Assembly: GCA_029959295.1 (NCBI GenBank)
Contig: JASCOH010000004.1
Location: 165,762-229,761, forward strand
Reading direction: 5' to 3'
Origin: Flavobacteriaceae bacterium PS02334
GTDB lineage: Bacteria; Bacteroidota; Bacteroidia; Flavobacteriales; Flavobacteriaceae
DNA: 64,000 nt
Translations under genes and position numbers: made by a program
Notes under the pieces: model-generated
Databases searched by the model: none
What the model was told of the DNA's origin: nothing
The model's input: only the letters and a program-made list of their open reading frames with translations
Part shown: in pieces, positions 1-64,000 of the stretch
Numbering within the stretch: position 1 is the stretch's first letter
Layout: every line of letters starts with the position of its first letter

Positions 1-373
1 TAACATTATAGTGAATATTGTCAGGCTGGTAAATAAAAACCTGGACGGTATTCGGCGCTTTTTTAGATTTTAAGATCGTATAAGGTTTCCCGGCGCGGAT
101 GTCTCTGAAATTAAAAGAATCTTTAGCTTTCTCCGTAATTTCATGGACTTTATATTTTCCTAAATCGTGTTTATCCATCAAAGTTCCGAATGTATCGCCA
201 CTTTGAACAGTGTCGTTTACAACCAAAAAGTCATTTAAGGTAAACCCAAATTCAACAACAATCGGCTCTTTTACAGGAACTTCTTTTTTATTTTCTATTG
301 CCTCTTTTTCCTCGTTTTCTTTGCAGGAAATGGCCGTTATCAGTAATAATATGGTTAAAACAGCGTATTTCAA
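1..373 (-). CDS. Lipoprotein, N-terminal part of a probable M23-type cell-wall peptidase (truncated by window edge)
   Basis: Only the first 124 or so codons are in the window and the gene runs off base 1. The frame opens at a TTG at bases 373-371, 20 bases after the tryptophan dioxygenase stop, and begins with a hydrophobic stretch ending in a lipobox (ITAISC). This predicts an exported lipoprotein anchored at Cys17. After an acidic/lysine-rich linker comes a segment with VQSGDTFGTLMDKHDL, which resembles the LysM/OapA-like region that precedes M23 endopeptidase domains. The catalytic domain itself would lie outside the window, so the peptidase assignment is inference from this segment and from memory of the gene order in flavobacteria. 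The start is uncertain because no ATG is present in frame nearby. Confidence 0.55.
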   Translation of the reverse strand, partial: MKYAVLTILLLITAISCKENEEKEAIENKKEVPVKEPIVVEFGFTLNDFLVVNDTVQSGDTFGTLMDKHDLGKYKVHEITEKAKDSFNFRDIRAGKPYTILKSKKAPNTVQVFIYQPDNIHYNV

Positions 374-393
374 ATCGTATTCTTTAATGCTAA

Positions 394-1335
394 TTAGACG
401 TTTTTCTCTTCTCCCCAAGAGGCCAGTTCTTCTGCAGACCACAATTCTGGAAAAAATATCCTTCTTTGGTATTTAGGATGCATATATTTTTTCCAGTCGC
501 TTCCTCCAGTGGCTTCTCCGTCACCTTTTCCGCTTCCGTCAATATATTTTTTTGCAGTATTTAAATGTTGCATTACCCAAGTGATATTTACCGTGTGATC
601 ATAATGGCGCATGGCTTTTACCAAATCAGCATCTTTTTGATCTTCTTCAGGCAATTCTTTGAATTTTTGCCAGACGTTTATGGTATTATACTCTTCCATA
701 TAACTCAAAAACTGCGGTTTATATTTTCTTTCGAATTCTTTTAACAGATATGATTTTTCTCCAGTGTGGTAATCTTTGCCGGCGGCTTGCCAATAAAGGT
801 GCTCCAAAGCATGCTCATAAGGCGTATTTCTGTCAATTGTTTTACGAAATCTGTAGTCAATCAAATTGATCAAATCGGTAGAACAAAATTCAATCAGGCG
901 ATATTGCGCACTTTGAAATCCGCTTGCTGGCGTCAAAGTATTTCTGAATTTCATGTATTGCTCAATGTCCATTCCGTCGCCCATAATGCTGAAAGAAGTC
1001 GTCAACATGTCGAAATAACGGCTGATTCGCATCAATTTTTCAGTAAAATAAGCGGTTTCTGGTTTTGAAGTATGGCAAAGCTGTTCCATTTCCCACAAAA
1101 TCATCTTGAACAGCAATTCATTTACCTGATGATACATTATAAAGACCATCTCATCTGGCAAAACCGTTCTCTGGATTTGCAGATTTAGCAAAGCATCCGT
1201 TTGGATATAATCCCAATAAGTTATTGGTTTTGACCAAAGCAATCCTTCGAGGTGGGTTTCTGTTTTTTGATTTATTGCCTGAAATTTATCTTCAAGCTGC
1301 GCGAGCTGATTTTGAATATTGGGGGTAATGTCCAT
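394..1335 (-). CDS. kynA: Tryptophan 2,3-dioxygenase (TDO)
   Basis: A 313-residue protein of the tryptophan 2,3-dioxygenase family, a cytoplasmic heme enzyme that opens the indole ring of tryptophan to N-formylkynurenine. Recognisable blocks are the early helix with HQVNELLFKMILWEM, the GFQSAQYR motif typical of the substrate-site region, and the C-terminal MRHYDHTVNITWVMQHL segment followed by a TGGSDW loop; family members end with a GGS loop near the active site. The ATG lies directly after the stop of the DUF3108 gene (no gap), so the two are co-transcribed and probably translationally coupled. The rest of the kynurenine pathway is not in this window, but tyrosine-degrading enzymes follow a short distance upstream. 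Confidence 0.9.
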   Translation of the reverse strand: MDITPNIQNQLAQLEDKFQAINQKTETHLEGLLWSKPITYWDYIQTDALLNLQIQRTVLPDEMVFIMYHQVNELLFKMILWEMEQLCHTSKPETAYFTEKLMRISRYFDMLTTSFSIMGDGMDIEQYMKFRNTLTPASGFQSAQYRLIEFCSTDLINLIDYRFRKTIDRNTPYEHALEHLYWQAAGKDYHTGEKSYLLKEFERKYKPQFLSYMEEYNTINVWQKFKELPEEDQKDADLVKAMRHYDHTVNITWVMQHLNTAKKYIDGSGKGDGEATGGSDWKKYMHPKYQRRIFFPELWSAEELASWGEEKNV

Positions 1336-2109
1336 TTATTTATCTACTATAATTTTAAAAGGATATTTTAATCCTTTATAACCTTCCAAATCGGCTTTTA
1401 GTGACCCAACGGCCAAACTTGCCTTAATTCGCAAAGGAATCTTATTGTCATCGTCTGAAATCCAGACAGTTAAACTTTCTTCTTCTTTAAAAACACGACC
1501 TGCCTGCACATAAGGCCTAAAGATCATTGAATTTACTTTTCCAAATTTAGTGGATAAAACCTCCCTACCCATGAATTTTAACTTAAACTTTGTCGTTTCA
1601 TCGTCAAAAAACATATCAATGGCAATTGATTCTCCAACTTTCAGCTTGTCAATATTGGGATGATTCCTCAAATAATAAAAAGCGGAAACGATATCCTGCA
1701 CATTTTCTGGTACGGAAATCGTTTTCTCTGTATTTTTTTTATAATCTTTTACCAAAACGGTATTTGAAGACTGATTAAAAAATCCTTCTTGATTTTTTTT
1801 ATAGCCGCCTTCGTCAATTTTACGAACATATTGATAGGGTTGTCCCGTCTTTTTATCAAAATAACTCTGGTAATCGTCATTGACTTTAAAGAAAAATTTG
1901 GTCATTCCGGTTGTGTATCCATTCCCCACAACGTGGAAAACTTTTTTACCGCTTTTAGTAGCTTCTTTTACTTCTAAAGTGGCGTAACCAGCGTTTACAA
2001 GTCCGTAATGAATTCTAAATTTAAACCATTCACCAACGTCAAACGCTTTTTCAGTCTGTGCCTGAAGCGTCACAGTTGCAAGTAACAATAGTATGACAAT
2101 CTTTTTCAT
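1336..2109 (-). CDS. Exported DUF3108-family protein
   Basis: A 257-residue protein with a Sec signal peptide (MKKIVILLLLATVTLQAQ, cleavage likely after about residue 18), so it is periplasmic or surface-exposed. The body (GEWFKFRIHYGLVNAGYATL, later GRVFKEEESLTVWISDDDNK and IPLRIKASLAVGSLKADL) matches the DUF3108 family, common beside TDO in Flavobacteria. Its molecular role is unknown; a beta-rich fold is likely from the alternating hydrophobic strands. It is the first gene of the DUF3108-TDO-lipoprotein operon, and a promoter, short RNA and terminator lie 55-200 bases upstream of its start. Confidence 0.8.
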   Translation of the reverse strand: MKKIVILLLLATVTLQAQTEKAFDVGEWFKFRIHYGLVNAGYATLEVKEATKSGKKVFHVVGNGYTTGMTKFFFKVNDDYQSYFDKKTGQPYQYVRKIDEGGYKKNQEGFFNQSSNTVLVKDYKKNTEKTISVPENVQDIVSAFYYLRNHPNIDKLKVGESIAIDMFFDDETTKFKLKFMGREVLSTKFGKVNSMIFRPYVQAGRVFKEEESLTVWISDDDNKIPLRIKASLAVGSLKADLEGYKGLKYPFKIIVDK

Positions 2110-2164
2110 AAATTTATTTTAGTTCTTTTACAACTGAATATACAAATTTTATTCCAAATGTACC

Positions 2165-2281
2165 AAAACAAAAAAACCCAGTCAAAAAATGACTGAGTTT
2201 TTATGCTATTAACCAACCAAAAAACTATAAATTATGAAAATTTACATAAAAATCGAAGGAAACCACTCCTTCTCTTTTTGC
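2165..2281 (-). ncRNA. Candidate small RNA or attenuated leader upstream of the DUF3108 operon
   Basis: A near-consensus Bacteroidetes promoter reads into this stretch, which contains no credible reading frame. The predicted RNA starts near base 2281, can fold a short 5' hairpin (GAAGGA and TCCTTC arms around 2263-2246), has a single-stranded A/U-rich middle, and ends in an intrinsic terminator (CAGTCA/TGACTG stem, then a run of U on the minus strand). It could be a free sRNA of roughly 115 nucleotides or a 5' leader that terminates before the DUF3108 gene. No Rfam family could be assigned from sight. Confidence 0.5.
2172..2203 (-). terminator. Intrinsic terminator of the candidate small RNA
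   Basis: The minus strand carries ACTCAGTCA, a short T-rich loop and TGACTGGGT followed by seven T residues. It lies about 65 bases before the DUF3108 start, so it would end or attenuate transcripts coming from the promoter at 2287-2316. Confidence 0.7.
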
Positions 2282-2286
2282 GGGTG

Positions 2287-2316
2287 CAAAGGTATATATT
2301 AATTACATTATTACAA
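2287..2316 (-). promoter_or_regulatory. Bacteroidetes-type promoter for the candidate small RNA
   Basis: On the minus strand the sequence reads TTG (2316-2314), 19 bases, then TACCTTTG (2294-2287), an exact fit to TAnnTTTG with a TTG -33 element. Transcription would begin a few bases below 2287. Confidence 0.7.
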
Positions 2317-2403
2317 TGAAAAAATTTACTTTAACACTAAATTAGCAAAAAATACCCTTCTGTGAGGTTGATTTTTAAATTATTCTTAGTTTTTTAATCA
2401 ATC

Positions 2404-3564
2404 TTATAACGTTCCGCGTTTTTCTTGCTCTCTTTCAATTGATTCAAAAAGCGCTTTAAAGTTGCCTGCTCCAAATCCTCTTGCGCCCATTCTTTGAATT
2501 ACTTCAAAAAATAATGTCGGACGGTCTTCAACTGGTTTTGTAAAGATTTGCAATAAATATCCTTCTTCATCGGCATCAATCATGATTCCTAATTTCTGAA
2601 GTTCATTGATATCTTCTTTAAATTTATCCATGTGATCTTTCAATCTTTCTGGAATTCCGTCATAATAAGCTTGCGGAGGCGTGCTTAAAAATTCTACGCC
2701 GCGAGATTTCATATCGGCAACAGTTGTCAAGATATCGTCAGTTGCAACCGCAATATGCTGAATTCCACTACCTTCGTAGAAATCTAAATACTCTTCAATT
2801 TGAGAGCGTTTTTTTCCTTCAGCTGGTTCATTGATTGGAAATTTAATACGGCCGTTTCCGTTTGACATTACTTTTGACATCAATGCAGAATATTCGGTAT
2901 TGATCTGCTTGTCGTCAAAAGAAAGGAAATTCACAAATCCCATCACGTCTTCATACCATTTTACCCACGTATTCATTTGGTTCCAACCCACGTTTCCAAC
3001 CATGTGATCGATATATTTCAATCCAACTGGCGCTGGCTTGTAGTCAGATTCCCAAGCTTTATAGCCTGGCAAAAATGCTCCGGTATAATTTTTACGCTCT
3101 ACAAACATGTGAACGGTTTCGCCATAAGTATAGATTCCAGCACGAACTACTTCTCCGAATTCATCTTTTTCAACAGTCGGTTGCATGAAAGGTTTTGCAC
3201 CACGTTTAACTGTTTCTTCAAAAGCAGAACGAGCATCTTCCACCCAAAGTGCGGCAATTTTCACGCCATCACCATGTTTTTTTACGTGTTCTCCAATTGG
3301 TGAATCGCTGTTTAAAGCTGTTGTCAAAACCAAACGAATTTTGTCTTGTTTCAAAACATAAGACGCTCTGTCGCGAACTCCAGTTTCCAATCCTGAATAA
3401 GCCAGTGACTGAAATCCGAAAGCTGTTTTGTAAAAATGCGCTGCTTGTTTTGCATTTCCTACGTAAAATTCTACGTAGTCTGTTCCTAAAAGAGGCAAGA
3501 AATCTTGTGCTCCTTCAAATATTTTTTCTAATCCGTATTCTACTGATTTAAATTCTTTTGACAT
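2404..3564 (-). CDS. hppD: 4-Hydroxyphenylpyruvate dioxygenase
   Basis: A 386-residue Fe(II) enzyme converting 4-hydroxyphenylpyruvate to homogentisate, the second step of tyrosine catabolism. It contains two vicinal-oxygen-chelate (glyoxalase-like) halves. The C-terminal half shows the iron ligands His187 (YIDHMVGNV), His270 (GIQHIAVATDD) and about Glu354 (LFFEVIQRMG), and the conserved tail RGFGAGNFKALFESIE. Length is normal for the family. It follows hmgA by 73 bases in the same direction; that gap holds an interrupted palindrome that could be an operator. Cytoplasmic. Confidence 0.96.
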   Translation of the reverse strand: MSKEFKSVEYGLEKIFEGAQDFLPLLGTDYVEFYVGNAKQAAHFYKTAFGFQSLAYSGLETGVRDRASYVLKQDKIRLVLTTALNSDSPIGEHVKKHGDGVKIAALWVEDARSAFEETVKRGAKPFMQPTVEKDEFGEVVRAGIYTYGETVHMFVERKNYTGAFLPGYKAWESDYKPAPVGLKYIDHMVGNVGWNQMNTWVKWYEDVMGFVNFLSFDDKQINTEYSALMSKVMSNGNGRIKFPINEPAEGKKRSQIEEYLDFYEGSGIQHIAVATDDILTTVADMKSRGVEFLSTPPQAYYDGIPERLKDHMDKFKEDINELQKLGIMIDADEEGYLLQIFTKPVEDRPTLFFEVIQRMGARGFGAGNFKALFESIEREQEKRGTL

Positions 3565-3580
3565 AATATTGTTAGTTTTT

Positions 3581-3604
3581 GAATTGAAATGTAAACTTCA
3601 ATTC
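3581..3604. promoter_or_regulatory. Interrupted palindrome upstream of hppD, possible operator
   Basis: GAATTGAA and TTCAATTC are exact 8-base inverted arms separated by 8 bases, centred about 28 bases before the hppD ATG in the hmgA-hppD gap. The spacing of arm centres (16 bases) suits a dimeric regulator. No regulator can be named. Confidence 0.35.
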
Positions 3605-3637
3605 GAATGTTTTTTGTTTCTTTAAATGTAGCTCTCG

Positions 3638-4795
3638 CTATTCCACCCACGATTTATAATACTGTCCATCATCCAATCCCATCGCTTCTTCAGTTACCAT
3701 CAAAGGACGGAAGGTATCAACCATTACCGCTAATTCTTCAGTAATTGTCTTGCCGATACTTCTTTCCATCGCGCCAGGAGCTGGCCCGTGGGGAATTCCT
3801 TTTGGATGTAAAGTGATATGACCTTGCTCGATGTTATTTCTCGACATAAAATCGCCGTCAACATAATACAAAACCTCATCGCTATCGATGTTGCTGTGAT
3901 TGTATGGCGCTGGAATTGACTTCGGATGATAATCATAAAGCCTTGGACAGAATGAACATACGACAAAAGTCGAAGTCTCAAATGTTTGGTGAACCGGAGG
4001 CGGTTGGTGCACTCTTCCTGTTATCGGCTCAAAATTATGAATTGAAAATCCGTAAGGGAAATTATATCCGTCCCAACCCACAACGTCAAAAGGATGCGTG
4101 GCATAAACCACTTCGTGCATCATTCCTTCTTTTTTTATTTTTATTGTAAAATCGCCTTTTTCGTCGAAAGTTTCCAATTCGGTAGGCAATTTAAAATCAC
4201 GCTCGCAAAACGGAGAGTGCTCTAAATGCTGGCCTGATTCGTTTTTATAACGCTTTGGAGTATAAAACGGAGCGAAAGATTCTACATAAAACAAACGGTT
4301 CTCTTCAGTATCGAAATCAATTTGGTAGATAATTCCTCTTGGAATAATTAGATAATCTCCATACTCAAAAGGAATATTTCCCATCATCGTGCGAAGCGTT
4401 CCAGTTCCTTTGTGGATGAAAATCATTTCATCGGCATCGGCATTTTTATAGAAATAATCACGTAATGATTTTTGTGGCGCTGCCAATCCGATTGTGCAAT
4501 CTTTGTTGACCAGCATTGCTTTTCGGCTGTCTAAAAAATCAGCTTCTGGTTTTAATTCAAAACCTTTTAGCAATAATGATTTTATATTTTTTCCGATGGC
4601 AATTTTCGGTTCGACTGAATAAGATGCTTTAATTTCTTTAACCTGAGTTGGCCTGTGAACGTGATAAAGCAACGAAGAATGCCCGTGGAAACCTTCAGTT
4701 CCAAAGAGCTGTTCGTAGTACAATCCGCCGTTTGGTTTTTCGAACTGCGTATGTCGTTTTTGAGGAAATTTTCCCAATTTATGATATAGTGGCAT
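3638..4795 (-). CDS. hmgA: Homogentisate 1,2-dioxygenase
   Basis: A 385-residue cupin-fold iron dioxygenase that opens homogentisate to maleylacetoacetate, directly after the HPPD step. Diagnostic segments are YHKLGKFPQKRHTQF near the N terminus, EMIFIHKGTGTL and YGDYLIIPRGIIYQI in the central cupin, and the C-terminal HQPPPVHQTF and HPKGIPHGPAPGAMERS, which supply metal-site histidines in this family. It is shorter than the human/proteobacterial enzyme (about 440 residues), as is usual for the Bacteroidetes branch. It is upstream of hppD in the same direction. Confidence 0.93.
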   Translation of the reverse strand: MPLYHKLGKFPQKRHTQFEKPNGGLYYEQLFGTEGFHGHSSLLYHVHRPTQVKEIKASYSVEPKIAIGKNIKSLLLKGFELKPEADFLDSRKAMLVNKDCTIGLAAPQKSLRDYFYKNADADEMIFIHKGTGTLRTMMGNIPFEYGDYLIIPRGIIYQIDFDTEENRLFYVESFAPFYTPKRYKNESGQHLEHSPFCERDFKLPTELETFDEKGDFTIKIKKEGMMHEVVYATHPFDVVGWDGYNFPYGFSIHNFEPITGRVHQPPPVHQTFETSTFVVCSFCPRLYDYHPKSIPAPYNHSNIDSDEVLYYVDGDFMSRNNIEQGHITLHPKGIPHGPAPGAMERSIGKTITEELAVMVDTFRPLMVTEEAMGLDDGQYYKSWVE

Positions 4796-4978
4796 TTTTG
4801 ATGATTTTAGATTTATGATTTAAGACTCATTACTATAAAATCAATTGCAATCATTCTGGGTTTCTTTTAATGAGAAACTTTAGGTGCGCTAGTAAATCTT
4901 TCCAACTTGCATTCATAGTCACAAATATCGTAAAAATTAATTTTTTTGGTGGTATTATTATGAAATATTTATTGAAAC

Positions 4979-5018
4979 GAAAAAGGCGCTAACAATTTAA
5001 TTATTAGCGCCTTTTTAT
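4979..5018 (-). terminator. Terminator after the amino-acid permease gene
   Basis: Inverted arms AAAAAGGCGCTAA and TTAGCGCCTTTTT surround an 11-base loop. The hairpin is 14 bases past the permease stop on the minus strand and is followed by T residues there. It also insulates the hmgA upstream region. Confidence 0.8.
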
Positions 5019-5031
5019 ATTTTATTAAAAA

Positions 5032-6477
5032 CTATTCCGTTTTATTCAATTTTGATTTGTTTTTACCATAAGCGAAATAAATAGATACTCCGATAGCCAT
5101 CCAAATTAAAAGTCTCCACCAGCTTTCCAAAGGAAGCGAATACATCAAATAAAAGCATACAGCGATTCCTGCAATCGGCACAAAAGGAACAAGTGGCGCT
5201 CTAAAAGACCTTACCGCATCTGGCATTTTTTTGCGCATTATCAAGATTCCAAGACAAACAAGAGAAAATGCAAATAAAGTTCCGATGCTTACCATATGCC
5301 CTAAATCTTTGATCGGCACAAAGCCTGCAAAAATGCTTACAAAAACCATAAAGAAGATATTTGTTTTCCATGGTGTTCTGAATTTGTGGTGAATGTCTCC
5401 AAAAAATCTTGGCAGAAGTCCGTCTTTACTCATCGAATAAAAAACACGGCTTTGCCCCATCAACATTACCAAAATCACTGAAGTATATCCTGCCAAAATC
5501 GCAACGATAAGTCCGGTTTGCAAAAATGTATATCCTGTTACTGCAAATGCTGTCGCCGCCGGAGATGCATCACCTTTAAATGCTGTGTAAGGAACCAAAC
5601 CAGTCATCACATAAGAGAAAAGCACATATAAAACCGTGCAAATAGCTAATGATCCTAAAATTCCAATTGGCATGCCTTTCTGCGGATTTTTTGCTTCTTG
5701 CGCAGCAGTAGAAACGGCGTCAAAACCAATGAAGGCAAAAAATACTAAGCCTGCCCCGGCTGCAATTCCAGAAACCCCTCCAAATTCAGCCACTTTTTTT
5801 CCTGTTGCAGCATCAATATGTTCAGGAACATAGTCAGGAATATAAGGAACGTGAAAATCTGGATTGATATATTGCCAGCCTAAAACTATGAAGATGATAA
5901 CGACAATTAATTTCATTACCACTAAAATATTATTTACAAATGCAGATTCTTTTGTTCCTCTAATTAATAGAAGCGACAAAAGACATACAATAAAAATTGC
6001 TGGCAAGTTGATTAAGCCACCTTCTGCCGGAGCACTTGAAAATTCAGGCGGAATGGTTATGTCAAATTGCAATAATAATTTATTTAAATAAGAACCCCAG
6101 CTAACACCAACCGTTGCGGCACCTAAAGCATATTCTAAAACTAAATCCCAGCCAATGATCCAGGCTACAAATTCTCCCATCGTGGCATAAGAATAAGTAT
6201 AAGCACTACCTGCAACTGGAATCATCGATGCAAATTCTGCGTAGCACAAGCCTGCAAAACCACAACCAACGGCTGCCAAAACAAATGATAAAGTTACGGC
6301 CGGACCAGCGTGATCTGCAGCTGCGATTCCGGTTAATGAAAATAATCCTGCTCCAATAATAGCTCCGATTCCCAATGCTACTAAAGCTCTTGAAGACAAG
6401 GTTCTTTTTAAACCTTTTTCATCTTCTGACGCTTCGTTCATTAAGATCGCTAATGATTTTCTTCTCCAAATAGACAT
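5032..6477 (-). CDS. APC-superfamily amino-acid permease (cationic amino-acid transporter type)
   Basis: A 481-residue inner-membrane protein with about twelve hydrophobic helices. The first carries the APC substrate-site motif GIGAIIGAGLFSLTG, and later segments include GFAGLCYAEFASMIPVAGS and FFAFIGFDAVSTAAQE, typical of the CAT/YfnA-like branch. It should import an amino acid with protons or exchange it; substrate cannot be read from sequence. Its position beside tyrosine and tryptophan catabolic genes suggests but does not prove an aromatic or general amino-acid substrate. The terminator at 4979-5018 makes it a separate transcription unit. Confidence 0.88.
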   Translation of the reverse strand: MSIWRRKSLAILMNEASEDEKGLKRTLSSRALVALGIGAIIGAGLFSLTGIAAADHAGPAVTLSFVLAAVGCGFAGLCYAEFASMIPVAGSAYTYSYATMGEFVAWIIGWDLVLEYALGAATVGVSWGSYLNKLLLQFDITIPPEFSSAPAEGGLINLPAIFIVCLLSLLLIRGTKESAFVNNILVVMKLIVVIIFIVLGWQYINPDFHVPYIPDYVPEHIDAATGKKVAEFGGVSGIAAGAGLVFFAFIGFDAVSTAAQEAKNPQKGMPIGILGSLAICTVLYVLFSYVMTGLVPYTAFKGDASPAATAFAVTGYTFLQTGLIVAILAGYTSVILVMLMGQSRVFYSMSKDGLLPRFFGDIHHKFRTPWKTNIFFMVFVSIFAGFVPIKDLGHMVSIGTLFAFSLVCLGILIMRKKMPDAVRSFRAPLVPFVPIAGIAVCFYLMYSLPLESWWRLLIWMAIGVSIYFAYGKNKSKLNKTE

Positions 6478-6572
6478 AAATTTGCTTCTTTAATTGTTTT
6501 ATGGCTTCAAATATAGTTTTTTTAAAGAATAATTAACAGAAAAAATTAAGGTTTAATATTTTCAGAAAGGAA

Positions 6573-8777
6573 TTAAAACCAGAATCCGATGCTGAACCAA
6601 GTGAAGTGATCTCCAGTTTCTGGCGACCAAGAATGTTTTAACTCTACAGGACCGACCACAGTTTCAAGTCCATAACCAAAGGCATATCCTGAGAAATTTG
6701 GACGTTCATACCATTGGTCTGAATCAAATATCTTGGCTCCGATATTGGCATAGTTTGCAGTAAAATTGATGTGGTTTTTACGGAAAATTTCATAATCTAA
6801 TGTTCCGGAACCTTTGATATAGCTGTTTCCGGAAAGGCTTACGAAGTCATAGCCATAAAATTGCTTGAAATTATTGATCATATTAAAACCATAACCGCCC
6901 AAGACAAAATCGAAGAATTTGATAGTCTGTTCGCCAATCGTAAATCCGGCTTCAGATTCTAATTTCACGGTAAGCTTATTGAAAAAAGTCTTGGCATAGC
7001 CCAATTCTCCTTTTATGATAGAAAATCGCTCAAAGGTATTGGTGTAATCAGAAGAATAAAGCAAAGTCTGAACATCTCCGCAAAATAAAACGCCTTCTTT
7101 TGGAAAATATTTTTTATCGTAAGAATCATATTTCAAGTAGGCAAAAGCACTTACATAATCGCTGTTTTCTAAAACAGGATTCGTATTTTGAAGCGTGCTT
7201 GTCTTGATTTTCAAATGCTTGTATTCCAAGCTTCCCCCAATCAGGAATTTCTGTGCAAAAATCGTCTGGAAATAAATCTGGTTTGAAAAATCGGTATAGT
7301 CGATATTGATCGAATTAAGTCCGAATAAATTTAATAAATCGCCGTCACTGAAATCGGTCAAGACATTTCTGTTGAAAGTATTAAATCTTGATTTTATTCC
7401 ATAACTCCAATAAAATCCGTTGTCGACATAATAATCTAAGTAATATCTGAAATTATCTCCGAGCCCGATATCCGCTGAAATCACATCATTTTTGAAGAAA
7501 AGTTTCTTCTGCGTAGCATTTAACAAAACGGCGCTTTTATACAATCCGTCATAATGAATTCCGAATTTCAGGTAAGTTTTCGTCGGATTTTCGATAAGAT
7601 TCATCTGCAAGACGTCATCTTCACCCGATTTTATGAAAGAGTAGCTAATACTGCTGAAATTTTGGGTCGCGCTCAAGGTATTTATGCCCTTGTCAAGATC
7701 TTCATAAGCGATTTTTGTTCCCGCTTTAAAGCCAAGCTTCCCGATTACATAAGACCTAGTATAATTTTCTAAAGGCGTAATTCTTATTTCGCTGATTTGA
7801 AGACTGTCTTTTCCTGGCGACAAAGTGCTCAGCGGATTTCGCTTGTATTTATCTCCAAATTTCTGCAGTTTTTCGATAACTTTTCTTGCGGCTTCTTCGC
7901 CTCTTTTGATAATTTCGCCGCCTTGGTCAAAAGAAATTACGTTAAAACCTTCAATGTCTGGCTTGATATAAATATCGGTCGCATTGATGTTTCTAGGCAT
8001 TTTTTGGATCATCTGCATATTGGTAATCTGAACCAAAATTTTAGTTGCGTCGCTCAAGCCTTTTCTATCCTTAAATCCGTCTTGAACGTCAACACCAATA
8101 ATAATATCAGCGCCAAGGTTTTTTACTTCCTGAATCGGATAATTATTCACAACGCCGCCGTCAATCAACAGTTTTCCGTCAATTTCAACAGGCATATACA
8201 GCGACGGAAATGCCGCGCTCGCAACAATCGCTTGAGGCAGAGAACCCTTGTTGAGCAAAACCTGCTGGCCTGTTTCAATGTCTGTCGCAATGCACAAAAA
8301 CGGAATCGGCAAATCATTAAAATCTTTGACATGCCTGACATTGTGCGTTAATTTGCTGATTAAATTGTAGTTGTAAAGTCCTTTTGAAAGTGCTCTCGGA
8401 ATTCCGATTCTCATTTTATTAAAAGGAAGAGAAAGTGCATAAAGTTCGTCGTTTCTCTTTTCGTAGAAATTTTTAGAAGACCTTGGAATATAATCCTGAA
8501 TCAGCGCGTCATAATCTGTAGTTTTAAAAATAGAATCGATTTGGTAAGCTTTATATCCGGAAGCATAAAGGCCGCCGATAATCGCGCCCATACTGGTTCC
8601 CCCGATATAAGAAACCTCAATTCCCTCTTCTTCTAAAACTTTTAAAACACCAATGTGTGCCAATCCTTTTGCACCGCCACCACTCAAAACTAACCCGATT
8701 TTAGGTTTTTTCTGCACTTGCGCATACGTCGCTGAAACCGAGAAAAGGATCAACAATATAAGAGCAAATTTTTTCAT
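6573..8777 (-). CDS. Patatin-like phospholipase fused to an outer-membrane beta-barrel
   Basis: A 734-residue protein with a signal peptide (ends ATYAQ, residue 20). Residues 27-230 form a patatin domain with the oxyanion loop SGGGAKGLAHIG, nucleophile motif GGTSMG (Ser62) and the catalytic Asp206 in LLIDGGVVNNY. After a POTRA-like linker (about 325-390) come repeated amphipathic strands up to the last residues WFSIGFWF, ending in Phe as outer-membrane barrels do. The layout is that of PlpD-type (type Vd) proteins, in which the barrel carries the lipase outward. Stop is 10 bases downstream of the uvrC ATG region's neighbour; it probably shares a transcript with uvrC, which lies just upstream. 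Confidence 0.9.
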   Translation of the reverse strand: MKKFALILLILFSVSATYAQVQKKPKIGLVLSGGGAKGLAHIGVLKVLEEEGIEVSYIGGTSMGAIIGGLYASGYKAYQIDSIFKTTDYDALIQDYIPRSSKNFYEKRNDELYALSLPFNKMRIGIPRALSKGLYNYNLISKLTHNVRHVKDFNDLPIPFLCIATDIETGQQVLLNKGSLPQAIVASAAFPSLYMPVEIDGKLLIDGGVVNNYPIQEVKNLGADIIIGVDVQDGFKDRKGLSDATKILVQITNMQMIQKMPRNINATDIYIKPDIEGFNVISFDQGGEIIKRGEEAARKVIEKLQKFGDKYKRNPLSTLSPGKDSLQISEIRITPLENYTRSYVIGKLGFKAGTKIAYEDLDKGINTLSATQNFSSISYSFIKSGEDDVLQMNLIENPTKTYLKFGIHYDGLYKSAVLLNATQKKLFFKNDVISADIGLGDNFRYYLDYYVDNGFYWSYGIKSRFNTFNRNVLTDFSDGDLLNLFGLNSINIDYTDFSNQIYFQTIFAQKFLIGGSLEYKHLKIKTSTLQNTNPVLENSDYVSAFAYLKYDSYDKKYFPKEGVLFCGDVQTLLYSSDYTNTFERFSIIKGELGYAKTFFNKLTVKLESEAGFTIGEQTIKFFDFVLGGYGFNMINNFKQFYGYDFVSLSGNSYIKGSGTLDYEIFRKNHINFTANYANIGAKIFDSDQWYERPNFSGYAFGYGLETVVGPVELKHSWSPETGDHFTWFSIGFWF

Positions 8778-8786
8778 AAAAATAAA

Positions 8787-10580
8787 TTACTTGGTGTGAT
8801 TGTAAAAGTCGGTAATTTTTTTCGCTTTTGAAACACCTACAACATCAGAAATTTCCTTTTCTGTTGCTTGAGACAATCTTTTAACAGATTTGAAATGTTT
8901 TATTAACGTAATCATCGTTTTTTCGCCGATTCCCGGAATGGTTTCAACCGAAGTTTTCAAAGCGCCCTTGCTTCGTTTATCGCGATGGTGCGTAATTCCA
9001 AAACGGTGCGCTTCATTCCGCAATTGCTGGATGACTTTCAAAGTTTCTGATTTTTTATCTAAATATAAAGGAATGGAATCTCCCGGATAAAATAATTCTT
9101 CAAGGCGTTTTGCAATGCCGATGATGGCAATTTTTCCTCTCAAATTCAAATCGTCCAAGCTTTTTAAAGCCGAAGACAGTTGCCCTTTTCCTCCATCGAT
9201 AATAATTAATTGAGGCAGAGGCTGTTCTTCATCAAGCAATCTTTTATACCTTCTGTAAACGACTTCTTCCATCGAAGCAAAGTCATTCGGACCTTCGACG
9301 GTTTTTATATTAAAATGTCGGTAATCTTTTTTGCTGGGTTTTCCATCCTTAAAGACAACACATGCCGCCACCGGATTTGTTCCTTGAATATTCGAGTTAT
9401 CAAAACATTCGATGTGTCTTGGTTCTACGGAAAGTCGCAAATCTTTCTGCATCTGTGCCATAATTCGATTTGTATGGCGATCTGGATCCACGATTTGCAA
9501 CTGCTTCAATTGATCCATTCTGAAGAATTTTGCATTTCTTACAGATAAATCAAGAAGCTGTTTTTTATCGCCCAATTGCGGTACCGTAACCTTTACGCTT
9601 TCACCCAAATCAATCTCAAAAGGAACAATAATTTCTCTTGACAATAGCTTAAAACGCTCGCGCAATTCGACAACCGCCAATTCTAATAATTCTTCATCGG
9701 GTTCGTCTAATTTCTTTTTGATTTCTAAAGTATGCGAACGAATAATCGCTCCATGGGAAATCTGAAGAAAGTTCACAAACGCCGCACTTTCATCTGAAAT
9801 AATCGAGAAAACATCCACATTTGAAATGCGAGGATTCACGATTGTAGAACGCGACTGATAATTTTCTAAAATATCAATCTTGTCCTTAATTTTTTGCGCC
9901 TGCTCAAATTTCATTTCTGACGCTAAATTTTTCATCAGCGTTTTGAAATCCTTCAAGCTTTCCTTGAAATTTCCTTTCAAAATTTCTCGAATGGCGTCTA
10001 TATTTTTTTGGTAATCTTCTAAGGATTGATGGCCTTCACATGGCCCTTTGCAATTTCCGATATGATATTCCAAACACACTTTATATTTCCCAGAATTGAT
10101 GTTTTCTCTGGTCAAATCATAGTTGCAAGTTCGCAATTGGTATAATTCTTTGATCAAATCTAAAAGCGTGTGAACGGTCTTGAAACTAGTGTAAGGTCCG
10201 AAATATTCTGAACCGTCTTTGACCATATTTCGGGTCGTGAAAATTCTTGAAAAAGGCTCTCTTTTGATGCAAATCCAAGGATACGTTTTGTCATCTTTCA
10301 GCAAAACATTGTAGCGCGGCTGGAGTTTTTTTATTAAATTATTTTCCAGAAGCAAAGCATCGGTTTCTGTTGGAACTACGATATGGCGAATCGAAACGAT
10401 TTTCCGAACCATCACGTTTGTCCGCGCATTATCGTGCGTTTTGCTGAAATAAGAAGCGACTCTTTTCTTTAGATTTTTTGCTTTTCCGACATACAAAATC
10501 TTGTCTTCTTTATCATAATACTGATAAACTCCCGGACTGTCGGGCAAAGTTTGGATTTGAAGTTCGAGTGGATTTTGCAT
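8787..10580 (-). CDS. uvrC: UvrABC excinuclease subunit C
   Basis: A 597-residue nucleotide-excision-repair endonuclease making both incisions around a lesion marked by UvrAB. Order of domains: GIY-YIG nuclease at the N terminus (PGVYQYYDKEDKILYVGKAK), a Cys-containing region (CLEYHIGNCKGPCEG), the UVR helix pair that binds UvrB (about 205-245), an RNase H-like nuclease (HIECFDNSNIQGTNPVA, LIIIDGGKGQLSSA), and a C-terminal helix-hairpin-helix pair (ETIPGIGEKTMITLIKHF, VVGVSKAKKI). All expected parts are present. It ends nine bases before the patatin gene start, so the two are likely co-transcribed. Cytoplasmic. Confidence 0.97.
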   Translation of the reverse strand: MQNPLELQIQTLPDSPGVYQYYDKEDKILYVGKAKNLKKRVASYFSKTHDNARTNVMVRKIVSIRHIVVPTETDALLLENNLIKKLQPRYNVLLKDDKTYPWICIKREPFSRIFTTRNMVKDGSEYFGPYTSFKTVHTLLDLIKELYQLRTCNYDLTRENINSGKYKVCLEYHIGNCKGPCEGHQSLEDYQKNIDAIREILKGNFKESLKDFKTLMKNLASEMKFEQAQKIKDKIDILENYQSRSTIVNPRISNVDVFSIISDESAAFVNFLQISHGAIIRSHTLEIKKKLDEPDEELLELAVVELRERFKLLSREIIVPFEIDLGESVKVTVPQLGDKKQLLDLSVRNAKFFRMDQLKQLQIVDPDRHTNRIMAQMQKDLRLSVEPRHIECFDNSNIQGTNPVAACVVFKDGKPSKKDYRHFNIKTVEGPNDFASMEEVVYRRYKRLLDEEQPLPQLIIIDGGKGQLSSALKSLDDLNLRGKIAIIGIAKRLEELFYPGDSIPLYLDKKSETLKVIQQLRNEAHRFGITHHRDKRSKGALKTSVETIPGIGEKTMITLIKHFKSVKRLSQATEKEISDVVGVSKAKKITDFYNHTK

Positions 10581-10701
10581 GTAACAAAGTTAAGGGCAAA
10601 AATTGCGAATTGCAAACCCAGAATTTTGATTTTAGATGGTTTTAGCAATTATTTGGCTTTCGCAATTTTGAATTTTATACATTTATATTTTCTTACAGAT
10701 T

Positions 10702-11682
10702 ATGGCGAAAACTCAAAAAAACTTGACGATTTTAGGCGAAACGATTCTGCCTGGCGAAAGCCGCACTTTAAATATGGAGATCGCAAAACTCCATACGATG
10801 ACCAAATTAAAGATTCCGGTAATCATCGAACGCTCCCAAATTGACGGTCCGACAGTTTTATTTTCGGCAGGTTTGCACGGCGACGAAATCAACGGAGTGG
10901 AAATTGTGAGGCAGTTGATCGTTCAAAAAATCAACAAGCCAAAAATCGGAACCATAATCTGTATTCCAACAATTAATGTCTTCGGATTTTTAAATCAAAC
11001 ACGTGAATTTCCTGACGGAAGAGACATGAACCGTGTTTTCCCGGGAAGCAAAAATGGTTCTCTGGCGAGCCGATTTGCTTATTATTTATTGAAAGAAATT
11101 ATTCCGAATGTGGATTATTGCATTGATTTTCATGCCGGAGGCGCTTGCCGATTTAATGCACCGCAGATTCGCCTGGTTCCGAATAATCCTGAATTGAAAG
11201 CTTTGGCTGATGTTTTTCATTCGCCTTTTGCTTTGTATTCTAAAAATATTCCGGGATCATTTCGAAATTCATGCGATAAATTAGGCGTAAAAATGTTGCT
11301 TTTTGAAGGCGGAAAATCGTTAGATATAAATGATTCCATCACAAGAGAAGGCGTCGAAGGAACAAAGCGTTTGTTGAACCATTTCGGAATGCTAAATCCT
11401 AAGAAATTAGTTTTCCATCCGGAGAAAAAAACGATTTATATTGAAAAATCGGGCTGGGTTCGCGCCAAGAATTCTGGCATGTTCAAAGGCTTTACAACTA
11501 TTGGGAATTATGTCCAAAAAGGGGAAGTTTTAGCTACTATTTCTGATCCTTATGGCAAAGTGGAAATTAAAGTAAAAGCGCCAAACTCAGGATTTGTGAT
11601 TAATGTGAATGATGCTCCGATTGTATATCAAGGTGATGCGATTTTTCATATTTCTAGTGATTTGGAATATGGGGAGGTTTAA
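10702..11682 (+). CDS. Succinylglutamate desuccinylase/aspartoacylase-family zinc hydrolase
   Basis: A 326-residue protein of the M14-like AstE/AspA family. The zinc site is visible as GLHGDEING (His and Glu about residues 54-57) and DFHAGG (His), with RDMNRVFPG as the usual substrate-binding block and ILFEGG-like FEGGKS carrying the later acid. The C-terminal 80 residues form a small beta-barrel-like extension (KGEVLATISDPYGKVEIKVK) common in this subgroup. The natural substrate is unknown; members remove acyl groups from N-acylated amino acids. It is divergent from uvrC and ends one base before the convergent Fic gene, with no terminator between. Confidence 0.85.
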   Translation: MAKTQKNLTILGETILPGESRTLNMEIAKLHTMTKLKIPVIIERSQIDGPTVLFSAGLHGDEINGVEIVRQLIVQKINKPKIGTIICIPTINVFGFLNQTREFPDGRDMNRVFPGSKNGSLASRFAYYLLKEIIPNVDYCIDFHAGGACRFNAPQIRLVPNNPELKALADVFHSPFALYSKNIPGSFRNSCDKLGVKMLLFEGGKSLDINDSITREGVEGTKRLLNHFGMLNPKKLVFHPEKKTIYIEKSGWVRAKNSGMFKGFTTIGNYVQKGEVLATISDPYGKVEIKVKAPNSGFVINVNDAPIVYQGDAIFHISSDLEYGEV

Positions 11683-11683
11683 T

Positions 11684-13048
11684 CTATTTTTCGTTTTCCT
11701 TTTCAGAGATTTTTTTTTCGATAAACTCTTGATGCCTTTTCATTTCTGATTTTACAATTTTATCAATTTCTAAAGTAGTCAATTGAATTCCATAAGGTTT
11801 TTCTACAAGTGATTTATTATTTGCCAAAATTGAATAAAAAACATCAGAAAAAACAATTTTAAATTTTATTTCAAATCTAAATTTGCCAAAACCAACTCGA
11901 TTAAAATTCTTAAATAAGATGTTCGCATATATCTCTAGAGTATTTTCATCAATTTTTTTTCTTAATAAATCTAAATCTCTAAATTCTGTTGTTTCTTGAT
12001 TAAAGTAAATATTTTGGGAATAAAATTTTGGTTCATTCTGCTTTAGTTTATAGTACAACTTATTTTCTAAGTAAAATTTATTAAACTTTCGACTAGTTTG
12101 ATCAATTTTGTCATTAAGTTCTAAAAATGTTTTATCAAAAACATCTAGAATAATTTGCTTCGATTTCAATTTTTCCGATTTTTTGGACAATCCATTTAAC
12201 CTCTGCTCCAACAAAGCAATTTCTTTATCCAAATCATCTGGTTCTTCCACGTTTTCGCCTTTAGCGCCAGCAATCATAATTTCAAGAGAACGAACGAGAT
12301 TTTTAGCAATATACTCTATAAACGATTCTATATTTCCAGCGTCAGCCAATTGCAATGCAATAAAATAATTTTCTTTGTCTTCCGATTTAATAATTACTGG
12401 CGGAAATCCAAATTGCATTAAAATGAAATTCATTAAAATTCTTGCAGTTCTTCCGTTTCCGTCATCAAACGGATGAATCCGTATAAATCGATAATGAAAT
12501 TCTGCTGCTAAAAAAATAGGATTTACATCTTGTTCAGCAGACTTTTCTTTATACCAATTTAATAAATCAGTCATTCTTGCCGGAGTTTCTTCTGGATTTG
12601 CAAAATGAAAAATTTCACCCGTTTTAGTTTGAACATGATTAGGTGACGATTTATATTTTCCAACATTTATTTTCTTCTTTGTAGGCTGACCGTCAGGAGT
12701 AATTGCATCTACTTCGTAAGATTCCTTAAGTAGAAGAACATGTAATTCTCTAATGAAATTTTCTGTCAAAGGTCTTTCTCCTTTAACCATATCAATAACC
12801 CAATTTATCGCTTCATTGTGCCCAGTTATCTCAAAATGGTCTTTCAAAGTTTTCCCTTGAGCCGTAATTCCAAATAAAATTAAAGCTTTTGTTTCTCCAT
12901 AAGTTAGCGCATTGCCCTCCAAATGGTTTGAATGGTAATTCCAATCTAAACGAAATTTTTGCATTATAATAGCTTCATGTTCTTTATCAATCGGACGCAA
13001 CGCGTCTAATTCTTTTTTAAGTTCTAAAGCATTTAAAATTTCTTCCAT
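11684..13048 (-). CDS. Fic-family protein (AMP-transferase type) with N-terminal inhibitory helix
   Basis: A 454-residue protein. The Fic core is at residues 192-203, IHPFDDGNGRTAR, with catalytic His192 and an intact HPFxDGNGRxxR motif. An inhibitory motif of the (S/T)xxxE(G/N) form is present near the N terminus (SNHLEG, residues 40-45, Glu44), so this is a class II, self-inhibited Fic enzyme; such proteins normally attach AMP to hydroxyl groups of target proteins. The C-terminal 200 residues include a predicted coiled coil (about 270-330) and have no recognised domain. The target is unknown. The gene is more AT-rich to the eye than its neighbours, hinting at later acquisition, but no mobile-element remnants are seen. 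Confidence 0.88.
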   Translation of the reverse strand: MEEILNALELKKELDALRPIDKEHEAIIMQKFRLDWNYHSNHLEGNALTYGETKALILFGITAQGKTLKDHFEITGHNEAINWVIDMVKGERPLTENFIRELHVLLLKESYEVDAITPDGQPTKKKINVGKYKSSPNHVQTKTGEIFHFANPEETPARMTDLLNWYKEKSAEQDVNPIFLAAEFHYRFIRIHPFDDGNGRTARILMNFILMQFGFPPVIIKSEDKENYFIALQLADAGNIESFIEYIAKNLVRSLEIMIAGAKGENVEEPDDLDKEIALLEQRLNGLSKKSEKLKSKQIILDVFDKTFLELNDKIDQTSRKFNKFYLENKLYYKLKQNEPKFYSQNIYFNQETTEFRDLDLLRKKIDENTLEIYANILFKNFNRVGFGKFRFEIKFKIVFSDVFYSILANNKSLVEKPYGIQLTTLEIDKIVKSEMKRHQEFIEKKISEKENEK

Positions 13049-13135
13049 TTGGACAAGTATTTAATTCAAACAAATTTAACTTTTAATCCTTCAGAAAACA
13101 AACTCTAAAACGATTTGATTTTTTACTTTTATACT

Positions 13136-13699
13136 ATGAATAAAAAAGAATTACGAATAAAGTATAAAGCTTTAAGAGCACAACTTTCTTCAGAAGATAT
13201 TGAAGACAAAAGTCTTGCAATCGCCAATCAAGCAGTAAAATCTGATATTTGGAGTAAATTATATTATCATATTTTTCTTTCTATAACTGAGCACAAAGAA
13301 GTTGATACCGAATTCTTATTGCAAGTTTTAGCTGGAAAAGACAAAGAAATTATTGTTTCGAAATCTAATTTTGAGACCAGAAAAATGACTCACTATTTGC
13401 TTACTGACAATACAAAATTCAAGAAAAATGAACATAACATTCCCGAACCTTTAGATGGAATTGAAGTTCCTTCAAATAAAATTGACGTGGTTTTTGTACC
13501 GCTTTTGGCCTTTGACAAAAAAGGGCACCGTGTGGGTTATGGCAAAGGATTTTATGATAATTTCTTAGCGGATTGCCGAGAAGATGTCATAAAAATCGGA
13601 TTGTCTTTCTTTGACGCCGAAGAAGAAATCATCGACGTTTTTGAAAGCGATGTGCGTTTGGATTTTTGTATTACTCCCGAAAAAATATATTCTTTTTGA
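13136..13699 (+). CDS. 5-Formyltetrahydrofolate cyclo-ligase
   Basis: A 187-residue enzyme from the ATG at 13136; an upstream in-frame TTG at 13115 would add seven residues (IFYFYT type) with no family support. It converts 5-formyl-THF to methenyl-THF with ATP, recycling folate. The hallmark GYGKGFYDNFL binding motif is near residue 135, preceded by VVFVPLLAFDKKGHRVG. Length is standard. It ends three bases before the convergent lspA stop. Cytoplasmic. Confidence 0.92.
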   Translation: MNKKELRIKYKALRAQLSSEDIEDKSLAIANQAVKSDIWSKLYYHIFLSITEHKEVDTEFLLQVLAGKDKEIIVSKSNFETRKMTHYLLTDNTKFKKNEHNIPEPLDGIEVPSNKIDVVFVPLLAFDKKGHRVGYGKGFYDNFLADCREDVIKIGLSFFDAEEEIIDVFESDVRLDFCITPEKIYSF

Positions 13700-13702
13700 G
13701 AA

Positions 13703-14314
13703 TTATGCCAATTCCGGATTATTTGGCTTTGCGAAAGCTTTTTTATTGAAAACAATTAAAATTCCAACGCCTGTTGAAATTGCCATGTCAGCAATATTGA
13801 AGATTGCGTTGAAAAAAGTGAAGTGTTTTCCACCTAGCCAAGATGGCAAATCACCTTCCCAGATTGGAAAATAAAGCATATCGACCACTTTTCCATGAAA
13901 CCAAGTTCCGTAAGGCTGGTCTGAAAACAATGTCGCTGTTTGCCCGTTACTGTGGTCAAAAATAACTCCGTAGAAAACTGAATCGATAATATTTCCAAAA
14001 GCGCCCGCCAAGATTAAGGCAATTGCTACAACCAAGAAATTTGAGCTTTCTTTTTTTACTGAATCCCAAAGCCACCAACCGATTCCGGAAACGGCAACCA
14101 ATCTAAAAAGCGTCAAGATCAGTTTTCCATAAGCACCCGGAATTTCAGTTCCCCAAGCCATTCCTTCGTTTTCAATCAATAGAATTTTGAACCAGCTGGC
14201 TACGTCAACTTGTCCGGCTTCGCCATAAATAAAATTGGTTTTGATGTAGATTTTTGAAATCTGGTCGACGATTAATATAAGGATAACTAGTAAATAGGCT
14301 TTCTTTAGGGACAT
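13703..14314 (-). CDS. lspA: Lipoprotein signal peptidase (signal peptidase II)
   Basis: A 203-residue inner-membrane aspartyl protease that cleaves prolipoprotein signal peptides. Four hydrophobic helices are visible. The two catalytic aspartates lie in ALILAGAFGNIIDSVFYG and FNAIFNIADMAISTGV. It is longer than the proteobacterial enzyme (about 165 residues) through an insertion between helices 3 and 4, usual in Bacteroidetes. It is the last gene of the ileS-dksA-lspA series, but two terminators separate it from dksA, so it may need its own promoter. Several lipoproteins encoded in this window are its likely clients. Confidence 0.95.
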   Translation of the reverse strand: MSLKKAYLLVILILIVDQISKIYIKTNFIYGEAGQVDVASWFKILLIENEGMAWGTEIPGAYGKLILTLFRLVAVSGIGWWLWDSVKKESSNFLVVAIALILAGAFGNIIDSVFYGVIFDHSNGQTATLFSDQPYGTWFHGKVVDMLYFPIWEGDLPSWLGGKHFTFFNAIFNIADMAISTGVGILIVFNKKAFAKPNNPELA

Positions 14315-14354
14315 TTCAGATATTTTGAGGGCAAAAATAGGAATTATTATTTAT

Positions 14355-14380
14355 AAAAAACGCTCCGTTGGGAGCGTTAA
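14355..14380 (-). terminator. Second of two tandem terminators between dksA-like gene and lspA
   Basis: Arms AACGCTCC and GGAGCGTT with a four-base loop, followed on the minus strand by six T residues. It lies 41-66 bases ahead of the lspA ATG, so it should block read-through from the dksA side. Confidence 0.75.
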
Positions 14381-14446
14381 TTTATTATTATGATATTATT
14401 TAGCCTTAGTTTTAGAAGAAAAGCAAGTTTCTCCAATTTGGTTATA

Positions 14447-14478
14447 AAAAAAACGCCCCAATTTTTGGAGCGTTTCTA
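14447..14478 (-). terminator. First terminator after the dksA-like gene
   Basis: The minus strand reads AAACGCTCC, an A/T loop and a GGGGCGTTT arm followed by eight T residues, 18 bases past the dksA-like stop. The core sequence resembles that of the second terminator 70 bases further on, suggesting local duplication. Confidence 0.75.
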
Positions 14479-14495
14479 TTTTTTTCAGTCTAAGC

Positions 14496-14876
14496 TTATC
14501 GTTGCAAGTTCTTTGCTTCAATACTCATTGTCGCGTGGGGAACAATTTTCAATCTTTCCTTTCCGATCAATTTGCCGGTAACTTTGCAAATTCCATAAGT
14601 CTTGTTTTCTACACGGAAAAGTGCATTTTTTAAGTCACGGATGAACTTTTCTTGACGGATTGCCAATTGCGAGTTCGCTTCTTTAGACATCGTTTCACTT
14701 CCTTCTTCGAAAGCCTTAAACGTTGGCGATGTATCATCTGTACCGTTGTTTAGGTCATTCATATAGGCACTTTTGATCAAATCTAAATCTGCCTGTGCTT
14801 TTTGTATTTTGTTTAAAATAATTTCCTTGAACTCTGCCAAATCAGCATCTGAGTATCGTGCAACTTCATCTACCAT
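14496..14876 (-). CDS. DksA/TraR-family protein with degenerate zinc finger
   Basis: A 126-residue protein of the DksA/TraR family, which binds the RNA polymerase secondary channel and, with ppGpp, tunes transcription. Residues 10-90 form the helical coiled-coil hairpin; the C terminus has the family finger region YGICKVTGKLIGKERL then VPHATMSIEAK. Canonical members have four Cys in two CxxC pairs. Here only Cys97 remains; the others are Thr100 and residues in MSIEA. Zinc binding is therefore unlikely, as in cysteine-poor DksA relatives. It starts 12 bases after the ileS stop on the minus strand and is co-transcribed with it. Confidence 0.88.
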   Translation of the reverse strand: MVDEVARYSDADLAEFKEIILNKIQKAQADLDLIKSAYMNDLNNGTDDTSPTFKAFEEGSETMSKEANSQLAIRQEKFIRDLKNALFRVENKTYGICKVTGKLIGKERLKIVPHATMSIEAKNLQR

Positions 14877-14888
14877 ATTTTTGTGTTT

Positions 14889-17800
14889 TTATTTTGAAAT
14901 TAATATTTTGGTTTTTATCTCATCAAACTCAACTTCTATACCGTTTTCTACTTTATCCTCAATTAATAGTTCTTCTGTCAGCGTTTCTGCCTTGATATAT
15001 TCTGAATTTGCTTGTAAAGCTTCTTCTAAAATTCCATCTCTTTGGACTTGAACTTTGATTTTATCTGTTACTTCAAAACCTGAATCTTTTCGGATATTTT
15101 GAATGCGGTTAACCAATTCTCTTGCGATTCCCTCTTTTCTCAATTCATCAGAGATTGTGATGTCTAAAGCAACCGTGATTCCGTTTGCATTTGCGACCAA
15201 CCAACCTTCTATATCTTGAGATGAAATCTCCACGTCTTCAGAAGTTAAATTAATACTTTTCCCTGAAATGACAATATCTAGCGCGCCTGCCTTGTCTAGT
15301 TCATTAATTTGTCCTTGAGATAAATTTTGTATCTCTTTGGAAATCAATCCCATATCTTTACCAAAACGCGGTCCTAATGCTTTAAAATTAGGCTTAATTT
15401 GCTTTACCAAAATACCAGAAGCATCGTCTAAAAGCTCTATTTCCTTAACATTTACCTCTGCTTTTATCAAGTCAGAAACGGCCTCAATCTCTGCCTTTTG
15501 TCTGTCATCCAAAACTGGAATCATTACTTTTTGCAAGGGTTGGCGCACTTTTATCATCTCCTTCTTACGTAGCGATAAAACTAGTGAAGAAATGGTCTGC
15601 GCTTTCTGCATTCTGCTCTCTAACGACTTATCAACAAAGTTATCAGCATATTTTGGAAACTCGGCCAAATGTACACTGTCGAAATCTTCTGTGTGTGTCG
15701 CCTGCGTTAAATCTCTGTAAAGCTTGTCCATAAAGAATGGAGCTACTGGAGCACTTAATTTTGCAACCGTCAAAAGACAAGTATATAAGGTTTGATAAGC
15801 TGCAATTTTATCTTGCGCATATTCGCCTTTCCAGAAACGTCTTCTGCACAAACGAACATACCAGTTGCTTAAATTCTCTTGAACGAAGTCTGAAATGGCT
15901 CTTGTTGCTCTTGTTGGCTCATAATCAGCGTAAAAAGCATCCACGTCTTTTATCAAAGTATTTAATTCGGATAAAATCCAGCGGTCAATTTCTGGTCTTT
16001 CGTTCAACGGAATTTCCGCTTCCGCGTAAGTAAAGCCGTCGATATTTGCGTATAAACTAAAGAACGAATACGTATTGTATAAGGTTCCGAAGAATTTTCT
16101 TTTTACCTCAGCAATTCCTTCAATATCAAATTTCAAGTTGTCCCAAGGATTTGCATTTGAAATCATGTACCAGCGCGTCGCATCCGGACCATATTCCTTA
16201 ATAGTTTCGAAAGGATCGGTTGCATTTCCTAGACGTTTTGACATTTTCTGTCCGTTTTTGTCTAGAACCAAACCGTTTGAAACTACATTTTTATAAGCTA
16301 CTTTATCAAAAACCAATGTTCCGATGGCATGCAAAGTATAAAACCAGCCACGAGTTTGGTCAACACCTTCTGCGATAAAATCAGCTGGAAAATCTTTATT
16401 TTCGTCAATCTTGTCTTTGTTTTCAAAAGGATAATGCCATTGTGCATAAGGCATCGCACCAGAATCGAACCAAACGTCAATCAGGTCGCTTTCGCGTTTC
16501 ATTGGTTTTCCAGAAGCAGAAACTAGCGTGATTTCGTCAACTACATTTTTATGCAAATCAACTAGGTCATAATTCGTTTCTGACATATTTCCGATTTCAA
16601 AACCTTTGAACGGATTTTCCTTTTGGAAACCAGCTTCAATTGATTTTTCAATCGCGTTGTATAATTCTTCAACAGAACCAATCAATACTTCTTCTTTCTT
16701 GTCTTCGGTTCTCCAGATTGGCAACGGAATTCCCCAATATCTTGAGCGGGAAAGGTTCCAGTCGTTGGCATTTTTCAACCAGTTTCCGAAACGGCCTTCG
16801 CCTGTAGATTTTGGTTTCCAGTTGATGGTGTCATTTAAATCGAACATTCTGTCTTTAACGTCCGTTACTTTGATGAACCAAGAATCTAGCGGATAATATA
16901 AAAGCGGTTCGTCAGTTCTCCAGCTGTGTGGGTAACTGTGGACGTATTTTTCTACTTTAAACGCTTTGTTTTCTTCTTTTAAACGGATAGCAATTTCTAC
17001 ATCTACCGATTTTTCTGGAGCTGTTCCGGCATCATAATATTCGTTCTTCACATATTTCCCAGCGAAATCGCCCATGTGTGAAGTAAATTTTCCTTGTAAA
17101 TCTACCAATGGAACCGGCGTTCCGTTTTCGTCTAAAACCAACATTGGTGGCACTTCTGGCGTTGCTTCTTTGGCAACTTTCGCATCATCAGCACCAAAAG
17201 TTGGAGCCGTGTGAACGATTCCTGTTCCGTCTTCTGTGGTTACGAAATCTCCTGAAATTACTCGGAAAGCATTTTCTGGATTTTGGTATGGCAAGGCATA
17301 AGGTAATAATTGCTCGTATTTGATTCCGACTAAATCAGCTCCTTTTGATTCAGTTAAAATTTTATACGGAAGTTGTTTGTCGCCGTTTTTTACATTGTCA
17401 AAATCAGCATCATCTTCGCTTGCAAAAAATCCTTTTCCGAATTGTTTTCCAACTAAATTTTTAGCCAAAACAACGTTTATCGGTTCAAACGTATATTGAT
17501 TAAACGTCTTTACTAAAACATAATCGATTTTTGGACCAACTGTCAAAGCAGTGTTGGATGGCAAAGTCCAAGGCGTCGTCGTCCAAGCCAAGAAATGTAC
17601 GTCTCCAAAACCTTGTAAAAACGAAGGCAGAGTTTCTTGCAAAGTCTTGAATTGTGCCACAATCGTAGTATCTGTCACATCGCGATAAGCTCCCGGTTGG
17701 TTTACTTCATGAGAAGACAATCCTGTTCCTGCTTTTGGAGAATACGGCTGGATCGTGTAACCTTTGTATAGCAAACCTTTATCATAGATTTGTTTCAAAA

Positions 17801-18290
17801 GCCACCAAACCGACTCCATATATTTTGGTTTGTAGGTCACATATGGATCTTCCATATCCACCCAGTAGCCCATTTTTTCAGTAAGGTCGTTCCACACGTC
17901 GGTGTAACGCATTACTGTTTTTTTACAGGCTTCGTTATATTCTTCGATGGAAATTGTTTTTCCGATATCTTCTTTTGTAATTCCGAGTTCTTTTTCGGTT
18001 CCCAATTCTACTGGCAAACCGTGGGTGTCCCAGCCGGCTTTTCTTTTTACTTGAAAGCCTTTTTGGGTTTTATAACGACAAAAAATATCTTTAATCGCTC
18101 GAGCCATCACGTGGTGAATTCCAGGCAGTCCGTTTGCAGAAGGCGGTCCTTCAAAAAATACGTAAGGCTGGTTTCCTTCGCGCGTGGTTATGCTTTTCTC
18201 GAAGATATTCTCTTTTTTCCAGAAATCAAGTACTTCAGACGCTACTGTTGGCAGGTCAAGTCCTTTATATTCAGTAAATTTTGTGCTCAT
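14889..18290 (-). CDS. ileS: Isoleucyl-tRNA synthetase
   Basis: A 1133-residue class I synthetase. The HIGH-type signature is GIHH (residues 57-60, in PPSANGLPGIHHVMARA) and the KMSKR signature is intact in KNGQKMSKRLGN. GWDTHGLPVELGTEKELGI, the CP1 editing domain (TTTPWTLPSNTALTVG) and the anticodon-binding C-terminal half are all present. The length and the form of the signature motifs fit the eukaryote-like (type 2) IleRS lineage, a group known for low mupirocin sensitivity; that property is inferred, not shown. It heads the ileS-dksA-lspA arrangement. Cytoplasmic. Confidence 0.96.
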   Translation of the reverse strand: MSTKFTEYKGLDLPTVASEVLDFWKKENIFEKSITTREGNQPYVFFEGPPSANGLPGIHHVMARAIKDIFCRYKTQKGFQVKRKAGWDTHGLPVELGTEKELGITKEDIGKTISIEEYNEACKKTVMRYTDVWNDLTEKMGYWVDMEDPYVTYKPKYMESVWWLLKQIYDKGLLYKGYTIQPYSPKAGTGLSSHEVNQPGAYRDVTDTTIVAQFKTLQETLPSFLQGFGDVHFLAWTTTPWTLPSNTALTVGPKIDYVLVKTFNQYTFEPINVVLAKNLVGKQFGKGFFASEDDADFDNVKNGDKQLPYKILTESKGADLVGIKYEQLLPYALPYQNPENAFRVISGDFVTTEDGTGIVHTAPTFGADDAKVAKEATPEVPPMLVLDENGTPVPLVDLQGKFTSHMGDFAGKYVKNEYYDAGTAPEKSVDVEIAIRLKEENKAFKVEKYVHSYPHSWRTDEPLLYYPLDSWFIKVTDVKDRMFDLNDTINWKPKSTGEGRFGNWLKNANDWNLSRSRYWGIPLPIWRTEDKKEEVLIGSVEELYNAIEKSIEAGFQKENPFKGFEIGNMSETNYDLVDLHKNVVDEITLVSASGKPMKRESDLIDVWFDSGAMPYAQWHYPFENKDKIDENKDFPADFIAEGVDQTRGWFYTLHAIGTLVFDKVAYKNVVSNGLVLDKNGQKMSKRLGNATDPFETIKEYGPDATRWYMISNANPWDNLKFDIEGIAEVKRKFFGTLYNTYSFFSLYANIDGFTYAEAEIPLNERPEIDRWILSELNTLIKDVDAFYADYEPTRATRAISDFVQENLSNWYVRLCRRRFWKGEYAQDKIAAYQTLYTCLLTVAKLSAPVAPFFMDKLYRDLTQATHTEDFDSVHLAEFPKYADNFVDKSLESRMQKAQTISSLVLSLRKKEMIKVRQPLQKVMIPVLDDRQKAEIEAVSDLIKAEVNVKEIELLDDASGILVKQIKPNFKALGPRFGKDMGLISKEIQNLSQGQINELDKAGALDIVISGKSINLTSEDVEISSQDIEGWLVANANGITVALDITISDELRKEGIARELVNRIQNIRKDSGFEVTDKIKVQVQRDGILEEALQANSEYIKAETLTEELLIEDKVENGIEVEFDEIKTKILISK

Positions 18291-18331
18291 TATTGTCGTT
18301 TTCTAAAATCAATTTGCGAATGTAATAAATA

Positions 18332-18359
18332 GTTATGAGTTATGGGTTATGAGTTATGA
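18332..18359. repeat. Four tandem copies of a 7-bp unit
   Basis: GTTATGA, GTTATGG, GTTATGA, GTTATGA in direct succession in the gap between ileS and the response regulator gene. It codes for nothing and has no partner arm nearby. Confidence 0.7.
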
Positions 18360-18419
18360 GTTTTTGGGCTGTTTAAGAGCTGCTAATTATTACTATTCTA
18401 TTGTTAGAAAATTTTTCTA

Positions 18420-18821
18420 TTATCTATTTTTCCAATAATCAATTAAATCGCTCAAGACTTCTTTTAGCTTTTCAATAGAATTTGGCTTTTGGAAAAAACC
18501 GTTGATTTGTCTTTTGAAGGCTTCTTCGGCTGTAAATTCATTCCATGCGCTTGTGAAATATAAAAACGGTATTTTCTTTTCTGTGATTTGAGTTTCGTTA
18601 AGCATGTCGTCTCTAAGTTCAAAACCGTTCCTCTTTGGCATGCTGATGTCTGAAATAATTAAGAAGGGATGGCAATTTTCTTTCAACAGATAGTCTATAA
18701 CAATAGTGCTGTCATTTAAAAGAACAATCTCATTGGTTACAAGGCTTGAAAGCACTTCTTTAAAAAGTTCTGTATCGTCAGTATCATCATCAATTACGAT
18801 TATCGGACCGTCTTTTTTCAT
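18420..18821 (-). CDS. Single-domain response regulator (receiver only)
   Basis: A 133-residue protein from the ATG at 18821 (MKKDGPIIVIDDDTDD); an earlier in-frame ATG would add 20 residues with no family match. The receiver fold is complete: acidic pocket IDDDTDD, phospho-acceptor Asp in LIISDISMPKRNGFELRD, conserved Ser/Thr in IPFLYFTSAWN, and Lys in NGFFQKPNS. No output domain follows, so it probably acts by protein contact or in a phosphorelay, as many Flavobacterium stand-alone receivers do. No partner kinase is adjacent. Cytoplasmic. Confidence 0.9.
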   Translation of the reverse strand: MKKDGPIIVIDDDTDDTELFKEVLSSLVTNEIVLLNDSTIVIDYLLKENCHPFLIISDISMPKRNGFELRDDMLNETQITEKKIPFLYFTSAWNEFTAEEAFKRQINGFFQKPNSIEKLKEVLSDLIDYWKNR

Positions 18822-19096
18822 AGCAAATTTTAAGTGACACAAAATTATCCATGAATAACTTATTGCTCTTATATAATTCACGTTTAAAGTTGAAGAATAA
18901 CAATTGTTTTTCCATACTGCTAAAATGTTTCTATCTAATCTTTATCAAAGGCGAGCCATTTTTATTTACTAAAAATCATTTGGCTTCCTCTAAACCAGCA
19001 ATAAAAATATCCTATTAACAAAAAAATCAGGTAATTATACTGTTTTTTAACATTTGTTTAATATCGAAATTTGCGATTAACAAAAAACTACAAAAA

Positions 19097-20548
19097 ATGA
19101 AAAATTTAGCCCCCCTACACCTGAAGAACTTCTGCTATGTTGTTCTCAGCTGTTTTTTATTGACTGCATGCAAAAAAGACGAAAAAAATGCAGACGATGA
19201 AAAAAGCCCTGAATTAGCCTACAAACAAGAAGCCACCGCCTGTGAATGTGAATCTTCTTGGTTTCCGCATGCACAGACGCCTCCTCCTGCAGAAGGAAAA
19301 GGGAGTCCGTTTGATACTAATTCTACAACCAACTGCATGTTTCACCAATGGTCTTGGCAGAAATTCTTGTGGCTTACAAAACCGCAGGCAAACAACAATC
19401 CTTTGTTTTTAAATGAACTGACTCAGGTTTCTGACGCTTTGATTCCGGTTCAAGAGCAAAAAGACGCTGCTATTGTGCTTACTTACACACAGCAGGCGGG
19501 TTCTAATGGCGTGCTGACTGCGAATCCGCATTATGGAGGAAATGATGAAATTGTAAAAGATGGTACGGTTTACTATTCAATTCACGCGAACGAGACCTTA
19601 TTAAAGGCTGCGAAAAACTATAAAGACAGCATCCTTTCTAAAAAACTGCCTGAGAATAACTTAAAGACATTCCCGATTGGGTCATTAGAACTTAAGGTAT
19701 CTTGGATTGATGTTAACACGATAAAAGCTGACAAGCAGAAGGACTATTTTGTTACAACAGCAGCCGTTACTAAAGACGGAAAAACATTTACGCAAAAAAG
19801 AGTTGCCCTTTTGGGAATGCACGTGGTGGGTGTCGTAATCAACCATCCTGAATTTATCTGGGCTACTTTTCAGCATAAAGATTTGGCTCCTTCCTATGAT
19901 TGGAAAAAAAATCATGCCGCTAGTGTAGAAGAAAAATTGTTGTATGCGAAAGGCGAAACTAGCGGACTGAACGGTATCACATGGACAAAGAATGGTCCTG
20001 CAACGCCTCTTAAACCTTATGATTTGTTTCAATTTGGAGTTCCGAAAGTACCGGGCGGTGATTTTATGAAAACGGCACAACAGGAACCGATGAACTTTGA
20101 TAATATAAAAACGATCAATGACTGTGTGGCTTCAAAACTTGACGATGTTTGGAAAAACTACTTCTATAATGGTTCAATCTGGATTAATACGGATGGAATG
20201 CCGCCGATAAAACAGGCTGAAACAATGATTACTTGGGGCGACACTCTTGACAGTGCAGAACCAGGTGCGATTGCAAGAGGTTCATTGAACAATGCGAATA
20301 TCACGATGGAAACGTTCACGCAAACTTTTGAAAGTGAAATGGACAGCATCAGCGTATCGAATTTAGCAAACTGTCTTTCTTGCCACAATGCGGTGAGTTT
20401 TGTGAAAGGAAACCCAAGGTCTCCGTTGTATATAAGCCATGTTTTCAATGCTTATATCAAAAGCAGCCAAGGACAGACAAGAATTCAGATCGATCAGCTG
20501 AAAGATGCCGATTTCAAAAAAGAATTACAAAAAAGAGCCGCGAGATAA
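19097..20548 (+). CDS. Large secreted lipoprotein with one c-type heme motif (CXXCH)
   Basis: A 483-residue protein with a lipoprotein signal (lipobox LTAC, Cys25), so it is exported and lipid-anchored. A single CLSCH motif at about 426-430 predicts covalent heme c attachment in the periplasmic or surface compartment. Other notable features are a Cys/Trp-rich start of the mature part (TACECESSWFPHAQTP) and MFHQWSWQKFLWLT. No named family is certain; I infer an electron-transfer or redox role from the heme site only. It has its own terminator downstream (20573-20614) and no partner genes nearby. Confidence 0.75.
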   Translation: MKNLAPLHLKNFCYVVLSCFLLTACKKDEKNADDEKSPELAYKQEATACECESSWFPHAQTPPPAEGKGSPFDTNSTTNCMFHQWSWQKFLWLTKPQANNNPLFLNELTQVSDALIPVQEQKDAAIVLTYTQQAGSNGVLTANPHYGGNDEIVKDGTVYYSIHANETLLKAAKNYKDSILSKKLPENNLKTFPIGSLELKVSWIDVNTIKADKQKDYFVTTAAVTKDGKTFTQKRVALLGMHVVGVVINHPEFIWATFQHKDLAPSYDWKKNHAASVEEKLLYAKGETSGLNGITWTKNGPATPLKPYDLFQFGVPKVPGGDFMKTAQQEPMNFDNIKTINDCVASKLDDVWKNYFYNGSIWINTDGMPPIKQAETMITWGDTLDSAEPGAIARGSLNNANITMETFTQTFESEMDSISVSNLANCLSCHNAVSFVKGNPRSPLYISHVFNAYIKSSQGQTRIQIDQLKDADFKKELQKRAAR

Positions 20549-20572
20549 TTCTAACCCTAGCCTTCTTTTTTA

Positions 20573-20614
20573 AAAAGCGCCTTGATTTTAGCAATAAAGT
20601 CAAGGTGTTTTTTT
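20573..20614 (+). terminator. Terminator after the CXXCH lipoprotein gene
   Basis: AAAGCGCCTTGATTTT pairs with AAAGTCAAGGTGTTTT (one G-T/mismatch position), followed by a run of seven T residues on the plus strand, 25 bases past the stop. Confidence 0.75.
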
Positions 20615-20624
20615 GTTTGGATAA

Positions 20625-20838
20625 GCTTATCTAAAATTCGGACGTGCTTAGCAAGCTTTTCTATATACTTAAAAAGAGTTCGGTGAGGCTTAGTAAACTT
20701 TTTGATATGCTTATTAAACTTTAAGCAAGGCCTATTAAGAGTTGGGATGTGCTTAGTAAGAATTAGGCAATGCTAATTACACTTTCGGATATGCTTATCA
20801 AGGGTTCGGCAATGCTTATCAGAGAATTGACCTTTTAT
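20625..20838. repeat. Array of ten degenerate 21-bp tandem units
   Basis: Units begin GCTTA (or close variants ACTTA, GCCTA, GCTAA) at 20625, 20646, 20667, 20688, 20709, 20730, 20751, 20772, 20793 and 20814: exactly 21 bases apart every time, although the bases between vary. Most units share GCTTAGTAAG or GCTTATCAAG, then a TTCGG-like block and AT. There are no spacers, so this is not a CRISPR. One minus-strand frame gives a heptapeptide pattern (LISIAEP, LISISES, LLSTSQL) but with several stop codons. This fills most of the 415-base gap; no gene is seen in it. Confidence 0.9.
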
Positions 20839-20963
20839 TAGTGAGAATAAGGCTTTAGGCTTAATTTCTAGATAGAAAGATGGCTTTTCGGACAAAATAG
20901 TATGTTTGTAGTTTTTTAGATTTGGATATGTTTTATATTTGGCGCAATGTTATCTTAATCGTC

Positions 20964-21422
20964 ATGAAAATTCGAAAATTCGAAACTTCCGATACACCTC
21001 GATTGATCGAACTGCTTCGATTAAATACTCCGGATTATTTTTCTGCTAGTGAAGAGGCGGACCTCATTTATTATCTAAAAAATGAAATCGAGCATTATTT
21101 TGTGCTTCTTGTAAACGATGTAATCTTAGGCTGTGGTGGTTTCAATTTATCGGATGACAAAGAAACGGGAAAGATTTCTTGGGATATTTTTCATCCGGAA
21201 AGTCAGGGAAAAGGACTTGGAACGACGCTGACGAATTATAGAATTGAGCGCATGAAGGAAATTAAAAGCGTGAAGAAAATTTCTGTGAGAACATCGCAAT
21301 TGGTTTATCCATTCTATGCGAAATTTGGGTTGGAGCTTAAGGAAGTCGTGAAGGATTATTGGGCTGCAGGTTTTGATTTGTATCAATTGGAAGCTGACGC
21401 AGAATTTGTTACCTTGCAGTAA
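20964..21422 (+). CDS. GNAT-family N-acetyltransferase
   Basis: A 152-residue protein from the ATG at 20964 (MKIRKFETSDTPRLIELLRL); an in-frame ATG at 20922 adds 14 residues (mostly hydrophobic) that do not fit the GNAT start. The acetyl-CoA loop is visible as HPESQGKGLGTTLTNYRIER (Q/RxxGxG/A form), followed by the usual strand and helix KKISVRTSQLVYPFYAKFGL. The acetyl acceptor is unknown. It ends six bases before the AraC-type gene, so the two are probably one operon. Confidence 0.85.
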   Translation: MKIRKFETSDTPRLIELLRLNTPDYFSASEEADLIYYLKNEIEHYFVLLVNDVILGCGGFNLSDDKETGKISWDIFHPESQGKGLGTTLTNYRIERMKEIKSVKKISVRTSQLVYPFYAKFGLELKEVVKDYWAAGFDLYQLEADAEFVTLQ

Positions 21423-21428
21423 ATAATT

Positions 21429-21854
21429 ATGAAGATGATACTTGAAGCGAAACTTCCGAAGAAAATACTTTTAAGACAGCACGAAATTACGGCTGCTTAT
21501 TTAAAAGAAATCGACAAACATTTGCTGGATATTGTGGAAGAGCGCTGTTTTGAAATGTTTGAAATCAGAGATTTTGCTGGAATTTTGCACATTCATCCCA
21601 CGCATTTGAGCAACACGATCAAACTGACGACAGGCAAACATCCTTGTTATTTTTTTGAGGAAAAAATATTAGCTATTGCCAAAGGAATGCTGGAAACCAA
21701 TGAAAAATCAATTGGTTCGATTGCCGCTTTGCTGACTTATGATCCGTCAAACTTTACGAAATTCTTCAAAGCTTTTACCGGAATGACGCCAAAACAATAC
21801 CGACAATCTTTTTTTGAGAAATCAATTCAAAATTCGGAAGCTATCACCATTTAA
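21429..21854 (+). CDS. Short AraC-type DNA-binding regulator
   Basis: A 141-residue protein consisting almost only of an AraC/XylS double helix-turn-helix. The first helix-turn-helix lies in EIRDFAGILHIHPTHLSNTI and the second in IGSIAALLTYDPSNFTKFFK, followed by the signature AFTGMTPKQYRQS. There is no N-terminal sensor domain, so the ligand input is missing or supplied by another protein. Its position between an acetyltransferase gene and an SDR gene suggests it controls one or both; that is inference. Confidence 0.87.
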   Translation: MKMILEAKLPKKILLRQHEITAAYLKEIDKHLLDIVEERCFEMFEIRDFAGILHIHPTHLSNTIKLTTGKHPCYFFEEKILAIAKGMLETNEKSIGSIAALLTYDPSNFTKFFKAFTGMTPKQYRQSFFEKSIQNSEAITI

Positions 21855-21927
21855 ACTGTACTACTCACCATTTTTCCCAAGCACATTCTCAGTAATTTTA
21901 CATCACTAAATTTTAATAAAAAATAAG

Positions 21928-22689
21928 ATGGCAAATAGTAAAATTGTTCTTGTAACAGGCGGTAGCCGTGGACTTGGAAAAAATATGGCTTTAAGTTTGG
22001 CTAAAAAAGGACTTGACGTAATTCTGACGTACAACAGCAAAAAAGACGAAGCTGACGCTGTGGTTTCTGAAATCGAATCTTTGGGACAAAAAGCGCTTGC
22101 ACTGCAATTAAATGTAGGCGAATCAAAAACTTTTGATGCTTTTTTTGAAACTTTAAAAGCAACATCAAAAACTACTTTCGGAACTGATAAAATTGATTAT
22201 TTGGTAAACAATGCTGGCATTGGAATCTATGGCGCTTTCGCAGAAACTACTGAAGAACAGTTCAATACTTTGTTAAACATTCACTTTAAAGGAGGGTTTT
22301 TCTTGACACAAAAAGCGCTTCCTATTATGAATAACGGTGGTGGAATTGTGAATATCTCTACAGGCTTGGCACGTTTTGCCTTGCCAGGCTATTCGGCTTA
22401 TGCAGCCATGAAAGGCGCAATGGAAACTTTGACAAGATACCAAGCAAAAGAACTTGGCGAAAGAGGAATTCGTTCAAATTCTGTGGCTCCGGGTGCGATT
22501 GAAACTGATTTCGGTGGCGGTTTGGTTCGTGACAATGCTGATATTAACAAACATATTGCTTCTACAATTGCTTTGGGACGCGTTGGTCTTCCTGATGATA
22601 TTGGCGGCGTGGTTGCCTTTTTGTGCAGCGATGATGCAAAATGGGTAAACGCGCAACGCATTGAAGTTTCTGGCGGTACGCTGATTTAA
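21928..22689 (+). CDS. Short-chain dehydrogenase/reductase
   Basis: A 253-residue classical SDR. The NAD(P) loop is TGGSRGLGKNMA near the N terminus (the Arg after Ser favours NADP), then NNAGIGIYG, catalytic Ser in VNISTGLARF, and YSAYAAMKGAM (YxxxK catalytic pair). The C-terminal VEVSGG-like end (RIEVSGGTLI) is typical. The substrate is unknown. It follows the AraC-type gene by 73 bases and is a plausible target of it. A strong terminator follows. Confidence 0.93.
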   Translation: MANSKIVLVTGGSRGLGKNMALSLAKKGLDVILTYNSKKDEADAVVSEIESLGQKALALQLNVGESKTFDAFFETLKATSKTTFGTDKIDYLVNNAGIGIYGAFAETTEEQFNTLLNIHFKGGFFLTQKALPIMNNGGGIVNISTGLARFALPGYSAYAAMKGAMETLTRYQAKELGERGIRSNSVAPGAIETDFGGGLVRDNADINKHIASTIALGRVGLPDDIGGVVAFLCSDDAKWVNAQRIEVSGGTLI

Positions 22690-22711
22690 AACTCTTTTTA
22701 AAATATATAAT

Positions 22712-22749
22712 AAAGCGCAGCAGTTTAAAAACCTGTTGCGCTTTTTTTG
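22712..22749 (+). terminator. Terminator after the SDR gene
   Basis: AAAGCGCAGCAG and CTGTTGCGCTTT arms with one mismatch, a nine-base loop, then seven T residues on the plus strand. Confidence 0.85.
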
Positions 22750-22824
22750 TGATATTGTCGTGTTAATTTTGATTGGCTTTTTGTAAATTCATACTTTTAA
22801 AAACTAACTACAACCATTACCACA

Positions 22825-23289
22825 ATGCCAAAAACTACGCTCAAAAGAACGGATTCTACTAATCCGGATTTTCAAAAATTAGTAGCACTACTCGACAATT
22901 ATCTCACCGGAGTCAACGGTGAAAACGATGCTTTCTTCTCACAATTTAATACGATTGACGCATTGCACCATGTGCTGGTTGCTTACAGCGACGGCGTTCC
23001 CGTGGGCTGTGGCGCTTTCAAGCCTTATTCTGAAAACACGGTTGAAATTAAAAGAATGTTCGTGCTTCCAGAATTCAGAGAACAGGGAATTGCAAGACAG
23101 ATTTTAAAAAACTTAGAATATTGGGCGGAAGAATCCAACTTTGACTTCTGTATTTTAGAAACCAGCAAAAACATGGAAGACGCTGTGAAATTGTATCAAA
23201 AATCAGGTTATACTACGATTCAAAATTATGGCCAATATAAAGATATCGAAAGCAGCGTTTGCATGAAAAAATATATTTCTGAGATATAA
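22825..23289 (+). CDS. GNAT-family N-acetyltransferase
   Basis: A 154-residue protein. The acetyl-CoA site is in KRMFVLPEFREQGIARQIL (R/QxxGxA form), preceded by PVGCGAFKPY and followed by FCILETSKNMEDAVKLYQKS with the GYTTI strand typical of the fold's end. It resembles the many small GNATs acting on unknown amine substrates. It stands alone between two terminated units, with the secreted protein gene 29 bases downstream. Confidence 0.88.
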   Translation: MPKTTLKRTDSTNPDFQKLVALLDNYLTGVNGENDAFFSQFNTIDALHHVLVAYSDGVPVGCGAFKPYSENTVEIKRMFVLPEFREQGIARQILKNLEYWAEESNFDFCILETSKNMEDAVKLYQKSGYTTIQNYGQYKDIESSVCMKKYISEI

Positions 23290-23318
23290 ACTTTAGTTTT
23301 CCCAAAAAAATCTATTTT

Positions 23319-24197
23319 ATGAAAAAAACATTTCTTGGAATTTTATTTTTAGGAAGCATTGCTGCTTTCTCTCAAGTTCGTTATTCTGGATTTATTGACG
23401 TCTATCCAATTGAATTGGTATCTAATATTTCTTCGAGTTCTGGCGATTGCGTTTATGCTTATAAAAAATTTGATATTCCGATTTATTTGTCAGGAAAGAT
23501 GGAAAACGAAACGCTGGTTTTCACCGAGAAAGACAACGACGGGAAGGAATCTGCAACAATGACTTTTAAAAATATATCTGAAAATAGTGTTTTGACAAGA
23601 GGAATTTGGAAAGATTTAAAAACCGGAAAAGAATTCGAAATTACGCTCAACAAAGAATTTGAATTCAAAGATGGAAATGATACCGAATGGAAAAATCAAG
23701 AAATTTTGCAGACTGGATCTTTTAAAAATTATTATTTCAAATTAGTTACAGCAAAAAGAAAAGATGATTATTACCCAAGAGTAAGCGGGATCAGAATCTA
23801 CACTAAAAAAACAGATGCACTTTATCAGGAATTAAATTTTGAAGGTGAATTTCGAGGATTAAATAGTATTCAAAAAAGCGATTATAATTTTGACGGGATT
23901 GAAGATTTTTCTGTTTTTGAAGCAAGTTATGCCGGACCAAATACTACGAGCATTTATTATTTATTTGATCCAAAAACTAAGAAATATTTTGAAAGCGAAA
24001 TCGCCGGGGTTTCTTTAGAATTTGATGCGACGACAAAAACAATTACTGAGCATAATCAATGTTGCGCGGCAAGCCAGCATCTGGTGATGAAATATAAATT
24101 AAAAAATGACAAGATGATTCTGACTGAGGAAAAATGCTATAAATGGGATGAAAAGAAGCAAGATTTAGTCGAACAGAAAATCGAAAACTGCAGATAA
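23319..24197 (+). CDS. Secreted protein of unknown function with an EF-hand-like DxNxDG motif
   Basis: A 292-residue protein with a Sec signal (MKKTFLGILFLGSIAAFSQ). The N-terminal half is beta-rich. The C-terminal half has SDYNFDGIEDFSVFE, a calcium-loop-like DxNxDG pattern found in XAC2610-type and FG-GAP-like proteins, and a late CCAASQH pair of adjacent cysteines that may form a disulfide. I cannot name the family with certainty. It directly precedes the trp promoter region, but the trp promoter lies after its stop, so it is not part of that operon. Confidence 0.75.
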   Translation: MKKTFLGILFLGSIAAFSQVRYSGFIDVYPIELVSNISSSSGDCVYAYKKFDIPIYLSGKMENETLVFTEKDNDGKESATMTFKNISENSVLTRGIWKDLKTGKEFEITLNKEFEFKDGNDTEWKNQEILQTGSFKNYYFKLVTAKRKDDYYPRVSGIRIYTKKTDALYQELNFEGEFRGLNSIQKSDYNFDGIEDFSVFEASYAGPNTTSIYYLFDPKTKKYFESEIAGVSLEFDATTKTITEHNQCCAASQHLVMKYKLKNDKMILTEEKCYKWDEKKQDLVEQKIENCR

Positions 24198-24222
24198 AAG
24201 TTAATAGTTTTAAAAATTTATC

Positions 24223-24250
24223 TTGCAATTCAATTCTTTTTATACATTTG
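24223..24250 (+). promoter_or_regulatory. Promoter of the trp operon
   Basis: TTG at 24223-24225, 17 bases, then TACATTTG at 24243-24250, an exact TAnnTTTG element. Transcription would start near 24255, about ten bases before the leader-peptide ATG. Confidence 0.75.
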
Positions 24251-24265
24251 TATCAAATAAAAATC

Positions 24266-24319
24266 ATGAACACAATTTTAAACAATACTTGGTGGTGGAA
24301 CTTACGTCAAACGTCGTGA
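24266..24319 (+). CDS. trpL: trp operon leader peptide with three consecutive Trp codons
   Basis: A 17-codon reading frame, MNTILNNTWWWNLRQTS then TGA. Three Trp codons in a row at positions 9-11 are the hallmark of ribosome-mediated attenuation: when charged tRNA-Trp is scarce the ribosome stalls there and the downstream terminator is not formed. It lies between the trp promoter and trpE, and the terminator hairpin follows 39 bases after its stop. The peptide is regulatory only. Confidence 0.92.
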   Translation: MNTILNNTWWWNLRQTS

Positions 24320-24358
24320 GCGATATCTCCTATAAGTATTTTTTAAACCAAAATATCA

Positions 24359-24390
24359 AAAGGCTTGTCAATCACGACAAGCCTTTTTTG
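24359..24390 (+). terminator. Attenuator terminator of the trp operon
   Basis: Arms AAAGGCTTGTC and GACAAGCCTTT are perfect 11-base complements around a six-base loop, followed by T-rich sequence, 28 bases before the trpE ATG. An alternative pairing is visible: GTCGTGA at 24313-24319, at the leader-peptide stop, is exactly complementary to TCACGAC at 24372-24378, which overlaps the loop and the base of the 3' arm. That pairing could act as the antiterminator. Confidence 0.88.
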
Positions 24391-24417
24391 TTTTTATAAC
24401 TTTTTGAAAATCGTCTA

Positions 24418-25818
24418 ATGAAAAAATATAAATTACATACCAACTTCAAGCAAATTCTGGCTGACACCATCACGCCAGTAAGCGTTTATTTGAAAATCAG
24501 GGATAAATTCCCAAACAGCCTTTTGCTTGAAAGCAGTGATTATCACGCAAACAATAACAGTTTTTCGTATGTCTGCTTTAACCCGATTGCTTCGATTAAA
24601 GTAGAAAATCAGACGATTGAAATTCAATATCCTGATCAAACTTCTGAAGTAAAATTGGTGGAGAAAGACACGAATATTCCACAGGAAATTTATAATTTTT
24701 CAAAGAAATTTGAAGCAGACAACACCGATTTCAAATTCATCCACAACGGATTATTCGGCTATATTTCGTATGACGCTGTAAAACATTTTGAAAAAATAAA
24801 TATTGATTTTAAGTCGGAAGAAAACCAGATTCCAGAAATTTATTATGCGATTTACCAGAATATCATTGCCATAAATCACTTTAAAAATGAAGCCTATATT
24901 TTCTGCCACAGCATTGACGGAAAAAATAATATTGCCGAAATCGAACAGCTTTTGCAGTCGAAAAACTTTGCTTCTTATTCTTTTTCAAAATCGGAAAAAG
25001 GCTATTCAAATATGACCGACGAAGATTTTAAGCAAAATGTGGCTTTGGCTAAAAAGCACTGTCTTCGCGGCGATGTTTTTCAATTGGTATTGTCAAGACG
25101 ATTTTCACAACCTTTCAAAGGTGACGAATTCAATGTTTACAGAGCATTGCGAAGCATAAATCCGTCGCCTTATCTTTTCTTTTTTGACTACGGAAATTTT
25201 AAAATTTTCGGTTCTTCTCCGGAAGCGCAATTAGTCATCAAAGGAAATAATGCCGAAATCCATCCAATAGCAGGCACTTTTAAACGTACCGGAAATGACG
25301 AGCAAGACGCCAATTTAGCCAAGCAATTAACCGAAGACACCAAGGAAAACAGCGAACACGTGATGCTTGTCGATTTGGCTAGGAACGATTTGAGCCGAAG
25401 CTGCAACGAAGTGAAAGTGGAGAAATACAAAGAAGTCCAGTTCTTTTCGCATGTCATCCATCTGGTTTCAAAAGTGACTGGAAAACTGAAAGAAAACAAT
25501 AATTTTATGGATTTGGTTGCCAAAACTTTTCCAGCCGGAACTTTAAGCGGCGCTCCAAAACACAAAGCGATGCAGTTGATCGAATCCATTGAAAAAACCA
25601 ACCGCAGTTTTTATGGCGGCGCAATCGGTTTTATGGATTTTGACGGAAATTTTAACCACGCGATCATGATTCGTTCCTTTCTCAGCAAAAATCACATTTT
25701 GCATTACCAAGCCGGCGCCGGAATCGTGGAAAGTTCTTCGGAAGAAAATGAAATGCAGGAAGTTTATAATAAATTAGGAGCGTTGCAAAAAGCGCTGGAT
25801 CTGGCAGAAACACTATAG
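24418..25818 (+). CDS. trpE: Anthranilate synthase component I
   Basis: A 466-residue chorismate-binding enzyme that makes anthranilate with TrpG. The N-terminal domain carries the tryptophan feedback-site motif LLESSDYH, and the catalytic domain has the family signatures FQLVLSRRF, PSPYLFFFDYGNFKIFGSSPE, HPIAGTFKRTGND and GTLSGAPKHKAMQLI, ending with GAGIVESSSEENEMQEV. Its place first in a seven-gene trp operon behind a Trp attenuator separates it from the related PabB. Confidence 0.97.
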   Translation: MKKYKLHTNFKQILADTITPVSVYLKIRDKFPNSLLLESSDYHANNNSFSYVCFNPIASIKVENQTIEIQYPDQTSEVKLVEKDTNIPQEIYNFSKKFEADNTDFKFIHNGLFGYISYDAVKHFEKINIDFKSEENQIPEIYYAIYQNIIAINHFKNEAYIFCHSIDGKNNIAEIEQLLQSKNFASYSFSKSEKGYSNMTDEDFKQNVALAKKHCLRGDVFQLVLSRRFSQPFKGDEFNVYRALRSINPSPYLFFFDYGNFKIFGSSPEAQLVIKGNNAEIHPIAGTFKRTGNDEQDANLAKQLTEDTKENSEHVMLVDLARNDLSRSCNEVKVEKYKEVQFFSHVIHLVSKVTGKLKENNNFMDLVAKTFPAGTLSGAPKHKAMQLIESIEKTNRSFYGGAIGFMDFDGNFNHAIMIRSFLSKNHILHYQAGAGIVESSSEENEMQEVYNKLGALQKALDLAETL

Positions 25819-25839
25819 AAATTTTAGAAAAAACAGACG

Positions 25840-26403
25840 ATGAAAATAATAGTTATAGATAATTACGACAGCTTCACTTATAATTTAGTCCATTATTTAG
25901 AGGATTTGAATGCGGAAGTTACGGTGTATAGAAACGATGAATTTGAGCTTTCAGAATTGGAAAAATTCGATAAGATTCTGCTTTCGCCAGGACCTGGAAT
26001 CCCCGATGAAGCAGGATTATTGAAGCAAGTTATCCAAAAATATGCGCCCACAAAAAGCATCTTGGGAATTTGCCTCGGATTGCAAGCAATCGGAGAAATT
26101 TTTGGCGGAAAATTGATCAATCTTGAGAAAGTCTATCACGGCGTTGCCACAAAAGTCACCAAAGTTTCAGACGATTTTTTGTTCAATGAAATTCCAGATG
26201 AAATGGAGGTCGGACGCTACCATTCTTGGAGTGTGAGCACAGAAAATTTTCCTGATGTTTTAGAAATCACTTCGGTCGATGAAAACGGACAAGTGATGTC
26301 GTTAAAACATAAAACGTTTGATGTCAGAGGCGTGCAATATCACCCAGAAAGCGTGCTCACGCCTTACGGCAAAAAGATTCTGGAAAACTGGCTAAAAGGT
26401 TAA
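25840..26403 (+). CDS. trpG: Anthranilate synthase component II (glutamine amidotransferase)
   Basis: A 187-residue class I glutamine amidotransferase that supplies ammonia to TrpE. The nucleophile Cys is in ILGICLGLQAIGEIFGG, the oxyanion segment is LLSPGPGIPDEAG, and the His-Glu pair is in VRGVQYHPESVLT. It starts 21 bases after trpE and has no fused trpD domain. Cytoplasmic, forming a TrpEG complex. Confidence 0.96.
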   Translation: MKIIVIDNYDSFTYNLVHYLEDLNAEVTVYRNDEFELSELEKFDKILLSPGPGIPDEAGLLKQVIQKYAPTKSILGICLGLQAIGEIFGGKLINLEKVYHGVATKVTKVSDDFLFNEIPDEMEVGRYHSWSVSTENFPDVLEITSVDENGQVMSLKHKTFDVRGVQYHPESVLTPYGKKILENWLKG

Positions 26404-26456
26404 CAATTCGCGATACACCTTGAGCCCTTTACCCAAAACCTTACACCTAAAAAAAG

Positions 26457-27449
26457 ATGAAAACGATTCTAGACCGATTAATAAATCACGAAATTCTTTC
26501 AAAATCGGAAGCCAAAGAAGTGCTGGTAAATATTTCTGCGGGACACTATAACACGAGCCAAATCGCTTCCTTTTTGACAGTTTACATGATGCGAAATATC
26601 ACAATTGAAGAGCTTTCCGGATTTCGCGAAGCTTTGCTCGAATTATGCATTCCTGTTAACTTTTCTGATTATGAAACCATTGATTTATGCGGAACCGGAG
26701 GTGACGGAAAAGACACTTTTAACATCTCGACTTTGGCTTCATTTATCGTTGCTGGCGCTGGTTTTAAAGTTGCAAAACATGGCAATTATGGTGTTTCCTC
26801 GATTTCAGGTTCTAGTAATGTAATGGAAAAATTAGGCGTAAAATTCAGCAACGATGAAGATTTTTTGAAAAAATGTATTGAAGAAGCCAATATTTCGATT
26901 TTACATGCGCCATTATTTCATCCGGCGATGAAAAATGTGGGGCCGATTCGAAAAGAATTGGGCGTAAAAACGTTCTTCAACATTTTAGGGCCGATGGTAA
27001 ATCCGTCGTTTCCAAAACATCAGATGGTCGGTGTTTTTAGTTTGGAATTGGCTCGAATGTATAGTTATTTATACCAAAACACGAAAACAAATTTCTCGAT
27101 TCTTCACGGTTTGGACGGTTTTGATGAAATTTCGCTGACGGATGACGTGAAGATTATTTCGAATGCTTCGGAAGCCATTTTGAAAGTAGAAGATTTTAAT
27201 CTGGAAAGAATTAGTTTGTCCCAGATTCAAGGTGGAAAAACTACCGATGAAGCAGCTTCCATTTTCTATGAAATCATTTCTGGAAGAGGCACAAAAGCAC
27301 AAAATGATGTGGTTTGTGCTAACGCCGCTGTGGCTATTTCTACGATAAATAAATTAAGCTATATCGATAATTTCGCTTTGGCAAAAGAAACTTTAGAAAG
27401 CGGAAAAGCTTTAGAAAAACTAAAAAAATTACAAGAATTTAGCCGATAA
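26457..27449 (+). CDS. trpD: Anthranilate phosphoribosyltransferase
   Basis: A 330-residue enzyme joining anthranilate to PRPP. Key motifs are the PRPP loop DLCGTGGDGKDTFNIST near residue 76, KHGNYGVSSISGSSNVMEKLG, and HPAMKNVGPIRKELGVKTFFN. The N-terminal helical domain and the C-terminal alpha/beta domain are both complete. It follows trpG by 53 bases. Confidence 0.96.
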   Translation: MKTILDRLINHEILSKSEAKEVLVNISAGHYNTSQIASFLTVYMMRNITIEELSGFREALLELCIPVNFSDYETIDLCGTGGDGKDTFNISTLASFIVAGAGFKVAKHGNYGVSSISGSSNVMEKLGVKFSNDEDFLKKCIEEANISILHAPLFHPAMKNVGPIRKELGVKTFFNILGPMVNPSFPKHQMVGVFSLELARMYSYLYQNTKTNFSILHGLDGFDEISLTDDVKIISNASEAILKVEDFNLERISLSQIQGGKTTDEAASIFYEIISGRGTKAQNDVVCANAAVAISTINKLSYIDNFALAKETLESGKALEKLKKLQEFSR

Positions 27450-27455
27450 ATTATT

Positions 27456-27531
27456 TGCCACAGATTTAAAGAATTAAAATGATTAGCAATTTTGATAAAA
27501 ATCCTTGAAATCATTTTAATCTGTGGCATAA
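27456..27531. repeat. Imperfect inverted repeat in the trpD-trpC gap
   Basis: GCCACAGATTTAAAGAATT-like arm near 27457 pairs with ATCATTTTAATCTGTGGC ending at 27527; the outer GCCACAGATT/AATCTGTGGC ten bases match exactly. Related in wording (ACAGATT) to the hairpins at 28344, 41701 and 51106. Confidence 0.8.
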
Positions 27532-27556
27532 AAAGATTTTTAAAATTTAGACAACC

Positions 27557-28345
27557 ATGAACATTCTAGATAAAATAATCCAAGACAAAAAACGCGAAGT
27601 GGCATTGAAAAAATCCATAATCCCGATGGAACAATTGGAAGCTTCGGTTTTATTCAATTCACGGACAAAATCCTTGAGCAAAATGTTGCAGAACAGCGCC
27701 TCAGGAATTATCGCGGAACACAAACGCCGTTCGCCTTCAAAACAAACCATCAACAACAGTTTTTCTGTGGAAGAAGTAGTTTTGGGTTATCAAAATGCTG
27801 GCGTTTGCGGAATTTCTGTTTTAACGGATGGAAAATATTTTGGCGGTTCCTTAGACGATTTGCTTTTGGCAAAAGCTTCGGTTTCTGTCCCGATTTTGCG
27901 TAAGGAATTTGTCGTCGATGAATACCAAATTTTAGAAGCAAAAGCTTTTGGCGCCGATGCCATTCTTTTAATCGCTGCGGTTCTAGATCAAAAACAGATT
28001 AAAAAACTATCAGAATTTGCGCAGTCTTTGGCTTTGGAAGTTTTGCTGGAAGTCCACGATTTGAAAGAATTGGAGCAATCAATCATCCCGAGTTTGGACA
28101 TGATTGGCGTGAACAACCGTAACTTAAAAACCTTTGAAGTAAGTTTGGAAAACAGCATCAATCTTGCGTCTCATATTCCTGATAATTTCGTGAAAGTTTC
28201 AGAAAGCGGCATTAGCGATGTGAATTCGATCAAGAGTTTGCAAGGTTTTGGCTATAATGGATTTTTGATTGGAGAGCACTTTATGAAGACTGAAAATGCG
28301 GGAGAAAGTTGTCAAAAATTTATTTCAGAACTGAGTAAAATGTAA
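27557..28345 (+). CDS. trpC: Indole-3-glycerol phosphate synthase
   Basis: A 262-residue TIM-barrel enzyme closing the indole ring. Signature blocks are the N-terminal ILDKIIQDKKREVALKK, IIAEHKRRSPSKQTI (catalytic Lys), VLTDGKYFGGSLDDL, LRKEFVVDEYQI, IGVNNRNLKTF and VSESGISDVNSI. It is monofunctional; trpF is a separate gene. An inverted repeat lies on each side of it within the operon. Confidence 0.97.
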   Translation: MNILDKIIQDKKREVALKKSIIPMEQLEASVLFNSRTKSLSKMLQNSASGIIAEHKRRSPSKQTINNSFSVEEVVLGYQNAGVCGISVLTDGKYFGGSLDDLLLAKASVSVPILRKEFVVDEYQILEAKAFGADAILLIAAVLDQKQIKKLSEFAQSLALEVLLEVHDLKELEQSIIPSLDMIGVNNRNLKTFEVSLENSINLASHIPDNFVKVSESGISDVNSIKSLQGFGYNGFLIGEHFMKTENAGESCQKFISELSKM

Positions 28346-28402
28346 CACAGATTTCACAGATTTACACAAACCAATCTGTGCGAATCTGTGAAATCTGTGT
28401 TT
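28344..28402. repeat. Inverted repeat (hairpin) in the trpC-trpF gap
   Basis: Arms AACACAGATTTCACAGATT and AATCTGTGAAATCTGTGTT are exact 19-base complements around a 19-base loop. The element overlaps the trpC stop codon and ends 14 bases before the trpF ATG. It has no T-run, so it is not a standard terminator. Confidence 0.9.
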
Positions 28403-28415
28403 GAAAAAATTAATC

Positions 28416-29069
28416 ATGTCAGTAAAACTTAAAATATGCGGAATGAAGTTTCTAGAAAATATTCTGGAAACAGCACAATTGCAACCTGATTTTATGGGAT
28501 TTATTTTCTATGGAAAATCGCCTCGTTTTTATACGGAAGAAGTAATTCCCAATATTGATTTTATTAAGAAGGTCGGCGTTTTTGTAAATGCTGTGGAGGA
28601 AGAAATTTTAGAAAAAACCAAAAAATATGATTTTAATTTAGTGCAATTGCATGGAAATGAAAGTCCTGATTTTTGCAAAAATTTGAAAGAGAAATTTCTA
28701 GAAAACCATTTAAATATTGCGATAATTAAAGCTTTTTCTGTGGATGGAAATTTTGATTTTGGATCATTAGAAACTTACGAAGAAGATACAGATTACTTTT
28801 TATTCGACACCAAAGGAAAATTATACGGCGGAAACGGAACGGTTTTCCACTGGCAAATTCTCAAAAATTATACTTTAAAAAAGCCCTATTTTTTAAGCGG
28901 AGGCATTGGGATTTCTGAAATAAAACAGCTTAAAACCTTTTTAAAAACTCCAGAATCGAAATATTGTTTTGCCATCGATGTCAACAGCAAATTTGAAACA
29001 GAACCGGGATTAAAAGACAATTTATTACTTAAAGAATTTAAAAAAGCACTTTATGAAAGCGAACTATAA
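28416..29069 (+). CDS. trpF: Phosphoribosylanthranilate isomerase
   Basis: A 217-residue TIM-barrel enzyme from the ATG at 28416 ([16 protein letters not shown]); an in-frame TTG at 28401 lies inside the hairpin and is unlikely. It isomerises PRA to CdRP. Motifs: KICGMK with catalytic Cys, [26 protein letters not shown]-type segment ([19 protein letters not shown]) and [11 protein letters not shown]. Its last 17 bases overlap the start of trpB, which suggests coupled translation. Confidence 0.95.
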
Positions 29070-30240
29070 TGTAGATAAAAAGGGGTTTTATGGGCAATTT
29101 GGCGGTGCTTTTGTACCCGAAATGCTATTCCCGAATGTAGAAGAATTGCAAAATTCTTATTTAAAAATTACACAGGAAAGTTCTTTTCAGGAAGAATTCA
29201 AATCGCTGTTGCAGCAATATGTCGGGCGGCCAACGCCATTGTATTTTGCTAAGCGTCTCTCTGAAAAGCACAACACCAAAATCTATCTGAAACGCGAGGA
29301 TTTGTGCCACACCGGAGCACATAAAATCAACAACACAATCGGACAGATTTTATTAGCAAAACGCCTTGGGAAAACCAGAATTATCGCTGAAACTGGTGCT
29401 GGACAGCACGGCGTTGCGACGGCCACTGTATGTGCTTTGATGGGTTTACAATGCATCGTTTTTATGGGTGAAATCGATATGAAAAGACAGGCTCCGAATG
29501 TGGCGCGGATGAAAATGCTGGGCGCAGAAGTTCGTCCGGCGACTTCGGGTTCGAAGACTTTAAAAGATGCAACGAATGAGGCAATTCGGGATTGGATCAA
29601 TAATCCGGAGGACACTTTTTATATTATCGGTTCTGTGGTCGGCCCGCATCCTTATCCGGATATGGTCACGCGTTTTCAGAGCGTAATTTCTGAAGAAATC
29701 AAGAAACAGCTTTTGGTTCAAGAAGGCACAGAAAATCCGGATTATGTGATTGCCTGCGTTGGTGGCGGTAGCAATGCGGCAGGTGCTTTTTACCATTATT
29801 TAGACAATGAAAATGTGAAATTAATTGCCGTGGAAGCAGCCGGAAAAGGTATTGATTCTGGAGAAAGCGCGGCGACTTCGGTGCTTGGGAAAATCGGAAT
29901 TATCCATGGAAGCAAAACCCTTTTAATGCAAACCGAAGACGGGCAGATTACCGAACCCTATTCTATTTCTGCTGGTTTGGATTATCCGGGCGTTGGCCCG
30001 ATTCATGCGCATCTGCACGATGTGAAAAGAGCCGAGTTTATTGCCATAACTGATGATGAAGCGATGCAAGCCGGATTGCAGCTCTCAAAAACCGAAGGGA
30101 TTATTCCTGCGATTGAAACGGCGCATGCTTTGAGCGTTTTGGATAAGAAAAAATTCCAGCCGAATGATATTGTTGTCATCAATCTTTCTGGACGCGGCGA
30201 CAAAGATTTGAACACTTATATTGACTATTTCAACCTATAA
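29053..30240 (+). CDS. trpB: Tryptophan synthase beta chain
   Basis: A 395-residue PLP enzyme making tryptophan from indole and serine. The PLP lysine is in [13 protein letters not shown], the catalytic Glu in [14 protein letters not shown], the phosphate-binding loop in [12 protein letters not shown], and GLDYPGVGP is conserved for the substrate site. Length is typical for the TrpB1 form that partners TrpA. It overlaps trpF and is two bases before trpA. Confidence 0.98.
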
Positions 30241-30242
30241 AT

Positions 30243-31004
30243 ATGAATAGAATTAATCAAAAATTAGCTGAAAACCAGAAAATCTTGTCGTTGTATTTTA
30301 CGGCGGGTTATCCCGAATTAAACGATACTGTTTCGATTTTGCAGGAATTTGAGAAAAGCGGAGTGGATTTGGTTGAAATCGGACTTCCGTTCAGCGATCC
30401 ACTGGCAGACGGACCGGCAATTCAGGAGAGTTCGACAAAAGCGATTGCCAACGGAATGACGACAAAATTGCTTTTTGAGCAGTTGAAAAATGTTCGGAAA
30501 ACGGTAAAAATTCCTTTGATTATTATGGGTTATTTCAATCCGATGTTGCAATTTGGGATAGAAAATTTCTGCCAGAAATGTGCCGAAGTTGGCATCGATG
30601 GATTGATTATTCCAGATTTACCTTTGAATATTTACGAAGAAAATTACAAGGAATTATTTGAAAAATACAATTTGAAAAATATTTTTTTAATTACGCCACA
30701 GACTTCTGAAGAACGAATTTTACATATAGATTCTGTATCTGACAGTTTTATTTATATGGTCAGCAGTGCGAGCGTGACGGGAAGCCAGTCAGGTTTTGGC
30801 GAAAAAGAACGCGATTATTTCAGCAGAATTGCTTCTTTGGAATTAAAAAATCCGCAGGTAATTGGTTTTGGAATTAAGGATAAAGAAACGTTTTTTCAGG
30901 CAACAGAATTTCAAAAAGGAGCGATTATTGGAAGTGCTTTTGTGAAGTTTTTAGGCAATAACCCTGTTTATGAAATAGAGAATTTTGTTAAGGAAATTCG
31001 TTAG
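30243..31004 (+). CDS. trpA: Tryptophan synthase alpha chain
   Basis: A 253-residue TIM barrel that splits indole-3-glycerol phosphate and channels indole to TrpB. The catalytic Glu and Asp lie in VDLVEIGLPFSDPLADGP and DGLIIPDLPL, and the phosphate loop in SGFGEKERDYF/IGFGIKDK. It is the last of the trpEGDCFBA genes. No terminator is obvious in the 31 bases before the next gene, so the next gene may be partly read from the trp promoter. Confidence 0.97.
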   Translation: MNRINQKLAENQKILSLYFTAGYPELNDTVSILQEFEKSGVDLVEIGLPFSDPLADGPAIQESSTKAIANGMTTKLLFEQLKNVRKTVKIPLIIMGYFNPMLQFGIENFCQKCAEVGIDGLIIPDLPLNIYEENYKELFEKYNLKNIFLITPQTSEERILHIDSVSDSFIYMVSSASVTGSQSGFGEKERDYFSRIASLELKNPQVIGFGIKDKETFFQATEFQKGAIIGSAFVKFLGNNPVYEIENFVKEIR

Positions 31005-31035
31005 AAATGATTAGATTTGAGCTTACATCTAAATT

Positions 31036-31686
31036 ATGCCAAAGTTATATCTCCTCCTTTTATTTTTACCATTTTCGATTTTTGGTCAAGATACAGTTGT
31101 GAAAAAATCTTTCATCACGAATACAAGAGCAAATATTGTTTATCGCGGGATACAGAATCCAATAAACATCGTTGTTCCTGATGCGAAACATTTTTCTGCA
31201 TCCGGATTAGGTTTGGAAAAGAAATCTGAAAATGGTGACTATATATTAACTCCGGGAGTTGGAAAGGAAGCTAAAATACTTCTCGAAATTATCTTAAAAG
31301 ATGGTTCAAAATTACAAGAAGAACAAACATTTAAAATTTTAAATATTCCACAGATCACAGCAAAATTAAATGGTGAAAATTGTTCAAAATGTATATTTGA
31401 ATTCTCTAAAAAAGAAATTGAAACTGCTGTTATTGAGATTGAAATTCCTGGTTTTATTTATGATTTAAATCTTGATTCAATTCTTAAAGTTGAAAGTTTT
31501 GAATTAATCCTTCCAAAAAAGAAAATTCAAATTTTAGGAAATAAACTGAACAAAACGGCAATAGCAGAAATCAAAAAACTTAAAAAAGGAACAACTATTT
31601 ATATTTCAAATGTCAGGCAAAGTAATCCGTTAAATATATGCTTTGCAGGCAGTTTCAATGATTTCAAAATAATTTCAACCGATTAA
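31036..31686 (+). CDS. Secreted protein resembling the C-terminal domains of gliding/type IX protein GldM
   Basis: A 216-residue protein with a signal peptide (MPKLYLLLLFLPFSIFGQ). The rest reads like the periplasmic end of GldM: NIVYRGIQNPINIVVPDA, SGLGLEKKSENGDYILTPG, then FKILNIPQITAKLNGE and a final immunoglobulin-like part with LDSILKVESFELILPKKK. It lacks the GldM transmembrane helix and the first two periplasmic domains. In GldM these domains contact the outer-membrane part of the type IX secretion/gliding motor; here the protein stands free and its role is unknown. Assignment rests on sight recognition and needs a profile search. Confidence 0.65.
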   Translation: MPKLYLLLLFLPFSIFGQDTVVKKSFITNTRANIVYRGIQNPINIVVPDAKHFSASGLGLEKKSENGDYILTPGVGKEAKILLEIILKDGSKLQEEQTFKILNIPQITAKLNGENCSKCIFEFSKKEIETAVIEIEIPGFIYDLNLDSILKVESFELILPKKKIQILGNKLNKTAIAEIKKLKKGTTIYISNVRQSNPLNICFAGSFNDFKIISTD

Positions 31687-31687
31687 A

Positions 31688-32497
31688 ATGATTCAATACG
31701 AACAAAGAATTTCCACACCAAAAGAATTCCAGGATGTGTTCTCTCATTTTTATTTTGCTACAAATTTCACAGGAAATCCAATCAAGAAAACTTTGCTTCC
31801 GACTTTTCAGACGATAATGATTTTTAGTTTTGGAACTGAGGTTTTTATAGAATCTAATCAGAATTCTCAAATACAAATTTACAAATGCATTGTTCTTGGT
31901 CCGGTAAAACAGTCGATTACTTATACTTTGCCTGTTGGTTCAGAAATTTTGGTAGCAAATTTTAAAGATGATGCTTTTTATCGCTTTTTTGGGCAAGCAG
32001 TTTTGTATAATTTTTCGCTTCATCCTGATGAATTGTTAGATCAAGATTGCTTCTCTAGTTTGTGGAAAGATCTGAAAGAAATAAAGTCTGCTGAAAAAAG
32101 AGTCGAATTTATTTTAGAATTCTGCCATCCTTACTTAAGAATTAAAGATCAAACTTTTCTAGAAATAGAAAATCTTGATGCCAATTCTTCTTTGAATCTG
32201 ATTAAAGTTTTAGCTGAAAAGAACAATCAGTCTGAAAGAAATATCCAATTGAAATTCAAAAAAAATTTTGGATTTACGGCTAAAGAAATGGCACGCTATC
32301 AACGTTTTTTGAAGACATTTGAATTCTTGCAAAATCAAATTTCTAACGCTAAAATTATTGATTGGATGGAAATTGTAGACCAATTTGGGTTTTATGACCA
32401 AAGCCAATTGATTCACGATTTTCAGCATTACCTCAACCTCTCGCCTACGCAATTCTTGAAATTCCAGCAAGAAATTTGCTTTGCAAAACCGCAATAA
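31688..32497 (+). CDS. AraC-family transcriptional regulator
   Basis: A 269-residue protein. The first 160 residues are a sensor domain of the DUF6597-like type seen in many Bacteroidetes AraC proteins; the C-terminal 100 hold the AraC DNA-binding region (SERNIQLKFKKNFGFTAKEM, then IDWMEIVDQFGFYDQSQLIH and LNLSPTQFLKFQQE). It begins one base after the GldM-like stop and precedes the NAD(P)H oxidoreductase gene by 76 bases, a common regulator-target pairing. Confidence 0.87.
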   Translation: MIQYEQRISTPKEFQDVFSHFYFATNFTGNPIKKTLLPTFQTIMIFSFGTEVFIESNQNSQIQIYKCIVLGPVKQSITYTLPVGSEILVANFKDDAFYRFFGQAVLYNFSLHPDELLDQDCFSSLWKDLKEIKSAEKRVEFILEFCHPYLRIKDQTFLEIENLDANSSLNLIKVLAEKNNQSERNIQLKFKKNFGFTAKEMARYQRFLKTFEFLQNQISNAKIIDWMEIVDQFGFYDQSQLIHDFQHYLNLSPTQFLKFQQEICFAKPQ

Positions 32498-32573
32498 GCT
32501 TTTCGTTTTCTTACAATTCTATCATTTCCTTGTCGCTTAATTTTGTTTTAGAAATCAACTAAAAAGTAAAATT

Positions 32574-33149
32574 ATGAGACATTTAATTATTTATGCGCAT
32601 CCAAATTCAGAAAGCTTGAACCATCATTTTAAAGAAATTGTTATTAAAAATTTGACTAAATCTGGTCATGAAATTGTAGTTCGGGATTTATATGAATTGG
32701 AATTCAATCCGGTTTTATCAATGAACGATATGATTGACCAGATGAAAGGCACTTTGGAAGAAAAAATTATTGCAGAACAAGAATATATTTCGTGGGCAGA
32801 AAATATCATTTTTATTTATCCGATTTGGTGGACGGGAATGCCGGCGATTATGAAAGGTTATATCGACCGAATTTTTACCTACGGATTTGCCTACCGTTAT
32901 GACCAAAGAATTCAGAAAGGTTTGCTGACCGGAAAATCTGCAATTATCATCAACACACACGGAAAATCAAATGCAGAATACGCAACAACTGGAATGGACA
33001 AAGCTTTGTCATTAACTTCTGACAGAGGAATTTATCAATATTGCGGATTGGAAATCAAGGAACATTTTTTCTTTGGAAAAGCAGATCGAGTTACAAAAGA
33101 AATTGTTGAAGATTGGGATTTTACTATTGCTAAAACTTTAAATCACTAA
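32574..33149 (+). CDS. NAD(P)H oxidoreductase, flavodoxin-like fold
   Basis: A 191-residue FMN/FAD enzyme of the quinone reductase (KefF/MdaB-like) family. The flavin-binding start is LIIYAHPNSESLNHHF and the family signature is IIFIYPIWWTGMPAIMKGYIDRIF, followed by YGFAYRYD. It would reduce quinones or electrophiles in the cytoplasm. The preceding AraC gene is the likely regulator. Its stop codon overlaps the recO stop by three to four bases on the opposite strand. Confidence 0.92.
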   Translation: MRHLIIYAHPNSESLNHHFKEIVIKNLTKSGHEIVVRDLYELEFNPVLSMNDMIDQMKGTLEEKIIAEQEYISWAENIIFIYPIWWTGMPAIMKGYIDRIFTYGFAYRYDQRIQKGLLTGKSAIIINTHGKSNAEYATTGMDKALSLTSDRGIYQYCGLEIKEHFFFGKADRVTKEIVEDWDFTIAKTLNH

Positions 33150-33859
33150 GAAAAAACCTCTTTCAAAACATCTAAAGATTTTGGTTTTCGAAATCCTTGG
33201 AGATGAAAAGTGTAATAATCTAAGAGAATTTTTAGAAGGATTTGGCGTTCAATTCCGGCAAATATTTTTTGATCGCTGTCAAATTTTAGCGCCATTAATC
33301 TTTTTAAAAGATGTGTTTCGTGTTCGGTTAGTGAAGTCATTCCATGAAAAGGCGTAAAAATTCCTTCGGTCATTTCGAAGAATTTCAAATCCATATCAGA
33401 ATTATCTGGATAAAAGCCCAGATATTTTGTGGTTTCTAATAATAAAATCAGATGGAAATTGGCCACATTATCATGATGATCCAGCCAAAGCAAAGCCGCT
33501 TCGAGAAAGGAAAATAAATTCTGGTTTTTTTCTTCCTCGTGGATGCTGTGGTGCAAAATTTCGGATAGAAAAATGACGATGGTACTTTTTACAATATCAG
33601 TACTAATCGTGTTGTAAGCGACTGCCAGTTTTATTTCCTTGAAATTTTCCAAAGTCCCTTTGTTTTTGTGAACAGCTTCGATTTCAAGAATTGTCAGAGG
33701 CTGGAAATAAGCAATTTTTTGATTGGATTTTCTATTGGAAAAAGCATCCCTGACGAAATATGTTTTCAATCCGTCAGATTCTGTGAAGCATTTTACGATA
33801 AGACTTTTTTCCTGATATTTCAAGGCGCTGATGACAATGGCTTTGGTTTTTACCAGCAT
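33146..33859 (-). CDS. recO: DNA repair protein RecO
   Basis: A 237-residue protein from the ATG at 33859 (MLVKTKAIVISALKYQEKS); the longer frame upstream lies inside the porZ-like gene. It has the N-terminal OB-fold and the helical C-terminal domain of RecO, which loads RecA through RecR in recombinational repair. The zinc-finger cysteines of some RecO proteins are absent, as is usual in Bacteroidetes. Its ATG overlaps the stop of the upstream gene, so the two are translationally coupled. Confidence 0.9.
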   Translation of the reverse strand: MLVKTKAIVISALKYQEKSLIVKCFTESDGLKTYFVRDAFSNRKSNQKIAYFQPLTILEIEAVHKNKGTLENFKEIKLAVAYNTISTDIVKSTIVIFLSEILHHSIHEEEKNQNLFSFLEAALLWLDHHDNVANFHLILLLETTKYLGFYPDNSDMDLKFFEMTEGIFTPFHGMTSLTEHETHLLKRLMALKFDSDQKIFAGIERQILLKILLDYYTFHLQGFRKPKSLDVLKEVFS

Positions 33860-36150
33860 TATCTGATGATCATTACTTTTTTGACTTTGGTTTCTGTGCC
33901 GTCTTCCGAAGAAATAAAAATCATGTAAACTCCAGAAGCTACGCGGTGTTTTCCAAAAGCTTTTGTGTCCCATTCTAAAGTTCCGCCTTCAGAAGTGGCT
34001 TCATACACTAAATTTCCTTCGATATCAGTAATTTTTACGTTGGCCTTATTGATCAGATTGGAGATTTTTACTGTTCCGAAAAATTCTGGACGAACTGGAT
34101 TTGGATAAACATAAACATTTGACAGATCTTCATTTCCTTTTGTTGCAGTTCCTTTGAAAGAAACTAATCCGGCAGTTGTTGCAAAAAATACTTCACCAGT
34201 CGTTCCGTTAATATCGATATCATTTATGCTGTTGCTTGGCAACGGAGAATTTTCACGAGTAAATCTGTAAATTGTCTCTTGGCCGTTTGGCGAAAGCATA
34301 AATACTCCGGCATCAGCCGTTCCGATCCATTTATTATTGGCGCCATCGACAACAATATCTGTGATGAATTGTTCGTAAAGCAATTCTTGCGGAAGGCCGT
34401 CATCCATAATAATAATCGGATTTGTCTCTAGCCTTTCTTCAGACATAAAGCGATCGACACTTGCAAGGACACGCAAACCGCCCATTGTACCAATCCAAAG
34501 CTGATTTCTATTGTCTATGGCAATTGCTCTTGTATTTGCTGGCAAAGGATTCCCTAAATCATCATCGGAATAGGCTGTTTTAAATTTCGGAGTTACGTTC
34601 TCATTAAAACCGATAACATTATTTCTGGAAGACACAAACCATTTTGTACCGTTTTTGTCGATTGCCAATCTCCCATAATTATCATTCGTGTCATCCACAA
34701 AATCTTTTATTGAATTGGATTGCCATGTCCCGTTTGGCCTTAATACTTTTAAAGCATTTTCAACAACCGAATTATTAAACCACAGACTTCCAGTTTTATC
34801 AAAAGCCAATCCATTAATCCGGACAGATTTGTAAGCAGGATCTCGTGGATAATCAAGAGCTTCAGGGCCATTTTGAGTTGTGTGATTGTAAAGAGCAACC
34901 GCTTCATCATTCTGAAATTTTAAAAGTCCGGAATGAAATGAACAAAAATAAACTTGATTTTCATCACTAGGATTCACAGCTATTCGTGATAATGACTTTG
35001 CACCGAGAACTTTTTCCTTCGGAATATTAAGCCAGCCTGTATCTGTAAATTTGCTGATACCCCTTAATATTTCATCTGGCGCATAAAAAATATTATAACT
35101 GCCATAGACAGCCCAAAGCTTATTTGAAGGTGTTGCTTGTATTGCAAAGATGTCATTGCTTGAAGGTCCATCAGGCTTGATAGTTTGAAAACTTGAAGTG
35201 TTGGATATTGGCGCTGCAATAATTCCGTTTTCCTTAGTTCCAATATATAAGACATTATTAATTACGGTTGCACATTTGAAAACATCTGTGAAAGTTGGAA
35301 TTTGAGTACTTATCACATGTGAAAGCTGCACAAAATCTTCATCATAAACATAAACATGATGAAGAGTTGTAACAATTAATTTATTTTGATATGATCTTAC
35401 ATCAATTGCAAATTCAGCAATTGTTGCTGCAATAGAGTAATTTATACCATTAAATTTATAAATATTCTTATCTATGTTTGGCGCAACGATCTGATTATTG
35501 TGAGAAACTCCTCCTTGCCAAACAGATGCATTGAAAACCTGCCATTGACTGTAATCATTAAGATTGGCATTTGTAAGATTAGCACGGCGAATTCCATTCT
35601 GTTCCGTTATGGCATAAATCCAATTATTCAAAATCGTAGTTTGCAAAACTTTTATTTCTTCTCCCGCAGGTCCAATTAAATAAGTATCACCAAAGCCAGA
35701 AGTGATCAAATTATATTGCACAACTCCGAAATCACAAGAAATATATAATTTTCCTTCAAATTCATAAAAATGATTGATTTTTTTCTTGTTTGGCGTGATT
35801 CCTGCTTGGTCGCGAATTCCAGGAACTATTAAGATTCGTCCGTCGCTTTCATTTAAAATCAGCATCAGTCCGTTGGCATGGCCGATAATTGTTTTGTTGT
35901 ATTCTTGACTGTAATAAATTGCCGTAATATCTTGTCCTGAAAGTCCGTCGATTGTATTGATTGTTTTCAGTTCATTGGTATTCAGATTCTTTGAAAACAT
36001 TGCTTTTTGAGTCGAAGCAGTAATCTTTGTCGGAGATTCTGTCAAATCATTGACTTCGTTATAAGAAAAATAACCTTTCCATAACTGTTTTGTAGTTTGG
36101 GCAAAAGCCATTGAAGAAATCAAAAGAAAAAAGAGTAACAGCTTTTTCAT
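33859..36150 (-). CDS. porZ: PorZ-like type IX secretion protein: beta-propellers with C-terminal sorting domain
   Basis: A 763-residue protein from the ATG at 36150, chosen because a signal peptide follows at once (MKKLLLFFLLISSMAFAQ) and a TATATTTG promoter element lies at 36179-36172. Residues 20-660 are repeated propeller blades with motifs such as GLSGQDITAIYYS, NQLWIGTMGGLRVL and NKWIGTADAGVFML. The last 85 residues form a type IX sorting domain (VYPNPVRPEFFGTVKISNL ... VKKVMIIR). This order matches PorZ, a component of the cell-surface complex that handles type IX cargo. Position next to recO agrees with what I recall from flavobacteria. Confidence 0.8.
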   Translation of the reverse strand: MKKLLLFFLLISSMAFAQTTKQLWKGYFSYNEVNDLTESPTKITASTQKAMFSKNLNTNELKTINTIDGLSGQDITAIYYSQEYNKTIIGHANGLMLILNESDGRILIVPGIRDQAGITPNKKKINHFYEFEGKLYISCDFGVVQYNLITSGFGDTYLIGPAGEEIKVLQTTILNNWIYAITEQNGIRRANLTNANLNDYSQWQVFNASVWQGGVSHNNQIVAPNIDKNIYKFNGINYSIAATIAEFAIDVRSYQNKLIVTTLHHVYVYDEDFVQLSHVISTQIPTFTDVFKCATVINNVLYIGTKENGIIAAPISNTSSFQTIKPDGPSSNDIFAIQATPSNKLWAVYGSYNIFYAPDEILRGISKFTDTGWLNIPKEKVLGAKSLSRIAVNPSDENQVYFCSFHSGLLKFQNDEAVALYNHTTQNGPEALDYPRDPAYKSVRINGLAFDKTGSLWFNNSVVENALKVLRPNGTWQSNSIKDFVDDTNDNYGRLAIDKNGTKWFVSSRNNVIGFNENVTPKFKTAYSDDDLGNPLPANTRAIAIDNRNQLWIGTMGGLRVLASVDRFMSEERLETNPIIIMDDGLPQELLYEQFITDIVVDGANNKWIGTADAGVFMLSPNGQETIYRFTRENSPLPSNSINDIDINGTTGEVFFATTAGLVSFKGTATKGNEDLSNVYVYPNPVRPEFFGTVKISNLINKANVKITDIEGNLVYEATSEGGTLEWDTKAFGKHRVASGVYMIFISSEDGTETKVKKVMIIR

Positions 36151-36171
36151 CATTGGGTCAAAAATAGGATA

Positions 36172-36179
36172 CAAATATA
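36172..36179 (-). promoter_or_regulatory. -7 element of the porZ-recO promoter
   Basis: The minus strand reads TATATTTG, an exact TAnnTTTG element 22 bases before the ATG at 36150. No clear TTG -33 is at the expected distance. It lies inside the longer upstream frame and supports the later start codon. Confidence 0.5.
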
Positions 36180-36249
36180 ATACAAACGAATTTATTTCTT
36201 TTTTCATATGCAAAGCCTTTTGAAATAAATCATTCCAATTAAAAAGCAA

Positions 36250-36280
36250 AAAAAATGCCCTCGAAATGAGAGCATTTTTT
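36250..36280 (-). terminator. Terminator after gdhA
   Basis: AAAAATGC-C-CTC and GAG-A-GCATTTTTT arms around a GAAAT loop; the minus strand ends in a T run. It lies 20 bases past the gdhA stop. Confidence 0.8.
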
Positions 36281-36299
36281 AACGTATGTAAAAAGCGTA

Positions 36300-37643
36300 T
36301 TAAACGATTCCTTGCGCTAACATTGCGTCAGCTACTTTCACGAAACCTGCGATATTTGCTCCTTTGACATAATCTACGAAACCATCTTTATCAGAACCAT
36401 ATTTTACGCAAGAAGCGTGGATGTCAAGCATAATTCTTTTCAATCTTTCGTCAACTTCTTCAGAAGTCCAGCTTAAACGCAAAGAGTTTTGAGACATTTC
36501 CAATCCTGAAGTTGCAACACCACCAGCATTTGAAGCTTTTCCTGGAGCAAACAAGATTTTTGCGTCTAAGAAAACTGTAACTGCTTCTGGAGTTGAAGGC
36601 ATATTTGCACCTTCAGCCACACAAATACATCCGTTTGCTACTAAAGTTTTTGCTTCTTCTTCGTTCAACTCATTTTGAGTCGCACAAGGCAAAGCAACAT
36701 CGCATTTCACTTCCCAAGGACGTTTTCCTGCAACATATTTCGCATTTGGATATTTATTCAAGTAGTCGCTGATTCTTCCGTAGTTTACGTTTTTGATTTC
36801 CATTACGTAAGCTAATTTTTCAGCATCAATTCCAGCTTCGTCATAAATATAACCAGCAGAATCAGAAAGCGTAACTACTTTTCCGCCCAATTGCGTAGCT
36901 TTTTCAGCAGCATATTGAGCAACATTTCCTGAACCAGAAATAACAACCGTTTTTCCTTGGAAACTTTGTCCTTTAGTTTCAAGCATGCTTTGTGCAAAAT
37001 ACACATCGCCATAACCTGTAGCTTCTGGACGGATTAATGAACCTCCGAAAGAGATTCCTTTTCCTGTCAAAACTCCTGTAAATTCGTTTCTCAGTCTTTT
37101 GTATTGACCAAACATGTAGCCAACTTCACGTCCTCCAACACCGATATCTCCGGCTGGAACATCAGTATTTCCACCGATGTGTTTTGACAATTCAGTCATA
37201 AAAGCTTGACAGAATTTCATGATTTCATTGTCTGATTTTCCTTTCGGGTCAAAATCAGCACCACCTTTTCCACCGCCCATTGGCAATGTAGTCAAGCTGT
37301 TTTTGAAAGTCTGCTCAAAAGCAAGGAATTTCAAGATGCTCAAGTTTACAGAAGGATGGAAACGAATTCCGCCTTTGTATGGTCCGATTGCGGAGTTCAT
37401 TTGGATTCTGTAACCTCTGTTCACGTGCGTGATTCCAGCGTCATCAACCCAAACTACTCTGAACATGATCACACGCTCAGCTTCCACCATTCTTTCCAAA
37501 AGCATTTTGTTTTGGTATTTTTTATTTTCTTCAATAAAAGGAATTACAGTCTCTGCAACTTCTTTTACAGCCTGCATAAATTCAGGCTCATTAGGATTTC
37601 TCTTTGCAACTGCTTCAACAAAAGAGTGAATACTTTCTGTCAT
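36300..37643 (-). CDS. gdhA: Glutamate dehydrogenase (NADP type)
   Basis: A 447-residue hexameric-type GDH joining ammonium to 2-oxoglutarate. The substrate lysines are in KGGIRFHPSVN and PMGGGKGGADFDPKGKSD; the catalytic Asp is in VPAGDIGVGGREVGYM; the dinucleotide fold begins VVISGSGNVAQYAAEK. Length and the VPAGDIGVG form fit the small NADP-dependent class used in assimilation. It is a single-gene unit with promoter at 37691-37718 and terminator at 36250-36280. Confidence 0.97.
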   Translation of the reverse strand: MTESIHSFVEAVAKRNPNEPEFMQAVKEVAETVIPFIEENKKYQNKMLLERMVEAERVIMFRVVWVDDAGITHVNRGYRIQMNSAIGPYKGGIRFHPSVNLSILKFLAFEQTFKNSLTTLPMGGGKGGADFDPKGKSDNEIMKFCQAFMTELSKHIGGNTDVPAGDIGVGGREVGYMFGQYKRLRNEFTGVLTGKGISFGGSLIRPEATGYGDVYFAQSMLETKGQSFQGKTVVISGSGNVAQYAAEKATQLGGKVVTLSDSAGYIYDEAGIDAEKLAYVMEIKNVNYGRISDYLNKYPNAKYVAGKRPWEVKCDVALPCATQNELNEEEAKTLVANGCICVAEGANMPSTPEAVTVFLDAKILFAPGKASNAGGVATSGLEMSQNSLRLSWTSEEVDERLKRIMLDIHASCVKYGSDKDGFVDYVKGANIAGFVKVADAMLAQGIV

Positions 37644-37667
37644 GATTATTAAGTTATTAACGTTTAA

Positions 37668-37679
37668 GAAAACGTTTTC
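37668..37679. promoter_or_regulatory. 12-bp perfect palindrome in the gdhA 5' region
   Basis: GAAAACGTTTTC lies between the predicted gdhA transcription start and its ATG. A related AACGTTT lies ten bases away. It could be a repressor site; no regulator is identified. Confidence 0.3.
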
Positions 37680-37690
37680 GTTTGATACTA

Positions 37691-37718
37691 CAAAGATACA
37701 TTATCTAACAATATTCAA
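37691..37718 (-). promoter_or_regulatory. Promoter of gdhA
   Basis: On the minus strand TTG (37718-37716), 17 bases, TATCTTTG (37698-37691), matching the Bacteroidetes consensus and the spacing seen at the trp promoter. Confidence 0.7.
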
Positions 37719-37872
37719 TATTAATTTTTAGATTTCTCAAAATTTTTATCCATTTGTTAAGAAATGGTAAACAAAGATGGCGTTCTTGAGGCATTTTTAA
37801 GCCTTTTATGATATTTTTCGAAACAAAAAACTATTTTCTTTATTTTTTTTTTATAAGTGATTTTTGTTTTTA

Positions 37873-37880
37873 TATATTTG
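37873..37880 (+). promoter_or_regulatory. -7 element for the THC0290_0291-type gene
   Basis: TATATTTG, 25 bases before the ATG at 37906. It supports that start over an in-frame codon at 37864, which would lie upstream of the promoter element. Confidence 0.5.
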
Positions 37881-37905
37881 TCCCAAATTTCTTAAAACCG
37901 GATAC

Positions 37906-38682
37906 ATGCCCAGACTTTATCTTTTCATTTTAGCATTTGCATTTAGTGGGCTGAACACCGCTTATTCGCAAGGATTTTCGCATGAAATTGGTGCTATTGT
38001 TGGACCTGTCGCTTTTCAGTCAGATTATGGCGAAAGAGGCGACGGAAGTACTTTTACTGGAAATACAGGTATTGCAATTGGACTTGTGCACTATTTGAAT
38101 TTTTCATACAATGCCGATTGTAATTGCTATTCAAGGCAGAATTTCTTCAACGACCACTTTAAAGTAAGAACAGAGCTTTCTTATATTAAAGCTGACCTTC
38201 AGCATGAAGGAAAGTGGGTTGACGACAGCAAGACTTCTGTTACTGCTCAACAGTTGAGAAACATGAGAGGAAGCGCTTCAATCATAAACCTTGGCATGCA
38301 ATTGGAATATTTTCCACTAAGCATTAGAGATTTCTCTAACACGATCGGAGCTTTTGCACCTTACGTAAGCTTAGGAGCGCAATTCAGTTCTTATAGTCCA
38401 GAAGCAACTTCAACAACCGGACCGCTAACCGTTTTGAATACTCCTGTGAAATACAGAAACGGGTTCACAAACGAAGACGGAACTACTTGGTCTGTAGTGA
38501 CAAGCGTCGGAACGAGATATAAATTAGGATATTACTCAGATTTGTTAGTAGATTTGAGATTACAATATTATTTCTCTGACTGGGTTGACGGCTTAAGACC
38601 TGACCCGAATGTTTATAAAGAAAACAAATCAAACGACTGGATGGTTTGGTTTAACGTAGGCTACATTCACTACTTAAATTAA
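37906..38682 (+). CDS. Outer-membrane/exported protein of the THC0290_0291 type
   Basis: A 258-residue protein from the ATG at 37906, with signal peptide ending NTAYSQ. The mature start HEIGAIVGPVAFQSDYGERG is the recognisable mark of a Flavobacteria-specific family labelled THC0290_0291. Alternating strands, an aromatic-rich C terminus (VWFNVGYIHYLN) and no internal helices suggest a small beta-barrel. A short Cys-x-Cys pair occurs in YNADCNCYSRQNFF. The function is unknown. It is a single-gene unit. Confidence 0.8.
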   Translation: MPRLYLFILAFAFSGLNTAYSQGFSHEIGAIVGPVAFQSDYGERGDGSTFTGNTGIAIGLVHYLNFSYNADCNCYSRQNFFNDHFKVRTELSYIKADLQHEGKWVDDSKTSVTAQQLRNMRGSASIINLGMQLEYFPLSIRDFSNTIGAFAPYVSLGAQFSSYSPEATSTTGPLTVLNTPVKYRNGFTNEDGTTWSVVTSVGTRYKLGYYSDLLVDLRLQYYFSDWVDGLRPDPNVYKENKSNDWMVWFNVGYIHYLN

Positions 38683-38700
38683 TAATCATCATAAAATAAA

Positions 38701-38730
38701 AAAAATCCCGACGCAAATCGGGATTTTTTA
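38701..38730. terminator. Bidirectional terminator
   Basis: AAAAATCCCGA and TCGGGATTTTT perfect arms with a six-base loop and T/A runs on both sides. It lies between convergent genes and can end both. Confidence 0.9.
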
Positions 38731-38750
38731 TTTATAAGTAATTCAGATTC

Positions 38751-39896
38751 TTATTTCAAAGCTTGTTCTAAATCTGCAATAAGATCTTCAGCATCTTCAA
38801 TTCCAACGCTCAAGCGAACCAAGTCATCCGAAATTCCGATTTCTTTTCTCTTGTCTTCCGGAATCGATGCGTGCGTCATCAAAGCTGGATGATTTGCTAA
38901 AGATTCTACGCCTCCTAAAGATTCTGCCAAAGTAAATACTTTCAAATTTTCTAAAAATTTAATCGCATCTTCTTTTTTTCCTGATTCAAAAGTGAACGAA
39001 ACCATTCCTCCAAAACCATTTTTCATCTGCTTTTTAGCGATTTCATGAAATGGATGAGATTCTAATCCAGGATAAAAAACTGTTTTAATCTTCGGATGAT
39101 TATTTAAATATTCTGTTACTTTTTCTCCGTTTTCACAATGTCTTTGAACTCTTAAGCTCAATGTTTTTATTCCTCTTAAAACCAAGAATGAATCTTGCGG
39201 TCCAAGAGTTGCCCCTGTTGCAAATTGCTGGAAATGCAATTGCTCTGCTAATTTTTCGTCTTTTACGATCAAAGCTCCAGCAATAACATCTGAATGTCCG
39301 CCAAGGTATTTTGTAGCCGAGTGCATCACGATATCTGCTCCTAAATCCAAAGGTTTTTGCAAATAAGGCGTTGCAAAAGTATTGTCAACTGCAAAAAGTA
39401 TTTTTTTCTCCTTCGTAATTTTAGCGATAGCCTCAATATCAGCCAATTTCATCAACGGATTTGTTGGCGTTTCTACCCAAACCAATTTTGTATTTTCATT
39501 GATCAAAGACTTGAATTTCTCCAAATCATTCATGTCTACAAAATGAAATTTTATTCCTGAATCTTTATAAATTCTTGTAAACATTCTATAAGTTCCGCCG
39601 TATAAATCATCCATTGCAATGATTTCATCACCGGCTTTGAAAGATCTTAAAACGCAATCTGTTGCAGCCAATCCAGAAGAAAAAGCCAAACCTTTTGTTC
39701 CGTTTTCGATGCTTGCAAGCGCATTTTCCAAAGCAGTTCTCGTTGGATTCGCCGCTCTGCTGTATTCATAATCGCCAACTGGCACTCCAGGGCTGGTCTG
39801 TACAAATGTAGAAGTCTGATAAACCGGAGGCATCACAGCGCCCGTGCTTGGGTCGTGATGCTGTCCTCCATGGATAACTTTCGTGTTAAATTTCAT
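38751..39896 (-). CDS. Trans-sulfuration PLP enzyme (cystathionine gamma-synthase/lyase family)
   Basis: A 381-residue Cys/Met-metabolism PLP enzyme. The PLP lysine is in DIVMHSATKYLGGHSDVIAG; further marks are YEYSRAANPTRTALENALA, SSGLAATDCVLRS and YGGTYRMF, plus SLGGVESLANHPALMTH. It acts on cystathionine or O-acylhomoserine; gamma-synthase and gamma-lyase cannot be told apart reliably by sight. It is a single-gene unit with promoter at 39929-39956 and the shared terminator downstream. Cytoplasmic tetramer. Confidence 0.9.
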   Translation of the reverse strand: MKFNTKVIHGGQHHDPSTGAVMPPVYQTSTFVQTSPGVPVGDYEYSRAANPTRTALENALASIENGTKGLAFSSGLAATDCVLRSFKAGDEIIAMDDLYGGTYRMFTRIYKDSGIKFHFVDMNDLEKFKSLINENTKLVWVETPTNPLMKLADIEAIAKITKEKKILFAVDNTFATPYLQKPLDLGADIVMHSATKYLGGHSDVIAGALIVKDEKLAEQLHFQQFATGATLGPQDSFLVLRGIKTLSLRVQRHCENGEKVTEYLNNHPKIKTVFYPGLESHPFHEIAKKQMKNGFGGMVSFTFESGKKEDAIKFLENLKVFTLAESLGGVESLANHPALMTHASIPEDKRKEIGISDDLVRLSVGIEDAEDLIADLEQALK

Positions 39897-39928
39897 ATAA
39901 ATGATTATTTAAATATCAATATTTGGAG

Positions 39929-39956
39929 CAAATTTACCTTTTAATTTCGAACCCAA
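39929..39956 (-). promoter_or_regulatory. Promoter of the trans-sulfuration gene
   Basis: On the minus strand TTG (39956-39954), 17 bases, TAAATTTG (39936-39929). Same spacing as the gdhA and trp promoters. Confidence 0.7.
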
Positions 39957-39990
39957 AACGGTATCTTTATAAATAATTAACACCAAAGAC

Positions 39991-40764
39991 ATGAAACGCA
40001 TCTTATTATTTGTTGCAATATCGCTCACTTTTGCAAGCTGCCAAAAGGATAAAAAAGAAGAAACCGAGGCCAAAACACTTGAGTTCCATACCGAAAAATA
40101 TGAAAAGAAAACTACGCTTGCGTGTACAGAAAACCAGTGCGGAACCGTAAAAATAAACGTTCTGAAAGCGCTGCATGTGCCTGTTTTGGCTGACAGCATC
40201 AACAAAAAGATTTTCAGCACCGTTCGAAGCATCGTTTATTTTGGAGAAAAACCAACAGACGGAAAAACGTATGAAGAAATCATGACTGCATTTATTGCCT
40301 CGTATGACCAGACACGACAAAAATTTCCGGATGAAAAAGCAGGCTGGGAGGCGACTGTGGATACCAAAGTGGGCTATAATTCTGATAAAATTTTAAACTT
40401 AAAGCTGAACAGTTACATGTATGTGGGCGGCGCTCACGGATATGAAGGAAACCGCTCCTTGATTTTTGACAAAACAACCGGAAAATCTCTAGAGAAAAAA
40501 GACATTTTGAAAGATACCGTTAATTTTAAAATTCTGGCAGAGAAGAAATTTCGGGAAAAGTTTAAAGTTCCGGCTGGGAAACCGATAAATTCTACGGGCT
40601 TGATGTTTATAAAAGATGTTTTTGAATTGCCCCAGACATTTTTTTATACTGATAAGGGACTGCTTTTGTATTACAACACCTATGAAATCGCAGCTTATGC
40701 CGAAGGCCCGAAAGAGTTGGTGATTCCATATGCTGAAGTAGAAAAATATCTTACCGTGAAGTAA
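39991..40764 (+). CDS. Lipoprotein with DUF4163/DUF3298-type domains
   Basis: A 257-residue exported lipoprotein (lipobox FASC, Cys17). The central part (EIMTAFIASYDQTR) and YMYVGGAHGYEGNRSLIFD are marks of the DUF3298 family, with a preceding DUF4163-like part; the pair also occurs in PdaC/RsiV-type extracytoplasmic proteins. Two Cys in TTLACTENQCGTVK may form a disulfide. The function is unknown; envelope location is likely. It is divergent from the trans-sulfuration gene. Confidence 0.8.
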   Translation: MKRILLFVAISLTFASCQKDKKEETEAKTLEFHTEKYEKKTTLACTENQCGTVKINVLKALHVPVLADSINKKIFSTVRSIVYFGEKPTDGKTYEEIMTAFIASYDQTRQKFPDEKAGWEATVDTKVGYNSDKILNLKLNSYMYVGGAHGYEGNRSLIFDKTTGKSLEKKDILKDTVNFKILAEKKFREKFKVPAGKPINSTGLMFIKDVFELPQTFFYTDKGLLLYYNTYEIAAYAEGPKELVIPYAEVEKYLTVK

Positions 40765-40779
40765 ATAATCTCCAAAATA

Positions 40780-40814
40780 AAATGCCTTCTGATTTAAAAG
40801 ATCAGAAGGCATTT
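40780..40814. terminator. Bidirectional terminator
   Basis: AAATGCCTTCTGAT and ATCAGAAGGCATTT are perfect 14-base arms with a seven-base loop, between convergent genes. T runs occur on the plus side; A runs upstream serve the minus side. Confidence 0.9.
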
Positions 40815-40818
40815 CTAT

Positions 40819-41274
40819 TTAAACAAATTTTCGGATGCTCATTATCATTCCCAAATGCGTTGCTTCGTGGTAATAATTATAAGCGATTGCATCTTCTACA
40901 TTTCGAATTGTGAATCCGATATTATTCGTGAATTCATGAAAATTTTTGAAAATTTGGCTGTTGAAATCTGTTTCCGTTTGGCTAATTGGTTCAAATAATA
41001 GCGCTTGAATTTCATCCACTTCATTCTGTGTCAAATCTCTTTCTGGCCTAGTTCCTTTTTGGTATTTTGAAATCATTTCGTTGGAAACCATTGTTGGAAG
41101 TCCCGATAATTTATAAACTAATAATTGCTGTACGACAATCGTGTGCGCAATATTCCAGATAATATTATTGCTGAAGCCATCCGGAATTTTGTTCAGCTGT
41201 TCTAAACTATAATTTTTCAACATTTCAGCCAACACTTTTCGGTTGGTTCTGGTAATCTCAAAAGCTTGGTGCAT
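40819..41274 (-). CDS. DinB-family protein
   Basis: A 151-residue four-helix protein from the ATG at 41274 (MHQAFEITRTNRKVLAEML); the longer frame adds ten residues without family support. The DinB metal-site histidines are visible: IIWNIAHTIV in helix 2 and YYHEATHLGMI (HxxxH) in helix 4. DinB proteins are metal-dependent thiol-handling or damage-linked proteins; the exact role is unknown. It is divergent from the ArsC-like gene and ends at a shared terminator. Confidence 0.87.
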   Translation of the reverse strand: MHQAFEITRTNRKVLAEMLKNYSLEQLNKIPDGFSNNIIWNIAHTIVVQQLLVYKLSGLPTMVSNEMISKYQKGTRPERDLTQNEVDEIQALLFEPISQTETDFNSQIFKNFHEFTNNIGFTIRNVEDAIAYNYYHEATHLGMIMSIRKFV

Positions 41275-41347
41275 AATTTTTTTTGATAAAAATACACATT
41301 TCAACTTAAATGGATTTTCTTTGTATCACATTTTTAAATTTCTTCCA

Positions 41348-41698
41348 ATGAACAAAATATATTACCTGGCTTCTTGCGACACCTGCCGAAAAATTATAAA
41401 ATCGCTTCCGAATATGGACAAATTAAAGTTTCATGATATTCGAGAAAATCCAATTACAGAGGAAGAATTAGAAGAAATGTACAAGCTTTCCGGAAGTTAT
41501 GAAAAGCTCTTCAGCAAAAAGGCACAGCTTTACAAATCATTAGGATTGAAAAATAAAAACCTGCAGGAAGAAGATTATAAAAAATATCTTTTAGAACATT
41601 ACACTTTCTTGAGCCGTCCGGTTTTTATTATTGACAATAAAATCTATATTGGAAACAGCCAGCAAAATGTTCATGCGGTTTCATTAGTCTTGAAATAA
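41348..41698 (+). CDS. ArsC/Spx-family thioredoxin-fold protein
   Basis: A 116-residue protein from the ATG at 41348 (MNKIYYLASCDTCRKIIK); the frame's upstream part is not family-like. The CDTC motif at residues 10-13 and the later LSRPVFIIDNKIYIGN fit the ArsC/YffB/Spx superfamily. The Arg-Pro (SRP) needed for the active-site cis-proline is present. True arsenate reductase activity is doubtful because no ars genes are nearby. Cytoplasmic. Confidence 0.85.
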   Translation: MNKIYYLASCDTCRKIIKSLPNMDKLKFHDIRENPITEEELEEMYKLSGSYEKLFSKKAQLYKSLGLKNKNLQEEDYKKYLLEHYTFLSRPVFIIDNKIYIGNSQQNVHAVSLVLK

Positions 41699-41700
41699 AA

Positions 41701-41756
41701 CACAGATTTCACAGTTTTAATTATTACAGAATTTGTGGCAATTTGTGAAATCTGTG
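41701..41756. repeat. Inverted repeat after the ArsC-like gene
   Basis: CACAGATTTCACA and TGTGAAATCTGTG are exact 13-base arms with a 30-base middle. It resembles the hairpin in the trpC-trpF gap, sharing ACACAGATTTCACAG. Confidence 0.85.
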
Positions 41757-41828
41757 CTAGAAATAATTTCAATCAATTAATAAAATTTCCAGTATAAAAT
41801 CAAATTAGTCGCTTCAAGCACTTTTTAC

Positions 41829-41836
41829 TACATTTG
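41829..41836 (+). promoter_or_regulatory. -7 element for the yicC-gmk-nadD run
   Basis: TACATTTG, 20 bases before the yicC ATG at 41856. The expected -33 position reads TCG rather than TTG. Confidence 0.55.
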
Positions 41837-41855
41837 TAGCTCTTTAAATTTGAAT

Positions 41856-42713
41856 ATGATACAATCAATGACTGGTTTTGGCAAAGCATCTTTGCAATTG
41901 CAAACCAAAAAAATTACTGTTGAAATAAAATCCCTAAATAGCAAAGGCTTGGATTTAAACGTAAGAACGCCTTATGTTTATCGTGAAATGGAACTGGGAT
42001 TAAGAAATCAAATTGCCCAAAAATTAGAAAGAGGAAAAGTTGATTTTTCTTTATTTATAGAAATTACTGGCGAAGAAACGTCGTCAAAAATAAACGTTCC
42101 GATTGTCAGAGGTTACATCAATCAATTGAAACAGGTGGTTGACGGAGACGAAACGGAATTGCTGAAAATGGCGGTAAGAATGCCAGATGCGATGAAAACT
42201 GAGCGTGAAGAAATTGACGAAAACGAATGGAAAATCATTCAAGGAGTCATTGAAGAAGGCTTGAAAAACATCCAAGAATTTAGAGTTTCAGAAGGCGCTG
42301 CTTTAGAAAAAGAATTTCTTTTGAGAATCGGAAATATCTTGTCTTTGATGAATGAAACCGTAGCTTTAGACAGCGAAAGAATCGAAACGGTGAAAACCAG
42401 ATTGAAAACGGCCATCGAAGAATTAAGCGTAAATGTGGACGAAAATCGTTTTGAGCAAGAATTGATTTTCTATCTAGAAAAATACGACATCACAGAAGAA
42501 AAAGTACGTTTAGAAAACCACCTCAACTATTTCATCGAAACCATTGCAGGAACTGAAGCCAACGGAAGAAAATTAGGCTTCATTACCCAAGAAATCGGAA
42601 GAGAAATCAACACGATGGGATCAAAATCAAACCATGCGCAAATGCAGAAATTGGTTGTTCAGATGAAGGATGAATTAGAAAAAATCAAAGAACAAGTTTT
42701 AAATGTTCTTTAA
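41856..42713 (+). CDS. YicC-family protein
   Basis: A 285-residue protein starting MIQSMTGFGKASL at 41856; two extra codons from a TTG at 41850 are unlikely. The family start MxxSMTGFG, the middle ISLNSKGLD-like SLNSKGLDLNVRTPY and the end KLGFITQEIGREINTMGSKSN are all present. YicC-type proteins are now known as endoribonucleases involved in RNA turnover. It is followed by gmk, a very conserved pairing. Confidence 0.93.
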   Translation: MIQSMTGFGKASLQLQTKKITVEIKSLNSKGLDLNVRTPYVYREMELGLRNQIAQKLERGKVDFSLFIEITGEETSSKINVPIVRGYINQLKQVVDGDETELLKMAVRMPDAMKTEREEIDENEWKIIQGVIEEGLKNIQEFRVSEGAALEKEFLLRIGNILSLMNETVALDSERIETVKTRLKTAIEELSVNVDENRFEQELIFYLEKYDITEEKVRLENHLNYFIETIAGTEANGRKLGFITQEIGREINTMGSKSNHAQMQKLVVQMKDELEKIKEQVLNVL

Positions 42714-42787
42714 AAGATTTTAGGCAGAAAGAAAAAATTAGATTTATAATTCAGAATTAAAAGATACTGAAATAAATTCAGCATAAA

Positions 42788-43363
42788 ATGAATAACGGAA
42801 AATTATTGGTTTTTTCAGCGCCATCTGGTTCAGGAAAAACTACAATTGTAAGATACCTTTTAGAACAGAAAGAATTGCATTTAGACTTTTCGATCTCAGC
42901 GACTTCGCGCGAAAAAAGAGGCGAAGAAATTGACGGAAGAGATTACTATTTTTTGAGCATGGAAGAATTCCAGAAAAAGATTGACAACAATGAATTTGTG
43001 GAATATGAAGAAGTCTATAAAGACAATTTTTATGGAACGCTGAAAAGCGAGCTGGAAAGAATCTGGGCTGAAGGAAAACACGTTATTTTTGATATTGATG
43101 TTATCGGAGGATTAAAAATCAAGGAACAATTTCCGAAGGAAACCTTGGCGATTTTTGTGAGTCCGCCATCTGTGGAAGAATTGGAAAGAAGATTACGTTT
43201 TCGCCAGACAGAAACCGATGAAAAGATTGCAATGCGTTTGGCCAAAGCCGAAATTGAAATCGCAAAATCATCCGAATTTGACGTAGTTTTGAAAAATTAT
43301 GATTTGGAAATTGCGAAAAATGACGCTTATAAATTGGTTTACGATTACCTTAAAATGATATAA
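42788..43363 (+). CDS. gmk: Guanylate kinase
   Basis: A 191-residue enzyme phosphorylating GMP to GDP. The P-loop is FSAPSGSGKTTIVRYLL; the GMP-binding region includes SATSREKRGEEIDGRDYYF and EYEEVYKDNFYGTLKSEL; the lid and final DIDVIGGLKIKEQFP and RLRFRQTETDEKIAMRL are typical. Length is standard. It lies 74 bases after yicC and is probably on the same transcript. Confidence 0.97.
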   Translation: MNNGKLLVFSAPSGSGKTTIVRYLLEQKELHLDFSISATSREKRGEEIDGRDYYFLSMEEFQKKIDNNEFVEYEEVYKDNFYGTLKSELERIWAEGKHVIFDIDVIGGLKIKEQFPKETLAIFVSPPSVEELERRLRFRQTETDEKIAMRLAKAEIEIAKSSEFDVVLKNYDLEIAKNDAYKLVYDYLKMI

Positions 43364-43369
43364 AGTTAC

Positions 43370-43438
43370 TGAGATGCTGAGGCACAAAGGCACTGAGAAT
43401 CACCTTTGAACTTAGCAACTTAGCGCCTTAGCACCTCA
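43370..43438. repeat. Imperfect inverted repeat between gmk and nadD
   Basis: TGAGATGCTGAGGCAC near 43369 faces CTTAGCGCCTTAGCACCTCA near 43419; the arms pair with a few mismatches. It lies between two same-strand genes and ends four bases before the nadD ATG, and has no T run. Confidence 0.65.
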
Positions 43439-43442
43439 AGAA

Positions 43443-44024
43443 ATGAAAATAGGATTATATTTCGGAACCTTCAACCCAATCCACGTCGGGCATTTGATCA
43501 TCGCCAACCACATGGCTGAATTTTCAGATTTAGAGCAGGTCTGGATGGTCGTGACGCCGCACAATCCTTTGAAGAAAAAAAGTACTTTGCTGGAAGATCA
43601 TCATCGCCTCCAGATGGTTTTTTTGGCAACGGAAGATTATCCGAAAATGAAACCTTCTGACATTGAATTTAAATTGCCACAGCCGAATTATACTGTAAAT
43701 ACGCTAGCTTACCTACAAGAAAAATATCCTGAAAATGAATTCTCGCTGATCATGGGTGAAGACAATCTGAATTCGTTTCACAAGTGGAAAAACTACGAAG
43801 TCATTCTTGAAAACCATGAGATTTATGTGTACCCAAGGATTTCTACAGAAATTATAAGTCCGGAATTTGAAAATCATCCTAAGATTCATATTATTGATGC
43901 GCCTATTGTGGAAATTTCTTCTACAAAAATTAGGGAAAGCATTAAATTAGGAAAGAACGTAAAGCCGTTGCTTCCGGAGAATGTTTGGGATTATATTGAT
44001 CATAACTTGTTTTACAAGAAGTGA
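43443..44024 (+). CDS. nadD: Nicotinate-nucleotide adenylyltransferase
   Basis: A 193-residue enzyme of NAD synthesis. The nucleotide site is GTFNPIHVGHLIIANHM, and the end has VEISSTKIRESIKLGKNVK, the ISSTxIR motif of the family. PHNPLKKKSTLL is the NaMN-binding area. It is last of the yicC-gmk-nadD run, convergent with the ABC exporter gene 24 bases away. Cytoplasmic. Confidence 0.96.
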   Translation: MKIGLYFGTFNPIHVGHLIIANHMAEFSDLEQVWMVVTPHNPLKKKSTLLEDHHRLQMVFLATEDYPKMKPSDIEFKLPQPNYTVNTLAYLQEKYPENEFSLIMGEDNLNSFHKWKNYEVILENHEIYVYPRISTEIISPEFENHPKIHIIDAPIVEISSTKIRESIKLGKNVKPLLPENVWDYIDHNLFYKK

Positions 44025-44048
44025 TTTTATCACAGAAATGAATATAAT

Positions 44049-46223
44049 CTACCTCCAAAATTTACTATAAAAATTTTCGGTCTGCATTAATTTCTCATGA
44101 TTTCCAAACTCTTTTACTATACCTTCTTCTAAAATATAAATCATATCAGAAATATTTTTTAAAGCTTGCAAACGATGCGAAATAAAGAATATGGCGCATT
44201 CTGATTTTATTTCTTGCAATAAATTTAGAATAAAATTTTCTGTCTTTCTGTCCATTGCCGCCGTAGCTTCATCAAGAATTAAAAATTGTGGTTTTTTATA
44301 TAATACTCTTGCGAAAGCTATGATTTGTCTTTGTCCGCCTGAAAGATTTATCCCTTCTTCTCCTAAAATTGTAGCTAGGCCTTGTGGCAAATCATTTAGA
44401 TATTTATCAAATCCATAAGCTTCTAGAAAAACAATTAAATTTTCAATAGAATCTTCTTTACCAAGCAATATATTATCAACAACGTTGCCATTGAAAATCG
44501 TAATATCTTGGGGAATAACTCCAATTAAATCTCTATAATTTTTTAATTCAATATCAGAAATATTGTGTTTGTTATTTATGAGAATGCTACCATTTTCAAA
44601 ATTATAGAAACGTTGCAAAATTTGGCTTAGTGTACTTTTACCACAGCCACTTTCTCCAACAATTGCTGTTAATTTTCCTTTTTCTATTTTAATATTTAAG
44701 TCGGAAAACAATTCTTTTCTTCCTGCAAATCTGAAAGAAAGATTATTAATTTCAATAGAATCAATTGAATCTAATAAATTTCCTTCTCTAATTTCCTTTT
44801 TAATCGAAGCAAATTCAAACATCCTGTTAAAAGCAATTTTTGCTTCATTAATGGGAATAGAAATCAAAGCTAAATTAGCCACAGAAGGAATCAATGAACC
44901 TGAAATCCCCAATATTGCCATCAATTCTCCTAATTGCATTTGATTATTAAAAACGGAAATCGACGTGTAAATCAAAATTCCAATCAAAAAAACAACACTG
45001 GCTAATCCTGATTGCCATGATAATGCAATATTGATTTTTCCTAAATCAAACATTTTATTTTGAAAACTATTAAAAATCAAATCATTTGTCTTGCTAAAAA
45101 TGGTTTCCAGATTATGATTTTTGATAGTAGAAATTCCCTGAAGGCTTGAAATATAATTGCTTTCATTAAATGCATAACCTTGCATTGATTCTTTTTGAGA
45201 ATTTATAATCCGTTTATTACTTCTGTAAATAATATAGAAATACACTGGCAAGCTTATGGTGGCAATAATTCCGACTTTCCAAGAATATATAAAAAGAAAA
45301 ACTAGGGATATTAAAGTTATTAAAATATCTACAACTAAATTGCCCGCCAGCATTTTTATCACGCGTTGCACTCTTTGCGTATCATTCAGTCGGGCAACCA
45401 ATTCACCAATTTTTCTGGTGTCGAAAAACGGTTTTGGAAGGTGAAGCAACGAACTAAAAAATTGTGAATTGATTCTATTATTAAAATCTTTCGACTGTTT
45501 TATCAAAAAGAATTCCCTTAATGACATAAATCCCACTCTTGCCAAAAGCAATATTCCAAGCAAAGCGATTCCTGTTATCAGTTTGCTAATATTCCTAGAT
45601 GGCAAAATATCATCGATTAATTTCTGTGAAAAAACAGACATCGCCATGCCTAAACCTGCTACAAAAACGCCAAGCAAGACCGAAATCCAAAGCAATTTAT
45701 AATCATCTTGCAGCAAATCAAGAAACCATTTCTTTTGCGAGCTTTTGGTTTCTGTTTCTTTTACAAAATGGCTGTTTGGTTCTAGAGTGAGACAAGATTT
45801 TGAAACCCAAATAGCATCTAAATTTGTAGCTGACATATATTCAACACCCTTTGCCGGATCTCCAATCAAAAACCCTTTTTGGCTATCATATTCATAACAG
45901 ACCATATAATGCTGTAGTTGATTTTCAACAAGCACATGAAGAATCACAGGTTGCTTATGGTCAATTAAAGCCTGAATATCAGCCTCGCAACCCTCTGCAT
46001 CAAAACCTATTTGGTTGGCCGCTTGATAAAGTCCTAAAAGCGTAGTTCCTTCTCGATTGGTTCCACTCAATGCTCTCAAATTTTCTAAAGAATCTGAACC
46101 ACCATACAGCTTAATGATAGATAATAGGCAAGCTACGCCGCAGTCAGATTGATCAAGTTGCAAAGTATGTGACTTCTGAATAGTTTTTAAATTAACCTTT
46201 TCTGAATTTGAATTATCTGCCAT
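44049..46223 (-). CDS. C39-peptidase ABC exporter for a double-glycine leader peptide
   Basis: A 724-residue fused protein. Residues 15-150 are a C39 cysteine peptidase with all three catalytic residues: Cys28 in LDQSDCGVACL, His105 in QHYMVCYEY and Asp122 in LIGDPAKG. Residues about 165-450 hold the membrane domain. The ATPase has Walker A GESGCGKST (523-531), signature LSGGQ (627-631) and Walker B with DEATA (651-655). Such exporters cut a leader after Gly-Gly and pump out the mature peptide. The substrate is probably the 55-residue peptide 2 kb upstream. It overlaps the thioredoxin gene by 11 bases. No HlyD-like adaptor is in the cluster. Confidence 0.93.
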   Translation of the reverse strand: MADNSNSEKVNLKTIQKSHTLQLDQSDCGVACLLSIIKLYGGSDSLENLRALSGTNREGTTLLGLYQAANQIGFDAEGCEADIQALIDHKQPVILHVLVENQLQHYMVCYEYDSQKGFLIGDPAKGVEYMSATNLDAIWVSKSCLTLEPNSHFVKETETKSSQKKWFLDLLQDDYKLLWISVLLGVFVAGLGMAMSVFSQKLIDDILPSRNISKLITGIALLGILLLARVGFMSLREFFLIKQSKDFNNRINSQFFSSLLHLPKPFFDTRKIGELVARLNDTQRVQRVIKMLAGNLVVDILITLISLVFLFIYSWKVGIIATISLPVYFYIIYRSNKRIINSQKESMQGYAFNESNYISSLQGISTIKNHNLETIFSKTNDLIFNSFQNKMFDLGKINIALSWQSGLASVVFLIGILIYTSISVFNNQMQLGELMAILGISGSLIPSVANLALISIPINEAKIAFNRMFEFASIKKEIREGNLLDSIDSIEINNLSFRFAGRKELFSDLNIKIEKGKLTAIVGESGCGKSTLSQILQRFYNFENGSILINNKHNISDIELKNYRDLIGVIPQDITIFNGNVVDNILLGKEDSIENLIVFLEAYGFDKYLNDLPQGLATILGEEGINLSGGQRQIIAFARVLYKKPQFLILDEATAAMDRKTENFILNLLQEIKSECAIFFISHRLQALKNISDMIYILEEGIVKEFGNHEKLMQTENFYSKFWR

Positions 46224-46734
46224 CTAGCTTTTTTAAAATTGTTGATGCCTTCACTTGACCTTTAAATCTTTCGATTAACTTTTGATTTTTATCATACAGA
46301 ATCAAGCTAGGAAGTGACTTGACATCAAAAGTAGTAGCGAAATCAGCTTTGGTATCATGTATAAAATGAATGTTATCATACTTTAAAAGATTGTGTTTTT
46401 GGGCAAAAAATTTGATAGCGCCAGGTTTTTCAAATGAGATGAAAATAATTCGAGTCTCTTTAAATGCTACAATATTTTCTTTAATCAGTGTCGCTTCATT
46501 ATTACAGAACTCGCATTCGCTATTAAAATAAATAAACAATATGGGAGTATTGTTTTTCAAATTTTCATTAGAAAACATATCGCCATTGATGTCCTTATAT
46601 GAAAAATTCGGTATTGTTTTTATATTTTCAGCAACTTCTTTTTTATGATCTATTTTGCTGACAATATTATAACCCATAATACAAAGTAGTCCAATTACCA
46701 GAACTGGGATTGAAATTTTAAAAATCTTTTTCAT
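46213..46734 (-). CDS. Membrane-anchored thioredoxin-like (TlpA/redoxin type) protein
   Basis: A 173-residue protein with one N-terminal transmembrane helix (residues 6-25) and a periplasmic thioredoxin fold. The redox pair is CEFC at 74-77 within IYFNSECEFCNNEATL; the cis-proline loop is in DVKSLPSLILYD. In this cluster it may reduce or form the disulfide of the exported peptide, whose mature part has exactly two Cys. That link is inference from neighbourhood. It overlaps the exporter gene. Confidence 0.87.
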   Translation of the reverse strand: MKKIFKISIPVLVIGLLCIMGYNIVSKIDHKKEVAENIKTIPNFSYKDINGDMFSNENLKNNTPILFIYFNSECEFCNNEATLIKENIVAFKETRIIFISFEKPGAIKFFAQKHNLLKYDNIHFIHDTKADFATTFDVKSLPSLILYDKNQKLIERFKGQVKASTILKKLDGR

Positions 46735-46743
46735 TGAAATAAA

Positions 46744-47376
46744 TTAGCTGTAATTCAAAGTAAAAAACATAATAGTTACCACCCACAGTAATAACGCAGG
46801 CCCATAACTGCTGGCAACAATTTTAAAGCCCTTATCCATATTTGTTTCCGTTTCTTTACCAATTAAATACCCTAAATACAGCCAATACCCTAATTCAAAT
46901 AAATTAAGTGTTTGTAAAGGATAAATATACCAAGGCTCTAAATTTTCATAGCCGATGATATTTAAGGCTGAAAATGGATAAAAGTATTGGACATCTTCTA
47001 ATGTATAATTGATTTGAAAGAAATAAAACCAGATGATTTTAAATAGCGGAACTAATAAAAAAATAAATTCTGCCTTTAAAACTATCTTCCAAATTAGTTT
47101 CAATTTTAAATCCTTATTTGAAAAAAACAAACCTATATAAATGAATGTTGAAATTAAAAAAGTCTTTACCAAAAGCAATATAGCAATAGTAAAATGACCA
47201 ATCCATCCCCATTTTTTTTGAAGTCCAATAAAATTTTCAATTTCTTCTGAAGTAAGTTGTTCCGATAAAGAATTGTAAAAAAGTGTATCAAAGTGCAGAA
47301 AACTTTTTAATAATTCTGAAATTAAAATTAAAGAGATAGTAAGCAAAAAAAACTTGCTGAAAATACTTTTAAACAT
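46744..47376 (-). CDS. Polytopic membrane protein of the peptide-export cluster, unknown function
   Basis: A 210-residue protein with about five hydrophobic helices (residues 8-25, 60-85, 95-118, 150-168, 185-205) and few charged residues. No motif for a known enzyme is visible. It resembles Yip1-like membrane proteins in layout only. It lies nine bases ahead of the thioredoxin gene, 75 bases after the 189-residue gene, and should be part of the same transcript. Possible roles are immunity or assembly of the exporter; neither is shown. Confidence 0.7.
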   Translation of the reverse strand: MFKSIFSKFFLLTISLILISELLKSFLHFDTLFYNSLSEQLTSEEIENFIGLQKKWGWIGHFTIAILLLVKTFLISTFIYIGLFFSNKDLKLKLIWKIVLKAEFIFLLVPLFKIIWFYFFQINYTLEDVQYFYPFSALNIIGYENLEPWYIYPLQTLNLFELGYWLYLGYLIGKETETNMDKGFKIVASSYGPALLLWVVTIMFFTLNYS

Positions 47377-47451
47377 TAGAGTTTATTTTTCTTAGAGTTG
47401 AATCAAGATTTAGCTCAAAATATTGAAGCAATAAAGTGTTACAATGCAAAA

Positions 47452-48021
47452 TTAATTCTTACTTAAATGATTATAGGGTTCAAATATATTATATTCAAAT
47501 AATTCCAACTTATTTTCTGTTTTTAACTCTAACGCTTCTTTTATTTTTAATTCCATCTTGTCCTTTAAATTATACATAATGGTTTTATCAAAATTTCGAA
47601 AATTAATAAGTATCGCATTGTCAATAACTACTATTGTAATTTCTCTTTTATATCGAAAATATGAAATTAAAGTATTTGCAGTATAAGACATTTTAAAAAC
47701 ATTTACATCCTGTTTATACAGCTTTAAAGAATTTTCTAGAGAAATTTCGGCAACTATGCTTTCAGCATCTCTAGCAGATTTATTTATAAAAGTTTCAAAT
47801 GAAATTCTTTTAAGTATTAATTTCGAATAAAAAAGAAAAAAGAAAGAAAAAATAAAAAATGAGCTTATTAGAGACAAAAATCTAATCAAGTCTGACTCAA
47901 CTTTTAATATAACTACAAAAAAAATTGAAATAAAACAAAATAAAATAATAAATAATAAATAAACATCAAAAAACAAAATTGGAAATCGACCTTTTCTAAT
48001 TATATAATCTACCTTTTTCAT
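47452..48021 (-). CDS. Two-helix membrane protein with cytoplasmic domain, unknown function
   Basis: A 189-residue protein with two N-terminal transmembrane helices (about residues 14-38 and 46-70) followed by a soluble part of some 110 residues with alternating strands (ITIVVIDNAILINFRNF). The pattern is like PH-like YcxB-type membrane proteins, but I cannot assign the family. It is the first gene after the peptide precursor, separated from it by a GC-rich hairpin, and so belongs to the export cluster. Immunity or self-protection is one possibility. Confidence 0.7.
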   Translation of the reverse strand: MKKVDYIIRKGRFPILFFDVYLLFIILFCFISIFFVVILKVESDLIRFLSLISSFFIFSFFFLFYSKLILKRISFETFINKSARDAESIVAEISLENSLKLYKQDVNVFKMSYTANTLISYFRYKREITIVVIDNAILINFRNFDKTIMYNLKDKMELKIKEALELKTENKLELFEYNIFEPYNHLSKN

Positions 48022-48041
48022 ATAAACATTTTATAATAATA

Positions 48042-48066
48042 ACGGGGGAAGAAGACCTTCCCCCGC
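48042..48066 (-). promoter_or_regulatory. GC-rich hairpin between the peptide gene and the export genes
   Basis: The minus strand reads GCGGGGGAAGG, TCTT, CTTCCCCCG: nine to ten G-C-rich pairs in otherwise AT-rich DNA, ten bases after the peptide stop. It is followed by TTATTATTATA, not a clean T run. It could protect or partly terminate the peptide message so the precursor is made in excess over the transport proteins. Confidence 0.65.
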
Positions 48067-48075
48067 TAAATTAAA

Positions 48076-48243
48076 TTAACAACTTAATGCCCAAGCAGCA
48101 GCACTTGCAACAAGTGCTGGAGCAGCAGGCCCCCCTGCAACTACTGCACCTGCAACGGCAAAAATAGATCCTACTAAACACCATTCTCTTGAACCCCATC
48201 CCCCATTTACGCCTTCCATCTGAACTAATTCCATTTTTTTCAT
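48076..48243 (-). CDS. Double-glycine-leader peptide precursor (candidate bacteriocin or signal peptide)
   Basis: A 55-codon gene below the usual ORF length cutoff. Translation begins MKKMELVQMEGVNGG, a class II-type leader ending in Gly14-Gly15. The mature 40-residue peptide starts WGSREWCLVGSIF, contains an AVAGAVVAGG-type Ala/Gly-rich hydrophobic stretch, and ends AAAWALSC. It has two Cys (residues 22 and 55), so one disulfide can close it. Small, Gly/Ala-rich and hydrophobic is what pore-forming class II bacteriocins look like. The adjacent C39 exporter has the peptidase needed to cut after Gly-Gly. The ATG has TTATTATT before it and no strong Shine-Dalgarno, as is normal in this phylum. 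Antimicrobial activity is not shown. Confidence 0.88.
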   Translation of the reverse strand: MKKMELVQMEGVNGGWGSREWCLVGSIFAVAGAVVAGGPAAPALVASAAAWALSC

Positions 48244-48270
48244 AATAATAAAAGTTTAAAGTTTAAGCCA

Positions 48271-48278
48271 CAATAGTA
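48271..48278 (-). promoter_or_regulatory. Possible -7 element of the peptide gene
   Basis: The minus strand reads TACTATTG, one base off TAnnTTTG, 28 bases before the peptide ATG. The expected -33 is poor, so activation may be needed. The 17-bp palindrome lies just upstream of it. Confidence 0.4.
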
Positions 48279-48310
48279 AAAACAATTCTTCAAAAAATTG
48301 AAAACTCCAG

Positions 48311-48327
48311 CGCATAAATTATGCGCA
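48311..48327. promoter_or_regulatory. 17-bp palindrome between divergent peptide and XRE genes, likely operator
   Basis: GCGCATAA, A, TTATGCGC: exact eight-base arms around one base. It overlaps the expected -33 area of the XRE gene promoter (its -7 is TAAATTTG at 48342-48349) and lies upstream of the peptide promoter. An XRE-type dimer could bind here and control both genes. Confidence 0.6.
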
Positions 48328-48341
48328 CTATTTTTAAAAAT

Positions 48342-48349
48342 AAATTTGC
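48342..48349 (+). promoter_or_regulatory. -7 element of the XRE regulator gene
   Basis: TAAATTTG, exact TAnnTTTG. The start of transcription would be near 48355, giving a leader of about 105 bases that contains two nested inverted repeats. Confidence 0.6.
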
Positions 48350-48389
48350 TTCGTGTTATTATTTTTATCAAATTGCAACCAGCCAAAAG

Positions 48390-48462
48390 ATACCACTGAG
48401 GCTAAAAAAAAATTCAACATAAATTTTATGTTGAATAATAATATTTTTATAAGCAGTGGTAT
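48390..48462. promoter_or_regulatory. Two nested inverted repeats in the XRE gene leader
   Basis: Outer arms ATACCACTG (48390-48398) and CAGTGGTAT (48454-48462) are exact complements; inner arms ATTCAACATAA (48412-48422) and TTATGTTGAAT (48426-48436) are exact complements with a three-base loop. The outer 3' arm includes the first two bases of the XRE ATG, so folding would hide the start codon. Confidence 0.7.
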
Positions 48463-48661
48463 GAAAAAAGAGGCATTAGAAAAAATCAGAATCGCAAGAA
48501 TCATCAAAGGATATTCCCAAGATTATTTAGCCCGCGAGCTAAAAATAACCCAAAGCCAATACTCTCGGCTTGAAAGCGGCAAATACAAACTCGAAAGTTC
48601 CCGACTGTCGGTCATTTGTGAAATTTTAGAGTTGCAATCCAACAGCTTGTTGGTCAATTAA
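48461..48661 (+). CDS. Small XRE-family helix-turn-helix regulator
   Basis: A 66-residue protein from the ATG at 48461 (MKKEALEKIRIARIIKGYSQ). The helix-turn-helix is YSQDYLARELKITQSQYSRLESGKY in two parts, with the family's final SLSVICEILEL-type helix (LSVICEILELQSNSLLVN). The frame continues upstream but without XRE match, and a folded leader and promoter lie there. It is divergent from the peptide precursor, separated by a perfect palindrome, and is the likely regulator of the cluster. Confidence 0.9.
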   Translation: MKKEALEKIRIARIIKGYSQDYLARELKITQSQYSRLESGKYKLESSRLSVICEILELQSNSLLVN

Positions 48662-48668
48662 TTTCACA

Positions 48669-48833
48669 ATGAAAAAAACTACCCAATTATATATTCTAAG
48701 TCTTCTGCTCATTGCAGTAGCTATATTTCTATCAATAGAATATCAAAACGCTGGAAGATTGCAATCCATTGCTGGCATTTTAATCACATTTGGCTTTATA
48801 GCAAACATAATCGCCTTTGGATTAAGAAAATAA
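48669..48833 (+). CDS. 54-residue two-helix membrane protein
   Basis: A short gene, seven bases after the XRE stop. The product has two hydrophobic helices (about residues 6-22 and 32-50) joined by a short charged turn (IEYQNAGRLQ) and ends GLRK. Small two-helix proteins beside bacteriocin genes are often immunity proteins, but this one lies on the regulator side and could also be unrelated. No family is recognised. Confidence 0.6.
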   Translation: MKKTTQLYILSLLLIAVAIFLSIEYQNAGRLQSIAGILITFGFIANIIAFGLRK

Positions 48834-48866
48834 ATTTTCATAATCTCAACTACATAATTCAAATCC

Positions 48867-49583
48867 ATGGCATCAACATCAGAAGTAGGAAATGCAAAAA
48901 CAATTGCAAACCTAAATTTATTAAACACCCACATCATTGACTTAGGCAGCATTTATAATCCTTCAAACCGCAAACTTGCCCTGTCAAAAACTGTTTATAC
49001 AACCGCATCACAACAACAAACAGCTGTCAACAACTTGCTCGCCCCTTACACATTAGCAGTCGACAATCGAGAATTAATTTTCAAACCTTTAAACAGAGAA
49101 CTGACAAAATTGCGCAAAGCTTTCAAAGCAACAGAAGGAGTAACACTAGCCCAACTCGAAGACTTTATGTCTATTTTCAGAAAATTAAAAGGAGTAAAGA
49201 AAACCAACAATAGGCCATCCACAAATCCAGAAGAAGAACAAGCCAATCACTCCACATCACAATTGAGCTTCGACCAGCGTACAGATAATCTAGAACTTTT
49301 AATTACTTTTCTTAAAAACATACCGTCTTTTGATCCAAATGAAGAAGAATACAAAGAAACCTATAAAAACAAAAAAGCACAGATGCTAGCCTCAACACAA
49401 GCAGTAGCAAATGCTTATATACCGTTAAATACTGCTAGAAGTTTAAGAAATGCAACAGTATACAATGCAGAAGATAATCTAGTAGACATTGCCAACAGAG
49501 CAAAAGATTACATTTTTAGTATTCTTGACACAGATACTGCACAATACAAAGCGATTGCAAAAATCAAATTCAAAAAAAGATAG
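48867..49583 (+). CDS. Conserved-looking cytoplasmic protein of unknown function, helical
   Basis: A 238-residue, Ala/Asn/Thr-rich, probably all-helical protein with no signal peptide or membrane helix. It begins MASTSEVGNAKTIANLNLL and has two similar-looking halves, each with a LNTA/LLAPYTLAV-type helical segment, which suggests an internal duplication. I vaguely associate the SEVGxAK start with uncharacterised Bacteroidetes proteins, but this is unverified. A 21-bp periodic array follows directly. No function is proposed. Confidence 0.65.
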   Translation: MASTSEVGNAKTIANLNLLNTHIIDLGSIYNPSNRKLALSKTVYTTASQQQTAVNNLLAPYTLAVDNRELIFKPLNRELTKLRKAFKATEGVTLAQLEDFMSIFRKLKGVKKTNNRPSTNPEEEQANHSTSQLSFDQRTDNLELLITFLKNIPSFDPNEEEYKETYKNKKAQMLASTQAVANAYIPLNTARSLRNATVYNAEDNLVDIANRAKDYIFSILDTDTAQYKAIAKIKFKKR

Positions 49584-49625
49584 CTAAAACATTTATATCT
49601 TCATCAAACAATGCCTTGTCCTAAG

Positions 49626-49794
49626 AAAACAAGGCTTTGTCTTGATCAAAACAAGCATCAGACAAATCAAAACAAGCATTGGACAAATCGAAATAACCTC
49701 CGGCTCGGCCAAAACAGCCTCTGCCCAAATCAAAATAATCATTGTCTAATTCGAAAGAACCTGTGGCTGGACCAAAACAGTCAGTGCCTTCTTC
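49626..49794. repeat. Array of about seven degenerate 21-bp tandem units
   Basis: Units beginning AAAAC/GAAAT/AAAAT/GAAAG occur at 49648, 49669, 49690, 49711, 49732, 49753 and 49774, exactly 21 bases apart; a further weak unit lies at 49626. Two adjacent units read AAAACAAGCATCAGACAAAT and AAAACAAGCATTGGACAAAT before the final base. There are no spacers. Both strands are open for over 60 codons: the minus strand gives heptads such as CFDLSDA, CFDLSNA, YFDLGRG. With the promoter after it, this fills the 358-base gap to the next gene. Confidence 0.9.
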
Positions 49795-49893
49795 AATTTT
49801 GATTCTATGCAAATTATAATACACAAAAAATCATAAAATAACTGTTTCAGATTTCTTAACAAGTTTTTACCACCCACCTCTTATTCCTATTTG

Positions 49894-49901
49894 TAAATTT
49901 G
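49894..49901 (+). promoter_or_regulatory. -7 element of the alcohol dehydrogenase gene
   Basis: TAAATTTG, 41 bases before the ATG at 49942. A -33 TTG is not clear. It makes an in-frame ATG at 49903 unlikely as a start. Confidence 0.5.
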
Positions 49902-49941
49902 CATGGCTTCGAAACATTTTGAAGCAATAAATAAATTTACT

Positions 49942-51102
49942 ATGCTAAACTTCGAATTATACAATCCTACCAACTTAGTTTTTGGTAAAGGACAAATTGC
50001 AAAAATTTCCTCATTAATTCCCAAAGACGCTAAAGTTTTAATCACTTTCGGTGGCGGAAGCATCTTCAAAAATGGCGTTTATGACCAAGTTATCAAAGCC
50101 CTTCACGGTTTTGACGTCACTGAATTCGGTGGAATCGAGCCAAATCCGCGTTATGAAACTTTGATGAAAGCGGTGAAAATCATCCGCGAAAAGAAACTAG
50201 ATTTTATTCTTGCCGTGGGTGGCGGTTCTGTGATTGACGGGACAAAATTTATTTCGGCAGCCGTGAATTTTGACGGAAATCCGATGGATATTTTGCACAA
50301 GAGAATTCGTGTTGAAAATAATGCGATTCCGTTTGGAACGGTTTTGACTTTGCCAGCAACGGCGAGCGAAATGAATTCTGGCGGCGTGATTACGATTAAT
50401 GAAACACAAGAAAAATTATCTTTTGGAGGTCCTGCAGTTTTCCCACAGTTTTCAATTTGTGATCCGCAAGTGGTTTCTTCATTGCCAAAAAGACAAATCC
50501 AGAACGGAATTGTGGATGCTTTCACGCACGTTTTTGAGCAATATCTGACGTATCCGCATGACGCTTTACTGCAGGACAGAATCTCCGAAGGAATTTTACA
50601 GACTTTGATTGAAGTTGGCCCGAAAGTGGTTGAAAATCCTACGGATTATAAACTGGCTTCCAATTATATGTGGAGCTGTACGATGGCGCTGAACGGCTTG
50701 ATTCAAAAAGGAGTTCCGAGTGATTGGGCGACGCACATGATTGGGCACGAATTGACAGCTTTGTTTGAAATTGACCACGCAAGAACTTTGGCGATTATTG
50801 GTCCGAATTTATATCGCGTGATGTTTGAAACCAAGAAAGAAAAATTGGCGCAATATGGAAAACGTGTTTGGAATATTGCCGACGGAAGCATCGACGATAT
50901 GGCAAACCAAGCGATTGAAAAAACGGTTGAATTTTTCCACACAATGGGGATGCAGACGAAACTTTCTGAATATACGCAAGACTTTGAAAACACAGCTGAT
51001 TTTGTTGTAAAACGTTTTGAAGAAAGAGGCTGGAAAGCTTTAGGCGAAAAACAAAATATTACTTTGGAAAGAGTTAAGGAAATTGTGGAAATGAGTTATT
51101 AA
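49942..51102 (+). CDS. Iron-containing alcohol dehydrogenase (YqhD/butanol dehydrogenase type)
   Basis: A 386-residue enzyme from the ATG at 49942 (MLNFELYNPTNLVFGKGQ), the family's usual start; 13 more residues are possible from 49903 but would begin at or before the promoter's start site. The nucleotide loop is ITFGGGSIFKNGVYD, the binding motif AVGGGSVIDGTKFIS, and the metal ligands are in IVDAFTHVFEQY and DWATHMIGHELTALFEIDHARTL. It should reduce aldehydes with NAD(P)H in the cytoplasm. Single-gene unit. Confidence 0.92.
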   Translation: MLNFELYNPTNLVFGKGQIAKISSLIPKDAKVLITFGGGSIFKNGVYDQVIKALHGFDVTEFGGIEPNPRYETLMKAVKIIREKKLDFILAVGGGSVIDGTKFISAAVNFDGNPMDILHKRIRVENNAIPFGTVLTLPATASEMNSGGVITINETQEKLSFGGPAVFPQFSICDPQVVSSLPKRQIQNGIVDAFTHVFEQYLTYPHDALLQDRISEGILQTLIEVGPKVVENPTDYKLASNYMWSCTMALNGLIQKGVPSDWATHMIGHELTALFEIDHARTLAIIGPNLYRVMFETKKEKLAQYGKRVWNIADGSIDDMANQAIEKTVEFFHTMGMQTKLSEYTQDFENTADFVVKRFEERGWKALGEKQNITLERVKEIVEMSY

Positions 51103-51105
51103 ATC

Positions 51106-51185
51106 AACCGCAGATTCGCAGATTTTTCAATTTGGATTTGAATTTATTATTTAAGCAACAAATATAAATCTGTGAATCTGCGGTT
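51106..51185. repeat. Inverted repeat after the alcohol dehydrogenase gene
   Basis: AACCGCAGATTCGCAGATTT and AAATCTGTGAATCTGCGGTT pair at 19 of 20 positions around a 40-base middle. It is related in wording to the ACAGATT hairpins elsewhere in the window. Confidence 0.85.
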
Positions 51186-51196
51186 ATACCAAAATC

Positions 51197-51235
51197 AAAA
51201 GGCACTCCTGAAGAAATTTCAAGAGTGCCTTTTTC
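51197..51235 (+). terminator. Terminator after the alcohol dehydrogenase gene
   Basis: AAAAGGCACTC and GAGTGCCTTTT perfect arms with a 16-base loop and T residues following. It lies 95 bases beyond the stop, after the inverted repeat. Confidence 0.75.
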
Positions 51236-51504
51236 AAAACACCAAAAACAAATTTTAACTAACTTGATAATACTATCTAACTTTATTATCAATGGGTAAT
51301 TGTATAACGTAATCTAACCAACTCATAAATATTAACGGCAGATATTATTTTGCATTGTATTGAAAATCATAATTTTAAGTTAAAAATAAAAAAGCATTTT
51401 AGTATTGTCAAAAGTTTCTTGCTAAAAAGAAAATTCATATTGGTTTTTAATTTTCTTTTACACCTATTTTGAGTATTTTTGGGCGAACAAAGAACAAAAA
51501 CGAA
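51236..51504. other. Gene-free stretch before gpsA
   Basis: AT-rich sequence with no credible reading frame, RNA gene or repeat seen. A possible -7 element (TATTTTTG at 51474-51481) is 24 bases before the gpsA ATG. Confidence 0.6.
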
Positions 51505-52500
51505 ATGAGTCACCAACCAAAATTTGCTGTGATTGGCGGAGGAAGCTGGGCAACAGCGATTGCAAAAATGCTTTGCGTCAACCTTACAGAAATTGCCTGG
51601 TATATGAGAAATGAAAGCGCGATCGCCCATATACAGGAGTTAAAACACAATCCGAATTATTTAAGTTCTGTCGAATTTGACACTAAAAAACTAAAATTAA
51701 CCAGCAATATCAACGAAGCGGTTGCTTATGCTGATTATATAATTTTTGCGATTCCGTCTGCTTTTTTGAGCGCTGAATTGAAAAATCTTACGGAAAGCCT
51801 TGAGGGAAAGATTATTTTTTCTGCAATAAAAGGAATTGTTCCGGAAACCAGCTTGATTGTAGGCGAACATTTCCATCAGAAATATGATATTCCATATGAT
51901 AATATTGGCGTAATTACGGGTCCTTGCCACGCAGAAGAAGTTGCGATGGAACGACTTTCGTATTTGACAATTGCTTGTGGCGATGCCGATAAAGCGACGA
52001 TTGTGGCTACAAATTTAAGTGGCAATTATATCAAAGCAAAAATTTCTGACGATATCATCGGAACGGAATATGCGGCGATGCTGAAAAATATTTATGCAAT
52101 TGCTGCAGGAATGGCGCACGGACTGGGTTATGGCGATAATTTTCAGGCTTTGCTGATGAGCAACGCCATTCGTGAGATGAAAAAATTCATCAGAAAAGTG
52201 CATAAAATGAAGCGCAATATTAATGATTCTGCTTATTTGGGCGATTTGTTGGTTACTGGATATTCTGTTTTTTCTAGAAATAGAATGTTTGGGAATATGA
52301 TCGGAAAAGGCTACACCGTAAAGTCTGCCATGATGGAAATGAGCATGGTTGCCGAAGGGTATTATGCCACGAACAGCGCTCACAAACTGAATGAAGATTT
52401 GGGTGCAAAAACTCCGATTATCAACGCAGTTTACAGCATTTTATACGAAGGAAAAGAGCCGAAAAAAGTGTTCAAAAAATTGACCGAAAAACTTAATTAA
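51505..52500 (+). CDS. gpsA: Glycerol-3-phosphate dehydrogenase (NAD(P)+)
   Basis: A 331-residue enzyme from the ATG at 51505 (MSHQPKFAVIGGGSWATAIA); the in-frame codon at 51469 adds 12 residues ahead of the likely promoter. It makes sn-glycerol 3-phosphate for phospholipids. The NAD loop is IGGGSWATAIAKML, the catalytic lysine region is AMLKNIYAIAAGMAHGLGYG, and DLLVTGYSVFSRNRMFG follows. FGxxLG-like MIGKGYTVKSAM is present. It is seven bases ahead of the TerC-type gene, so the two share a transcript. Confidence 0.94.
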   Translation: MSHQPKFAVIGGGSWATAIAKMLCVNLTEIAWYMRNESAIAHIQELKHNPNYLSSVEFDTKKLKLTSNINEAVAYADYIIFAIPSAFLSAELKNLTESLEGKIIFSAIKGIVPETSLIVGEHFHQKYDIPYDNIGVITGPCHAEEVAMERLSYLTIACGDADKATIVATNLSGNYIKAKISDDIIGTEYAAMLKNIYAIAAGMAHGLGYGDNFQALLMSNAIREMKKFIRKVHKMKRNINDSAYLGDLLVTGYSVFSRNRMFGNMIGKGYTVKSAMMEMSMVAEGYYATNSAHKLNEDLGAKTPIINAVYSILYEGKEPKKVFKKLTEKLN

Positions 52501-52507
52501 TTACACT

Positions 52508-53509
52508 ATGCAAAACGACCATGTTGACCATTTAATCAATCATCCTGGAATTCTGGGGGGATTTTCAATTTTAATTATCATTATGTTGCTTTTGGATTTG
52601 GGTGTTTTCAATAAAAACAGCCACGTAGTTTCCAACAAAGAAGCAGCAATCTGGTCAATTGTTTGGATTTCATTGGCAATGGGATTCAGTGGCGTGATTT
52701 ATTATTTGATGGGAATCGAACAATTTACTCAGTTTCAGTCTGCTTATTGGATTGAAAAAGCGCTTTCTGTCGATAATTTATTTGTATTCATATTAGTTTT
52801 CGGATTTTTTAATGTTCCTAAGCACCTTCATCACAAGGTTTTATTTTGGGGAATTATCGGAGCTTTAGTCTTTAGAGCTATCTTTATTTTTACCGGAGTG
52901 GAACTTATCAATATGACTTATTTGCCAGAAATGGAAGTTTTTGGGCATTTGGTGAGAATCAATGTCATCTTATCAGTTTTCGGATTTTTCTTGATTTATG
53001 CTGGAATAAAATCGTGGTTTTCTTCGGAAGATGATGATGAAAATAAAGATTTTACAAAAAGTCCTGGAGCGAAAATCGTTCATAAATTTTTCAAAGTCAG
53101 CGATAATTATGACGGAGACAAATTCTTCACGGTTAAAAATGGCGTGAAAATGGCGACGCCTTTATTGGTAGTTGTCGGCGTAATTGAAATGACCGATTTG
53201 ATCTTTGCCGTAGATTCCATTCCGGCAATTTTTGCCATTGCGCCAAACGATCCTTTTATACTTTATACTTCAAATATTTTTGCGATTTTAGGCTTGAGAG
53301 CTTTGTATTTCTTGCTTGCAAATTTCATGTATATGTTCAGCCGATTGAAATTTGGATTGGCAATAATCTTAGCTTTCATTGGTGTAAAAATGCTTATCAG
53401 TCCGTTTTATCATATTTCTTCTCCTGCATCTTTGACAGTTGTGGGAAGCATTTTGGTCTTATCTGTAATCGCTTCTTTGGCATTTCCTGTGAAAGAAGAT
53501 AAAAACTAA
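52508..53509 (+). CDS. TerC-family integral membrane protein
   Basis: A 333-residue inner-membrane protein with about eight helices. The TerC hallmarks are WIEKALSVDNLFVFILVF in helix 3 and GVIEMTDLIFAVDSIPAIFAI later; an acidic loop (FSSEDDDENKDF) sits between halves. TerC-type proteins help export metal ions (often manganese) or support protein secretion; tellurite resistance is only one phenotype. It is co-transcribed with gpsA and a small membrane protein. Confidence 0.93.
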   Translation: MQNDHVDHLINHPGILGGFSILIIIMLLLDLGVFNKNSHVVSNKEAAIWSIVWISLAMGFSGVIYYLMGIEQFTQFQSAYWIEKALSVDNLFVFILVFGFFNVPKHLHHKVLFWGIIGALVFRAIFIFTGVELINMTYLPEMEVFGHLVRINVILSVFGFFLIYAGIKSWFSSEDDDENKDFTKSPGAKIVHKFFKVSDNYDGDKFFTVKNGVKMATPLLVVVGVIEMTDLIFAVDSIPAIFAIAPNDPFILYTSNIFAILGLRALYFLLANFMYMFSRLKFGLAIILAFIGVKMLISPFYHISSPASLTVVGSILVLSVIASLAFPVKEDKN

Positions 53510-53513
53510 ATTT

Positions 53514-53732
53514 ATGAGCGAAAGATGGAAATATCAGCTTAAAGTCGGATTACCTTGGGGAATTTTCATGTCAATTGTCATGGTTTTCTTTGGCGTAAGC
53601 AACAAGCCTTTTATGGAACAAATTCAATCTAGATTTTTCTATTTCCAAATGGCTTGCTTTTTAATTGTTGGCGTTTTTGTTTTGGGATATTCTAGCTGGA
53701 AATCAAAAATAAGAAAAGAAGGAAGAAAGTAA
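53514..53732 (+). CDS. Small two-helix membrane protein
   Basis: A 72-residue protein four bases after the TerC-type gene. Two hydrophobic helices (about residues 11-28 and 42-60) with a basic C-terminal tail (SSWKSKIRKEGRK), giving both ends in the cytoplasm by the positive-inside rule. No family is recognised; co-transcription with the TerC-type gene is likely. Confidence 0.7.
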   Translation: MSERWKYQLKVGLPWGIFMSIVMVFFGVSNKPFMEQIQSRFFYFQMACFLIVGVFVLGYSSWKSKIRKEGRK

Positions 53733-53846
53733 TTCGAAAGAATTTTCTGTATTTAATCTTTAAGGAAAAGCTAAATTATAGCTAAAAGTCTTACTTGATA
53801 TTGTTATTTTTTGTAACTATGAATAACAAAACCATATACGACCAAA

Positions 53847-55019
53847 ATGCTAGAACAAACTTTAAATTCAAATCAATTCGACCAAGCTTTAGAATTGCTA
53901 AACAACGGCGAAAAACTTCCAAAAACGCTTGATGATTTTAAGAAAGATCAAATCTTCGACAAATTAATCCGAGAAAAACAATTTCAAATTTTACTGCATT
54001 TCATAAAAGATAAAACCATCGAAAGCGATATTTATGAATTGGATAATTTTGACAAAAGCGTCTTCCAAAGCGTCATTCGCTATCTTCCAAAAGACGAAGA
54101 ATCAAACCAATTTTTTGAAGAATTTATTTCAAAATTTGATAACTTAAATGATGAAGTTGCTTCGAAAACTTTGCTGGGTTACTTCCTAGAAAAAGGAGCT
54201 TCTCTTGAAAACATAAAAACGTTAGTCGAAGCTGGCTGTGACGTCAATTTCAAAAATAATGCGGAAGAAAATTTCCTGCACCAAGTCATCAAAACCAACT
54301 TGATGAAACCCGAACTTTCACTTTCTTACTTAGAATTTTTAATCAATGAAGGCTTGGACGTAAATCAGCCGAATATTGTCAAAAAAACACCTTTGATTGC
54401 TGCAATTGATTTCAACAGAAAAGAATATATTGACTTGCTTTTACAAAACGGAGCCAATCCGAATGACGTTGACAAAGATGGAAATTCGGCTTTTTTCTAT
54501 GCCGTTGCACATAAATTAGACTTTGATTTGTATAAGCAATTAAGCGAATTTGCTTCGCCTGACCTAGATGTTTTAAACTCAGATCAAGTTTCGCCATTGT
54601 TTGAATATGTAAGAATGCTAAACGGAAGATCCGAAAAGGAAATTAAACTTTTGATTCAAATGATTGAAGACGGAGGCGATTTATACCATCCAAGCCAATA
54701 TTATTCAAAAGATAAAACACCTTTGGACCAAATTGCAGAAAAACCTGCAGAAATCTTGGAAGCGGTTTTAGAAACAGGAAAAGTAGAAATCAACCGTCAA
54801 GACGACAAAGGCAACACGCTTCTTCATAAAGTTTGCGCTTTTAATGTGAATTATGATGCGAACCAAGCCAAAGAAACCTACCGGAAAGTAAAATTATTAT
54901 TAGAAAACGGAGCCGATGCTGCTATTACAAATGACGAAGACAAGACAGCTCTGATGTTGGCTTCTGACGATAATTTAAAGATAAAAACGGTCGAATTGTT
55001 GATGAAACAAAAATCATAA
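53847..55019 (+). CDS. Ankyrin-repeat protein, first of a tandem pair
   Basis: A 390-residue cytoplasmic protein. The first 110 residues are a helical domain (MLEQTLNSNQFDQALELLNN) that is also present in the next gene; from about 130 on come five to six ankyrin repeats, e.g. KTPLIAAIDFNRKEYIDLLL and GNTLLHKVCAF. It ends LLMKQKS. It and the following gene share long near-identical stretches such as AKETYRKVKLLLE and TALMLASDDN, showing recent tandem duplication. Binding partner unknown. Confidence 0.88.
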   Translation: MLEQTLNSNQFDQALELLNNGEKLPKTLDDFKKDQIFDKLIREKQFQILLHFIKDKTIESDIYELDNFDKSVFQSVIRYLPKDEESNQFFEEFISKFDNLNDEVASKTLLGYFLEKGASLENIKTLVEAGCDVNFKNNAEENFLHQVIKTNLMKPELSLSYLEFLINEGLDVNQPNIVKKTPLIAAIDFNRKEYIDLLLQNGANPNDVDKDGNSAFFYAVAHKLDFDLYKQLSEFASPDLDVLNSDQVSPLFEYVRMLNGRSEKEIKLLIQMIEDGGDLYHPSQYYSKDKTPLDQIAEKPAEILEAVLETGKVEINRQDDKGNTLLHKVCAFNVNYDANQAKETYRKVKLLLENGADAAITNDEDKTALMLASDDNLKIKTVELLMKQKS

Positions 55020-55030
55020 AATCAGTATTT

Positions 55031-56227
55031 ATGTTAGAAGAAGCAATAAGATCTCGCGATTTCCAAAGTGTTGTCGAAGCAATAAATAAAGGCGAAAAAC
55101 TTCCTTCTACACTTGATAAATATACTAGAAAATTGATTTTTGATATTTTGGTAAACGAAAAGAAATTTGATATTCTTACTCTTTTCGCAGTCCATAAAAT
55201 CATTGAAACAGATATTTATGAATATGAAAATTTCGATTATAGCATTTTTGACAGTTTATTGAATTTCAAATTGTCAGACGAACAAAACGAAGCTTTTTTT
55301 GAGCATTTTCTAGAGCATTTCACAAACATAAACGATGAAATAAACGGCGAAACTTTGTTAAGCTATGCTTTTACCAGAAACGCAAGTTTAAGAAATCTCA
55401 AAACTTTGCTCGAATTTGGATGTAATGCCAATTTTAAAAATAATCAAGAGGAAAACATCATCCATCAGCTGATTAAAGCTGATTTTGGCAGACCAAATTT
55501 AGCAAGAAATGAGTATGAAGAATTGCTTAACGAATATATCAAACTATTGATCAGCAATGGTGCCGAAGTAGATGATGCCAACACAAAGAAGGAAACGCCA
55601 TTGATTAGCGCGTTGCGATTTCGAAAAGATTATTTTCTGCCCGTTTTATTAGAACATGGAGCCGATCCCAATCATACAGATAGCGAAGGGAATAATGCCT
55701 TTTATTATGCCATCATTTGGGACAGAAGTATTGATGCTTATCGAAAACTTTGCGAATACCAATCACCCGAATTGAATGAAACAAATAATTTGGGAGAAAC
55801 GGTTTTGTTTAATTATCTGAAAGAAATCAACTTTGACAGCATAGAAACAAACTTGGAAATAATAAAACAGCTGCTGAATGATGGAGCCGATTTGTATGTT
55901 CCTTGTAACTATTATGGCGAGAGCAAAACACCATTAGAATGTGCCGCTGGAAAATCAGCTGAAATCTTAAACACAATAATTGAAACCGGAGGTGTAGACC
56001 TGAATCGCCAAGATGACAATGGAAATACAATTTTGCATAAAGTTTGTGCTTACAACGTAAATGAAGACCACGAAAAAGCAAAAGAAACCTATAGAAAGGT
56101 AAAGCTTTTACTAGAAAAAGGCGCTGATCCTAAAATCAAAAATGACAAGGACCAAACGGCATTGATGCTTGCCTCAGACGATAATTACAAAATAAAAACT
56201 GTTGAACTTTTAATGAAACAACCTTAA
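55031..56227 (+). CDS. Ankyrin-repeat protein, second of a tandem pair
   Basis: A 398-residue protein parallel in layout to its upstream neighbour, 11 bases away: the helical N-terminal domain (MLEEAIRSRDFQSVVEAINK), then ankyrin repeats including KETPLISALRFRKDYFLPVL and GNTILHKVCAYNVNEDHEKA, and the same ending IKTVELLMKQ. Divergence is greatest in the middle repeats and least at the C terminus, so the repeats may be under different binding constraints. Confidence 0.88.
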   Translation: MLEEAIRSRDFQSVVEAINKGEKLPSTLDKYTRKLIFDILVNEKKFDILTLFAVHKIIETDIYEYENFDYSIFDSLLNFKLSDEQNEAFFEHFLEHFTNINDEINGETLLSYAFTRNASLRNLKTLLEFGCNANFKNNQEENIIHQLIKADFGRPNLARNEYEELLNEYIKLLISNGAEVDDANTKKETPLISALRFRKDYFLPVLLEHGADPNHTDSEGNNAFYYAIIWDRSIDAYRKLCEYQSPELNETNNLGETVLFNYLKEINFDSIETNLEIIKQLLNDGADLYVPCNYYGESKTPLECAAGKSAEILNTIIETGGVDLNRQDDNGNTILHKVCAYNVNEDHEKAKETYRKVKLLLEKGADPKIKNDKDQTALMLASDDNYKIKTVELLMKQP

Positions 56228-56239
56228 TAGATAGAACAT

Positions 56240-57577
56240 ATGTCAATGTCATTTATAATTGCCTGTGAAAGCGGAAAAAGAAAAATAGCTGAAATTTTAT
56301 TAGAAAATAACGAAGTCGATGTCACGTACACTGATGAAAAAGGCCGAACTGCTTTGCACTATGCCGCGCACCAAGGCTATCTTGATTTGGTGAAAATATT
56401 GATTGAAAAAGGCGCAAAATTAGACTACGAAGATCATGATGGTGAAACTCCGTTTTATTTTGCCTGCCTCCAAAAACAGAAACAGACGGCTTTATATTTG
56501 TTAGAAAAAGGTGCAAGAATCGACGTCAATGACAATAAGGGAAACAGCCTTTTGCATTTGACGGCGCAAACAGCTCAAATAGAAATTCTGGAAAAATTAT
56601 TAGAGCTAGGCCTAAATGCAGATTCTGAAAATAATGAAGCAGAAACACCTTTATTACTCGCTTCAAGCTGTAGAAATAAAGAAATCGTCCATAAGCTTTT
56701 AGAAAATGGAGCCAATATAAATGCGACAAACAAACACGGAAATACTGCTCTTTTATTTGCCGTAAAATCCAAAAATGCACCAATGGTCGAACTGCTTCTG
56801 GAAAATGGAGCCAATATCAATCATGTCAATCAAGCTGGAGAATCGGCGCTTTTGATAGCATGCTATGAAACAAACCGGATGCTGACAAAACTGCTTGTCG
56901 AAAAAGGTGCCGATGTTTTTGCATCTTCCAAAAATGGTTTGTCGCCAGTTTGGTATGCTTGTGCCAATAATCAAAAGGAAATAGTAAGCTTGTTTCTAGA
57001 AAATGGCGTGGATGTAAATTATTCAAAACCCGTTTCTGGTAATGAAGATTCGATGTATTCCTATTTGGATTGGGTGGAAACTGCAAACAATCTAGCTTCA
57101 AATAACAATTTTACTTTAAGCTATGATTATGGTGGCGAAAGTATGCTTCATGTAGCTTCTAAAAATGGCCATTTGAGTATGGTAAAATTGTTGCTAGAAA
57201 AAGGCGGGAATGTAAACATTCAAGATGAAAGTGGCAATACGGCTCTGCATTATGCTGCTGCAAACGGAAAGAAAGATATAGTCAAATTTTTATTGGAAAA
57301 CCAAGCTGATGCTTCGATTGTGAACGCAAAAGAGCAGAAAGCAATTGATTATTCAAACATCAAAGGTTTTAATGAAATCACAGAACTCCTCTTGAAATCT
57401 AGCCCGTCGAATACTGCTAAATTTGAACCTAAAGAAAGTGTAGCTTCTCCAGAAATTCCAAAAAATGATATGGCTTCAAAAAAACAGGCTTTGTTAGATT
57501 TAAAGGAATTATTAGACGCCGGAATTCTTTCGAAGGAAGAGTTTGATGAAGAAAAAAGTAAAATTTTAAAGGGATAA
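56240..57577 (+). CDS. Ankyrin-repeat protein with C-terminal SHOCT-like domain
   Basis: A 445-residue protein 12 bases after the previous ankyrin gene. It has about ten regular ankyrin repeats (GRTALHYAAHQGYLDLVKIL, GNTALLFAVKSKNAPMVELL, GNTALHYAAANGKKDIVKFL) broken by a 30-residue insert (about 275-295), then a low-complexity linker and a last 35 residues KQALLDLKELLDAGILSKEE that form a SHOCT-type short helical pair. SHOCT usually mediates oligomerisation or membrane/substrate contacts. It lacks the N-terminal domain shared by the other two. The three genes probably form one operon. Confidence 0.88.
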   Translation: MSMSFIIACESGKRKIAEILLENNEVDVTYTDEKGRTALHYAAHQGYLDLVKILIEKGAKLDYEDHDGETPFYFACLQKQKQTALYLLEKGARIDVNDNKGNSLLHLTAQTAQIEILEKLLELGLNADSENNEAETPLLLASSCRNKEIVHKLLENGANINATNKHGNTALLFAVKSKNAPMVELLLENGANINHVNQAGESALLIACYETNRMLTKLLVEKGADVFASSKNGLSPVWYACANNQKEIVSLFLENGVDVNYSKPVSGNEDSMYSYLDWVETANNLASNNNFTLSYDYGGESMLHVASKNGHLSMVKLLLEKGGNVNIQDESGNTALHYAAANGKKDIVKFLLENQADASIVNAKEQKAIDYSNIKGFNEITELLLKSSPSNTAKFEPKESVASPEIPKNDMASKKQALLDLKELLDAGILSKEEFDEEKSKILKG

Positions 57578-57580
57578 CTT

Positions 57581-57655
57581 GTCATTGCGAGGCACGAAGC
57601 AATCGCATAATATTTGTCGATCTGATTATGCGATTGCTTCGTGCCTCGCAATGAC
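57581..57655. repeat. Long perfect inverted repeat of the CATTGCGAGG type
   Basis: A 30-base arm starting GTCATTGCGAGGCACGAAGC and its exact complement ending GCTTCGTGCCTCGCAATGAC surround a 15-base loop, between convergent genes. The wording CATTGCGAGG...GAAGCAATC is that of repetitive palindromes seen in several bacterial phyla. A second partial CAATGAC copy lies just after it. Confidence 0.93.
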
Positions 57656-57676
57656 TGTCACGAAAGCAATGACGAC

Positions 57677-58084
57677 CTATCTCACAATCACTCCATCCTG
57701 AAAAATAATCGGCACTTCTTCCACATTATTTTCATCGATAGAATTTGCCTTGAAGATAAAATTCTTATCGTAAAGCGTATTTCCTATGAAGAAAGTAACC
57801 ATAAATTCATTGTTCAAAGTCAAAACATCGTCTTGAATCAATTCGATTTTCACAGTTGAAACAGGCGGAATTTCCACAAAAGCATGACGAAGCAAAGACG
57901 TTTTCTTCATTTCGCCATCAATCATTCCAGAAGCTTTTGAAACGACCATAACGCCGTCCAACTGAAAATCGCTGTCGTTTATTAAATGCGCATACCAAGT
58001 TTTCTGCATAAAATCGTCATTCCATTCTTGGATTGCGGCAACGAAAATATTTTCTACTGTTGGAATGATAATATCTTTTTTCAT
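57677..58084 (-). CDS. Cytoplasmic protein of unknown function
   Basis: A 135-residue protein with no signal peptide or membrane helix, beginning MKKDIIIPTVENIFVAAIQE. It is rich in beta strands (WYAHLINDSDFQLDGVMVVS, IELIQDDVLTLNNEFMVTFF). No motif is recognised. It lies 82 bases after pheS in the same direction, with a hairpin repeat in between, and may be a Bacteroidetes-specific companion of that gene. Confidence 0.75.
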   Translation of the reverse strand: MKKDIIIPTVENIFVAAIQEWNDDFMQKTWYAHLINDSDFQLDGVMVVSKASGMIDGEMKKTSLLRHAFVEIPPVSTVKIELIQDDVLTLNNEFMVTFFIGNTLYDKNFIFKANSIDENNVEEVPIIFQDGVIVR

Positions 58085-58093
58085 AAGTAAGCC

Positions 58094-58160
58094 TTAAAGT
58101 TGGAAAGTCATAAAGTCGAAAGCCTTTAACTTTGAGACTTTCGACTTTACAACTTTTGAC
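58094..58160. repeat. Inverted repeat between pheS and the 135-residue gene
   Basis: AAAGTCGAAAG (58112-58122) and CTTTCGACTTT (58138-58148) are exact; the pairing continues outward with mismatches (AAGTTGGAAAGTC and ACAACTTTTGACT). No T run, so not a clear terminator. Confidence 0.75.
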
Positions 58161-58165
58161 TAATA

Positions 58166-59185
58166 TTATATGCTAGATTTGAATTGTTCCAAGAAACGAA
58201 TATCGTTTTCATAAAACATTCTGATGTCGCCAATTTGGTGCAACAGCATTGCGATTCTCTCCACTCCCATTCCGAAAGCAAAACCAGTAAATTCATCTGG
58301 ATTAATACCGCAATTTTTCAAAACATTTGGATCTACCATACCGCAACCGCCGATTTCCAACCAGCCAGTTCCTTTGGTAATTCTGTAATCTGTTTCGGTT
58401 TTCAAGCCCCAATAAATATCGATTTCCGCGCTTGGTTCCGTAAACGGAAAGTACGACGGACGAAGACGGATTTTTGACTTCCCGAACATTTCTTTGGTAA
58501 AATATAAAAGTGTCTGCTTTAAGTCGGCAAACGAAACATCTTTGTCAATATACAAACCTTCCACTTGGTGAAAAATACAGTGAGAACGCGACGAAACCGC
58601 TTCATTTCTGAAAACTCTTCCTGGCGAAATCGTTCTGATTGGCGGTTTATTTTCTTCCATATAACGCACTTGAACTGACGATGTGTGGGTTCTCAAAAGC
58701 ACGTCTGGATTGGTTTGGATGAAAAATGTATCCTGCATATCTCTTGCCGGATGGTATTCCGGAAGATTCAATGCCGTGAAATTATGCCAATCGTCTTCAA
58801 TTTCCGGACCTTCAGAAACATTGAATCCAATGTTTGAGAAAATGTCGATGATTTGGTTTTTCACTAAAGAAATTGGATGGCGCGAACCGATTTTCAAAGG
58901 CTCTGCCGGACGCGTCAAATCGCCATAGATTCCTATAGTTTCTTCTTTGCTTTCCAATGATTCTTGAATCGATTTTACTTTTTCTTCAGCCGTGTTTTTC
59001 AACTCGTTGATTACTTGACCGAATTCTTTTTTCATTTCGTTTGGAACGTTCTTGAATTCTGCGAAAAAGTCTTTTAAAAGTCCTTTGCTCCCCAGAAATT
59101 TAATTCTGAAAACCTCAAGTTCTTCTTTTGATTGAGTTTGGAAGGCTTGCGCTTCGCCAATATATTCTTTAATCTTGTCTATCAT
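58166..59185 (-). CDS. pheS: Phenylalanyl-tRNA synthetase alpha chain
   Basis: A 339-residue class II synthetase subunit from the ATG at 59185 (MIDKIKEYIGEAQAFQ); an in-frame ATG at 59206 lies on or next to the promoter element TAAATTTG (59211-59204). The coiled-coil N terminus (residues 1-85), motif 2 (RTISPGRVFRNEAVSSRSHC) and motif 3 (GFAFGMGVERIAMLLH) are visible. It loads phenylalanine onto tRNA together with PheT, which is not in the window. Confidence 0.96.
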   Translation of the reverse strand: MIDKIKEYIGEAQAFQTQSKEELEVFRIKFLGSKGLLKDFFAEFKNVPNEMKKEFGQVINELKNTAEEKVKSIQESLESKEETIGIYGDLTRPAEPLKIGSRHPISLVKNQIIDIFSNIGFNVSEGPEIEDDWHNFTALNLPEYHPARDMQDTFFIQTNPDVLLRTHTSSVQVRYMEENKPPIRTISPGRVFRNEAVSSRSHCIFHQVEGLYIDKDVSFADLKQTLLYFTKEMFGKSKIRLRPSYFPFTEPSAEIDIYWGLKTETDYRITKGTGWLEIGGCGMVDPNVLKNCGINPDEFTGFAFGMGVERIAMLLHQIGDIRMFYENDIRFLEQFKSSI

Positions 59186-59203
59186 CGTCTTTTTGTAAAG
59201 GTG

Positions 59204-59211
59204 CAAATTTA
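59204..59211 (-). promoter_or_regulatory. -7 element of the pheS promoter
   Basis: The minus strand reads TAAATTTG 19 bases before the ATG at 59185. No TTG at the expected -33 distance. Confidence 0.5.
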
Positions 59212-59325
59212 AGTTTTTTGTGTGGAATTTTTGGAGTTTTAACGCAAAGTTTCACAGAGAAATTTCGCAAAGCCAAGTCTGAAATTTGGTGAATCTCCGT
59301 ACTAACTTCGTGCGTATTTGCGGAA

Positions 59326-59682
59326 TTACTCAATCACATTCCGTTCCAAAAAATAATTCACGATCGCTTCTTTCATCAACACCGATTGCTCGCCAGCTTT
59401 TAACGGAGGCAATTCTTCTTTTACTTTATAATGTGGCCAGCCTTCACTGTCAAAATAGTCGAATTCATAGAATCCATAAGGCTCTAACAGTCTGCAAATG
59501 GCAATGTGCATCAGGTTTAACTTTTCGTCTTTCTTAAATTTTTGGTGGACTTTGCCCAATTCTTGGATTCCGATTAGGTAAATAATGGCGTCCAAATCTA
59601 AATCTTCGCCTTGCGAAAATTGATCTGAAAGTATGTTGACGAGCTTTTCCCAGCGCTCTTTTAGTTGTATATCTCTAGACAT
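59326..59682 (-). CDS. Cytoplasmic protein of unknown function
   Basis: A 118-residue protein from the ATG at 59682 (MSRDIQLKERWEKLVNILS). A TATCTTTG -7 element at 59751-59744 lies inside the longer frame, which supports this start. It is helical and acidic, with a conserved-looking centre YLIGIQELGKVHQKFKKDEK and GFYEFDYFDSEGWPHYK. No signal peptide. The function is unknown. Confidence 0.8.
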   Translation of the reverse strand: MSRDIQLKERWEKLVNILSDQFSQGEDLDLDAIIYLIGIQELGKVHQKFKKDEKLNLMHIAICRLLEPYGFYEFDYFDSEGWPHYKVKEELPPLKAGEQSVLMKEAIVNYFLERNVIE

Positions 59683-59743
59683 TGAAATTTTGATTTGTGA
59701 TTTAAGATTTATGAAATTGGTCTTAAATGTAAAATTTAGTTTG

Positions 59744-59751
59744 CAAAGATA
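59744..59751 (-). promoter_or_regulatory. -7 element for the 118-residue gene
   Basis: The minus strand reads TATCTTTG about 62 bases before the ATG at 59682. It argues against an in-frame ATG at 59796. Confidence 0.5.
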
Positions 59752-59810
59752 CACTCTTGGATTTTGTTTTTCTACGAAAGGCTGTATCTTCGTCACTTAT
59801 TATTTTTTAG

Positions 59811-60311
59811 ATGGGAATTTTAGATATTATTTTAGGCATTTTCTTGGCGTATGGATTGATTCGTGGCATCTGGAACGGCTTTTTTGTAGAATTTGCTTCC
59901 TTGATTTCACTTTTGCTCGGAATTTACGTCGCCATAAAATTTTCATTTTTGACTGCTGAATTTCTGTCTGATTTATTTTCTTGGAATCCAAAAACAATTG
60001 CGATTTGGGCGTTTATCTTGACTTTTATTGTAGTGGTTTTGGGCGTTTCTTTATTAGCAAAATTCTTTACCACAATTGCCAATTTTGCGAGTTTGGGATT
60101 ATTTAATAAAATCGCTGGAGGAATTTTTGGCGTAATAAAAATGTGCCTTATCCTGAGTTTTGCTTTGGCTTTGTTCCAAAAAATAAATTTCAACAATACT
60201 TTTGCAGAGAAGAAAACTTTGGATGATTCTAAATTCTATAATCCAATTTTGAAAATTTCTGAGTATGTGTTTCCTGTTTTTGAGGAATGGTTTGCGGAGT
60301 TGAAGAAGTAA
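59811..60311 (+). CDS. cvpA: CvpA-family membrane protein
   Basis: A 166-residue inner-membrane protein with four helices (residues 3-20, 25-45, 62-84, 98-122). It starts MGILDIILGIFLAYGLIRGI, and the segment GLFNKIAGGIFGVIKMCLIL is the CvpA family signature. CvpA is linked to colicin V export and envelope stress in Enterobacteria; its role here is unknown. It is not close to the peptide-export cluster (over 11 kb away). Confidence 0.88.
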   Translation: MGILDIILGIFLAYGLIRGIWNGFFVEFASLISLLLGIYVAIKFSFLTAEFLSDLFSWNPKTIAIWAFILTFIVVVLGVSLLAKFFTTIANFASLGLFNKIAGGIFGVIKMCLILSFALALFQKINFNNTFAEKKTLDDSKFYNPILKISEYVFPVFEEWFAELKK

Positions 60312-60467
60312 TAATTCCACGAAAATTCGATAAGTTTCAGAGATTCACAAAGTTGTTGGAAGCTAAAATGACGCAAATTATTCGAACACTGATGACACGG
60401 ATTTAACTGATTTTCGCAGATTTTTATCATAACTTTAATAGATTTTCAAAAATCTAAAAATCTAAAA

Positions 60468-61211
60468 TTACTTCAATTCCTTAATCGCATCCTTAGAAAT
60501 CCAACCAGTTCTTTCATCTGCCAATTGAATTTTCTTCCAATTATCGCTGTCTTCTAAAACATGAATTTTTGTTCCTTCGTGCAAGGTAAAAACATCTTTC
60601 GCACTGTTTTTTGGCTCTAATTTCACCGAAGTTATTTCTGCAAAAACAATCGCAGGACGATTCGCTTCCGTTAAATTTTTAGACTTAATCGCCAAAGAAA
60701 CTGTTGCAATCAAAGCGATTAACGCCAAGCACAATCCTACGAAGAAAACTCTTTTTAAAATGGTGTTTTCTGAAAAATAATAGGCTATAAAAAACAGCAG
60801 AAATGCAAAAGAAATTCCGATAGAAATTTTCGCCCATTCATCGGCCGTATATTTCAACGTAAAGTCATCCACCGTCTTTCTAAAACCGACTTCAATGACT
60901 GGTTTTATTTCGTCAATAGTCATATTTTGCGCAAAACGAAGGTTGTTTTTCGAAGCCACATCATTCGGATTTAGCAACAAAGCTTTCTCATAATTGTAAA
61001 TGGCTGGCGCAACTTTATTCAATTTATAATAAGCATTTCCCAAATTATAATACAATTCTACCGATTCCTTTTTCGATTTCAAAATACTTTCATACGAATT
61101 TACGGCATCTTCAAATTTTTCTTCTTGGTAGAATTTATTGCCTTCCTGAAAAGCATTTTGAGCCCAGAAAACCTGCGTGAAAAGTAAAAATATATAAAGT
61201 ATGTTTTTCAT
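60468..61211 (-). CDS. batE: BatE: tetratricopeptide and SH3-like protein of the aerotolerance operon
   Basis: A 247-residue exported protein (signal ends FWAQ). Residues 20-90 hold two TPRs (NKFYQEEKFEDAVNSYESIL, LYYNLGNAYYKLNKVAPAIY), then two transmembrane helices (about 135-185), then an SH3b-like end (LHEGTKIHVLEDSDNWKKIQ). This order is that of BatE. It is the last gene seen of the operon, downstream of batD by 54 bases. Bat proteins are tied to oxygen tolerance and envelope fitness in Bacteroidetes; the mechanism is unclear. Confidence 0.88.
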   Translation of the reverse strand: MKNILYIFLLFTQVFWAQNAFQEGNKFYQEEKFEDAVNSYESILKSKKESVELYYNLGNAYYKLNKVAPAIYNYEKALLLNPNDVASKNNLRFAQNMTIDEIKPVIEVGFRKTVDDFTLKYTADEWAKISIGISFAFLLFFIAYYFSENTILKRVFFVGLCLALIALIATVSLAIKSKNLTEANRPAIVFAEITSVKLEPKNSAKDVFTLHEGTKIHVLEDSDNWKKIQLADERTGWISKDAIKELK

Positions 61212-61265
61212 TTTTAGTATGTTTTAGAAAAATACCTAACAGGTTTTTAAAACGGGTTAGGATAA

Positions 61266-63026
61266 CTAAATTTGTTTTTCCAATTCAGAAATTACGGTTA
61301 CTGCTTTTTCATAATCTTGCTTGATGGCGACGCTTGAAAATGGCGCATATCTTGCAAATTCGCAGTTTTCAGTCAAGTCGATAAAATCTTTTACCGTTTC
61401 TGGTTTCGCTCCTCTTTCTAGCAATATTTCAGTGATTATTTCCTTGCTCATTTCTGAAGTTTCAATGTGCAGTTTCGCTTTCAAGAAATTATGCAACGCT
61501 CTTTCCAAAGCAATATAAAACGGTTCTTTGTTATTGATTTGTTTCTTCGCTTGTGACAAATATTTCTTCGCCAAACGGTTTGACATTCTGCGTTTGTTTC
61601 CAGCAATATCGCCATCTCGAGCTTCTTTTCTTCTTCGTATGAAAACAATAATTGGAATCAAGATAAACGGCAAAGCCAATAATCCATAATACAAATTAGT
61701 TCCGAAGAAAGTCGCTTTTTTAGTAGAAACCAAATTCGTTTTCAGCTTGATGTTGGCGAATTCCACATTCTTTTTCTCCGTATGTTTTCCTATTCCTTCC
61801 TCATTAGAAGCGACAGGTTCTGGACCAGTCGGACCGTCTAAAACTTTCACCATAATTTCTGGCGAAGTAACCGTTTTGTAACGTCCCACGCTTGGATCAA
61901 AATATGAAAAAGACAATCCTTTGATTGGATAATTTCCTTTGTATTGCGGAATCAGCGTGTATTTATCCGTAATTTTTCCTTGCATTCCTGACAATGGCGT
62001 GGTCACGTTTTCCGTATGAACCGGATCATACATTTCTAAAGCGCTCGGAACAATCGGTTTTGGAAGCGTGAACAATTTCAAGTTTCCGTTTCCAGAAACG
62101 CTTACTTCCAAATCTAAAGATTCGCCGTGTTTTAATTCCGTTTTGGTAGGTTTTGCAGTAAAAGTAAATTTCCCAACAGCGCCAGTGAAATCGTCTGGTT
62201 TTCCTGCTTCAGGCAATGCTTTTACGTTAATAAATTTAGTTTCGGCTACAATAGTTTTATTCATGCCAACCAATTGCGGTCTTCCAAAAATGTCTCTTCG
62301 ATTTGTCGGAACTTCCATCACCATATCCAGCGAAAGGGGTTCAATTTTTAATTTTCCAGCTTTTTGAGGATATAAAACAGCCTTGCGCAAAACGACATAT
62401 CGGTAATCTTCGCCTTTATATTTTCCGTTTTCAACGACAAGATCTTTGATTTCAATATTCTGGCTCCAAAAATCATTAAATTTAGGACTGCTGGTTTCCC
62501 TCCAATTTCGAACGCTCACATTATGGCTTACATATAATTTGTAAACCACCGTAATTCCTTCGTTTAAATACGGATTTGCTTTTGAAACCTCAGCCACCAA
62601 ATGAACGCCAACTTCACCGGAAGGCACATAATTCGGGTCGCTTGGATCACGCTGTTCTTGAACCGCATTTCCGACAGTAATTTTTATAGGAGCCGTTTTG
62701 TAGATTTCTCCCTTGATTTCAATGGAAGCCGATTTGATAACAATCGTCCCCTTTTGCAACGGAAGCAGAAAATAAATATAAGATTTGTTGAAAGTCCCGC
62801 GACCGTTGACCCAAGTCTGGCTCACCTGCTGGCTTGGGCCGCCGACAACGCGAAAGCCTTCAAAAGACGGTGGCGTGAAATTATCGCCGTCGTCATTCAT
62901 CGTGAAATCAATACGAAGCCTTTCGTTGATTCCCATACTCTGCTTGCTGACCCTCGCCTCAAATTGAACTTGAGCCGAAAGTCCCTGAAAAAAGATCAAA
63001 AATAATACTGCTAAATACTTTTTCAT
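61266..63026 (-). CDS. batD: BatD: large secreted protein of the aerotolerance operon
   Basis: A 586-residue protein from the ATG at 63026 (MKKYLAVLFLIFFQGLSAQ). The body consists of several immunoglobulin-like beta domains (VQFEARVSKQSMGINERLRI, FTAKPTKTELKHGESLDLEV), one transmembrane helix near residue 445 (LYYGLLALPFILIPIIVF) and a cytoplasmic helical end. It matches the BatD/oxygen-tolerance family. The 15-base gap to batC makes co-transcription certain. Confidence 0.92.
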   Translation of the reverse strand: MKKYLAVLFLIFFQGLSAQVQFEARVSKQSMGINERLRIDFTMNDDGDNFTPPSFEGFRVVGGPSQQVSQTWVNGRGTFNKSYIYFLLPLQKGTIVIKSASIEIKGEIYKTAPIKITVGNAVQEQRDPSDPNYVPSGEVGVHLVAEVSKANPYLNEGITVVYKLYVSHNVSVRNWRETSSPKFNDFWSQNIEIKDLVVENGKYKGEDYRYVVLRKAVLYPQKAGKLKIEPLSLDMVMEVPTNRRDIFGRPQLVGMNKTIVAETKFINVKALPEAGKPDDFTGAVGKFTFTAKPTKTELKHGESLDLEVSVSGNGNLKLFTLPKPIVPSALEMYDPVHTENVTTPLSGMQGKITDKYTLIPQYKGNYPIKGLSFSYFDPSVGRYKTVTSPEIMVKVLDGPTGPEPVASNEEGIGKHTEKKNVEFANIKLKTNLVSTKKATFFGTNLYYGLLALPFILIPIIVFIRRRKEARDGDIAGNKRRMSNRLAKKYLSQAKKQINNKEPFYIALERALHNFLKAKLHIETSEMSKEIITEILLERGAKPETVKDFIDLTENCEFARYAPFSSVAIKQDYEKAVTVISELEKQI

Positions 63027-63040
63027 TACAATCACCTTGT

Positions 63041-63802
63041 TTACCAGTCTTTTTCTGTTTGAACAGGCTTGCCTTTTGCTTTTTTGGCATTGACCTTATC
63101 TTGAATTTTCTTTTCTTCGTTATTTACGGCATCTAAAAGATTCTCGATTCTTTGCTTTGACGGATTTCCGGGTTGCGGTTTTGGCTGTCCGTCTTTGTCG
63201 TCGCCTTTTCCTTTTTTATCGCCGTCGTCTTTACCTTCGTCTTTTTTGTCTTTTTCGTCGCCTTTATCTTTATTATCTTTTTTATTGTCGCCGTCTTCCT
63301 TGTCCTTTTTGTCTTTGTCTTTATCCTTGTCTTTATCTTTTTTATCGTCCTTCTTTTTATCGTCTTTTGGAGGGGGATTATTTTTCAGATATTCTTTCGC
63401 TAAAGCGTAATTGTAGCGCGTTTCCTCATCTTTCGGATTATTTCTCAAGGCATTTTTATAGGCTTCCACGGCTTCAGAATACTTTTTTTCCTTCATAAAA
63501 ATGTTTCCAAGATTATGAAAAGCTTTGTGTTTCTGCAGTTTTGTTTTCGCATTTTCAATCGTTTTCAGATACGCCAATTTTGCTTCGCTAGCTTGATTTT
63601 GCTTGTAAATTGTATTTCCTAAATTATACGAAGAAATAGCCTGAGTCGGTGATTTTGAAAGTGAAATTCGGTAATCAGCTTCGGCTTCGGCATATTTTTT
63701 CTCCTTAAATTCTTCGTTTCCTTTTGGCAGATTTTTGTCCTTTTGTTGCGCCAATACGGCAAAGGAAAAAAACAGCAGACTATATATAAATACGTTTTTC
63801 AT
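63041..63802 (-). CDS. batC: BatC: TPR protein with a Lys/Asp-rich tail
   Basis: A 253-residue exported protein from the ATG at 63802 (MKNVFIYSLLFFSFAVLAQQ). Residues 20-145 hold TPRs (EEFKEKKYAEAEADYRISLS, YNLGNTIYKQNQASEAKLAY, EKKYSEAVEAYKNALRNNPK). Residues about 150-215 are almost pure Lys/Asp/Gly (KDDKKDKDKDK), a disordered, charged linker. It ends with a short helical segment. TPR plus charged linker is typical of BatC. Its ATG lies two bases before the batB-like stop, so translation is coupled. Confidence 0.9.
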   Translation of the reverse strand: MKNVFIYSLLFFSFAVLAQQKDKNLPKGNEEFKEKKYAEAEADYRISLSKSPTQAISSYNLGNTIYKQNQASEAKLAYLKTIENAKTKLQKHKAFHNLGNIFMKEKKYSEAVEAYKNALRNNPKDEETRYNYALAKEYLKNNPPPKDDKKKDDKKDKDKDKDKDKKDKEDGDNKKDNKDKGDEKDKKDEGKDDGDKKGKGDDKDGQPKPQPGNPSKQRIENLLDAVNNEEKKIQDKVNAKKAKGKPVQTEKDW

Positions 63803-63803
63803 T

Positions 63804-64000
63804 TTATTCCTTTTCATTAAACAAGTTCAGTTTTTTGACCCATTTTGTCTTTTTCTCCATCAAGAAAATATCCAAAAACAAGAATAGGAAAGCTGCGCCG
63901 ATGAACCATTGGAACTGCGATTGATAATTGGCAAATTGCGTCGCCTCAAACTCTGTTTTTTCAATATTATCCAAAGCATTTTTCACATAATCTAAAACTT
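63804..64000 (-). CDS. batB: C-terminal end of a BatB-like VWA protein (runs off window)
   Basis: About 65 codons before the stop at 63804 are in the window. They contain one transmembrane helix (QFQWFIGAAFLFLFLDIFLM) after an amphipathic helix with EFEATQFANYQSQ, and a basic tail (KKTKWVKKLNLFNEKE). This end, directly upstream of batC, fits BatB, whose VWA domain would lie outside the window. The frame is open to the window edge. Confidence 0.8.
   Translation of the reverse strand, partial: VLDYVKNALDNIEKTEFEATQFANYQSQFQWFIGAAFLFLFLDIFLMEKKTKWVKKLNLFNEKE

Follow-up and report, generated by a model that had tools for sequence, protein, structure and literature searches.

A probable bacteroidetocin-type bacteriocin locus with a variable gene slot in a Flavobacteriaceae genome

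Gene content of the locus

Analysis of a 64 kb stretch of DNA from Flavobacteriaceae bacterium PS02334 (64,000 nucleotides; hereafter the window) recovered five of five open reading frames (ORFs) of a compact locus, noted in a preliminary description as a putative export system for a double-glycine (GG) peptide. All five lie on the minus strand, in the 5′ to 3′ order peptide, 189-aa protein, 210-aa protein, thioredoxin-like protein (TRX), and C39 exporter. ORFs and motifs confirmed the described content of a GG precursor, two membrane proteins, an anchored thioredoxin-like protein with a CEFC motif, and a C39 exporter. The features are:

44049..46223, minus strand: C39 peptidase/ABC exporter, 724 aa (Pfam, NCBIfam, catalytic and ABC motifs)
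46213..46734, minus strand: membrane-anchored thioredoxin-like thiol oxidoreductase, CEFC (Pfam AhpC-TSA, 8.4e-12)
46744..47376, minus strand: 210-aa protein with five long helices, a conserved cassette component (alignment A1, neighbours, model)
47452..48021, minus strand: 189-aa membrane protein, candidate cognate immunity protein (ORF, hydropathy, slot genes that track cores in relatives)
48076..48243, minus strand: precursor peptide, 55 aa (ORF, leader type common to relatives)
48199-48243, minus strand: peptide leader, 15 aa, ending in GG, MKKMELVQMEGVNGG
48079-48198, minus strand: peptide core, 40 aa, two Cys, Gly/Ala-rich
48412..48436, no strand: perfect 12-nt inverted repeat with a 1-nt centre, possible operator (function inferred only)
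48461..48661, plus strand: divergent Xre-type HTH protein, 66 aa from ATG, candidate regulator (Pfam HTH_19 7.8e-10, HTH_3 2.9e-9)

From peptide to exporter the genes are separated by 54, 75, 9, and −11 nt, and because of these distances they likely form one operon. The range 44049-48833 had been described as coding on one strand throughout; this holds for the five genes but not for the range as a whole, since the Xre-type HTH gene and a 54-aa ORF lie on the plus strand. The inverted repeat is directly upstream of the HTH gene, and 6 of 12 loci inspected by eye show look-alike divergent ORFs upstream of the peptide. The GC content of the operon is 29.5%, compared with 35.5% for the window, which suggests acquisition.

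The core begins with WGSREWC, has one Arg against one Glu, and has a calculated monoisotopic mass of 3841.94 reduced and 3839.93 oxidised. A filter for a GG-type leader and at least two Cys, tuned after the relatives had been seen, is passed by two ORFs on both strands of the window, one of which is the 55-aa peptide. Within the genus the peptide is present in 1 of 199 genomes, its own. Neither the peptide nor either membrane protein matches a Pfam or NCBIfam family above the curated cut-off.

The exporter, the sole C39 match found in the genome, aligns with ABC_membrane (7.5e-35), ABC_tran (1.7e-29), and Peptidase_C39 (2.3e-29) in Pfam, and retains C28, H105, D122, the QSDCG box, Walker A, LSGG, and Walker B. 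In the thioredoxin-like protein, CEFC sits at residue 74 behind one predicted TM helix, and a CxxC occurs at residue 74 or 75 in all 13 aligned sequences, the window's included; its match to the ResA model (2e-13) falls under that model's cut-off. The predicted model of the 210-aa protein (pLDDT 91.4) has five long helices, and members of its family occur in 28 of 395 Bacteroidota genomes and 33 of 398 genomes of the same genus. By hydropathy, the 189-aa protein has two predicted TM helices followed by a soluble C-terminal part; two distant relatives lie outside such loci.

Related loci and the variable slot

In 51 of 68 distinct loci, relatives of the 210-aa protein (TM), TRX, and C39 are found alongside one another. 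In these full loci, a filter-passing GG/Cys peptide lies upstream in 43 of 51 and nearby in 45 of 51. Restricting the set to the 55 loci found by the TM protein only (the 68 minus the window and 12 loci found through C39 itself), TRX and C39 adjoin in 38, with a peptide upstream in 31 of the 38 and nearby in 33. Absence or a frameshift of the peptide gene in relatives that keep the exporter had been named as grounds for refutation; among the full loci, no filter-passing upstream peptide was found in 8 of 51, one of them L145, whose peptide reading frame is disrupted although TM, TRX, and C39 persist. Two further relatives are reduced: L051 keeps the TM gene with TRX and C39 not found nearby, and L144 has the TM gene alone, with an internal stop. 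Across 25 loci represented by one peptide each, median pairwise identity is 80% for the leader, 29% for the core, and 57% for the TM protein.

The gene position between the peptide and the 210-aa-type TM protein, here called the slot, is occupied in the window by the 189-aa gene, and 46 loci have both a peptide and a slot ORF. What is new here, as judged from sequence comparison, is that the slot gene tracks the peptide core. In all 11 locus pairs with core identity of at least 60%, which represent five groups of loci, the slot gene is common to both members, against a mean of 0.27 in shuffles; a value as high was reached in 0 of 5000. One trio (L068, L070, and L071) shares a 730-aa ABC-like slot protein that is no immunity candidate; with the trio left out, the slot gene is shared in 9 of 9 pairs from four groups. 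Among control pairs with TM identity of 53–80% and no core match of at least 60%, it is shared in 2 of 352, and both results are the same under composition correction and low-complexity masking. Sharing falls with core identity, to 12 of 14 pairs at 55%, 12 of 20 at 50%, and 14 of 63 at 35%. The supporting pairs stem from few locus groups, and the window's own peptide–slot pair has no second example among the relatives. L153 contains two peptides, and behind each comes a slot gene of its own.

Comparison with known export systems

Class II microcins of the colicin V type combine a C39 exporter and a GG leader in a Gram-negative host, as does the locus described here; their loci include an HlyD-type adaptor and use TolC. 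The HlyD-type adaptor expected in the operon of a type I or colicin V-type export system is missing here. The preliminary description had reported neither adaptor nor outer-membrane channel, and this stands: no HlyD/lipoyl domain was found among the eight gene products scanned. Elsewhere in the genome there are 13 lipoyl-domain matches, six of them above the cut-off, as well as TolC-family matches. The peptide also does not fit a class IIa (pediocin-like) bacteriocin, since the YGNGVXC motif is absent from the N-terminal part of its core, which starts WGSREWC. Class IIa loci of Gram-positive bacteria share the GG leader, the C39 exporter, a core disulfide, and an immunity gene in the region, but their leaders measure 18–24 aa rather than 15 aa and their peptides carry YGNGV, whereas the locus here adds thioredoxin-like and five-helix proteins in a Gram-negative host.

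The closest likeness is to the bacteroidetocins, which with their relatives (A–D and others) form the proposed class IIf and are encoded in regions where a Cys-containing peptide with a GG leader is accompanied by a five-TM protein, a thiol oxidoreductase, and a C39 exporter (Coyne 2019, PMC6671954). This four-gene region is sufficient in E. coli, and its TM protein is needed for full toxin activity and is not protective (Coyne 2019, PMC6671954). Bacteroidetocin-type loci are characterised by antibacterial activity against Bacteroidota, and the target is BamA (Matano 2021, PMC8546649). Bacteroidetocins A and B have no immunity gene, and their own producers are inhibited (PMC6671954). The available part of that report gives further bacteroidetocins leaders of 15–16 aa and at least two Cys, and leaves release across the outer membrane unsettled (PMC6671954).

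The locus shares with these regions a 15-aa GG leader, a short core bearing two or more Cys, a thiol oxidoreductase (present in most bacteroidetocin-type loci), a C39-type ABC exporter, and a lack of HlyD-type or outer-membrane genes. That the 210-aa protein may be an orthologue of the five-TM protein is suggested by the five long helices of its model and by its homology to the L079 TM protein (A1 profile, 3.7e-10). L079 itself has the published bacteroidetocin order (TM, peptide, TRX, C39) and a GG-leader peptide with four Cys. The window's order differs, with peptide, slot, TM, oxidoreductase, and transporter in place of TM, peptide, oxidoreductase, and transporter. Its 40-aa core is slightly short for the published mature range of 42–53 aa, and has two Cys where A and B, in the available part of their description, have four Cys, 42 aa, and a net charge of +2 or +6. 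The two Cys and the additional 189-aa gene set the locus apart from bacteroidetocin A/B in the narrow sense, with its four-Cys core and no further gene. Since neighbours, size, and helix count match, the 210-aa protein is likely the counterpart of the bacteroidetocin TM protein. The earlier view that neither membrane protein has an assigned role, with scope for a new system, is not supported: the 210-aa protein bears this resemblance, and immunity, which the preliminary description had allowed for, is the best reading of the 189-aa protein because the variable slot tracks the peptide core.

Interpretation and alternatives

We consider this, with a probability of about 0.78, to be a bacteriocin locus of the bacteroidetocin type (unmodified, class II-like) in a version that carries a cognate slot. 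The layout is not new, the type being already known from gut Bacteroides. The 55-aa precursor would be made first; the exporter's C39 domain would cut after Gly-Gly, and the exporter would move the core of 40 aa through the inner membrane, as family knowledge and the intact residues suggest. Outside the cytoplasm, the anchored thioredoxin-like protein may form or reshuffle the single possible disulfide. The 210-aa protein, from its architecture, may serve as a production or export accessory like the bacteroidetocin TM protein, and the 189-aa protein as self-protection matched to its peptide, as co-inheritance in relatives suggests. The divergent HTH protein might, at a guess, control expression, and the core could leave through an outer-membrane channel encoded elsewhere or by cell lysis. 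The proposals that the peptide is a candidate bacteriocin, that this exporter matures it, and that the thioredoxin-like protein handles its disulfide are supported: they fit the conserved synteny and the conserved leader with divergent core, and others have tested a system with the same gene content.

It seems improbable that the exported peptide is instead a signal or biofilm factor, forming a regulatory circuit with the HTH gene. That gene does adjoin the peptide gene, and the available part of one report describes secreted GG-motif peptides with a biofilm role in a cyanobacterium (PMC4997328). Against this, cores diverge while leaders stay and a change of core goes with a change of slot gene, so toxin/immunity pairs fit better than a signal with a conserved receptor; apart from one additional gene, the gene set also matches that of a toxin that has been tested. 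Decay into a silent remnant without current function is decidedly improbable: the low operon GC and the reduced loci L051, L144, and L145 would agree with it, but none of the five window genes is truncated, and the catalytic residues are intact.

A weightier question is whether the slot gene is a peptide-specific maturation or export helper inherited with its peptide. Co-inheritance alone does not distinguish dedicated processing from immunity, bacteroidetocins A and B manage without an immunity gene, and some slots hold TatA-like genes (L006; Pfam TatA_B_E, 9.2e-16) or what look like ABC transporter sets (L003, L008, and L054–L057). ABC sets, however, also serve as immunity devices; the conserved export duties are already covered by TM, TRX, and C39, and many slot genes encode small membrane proteins that are unrelated to one another and have in common their pairing with a core. 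We regard a helper role as rather unlikely; the slot gene probably encodes immunity, in the window as the 189-aa protein.

More broadly, and with the odds evenly balanced in our view, Flavobacteriia may possess a modular antagonism platform in which a fixed export core (the five-helix protein, perhaps of Yip1-superfamily origin, with thioredoxin and C39) is combined with exchangeable peptide/immunity pairs. The immunity proteins would be many, small, membrane-bound, and unrelated, including the 189-aa protein and one that resembles TatA, and gut bacteroidetocins A and B would represent a branch in which immunity was lost or never acquired. Such peptide/membrane-gene pairs would offer candidates for the self-protection missing in the tested bacteroidetocin producers, and the loci with both a peptide and a slot ORF would provide many testable toxin/immunity pairs, while directing the question of export in Bacteroidota to a single conserved protein with five helices.

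The cassette in the window and its route of export

Five minus-strand genes, all full length and separated by small gaps, encode a 55-aa peptide with a double-glycine (GG) leader, a 189-aa protein, a 210-aa membrane protein (TM protein), a thioredoxin-like protein (TRX) and a C39 peptidase/ABC exporter. The preliminary description of the five genes holds. The exporter, the single C39 match found in the 4.59 Mb host genome, contains C28, H105, D122 and the ABC motifs, and TRX carries CEFC and one N-terminal transmembrane helix. Searches of Pfam and NCBIfam revealed no family above cut-off for the peptide or the 189-aa and 210-aa proteins. The operon has a GC content of 29.5% vs. 35.5% for the window. 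A filter for peptide-like ORFs (GG-type leader, at least two Cys), tuned on sequences seen beforehand, was run over the 64 kb window in both orientations and returned two ORFs, one being the 55-aa peptide. Positions 44049–48833 also contain a 54-aa ORF and a divergent Xre-type HTH gene preceded by a perfect 12-nt inverted repeat.

Next to the cassette, at 48867–49583, lies a gene for a 238-aa protein (MASTSEVGNAK...), and a look-alike (MASTSEVGHAK...; L013:4858-5517) is found beside the cassette of another locus, L013; the two loci may therefore share an insertion neighbourhood.

The window locus encodes no adaptor or channel. Elsewhere in the genome there are 30 TolC-family (OEP) domain matches and 13 lipoyl-domain matches (6/13 over cut-off), so an exit route borrowed from these is possible. 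Lysis would be an alternative, as in the bacteroidetocin system, whose authors keep release by lysis as a possibility (PMC6671954).

Conservation of the cassette and its exceptions

A scan of genome contigs with the exporter recovered 17 loci, comprising 13 long C39 homologues with 63–74% identity (L002–L014), a fragment (L015) and remote ABC proteins (L016–L018). All 13 homologue loci retain the thioredoxin, and CxxC is conserved in 13/13 aligned thioredoxin-like proteins. The exporter Cys and Asp motifs are conserved in 13/13 aligned sequences, and the His pattern matches in 10/13, the remaining three showing HYVI/HYII. The 210-aa protein is encoded upstream in 12/13 loci, the exception (L009) being cut by a contig end. 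Eleven of these 12 have an upstream Cys peptide with a leader ending in GG or GE, mostly of the type MKKLELNQMENLxGG; the twelfth locus, L012, is truncated.

A profile of the 210-aa protein (A1) matched 28/395 Bacteroidota genomes and 33/398 same-genus genomes. We assembled 76 regions: the window, L002–L014, 31 from Bacteroidota hits, one plasmid locus and 30 from same-genus hits. The TM protein occurs in 72 (68 distinct), with no TM ORF detected in L009, L076, L139 and L154. TM, TRX and C39 occur together in 51/68 distinct loci, with a filter-passing peptide upstream in 43/51 and anywhere nearby in 45/51. Because 12 of the 68 were reached through C39 itself, a fairer set is formed by the 55 loci reached through the TM protein; here TRX and C39 are present in 38/55, with a peptide upstream in 31/38 and nearby in 33/38. 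Median identity across 25 loci is 80% for the leader, 29% for the core and 57% for the TM protein.

Several loci count against a bacteriocin-locus reading. A filter-passing upstream peptide is missing in 8/51 full loci, including L145, where the peptide frame is broken and TM, TRX and C39 are retained. L051 keeps the TM gene with TRX and C39 absent nearby, and L144 retains nothing but a TM gene that is interrupted by a stop codon. L079 and L152 encode GG-leader Cys peptides barred by the filter's composition limits, the peptides of L077 and L081 lie elsewhere nearby, and in L012, L058 and L064 the sequence stops shortly upstream of the TM gene.

In one family of genomes (f8), relatives of the 210-aa protein (L060, L063, L066, L067, L069, L072, L073, L074) lack TRX and C39 in their neighbourhood, and in L060, L066 and L069 they adjoin a ~990-aa protein. 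L060, L063 and L067 show below-cut-off Pfam Yip1 matches, so the bacteriocin TM protein may derive from a housekeeping membrane family. Near-identical peptides at L062:7611-7778 (leader ending GA) and L065:8175-8342 (GG), with the core ASQCAYNIAVSASVGG..., adjoin a 210-aa relative and a ~454-aa ORF resembling the start of the C39 domain, and possibly represent a divergent branch.

Slot genes and peptide cores

The slot between the peptide and 210-aa genes differs from locus to locus, encoding membrane proteins of 50–70 aa or 200 aa, a TatA-like protein or ABC-type sets (L003, L008, L054–L057). Among 46 loci with a peptide and a slot ORF, all 11 pairs with matching cores (at least 60% identity over at least 28 aa) have related slot genes (shuffling mean 0.27; 0/5000 shuffles as high). 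These pairs are non-independent: six derive from L006/L007/L127/L153, one each from L132/L138, L134/L143 and L142/L147, and two from L068/L070/L071. In this last group the common slot ORF is ABC-like, 730 aa long and no immunity candidate; leaving the group out, the slot gene is common to 9/9 pairs (shuffle mean 0.23; 0/5000), vs. 2/352 control pairs of equal 210-aa identity (53–80%) without a core match. Composition correction and masking left both figures unchanged. Sharing drops with core identity, from 12/14 pairs at 55% to 12/20 at 50% and 14/63 at 35%. Only 4/11 pairs with 210-aa proteins at least 75% identical share a slot gene (a difference of two tables), so the slot does not simply track the 210-aa backbone. 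L153 encodes two peptides; a separate slot gene follows each of them, and the one after the first peptide is TatA-like.

A conserved leader, a fast-evolving core and a core-matched membrane gene form the pattern expected from a bacteriocin/immunity arms race. Co-inheritance would also fit a slot gene that is a dedicated helper for its peptide.

In the window, the 189-aa slot protein has two predicted transmembrane helices and a C-terminal soluble part, its structure model is poor, and we infer that it is a putative cognate immunity protein. The window peptide was found in 1/199 same-genus genomes, its own, and its pairing with this slot gene is thus unreplicated. The genome search gave two distant relatives of the 189-aa protein (2.5e-5 and 3.0e-4; in single comparisons 9e-8 and 3e-8), neither of them in a locus of this kind. 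At L095:3500-15500, a distant relative of the 189-aa protein stands in a series of small ORFs on the plus strand, most of them unrelated, which resembles an immunity-gene array.

TatA-like slot genes occur at L006:6376-6534 (Pfam TatA_B_E, 9.2e-16) and L007:6266-6442, and in L126, L127 and L153. They accompany GCALTGLAAGVAAGLNPLVGG-type cores in L006, L007, L127 and L153, with none caught in L126. An immunity or helper role for a TatA-like protein would be unusual, if true. A DUF6625-type protein follows TM or TRX inside the cassettes of L147 (5e-59, scanned) and L145; the L145 protein is assigned by its resemblance, and L131 has a similar one. The L131 cassette also encodes a family 2 glycosyltransferase (1.4e-22). 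Some of these peptides might therefore be glycosylated.

Relationship to bacteroidetocins

The window locus comprises the four parts of a bacteroidetocin locus, with the 210-aa protein as the likely counterpart of its TM protein, plus one extra gene. The 210-aa protein is modelled as five long helices (residues 5–26, 57–85, 92–119, 159–175 and 180–209; pLDDT 91.4), and A1 reaches the TM protein of L079, a locus of another family in the same class with the published bacteroidetocin gene order and a 4-Cys peptide. By gene content, the window locus is most likely of bacteroidetocin type and not a new kind of system; the bacteriocin reading stands as likely.

As reported by Coyne 2019 (PMC6671954), the four bacteroidetocin genes suffice in E. 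coli, and toxin activity is weakened when either the TM gene or that of the oxidoreductase is deleted; neither gene confers immunity, and producers are self-inhibited. The target is described as BamA, with mature peptides of 42–53 residues (Matano 2021, PMC8546649). The present analysis adds statistical evidence that slot genes are matched to their peptides, which makes them a candidate for the self-protection missing from bacteroidetocin A/B regions.
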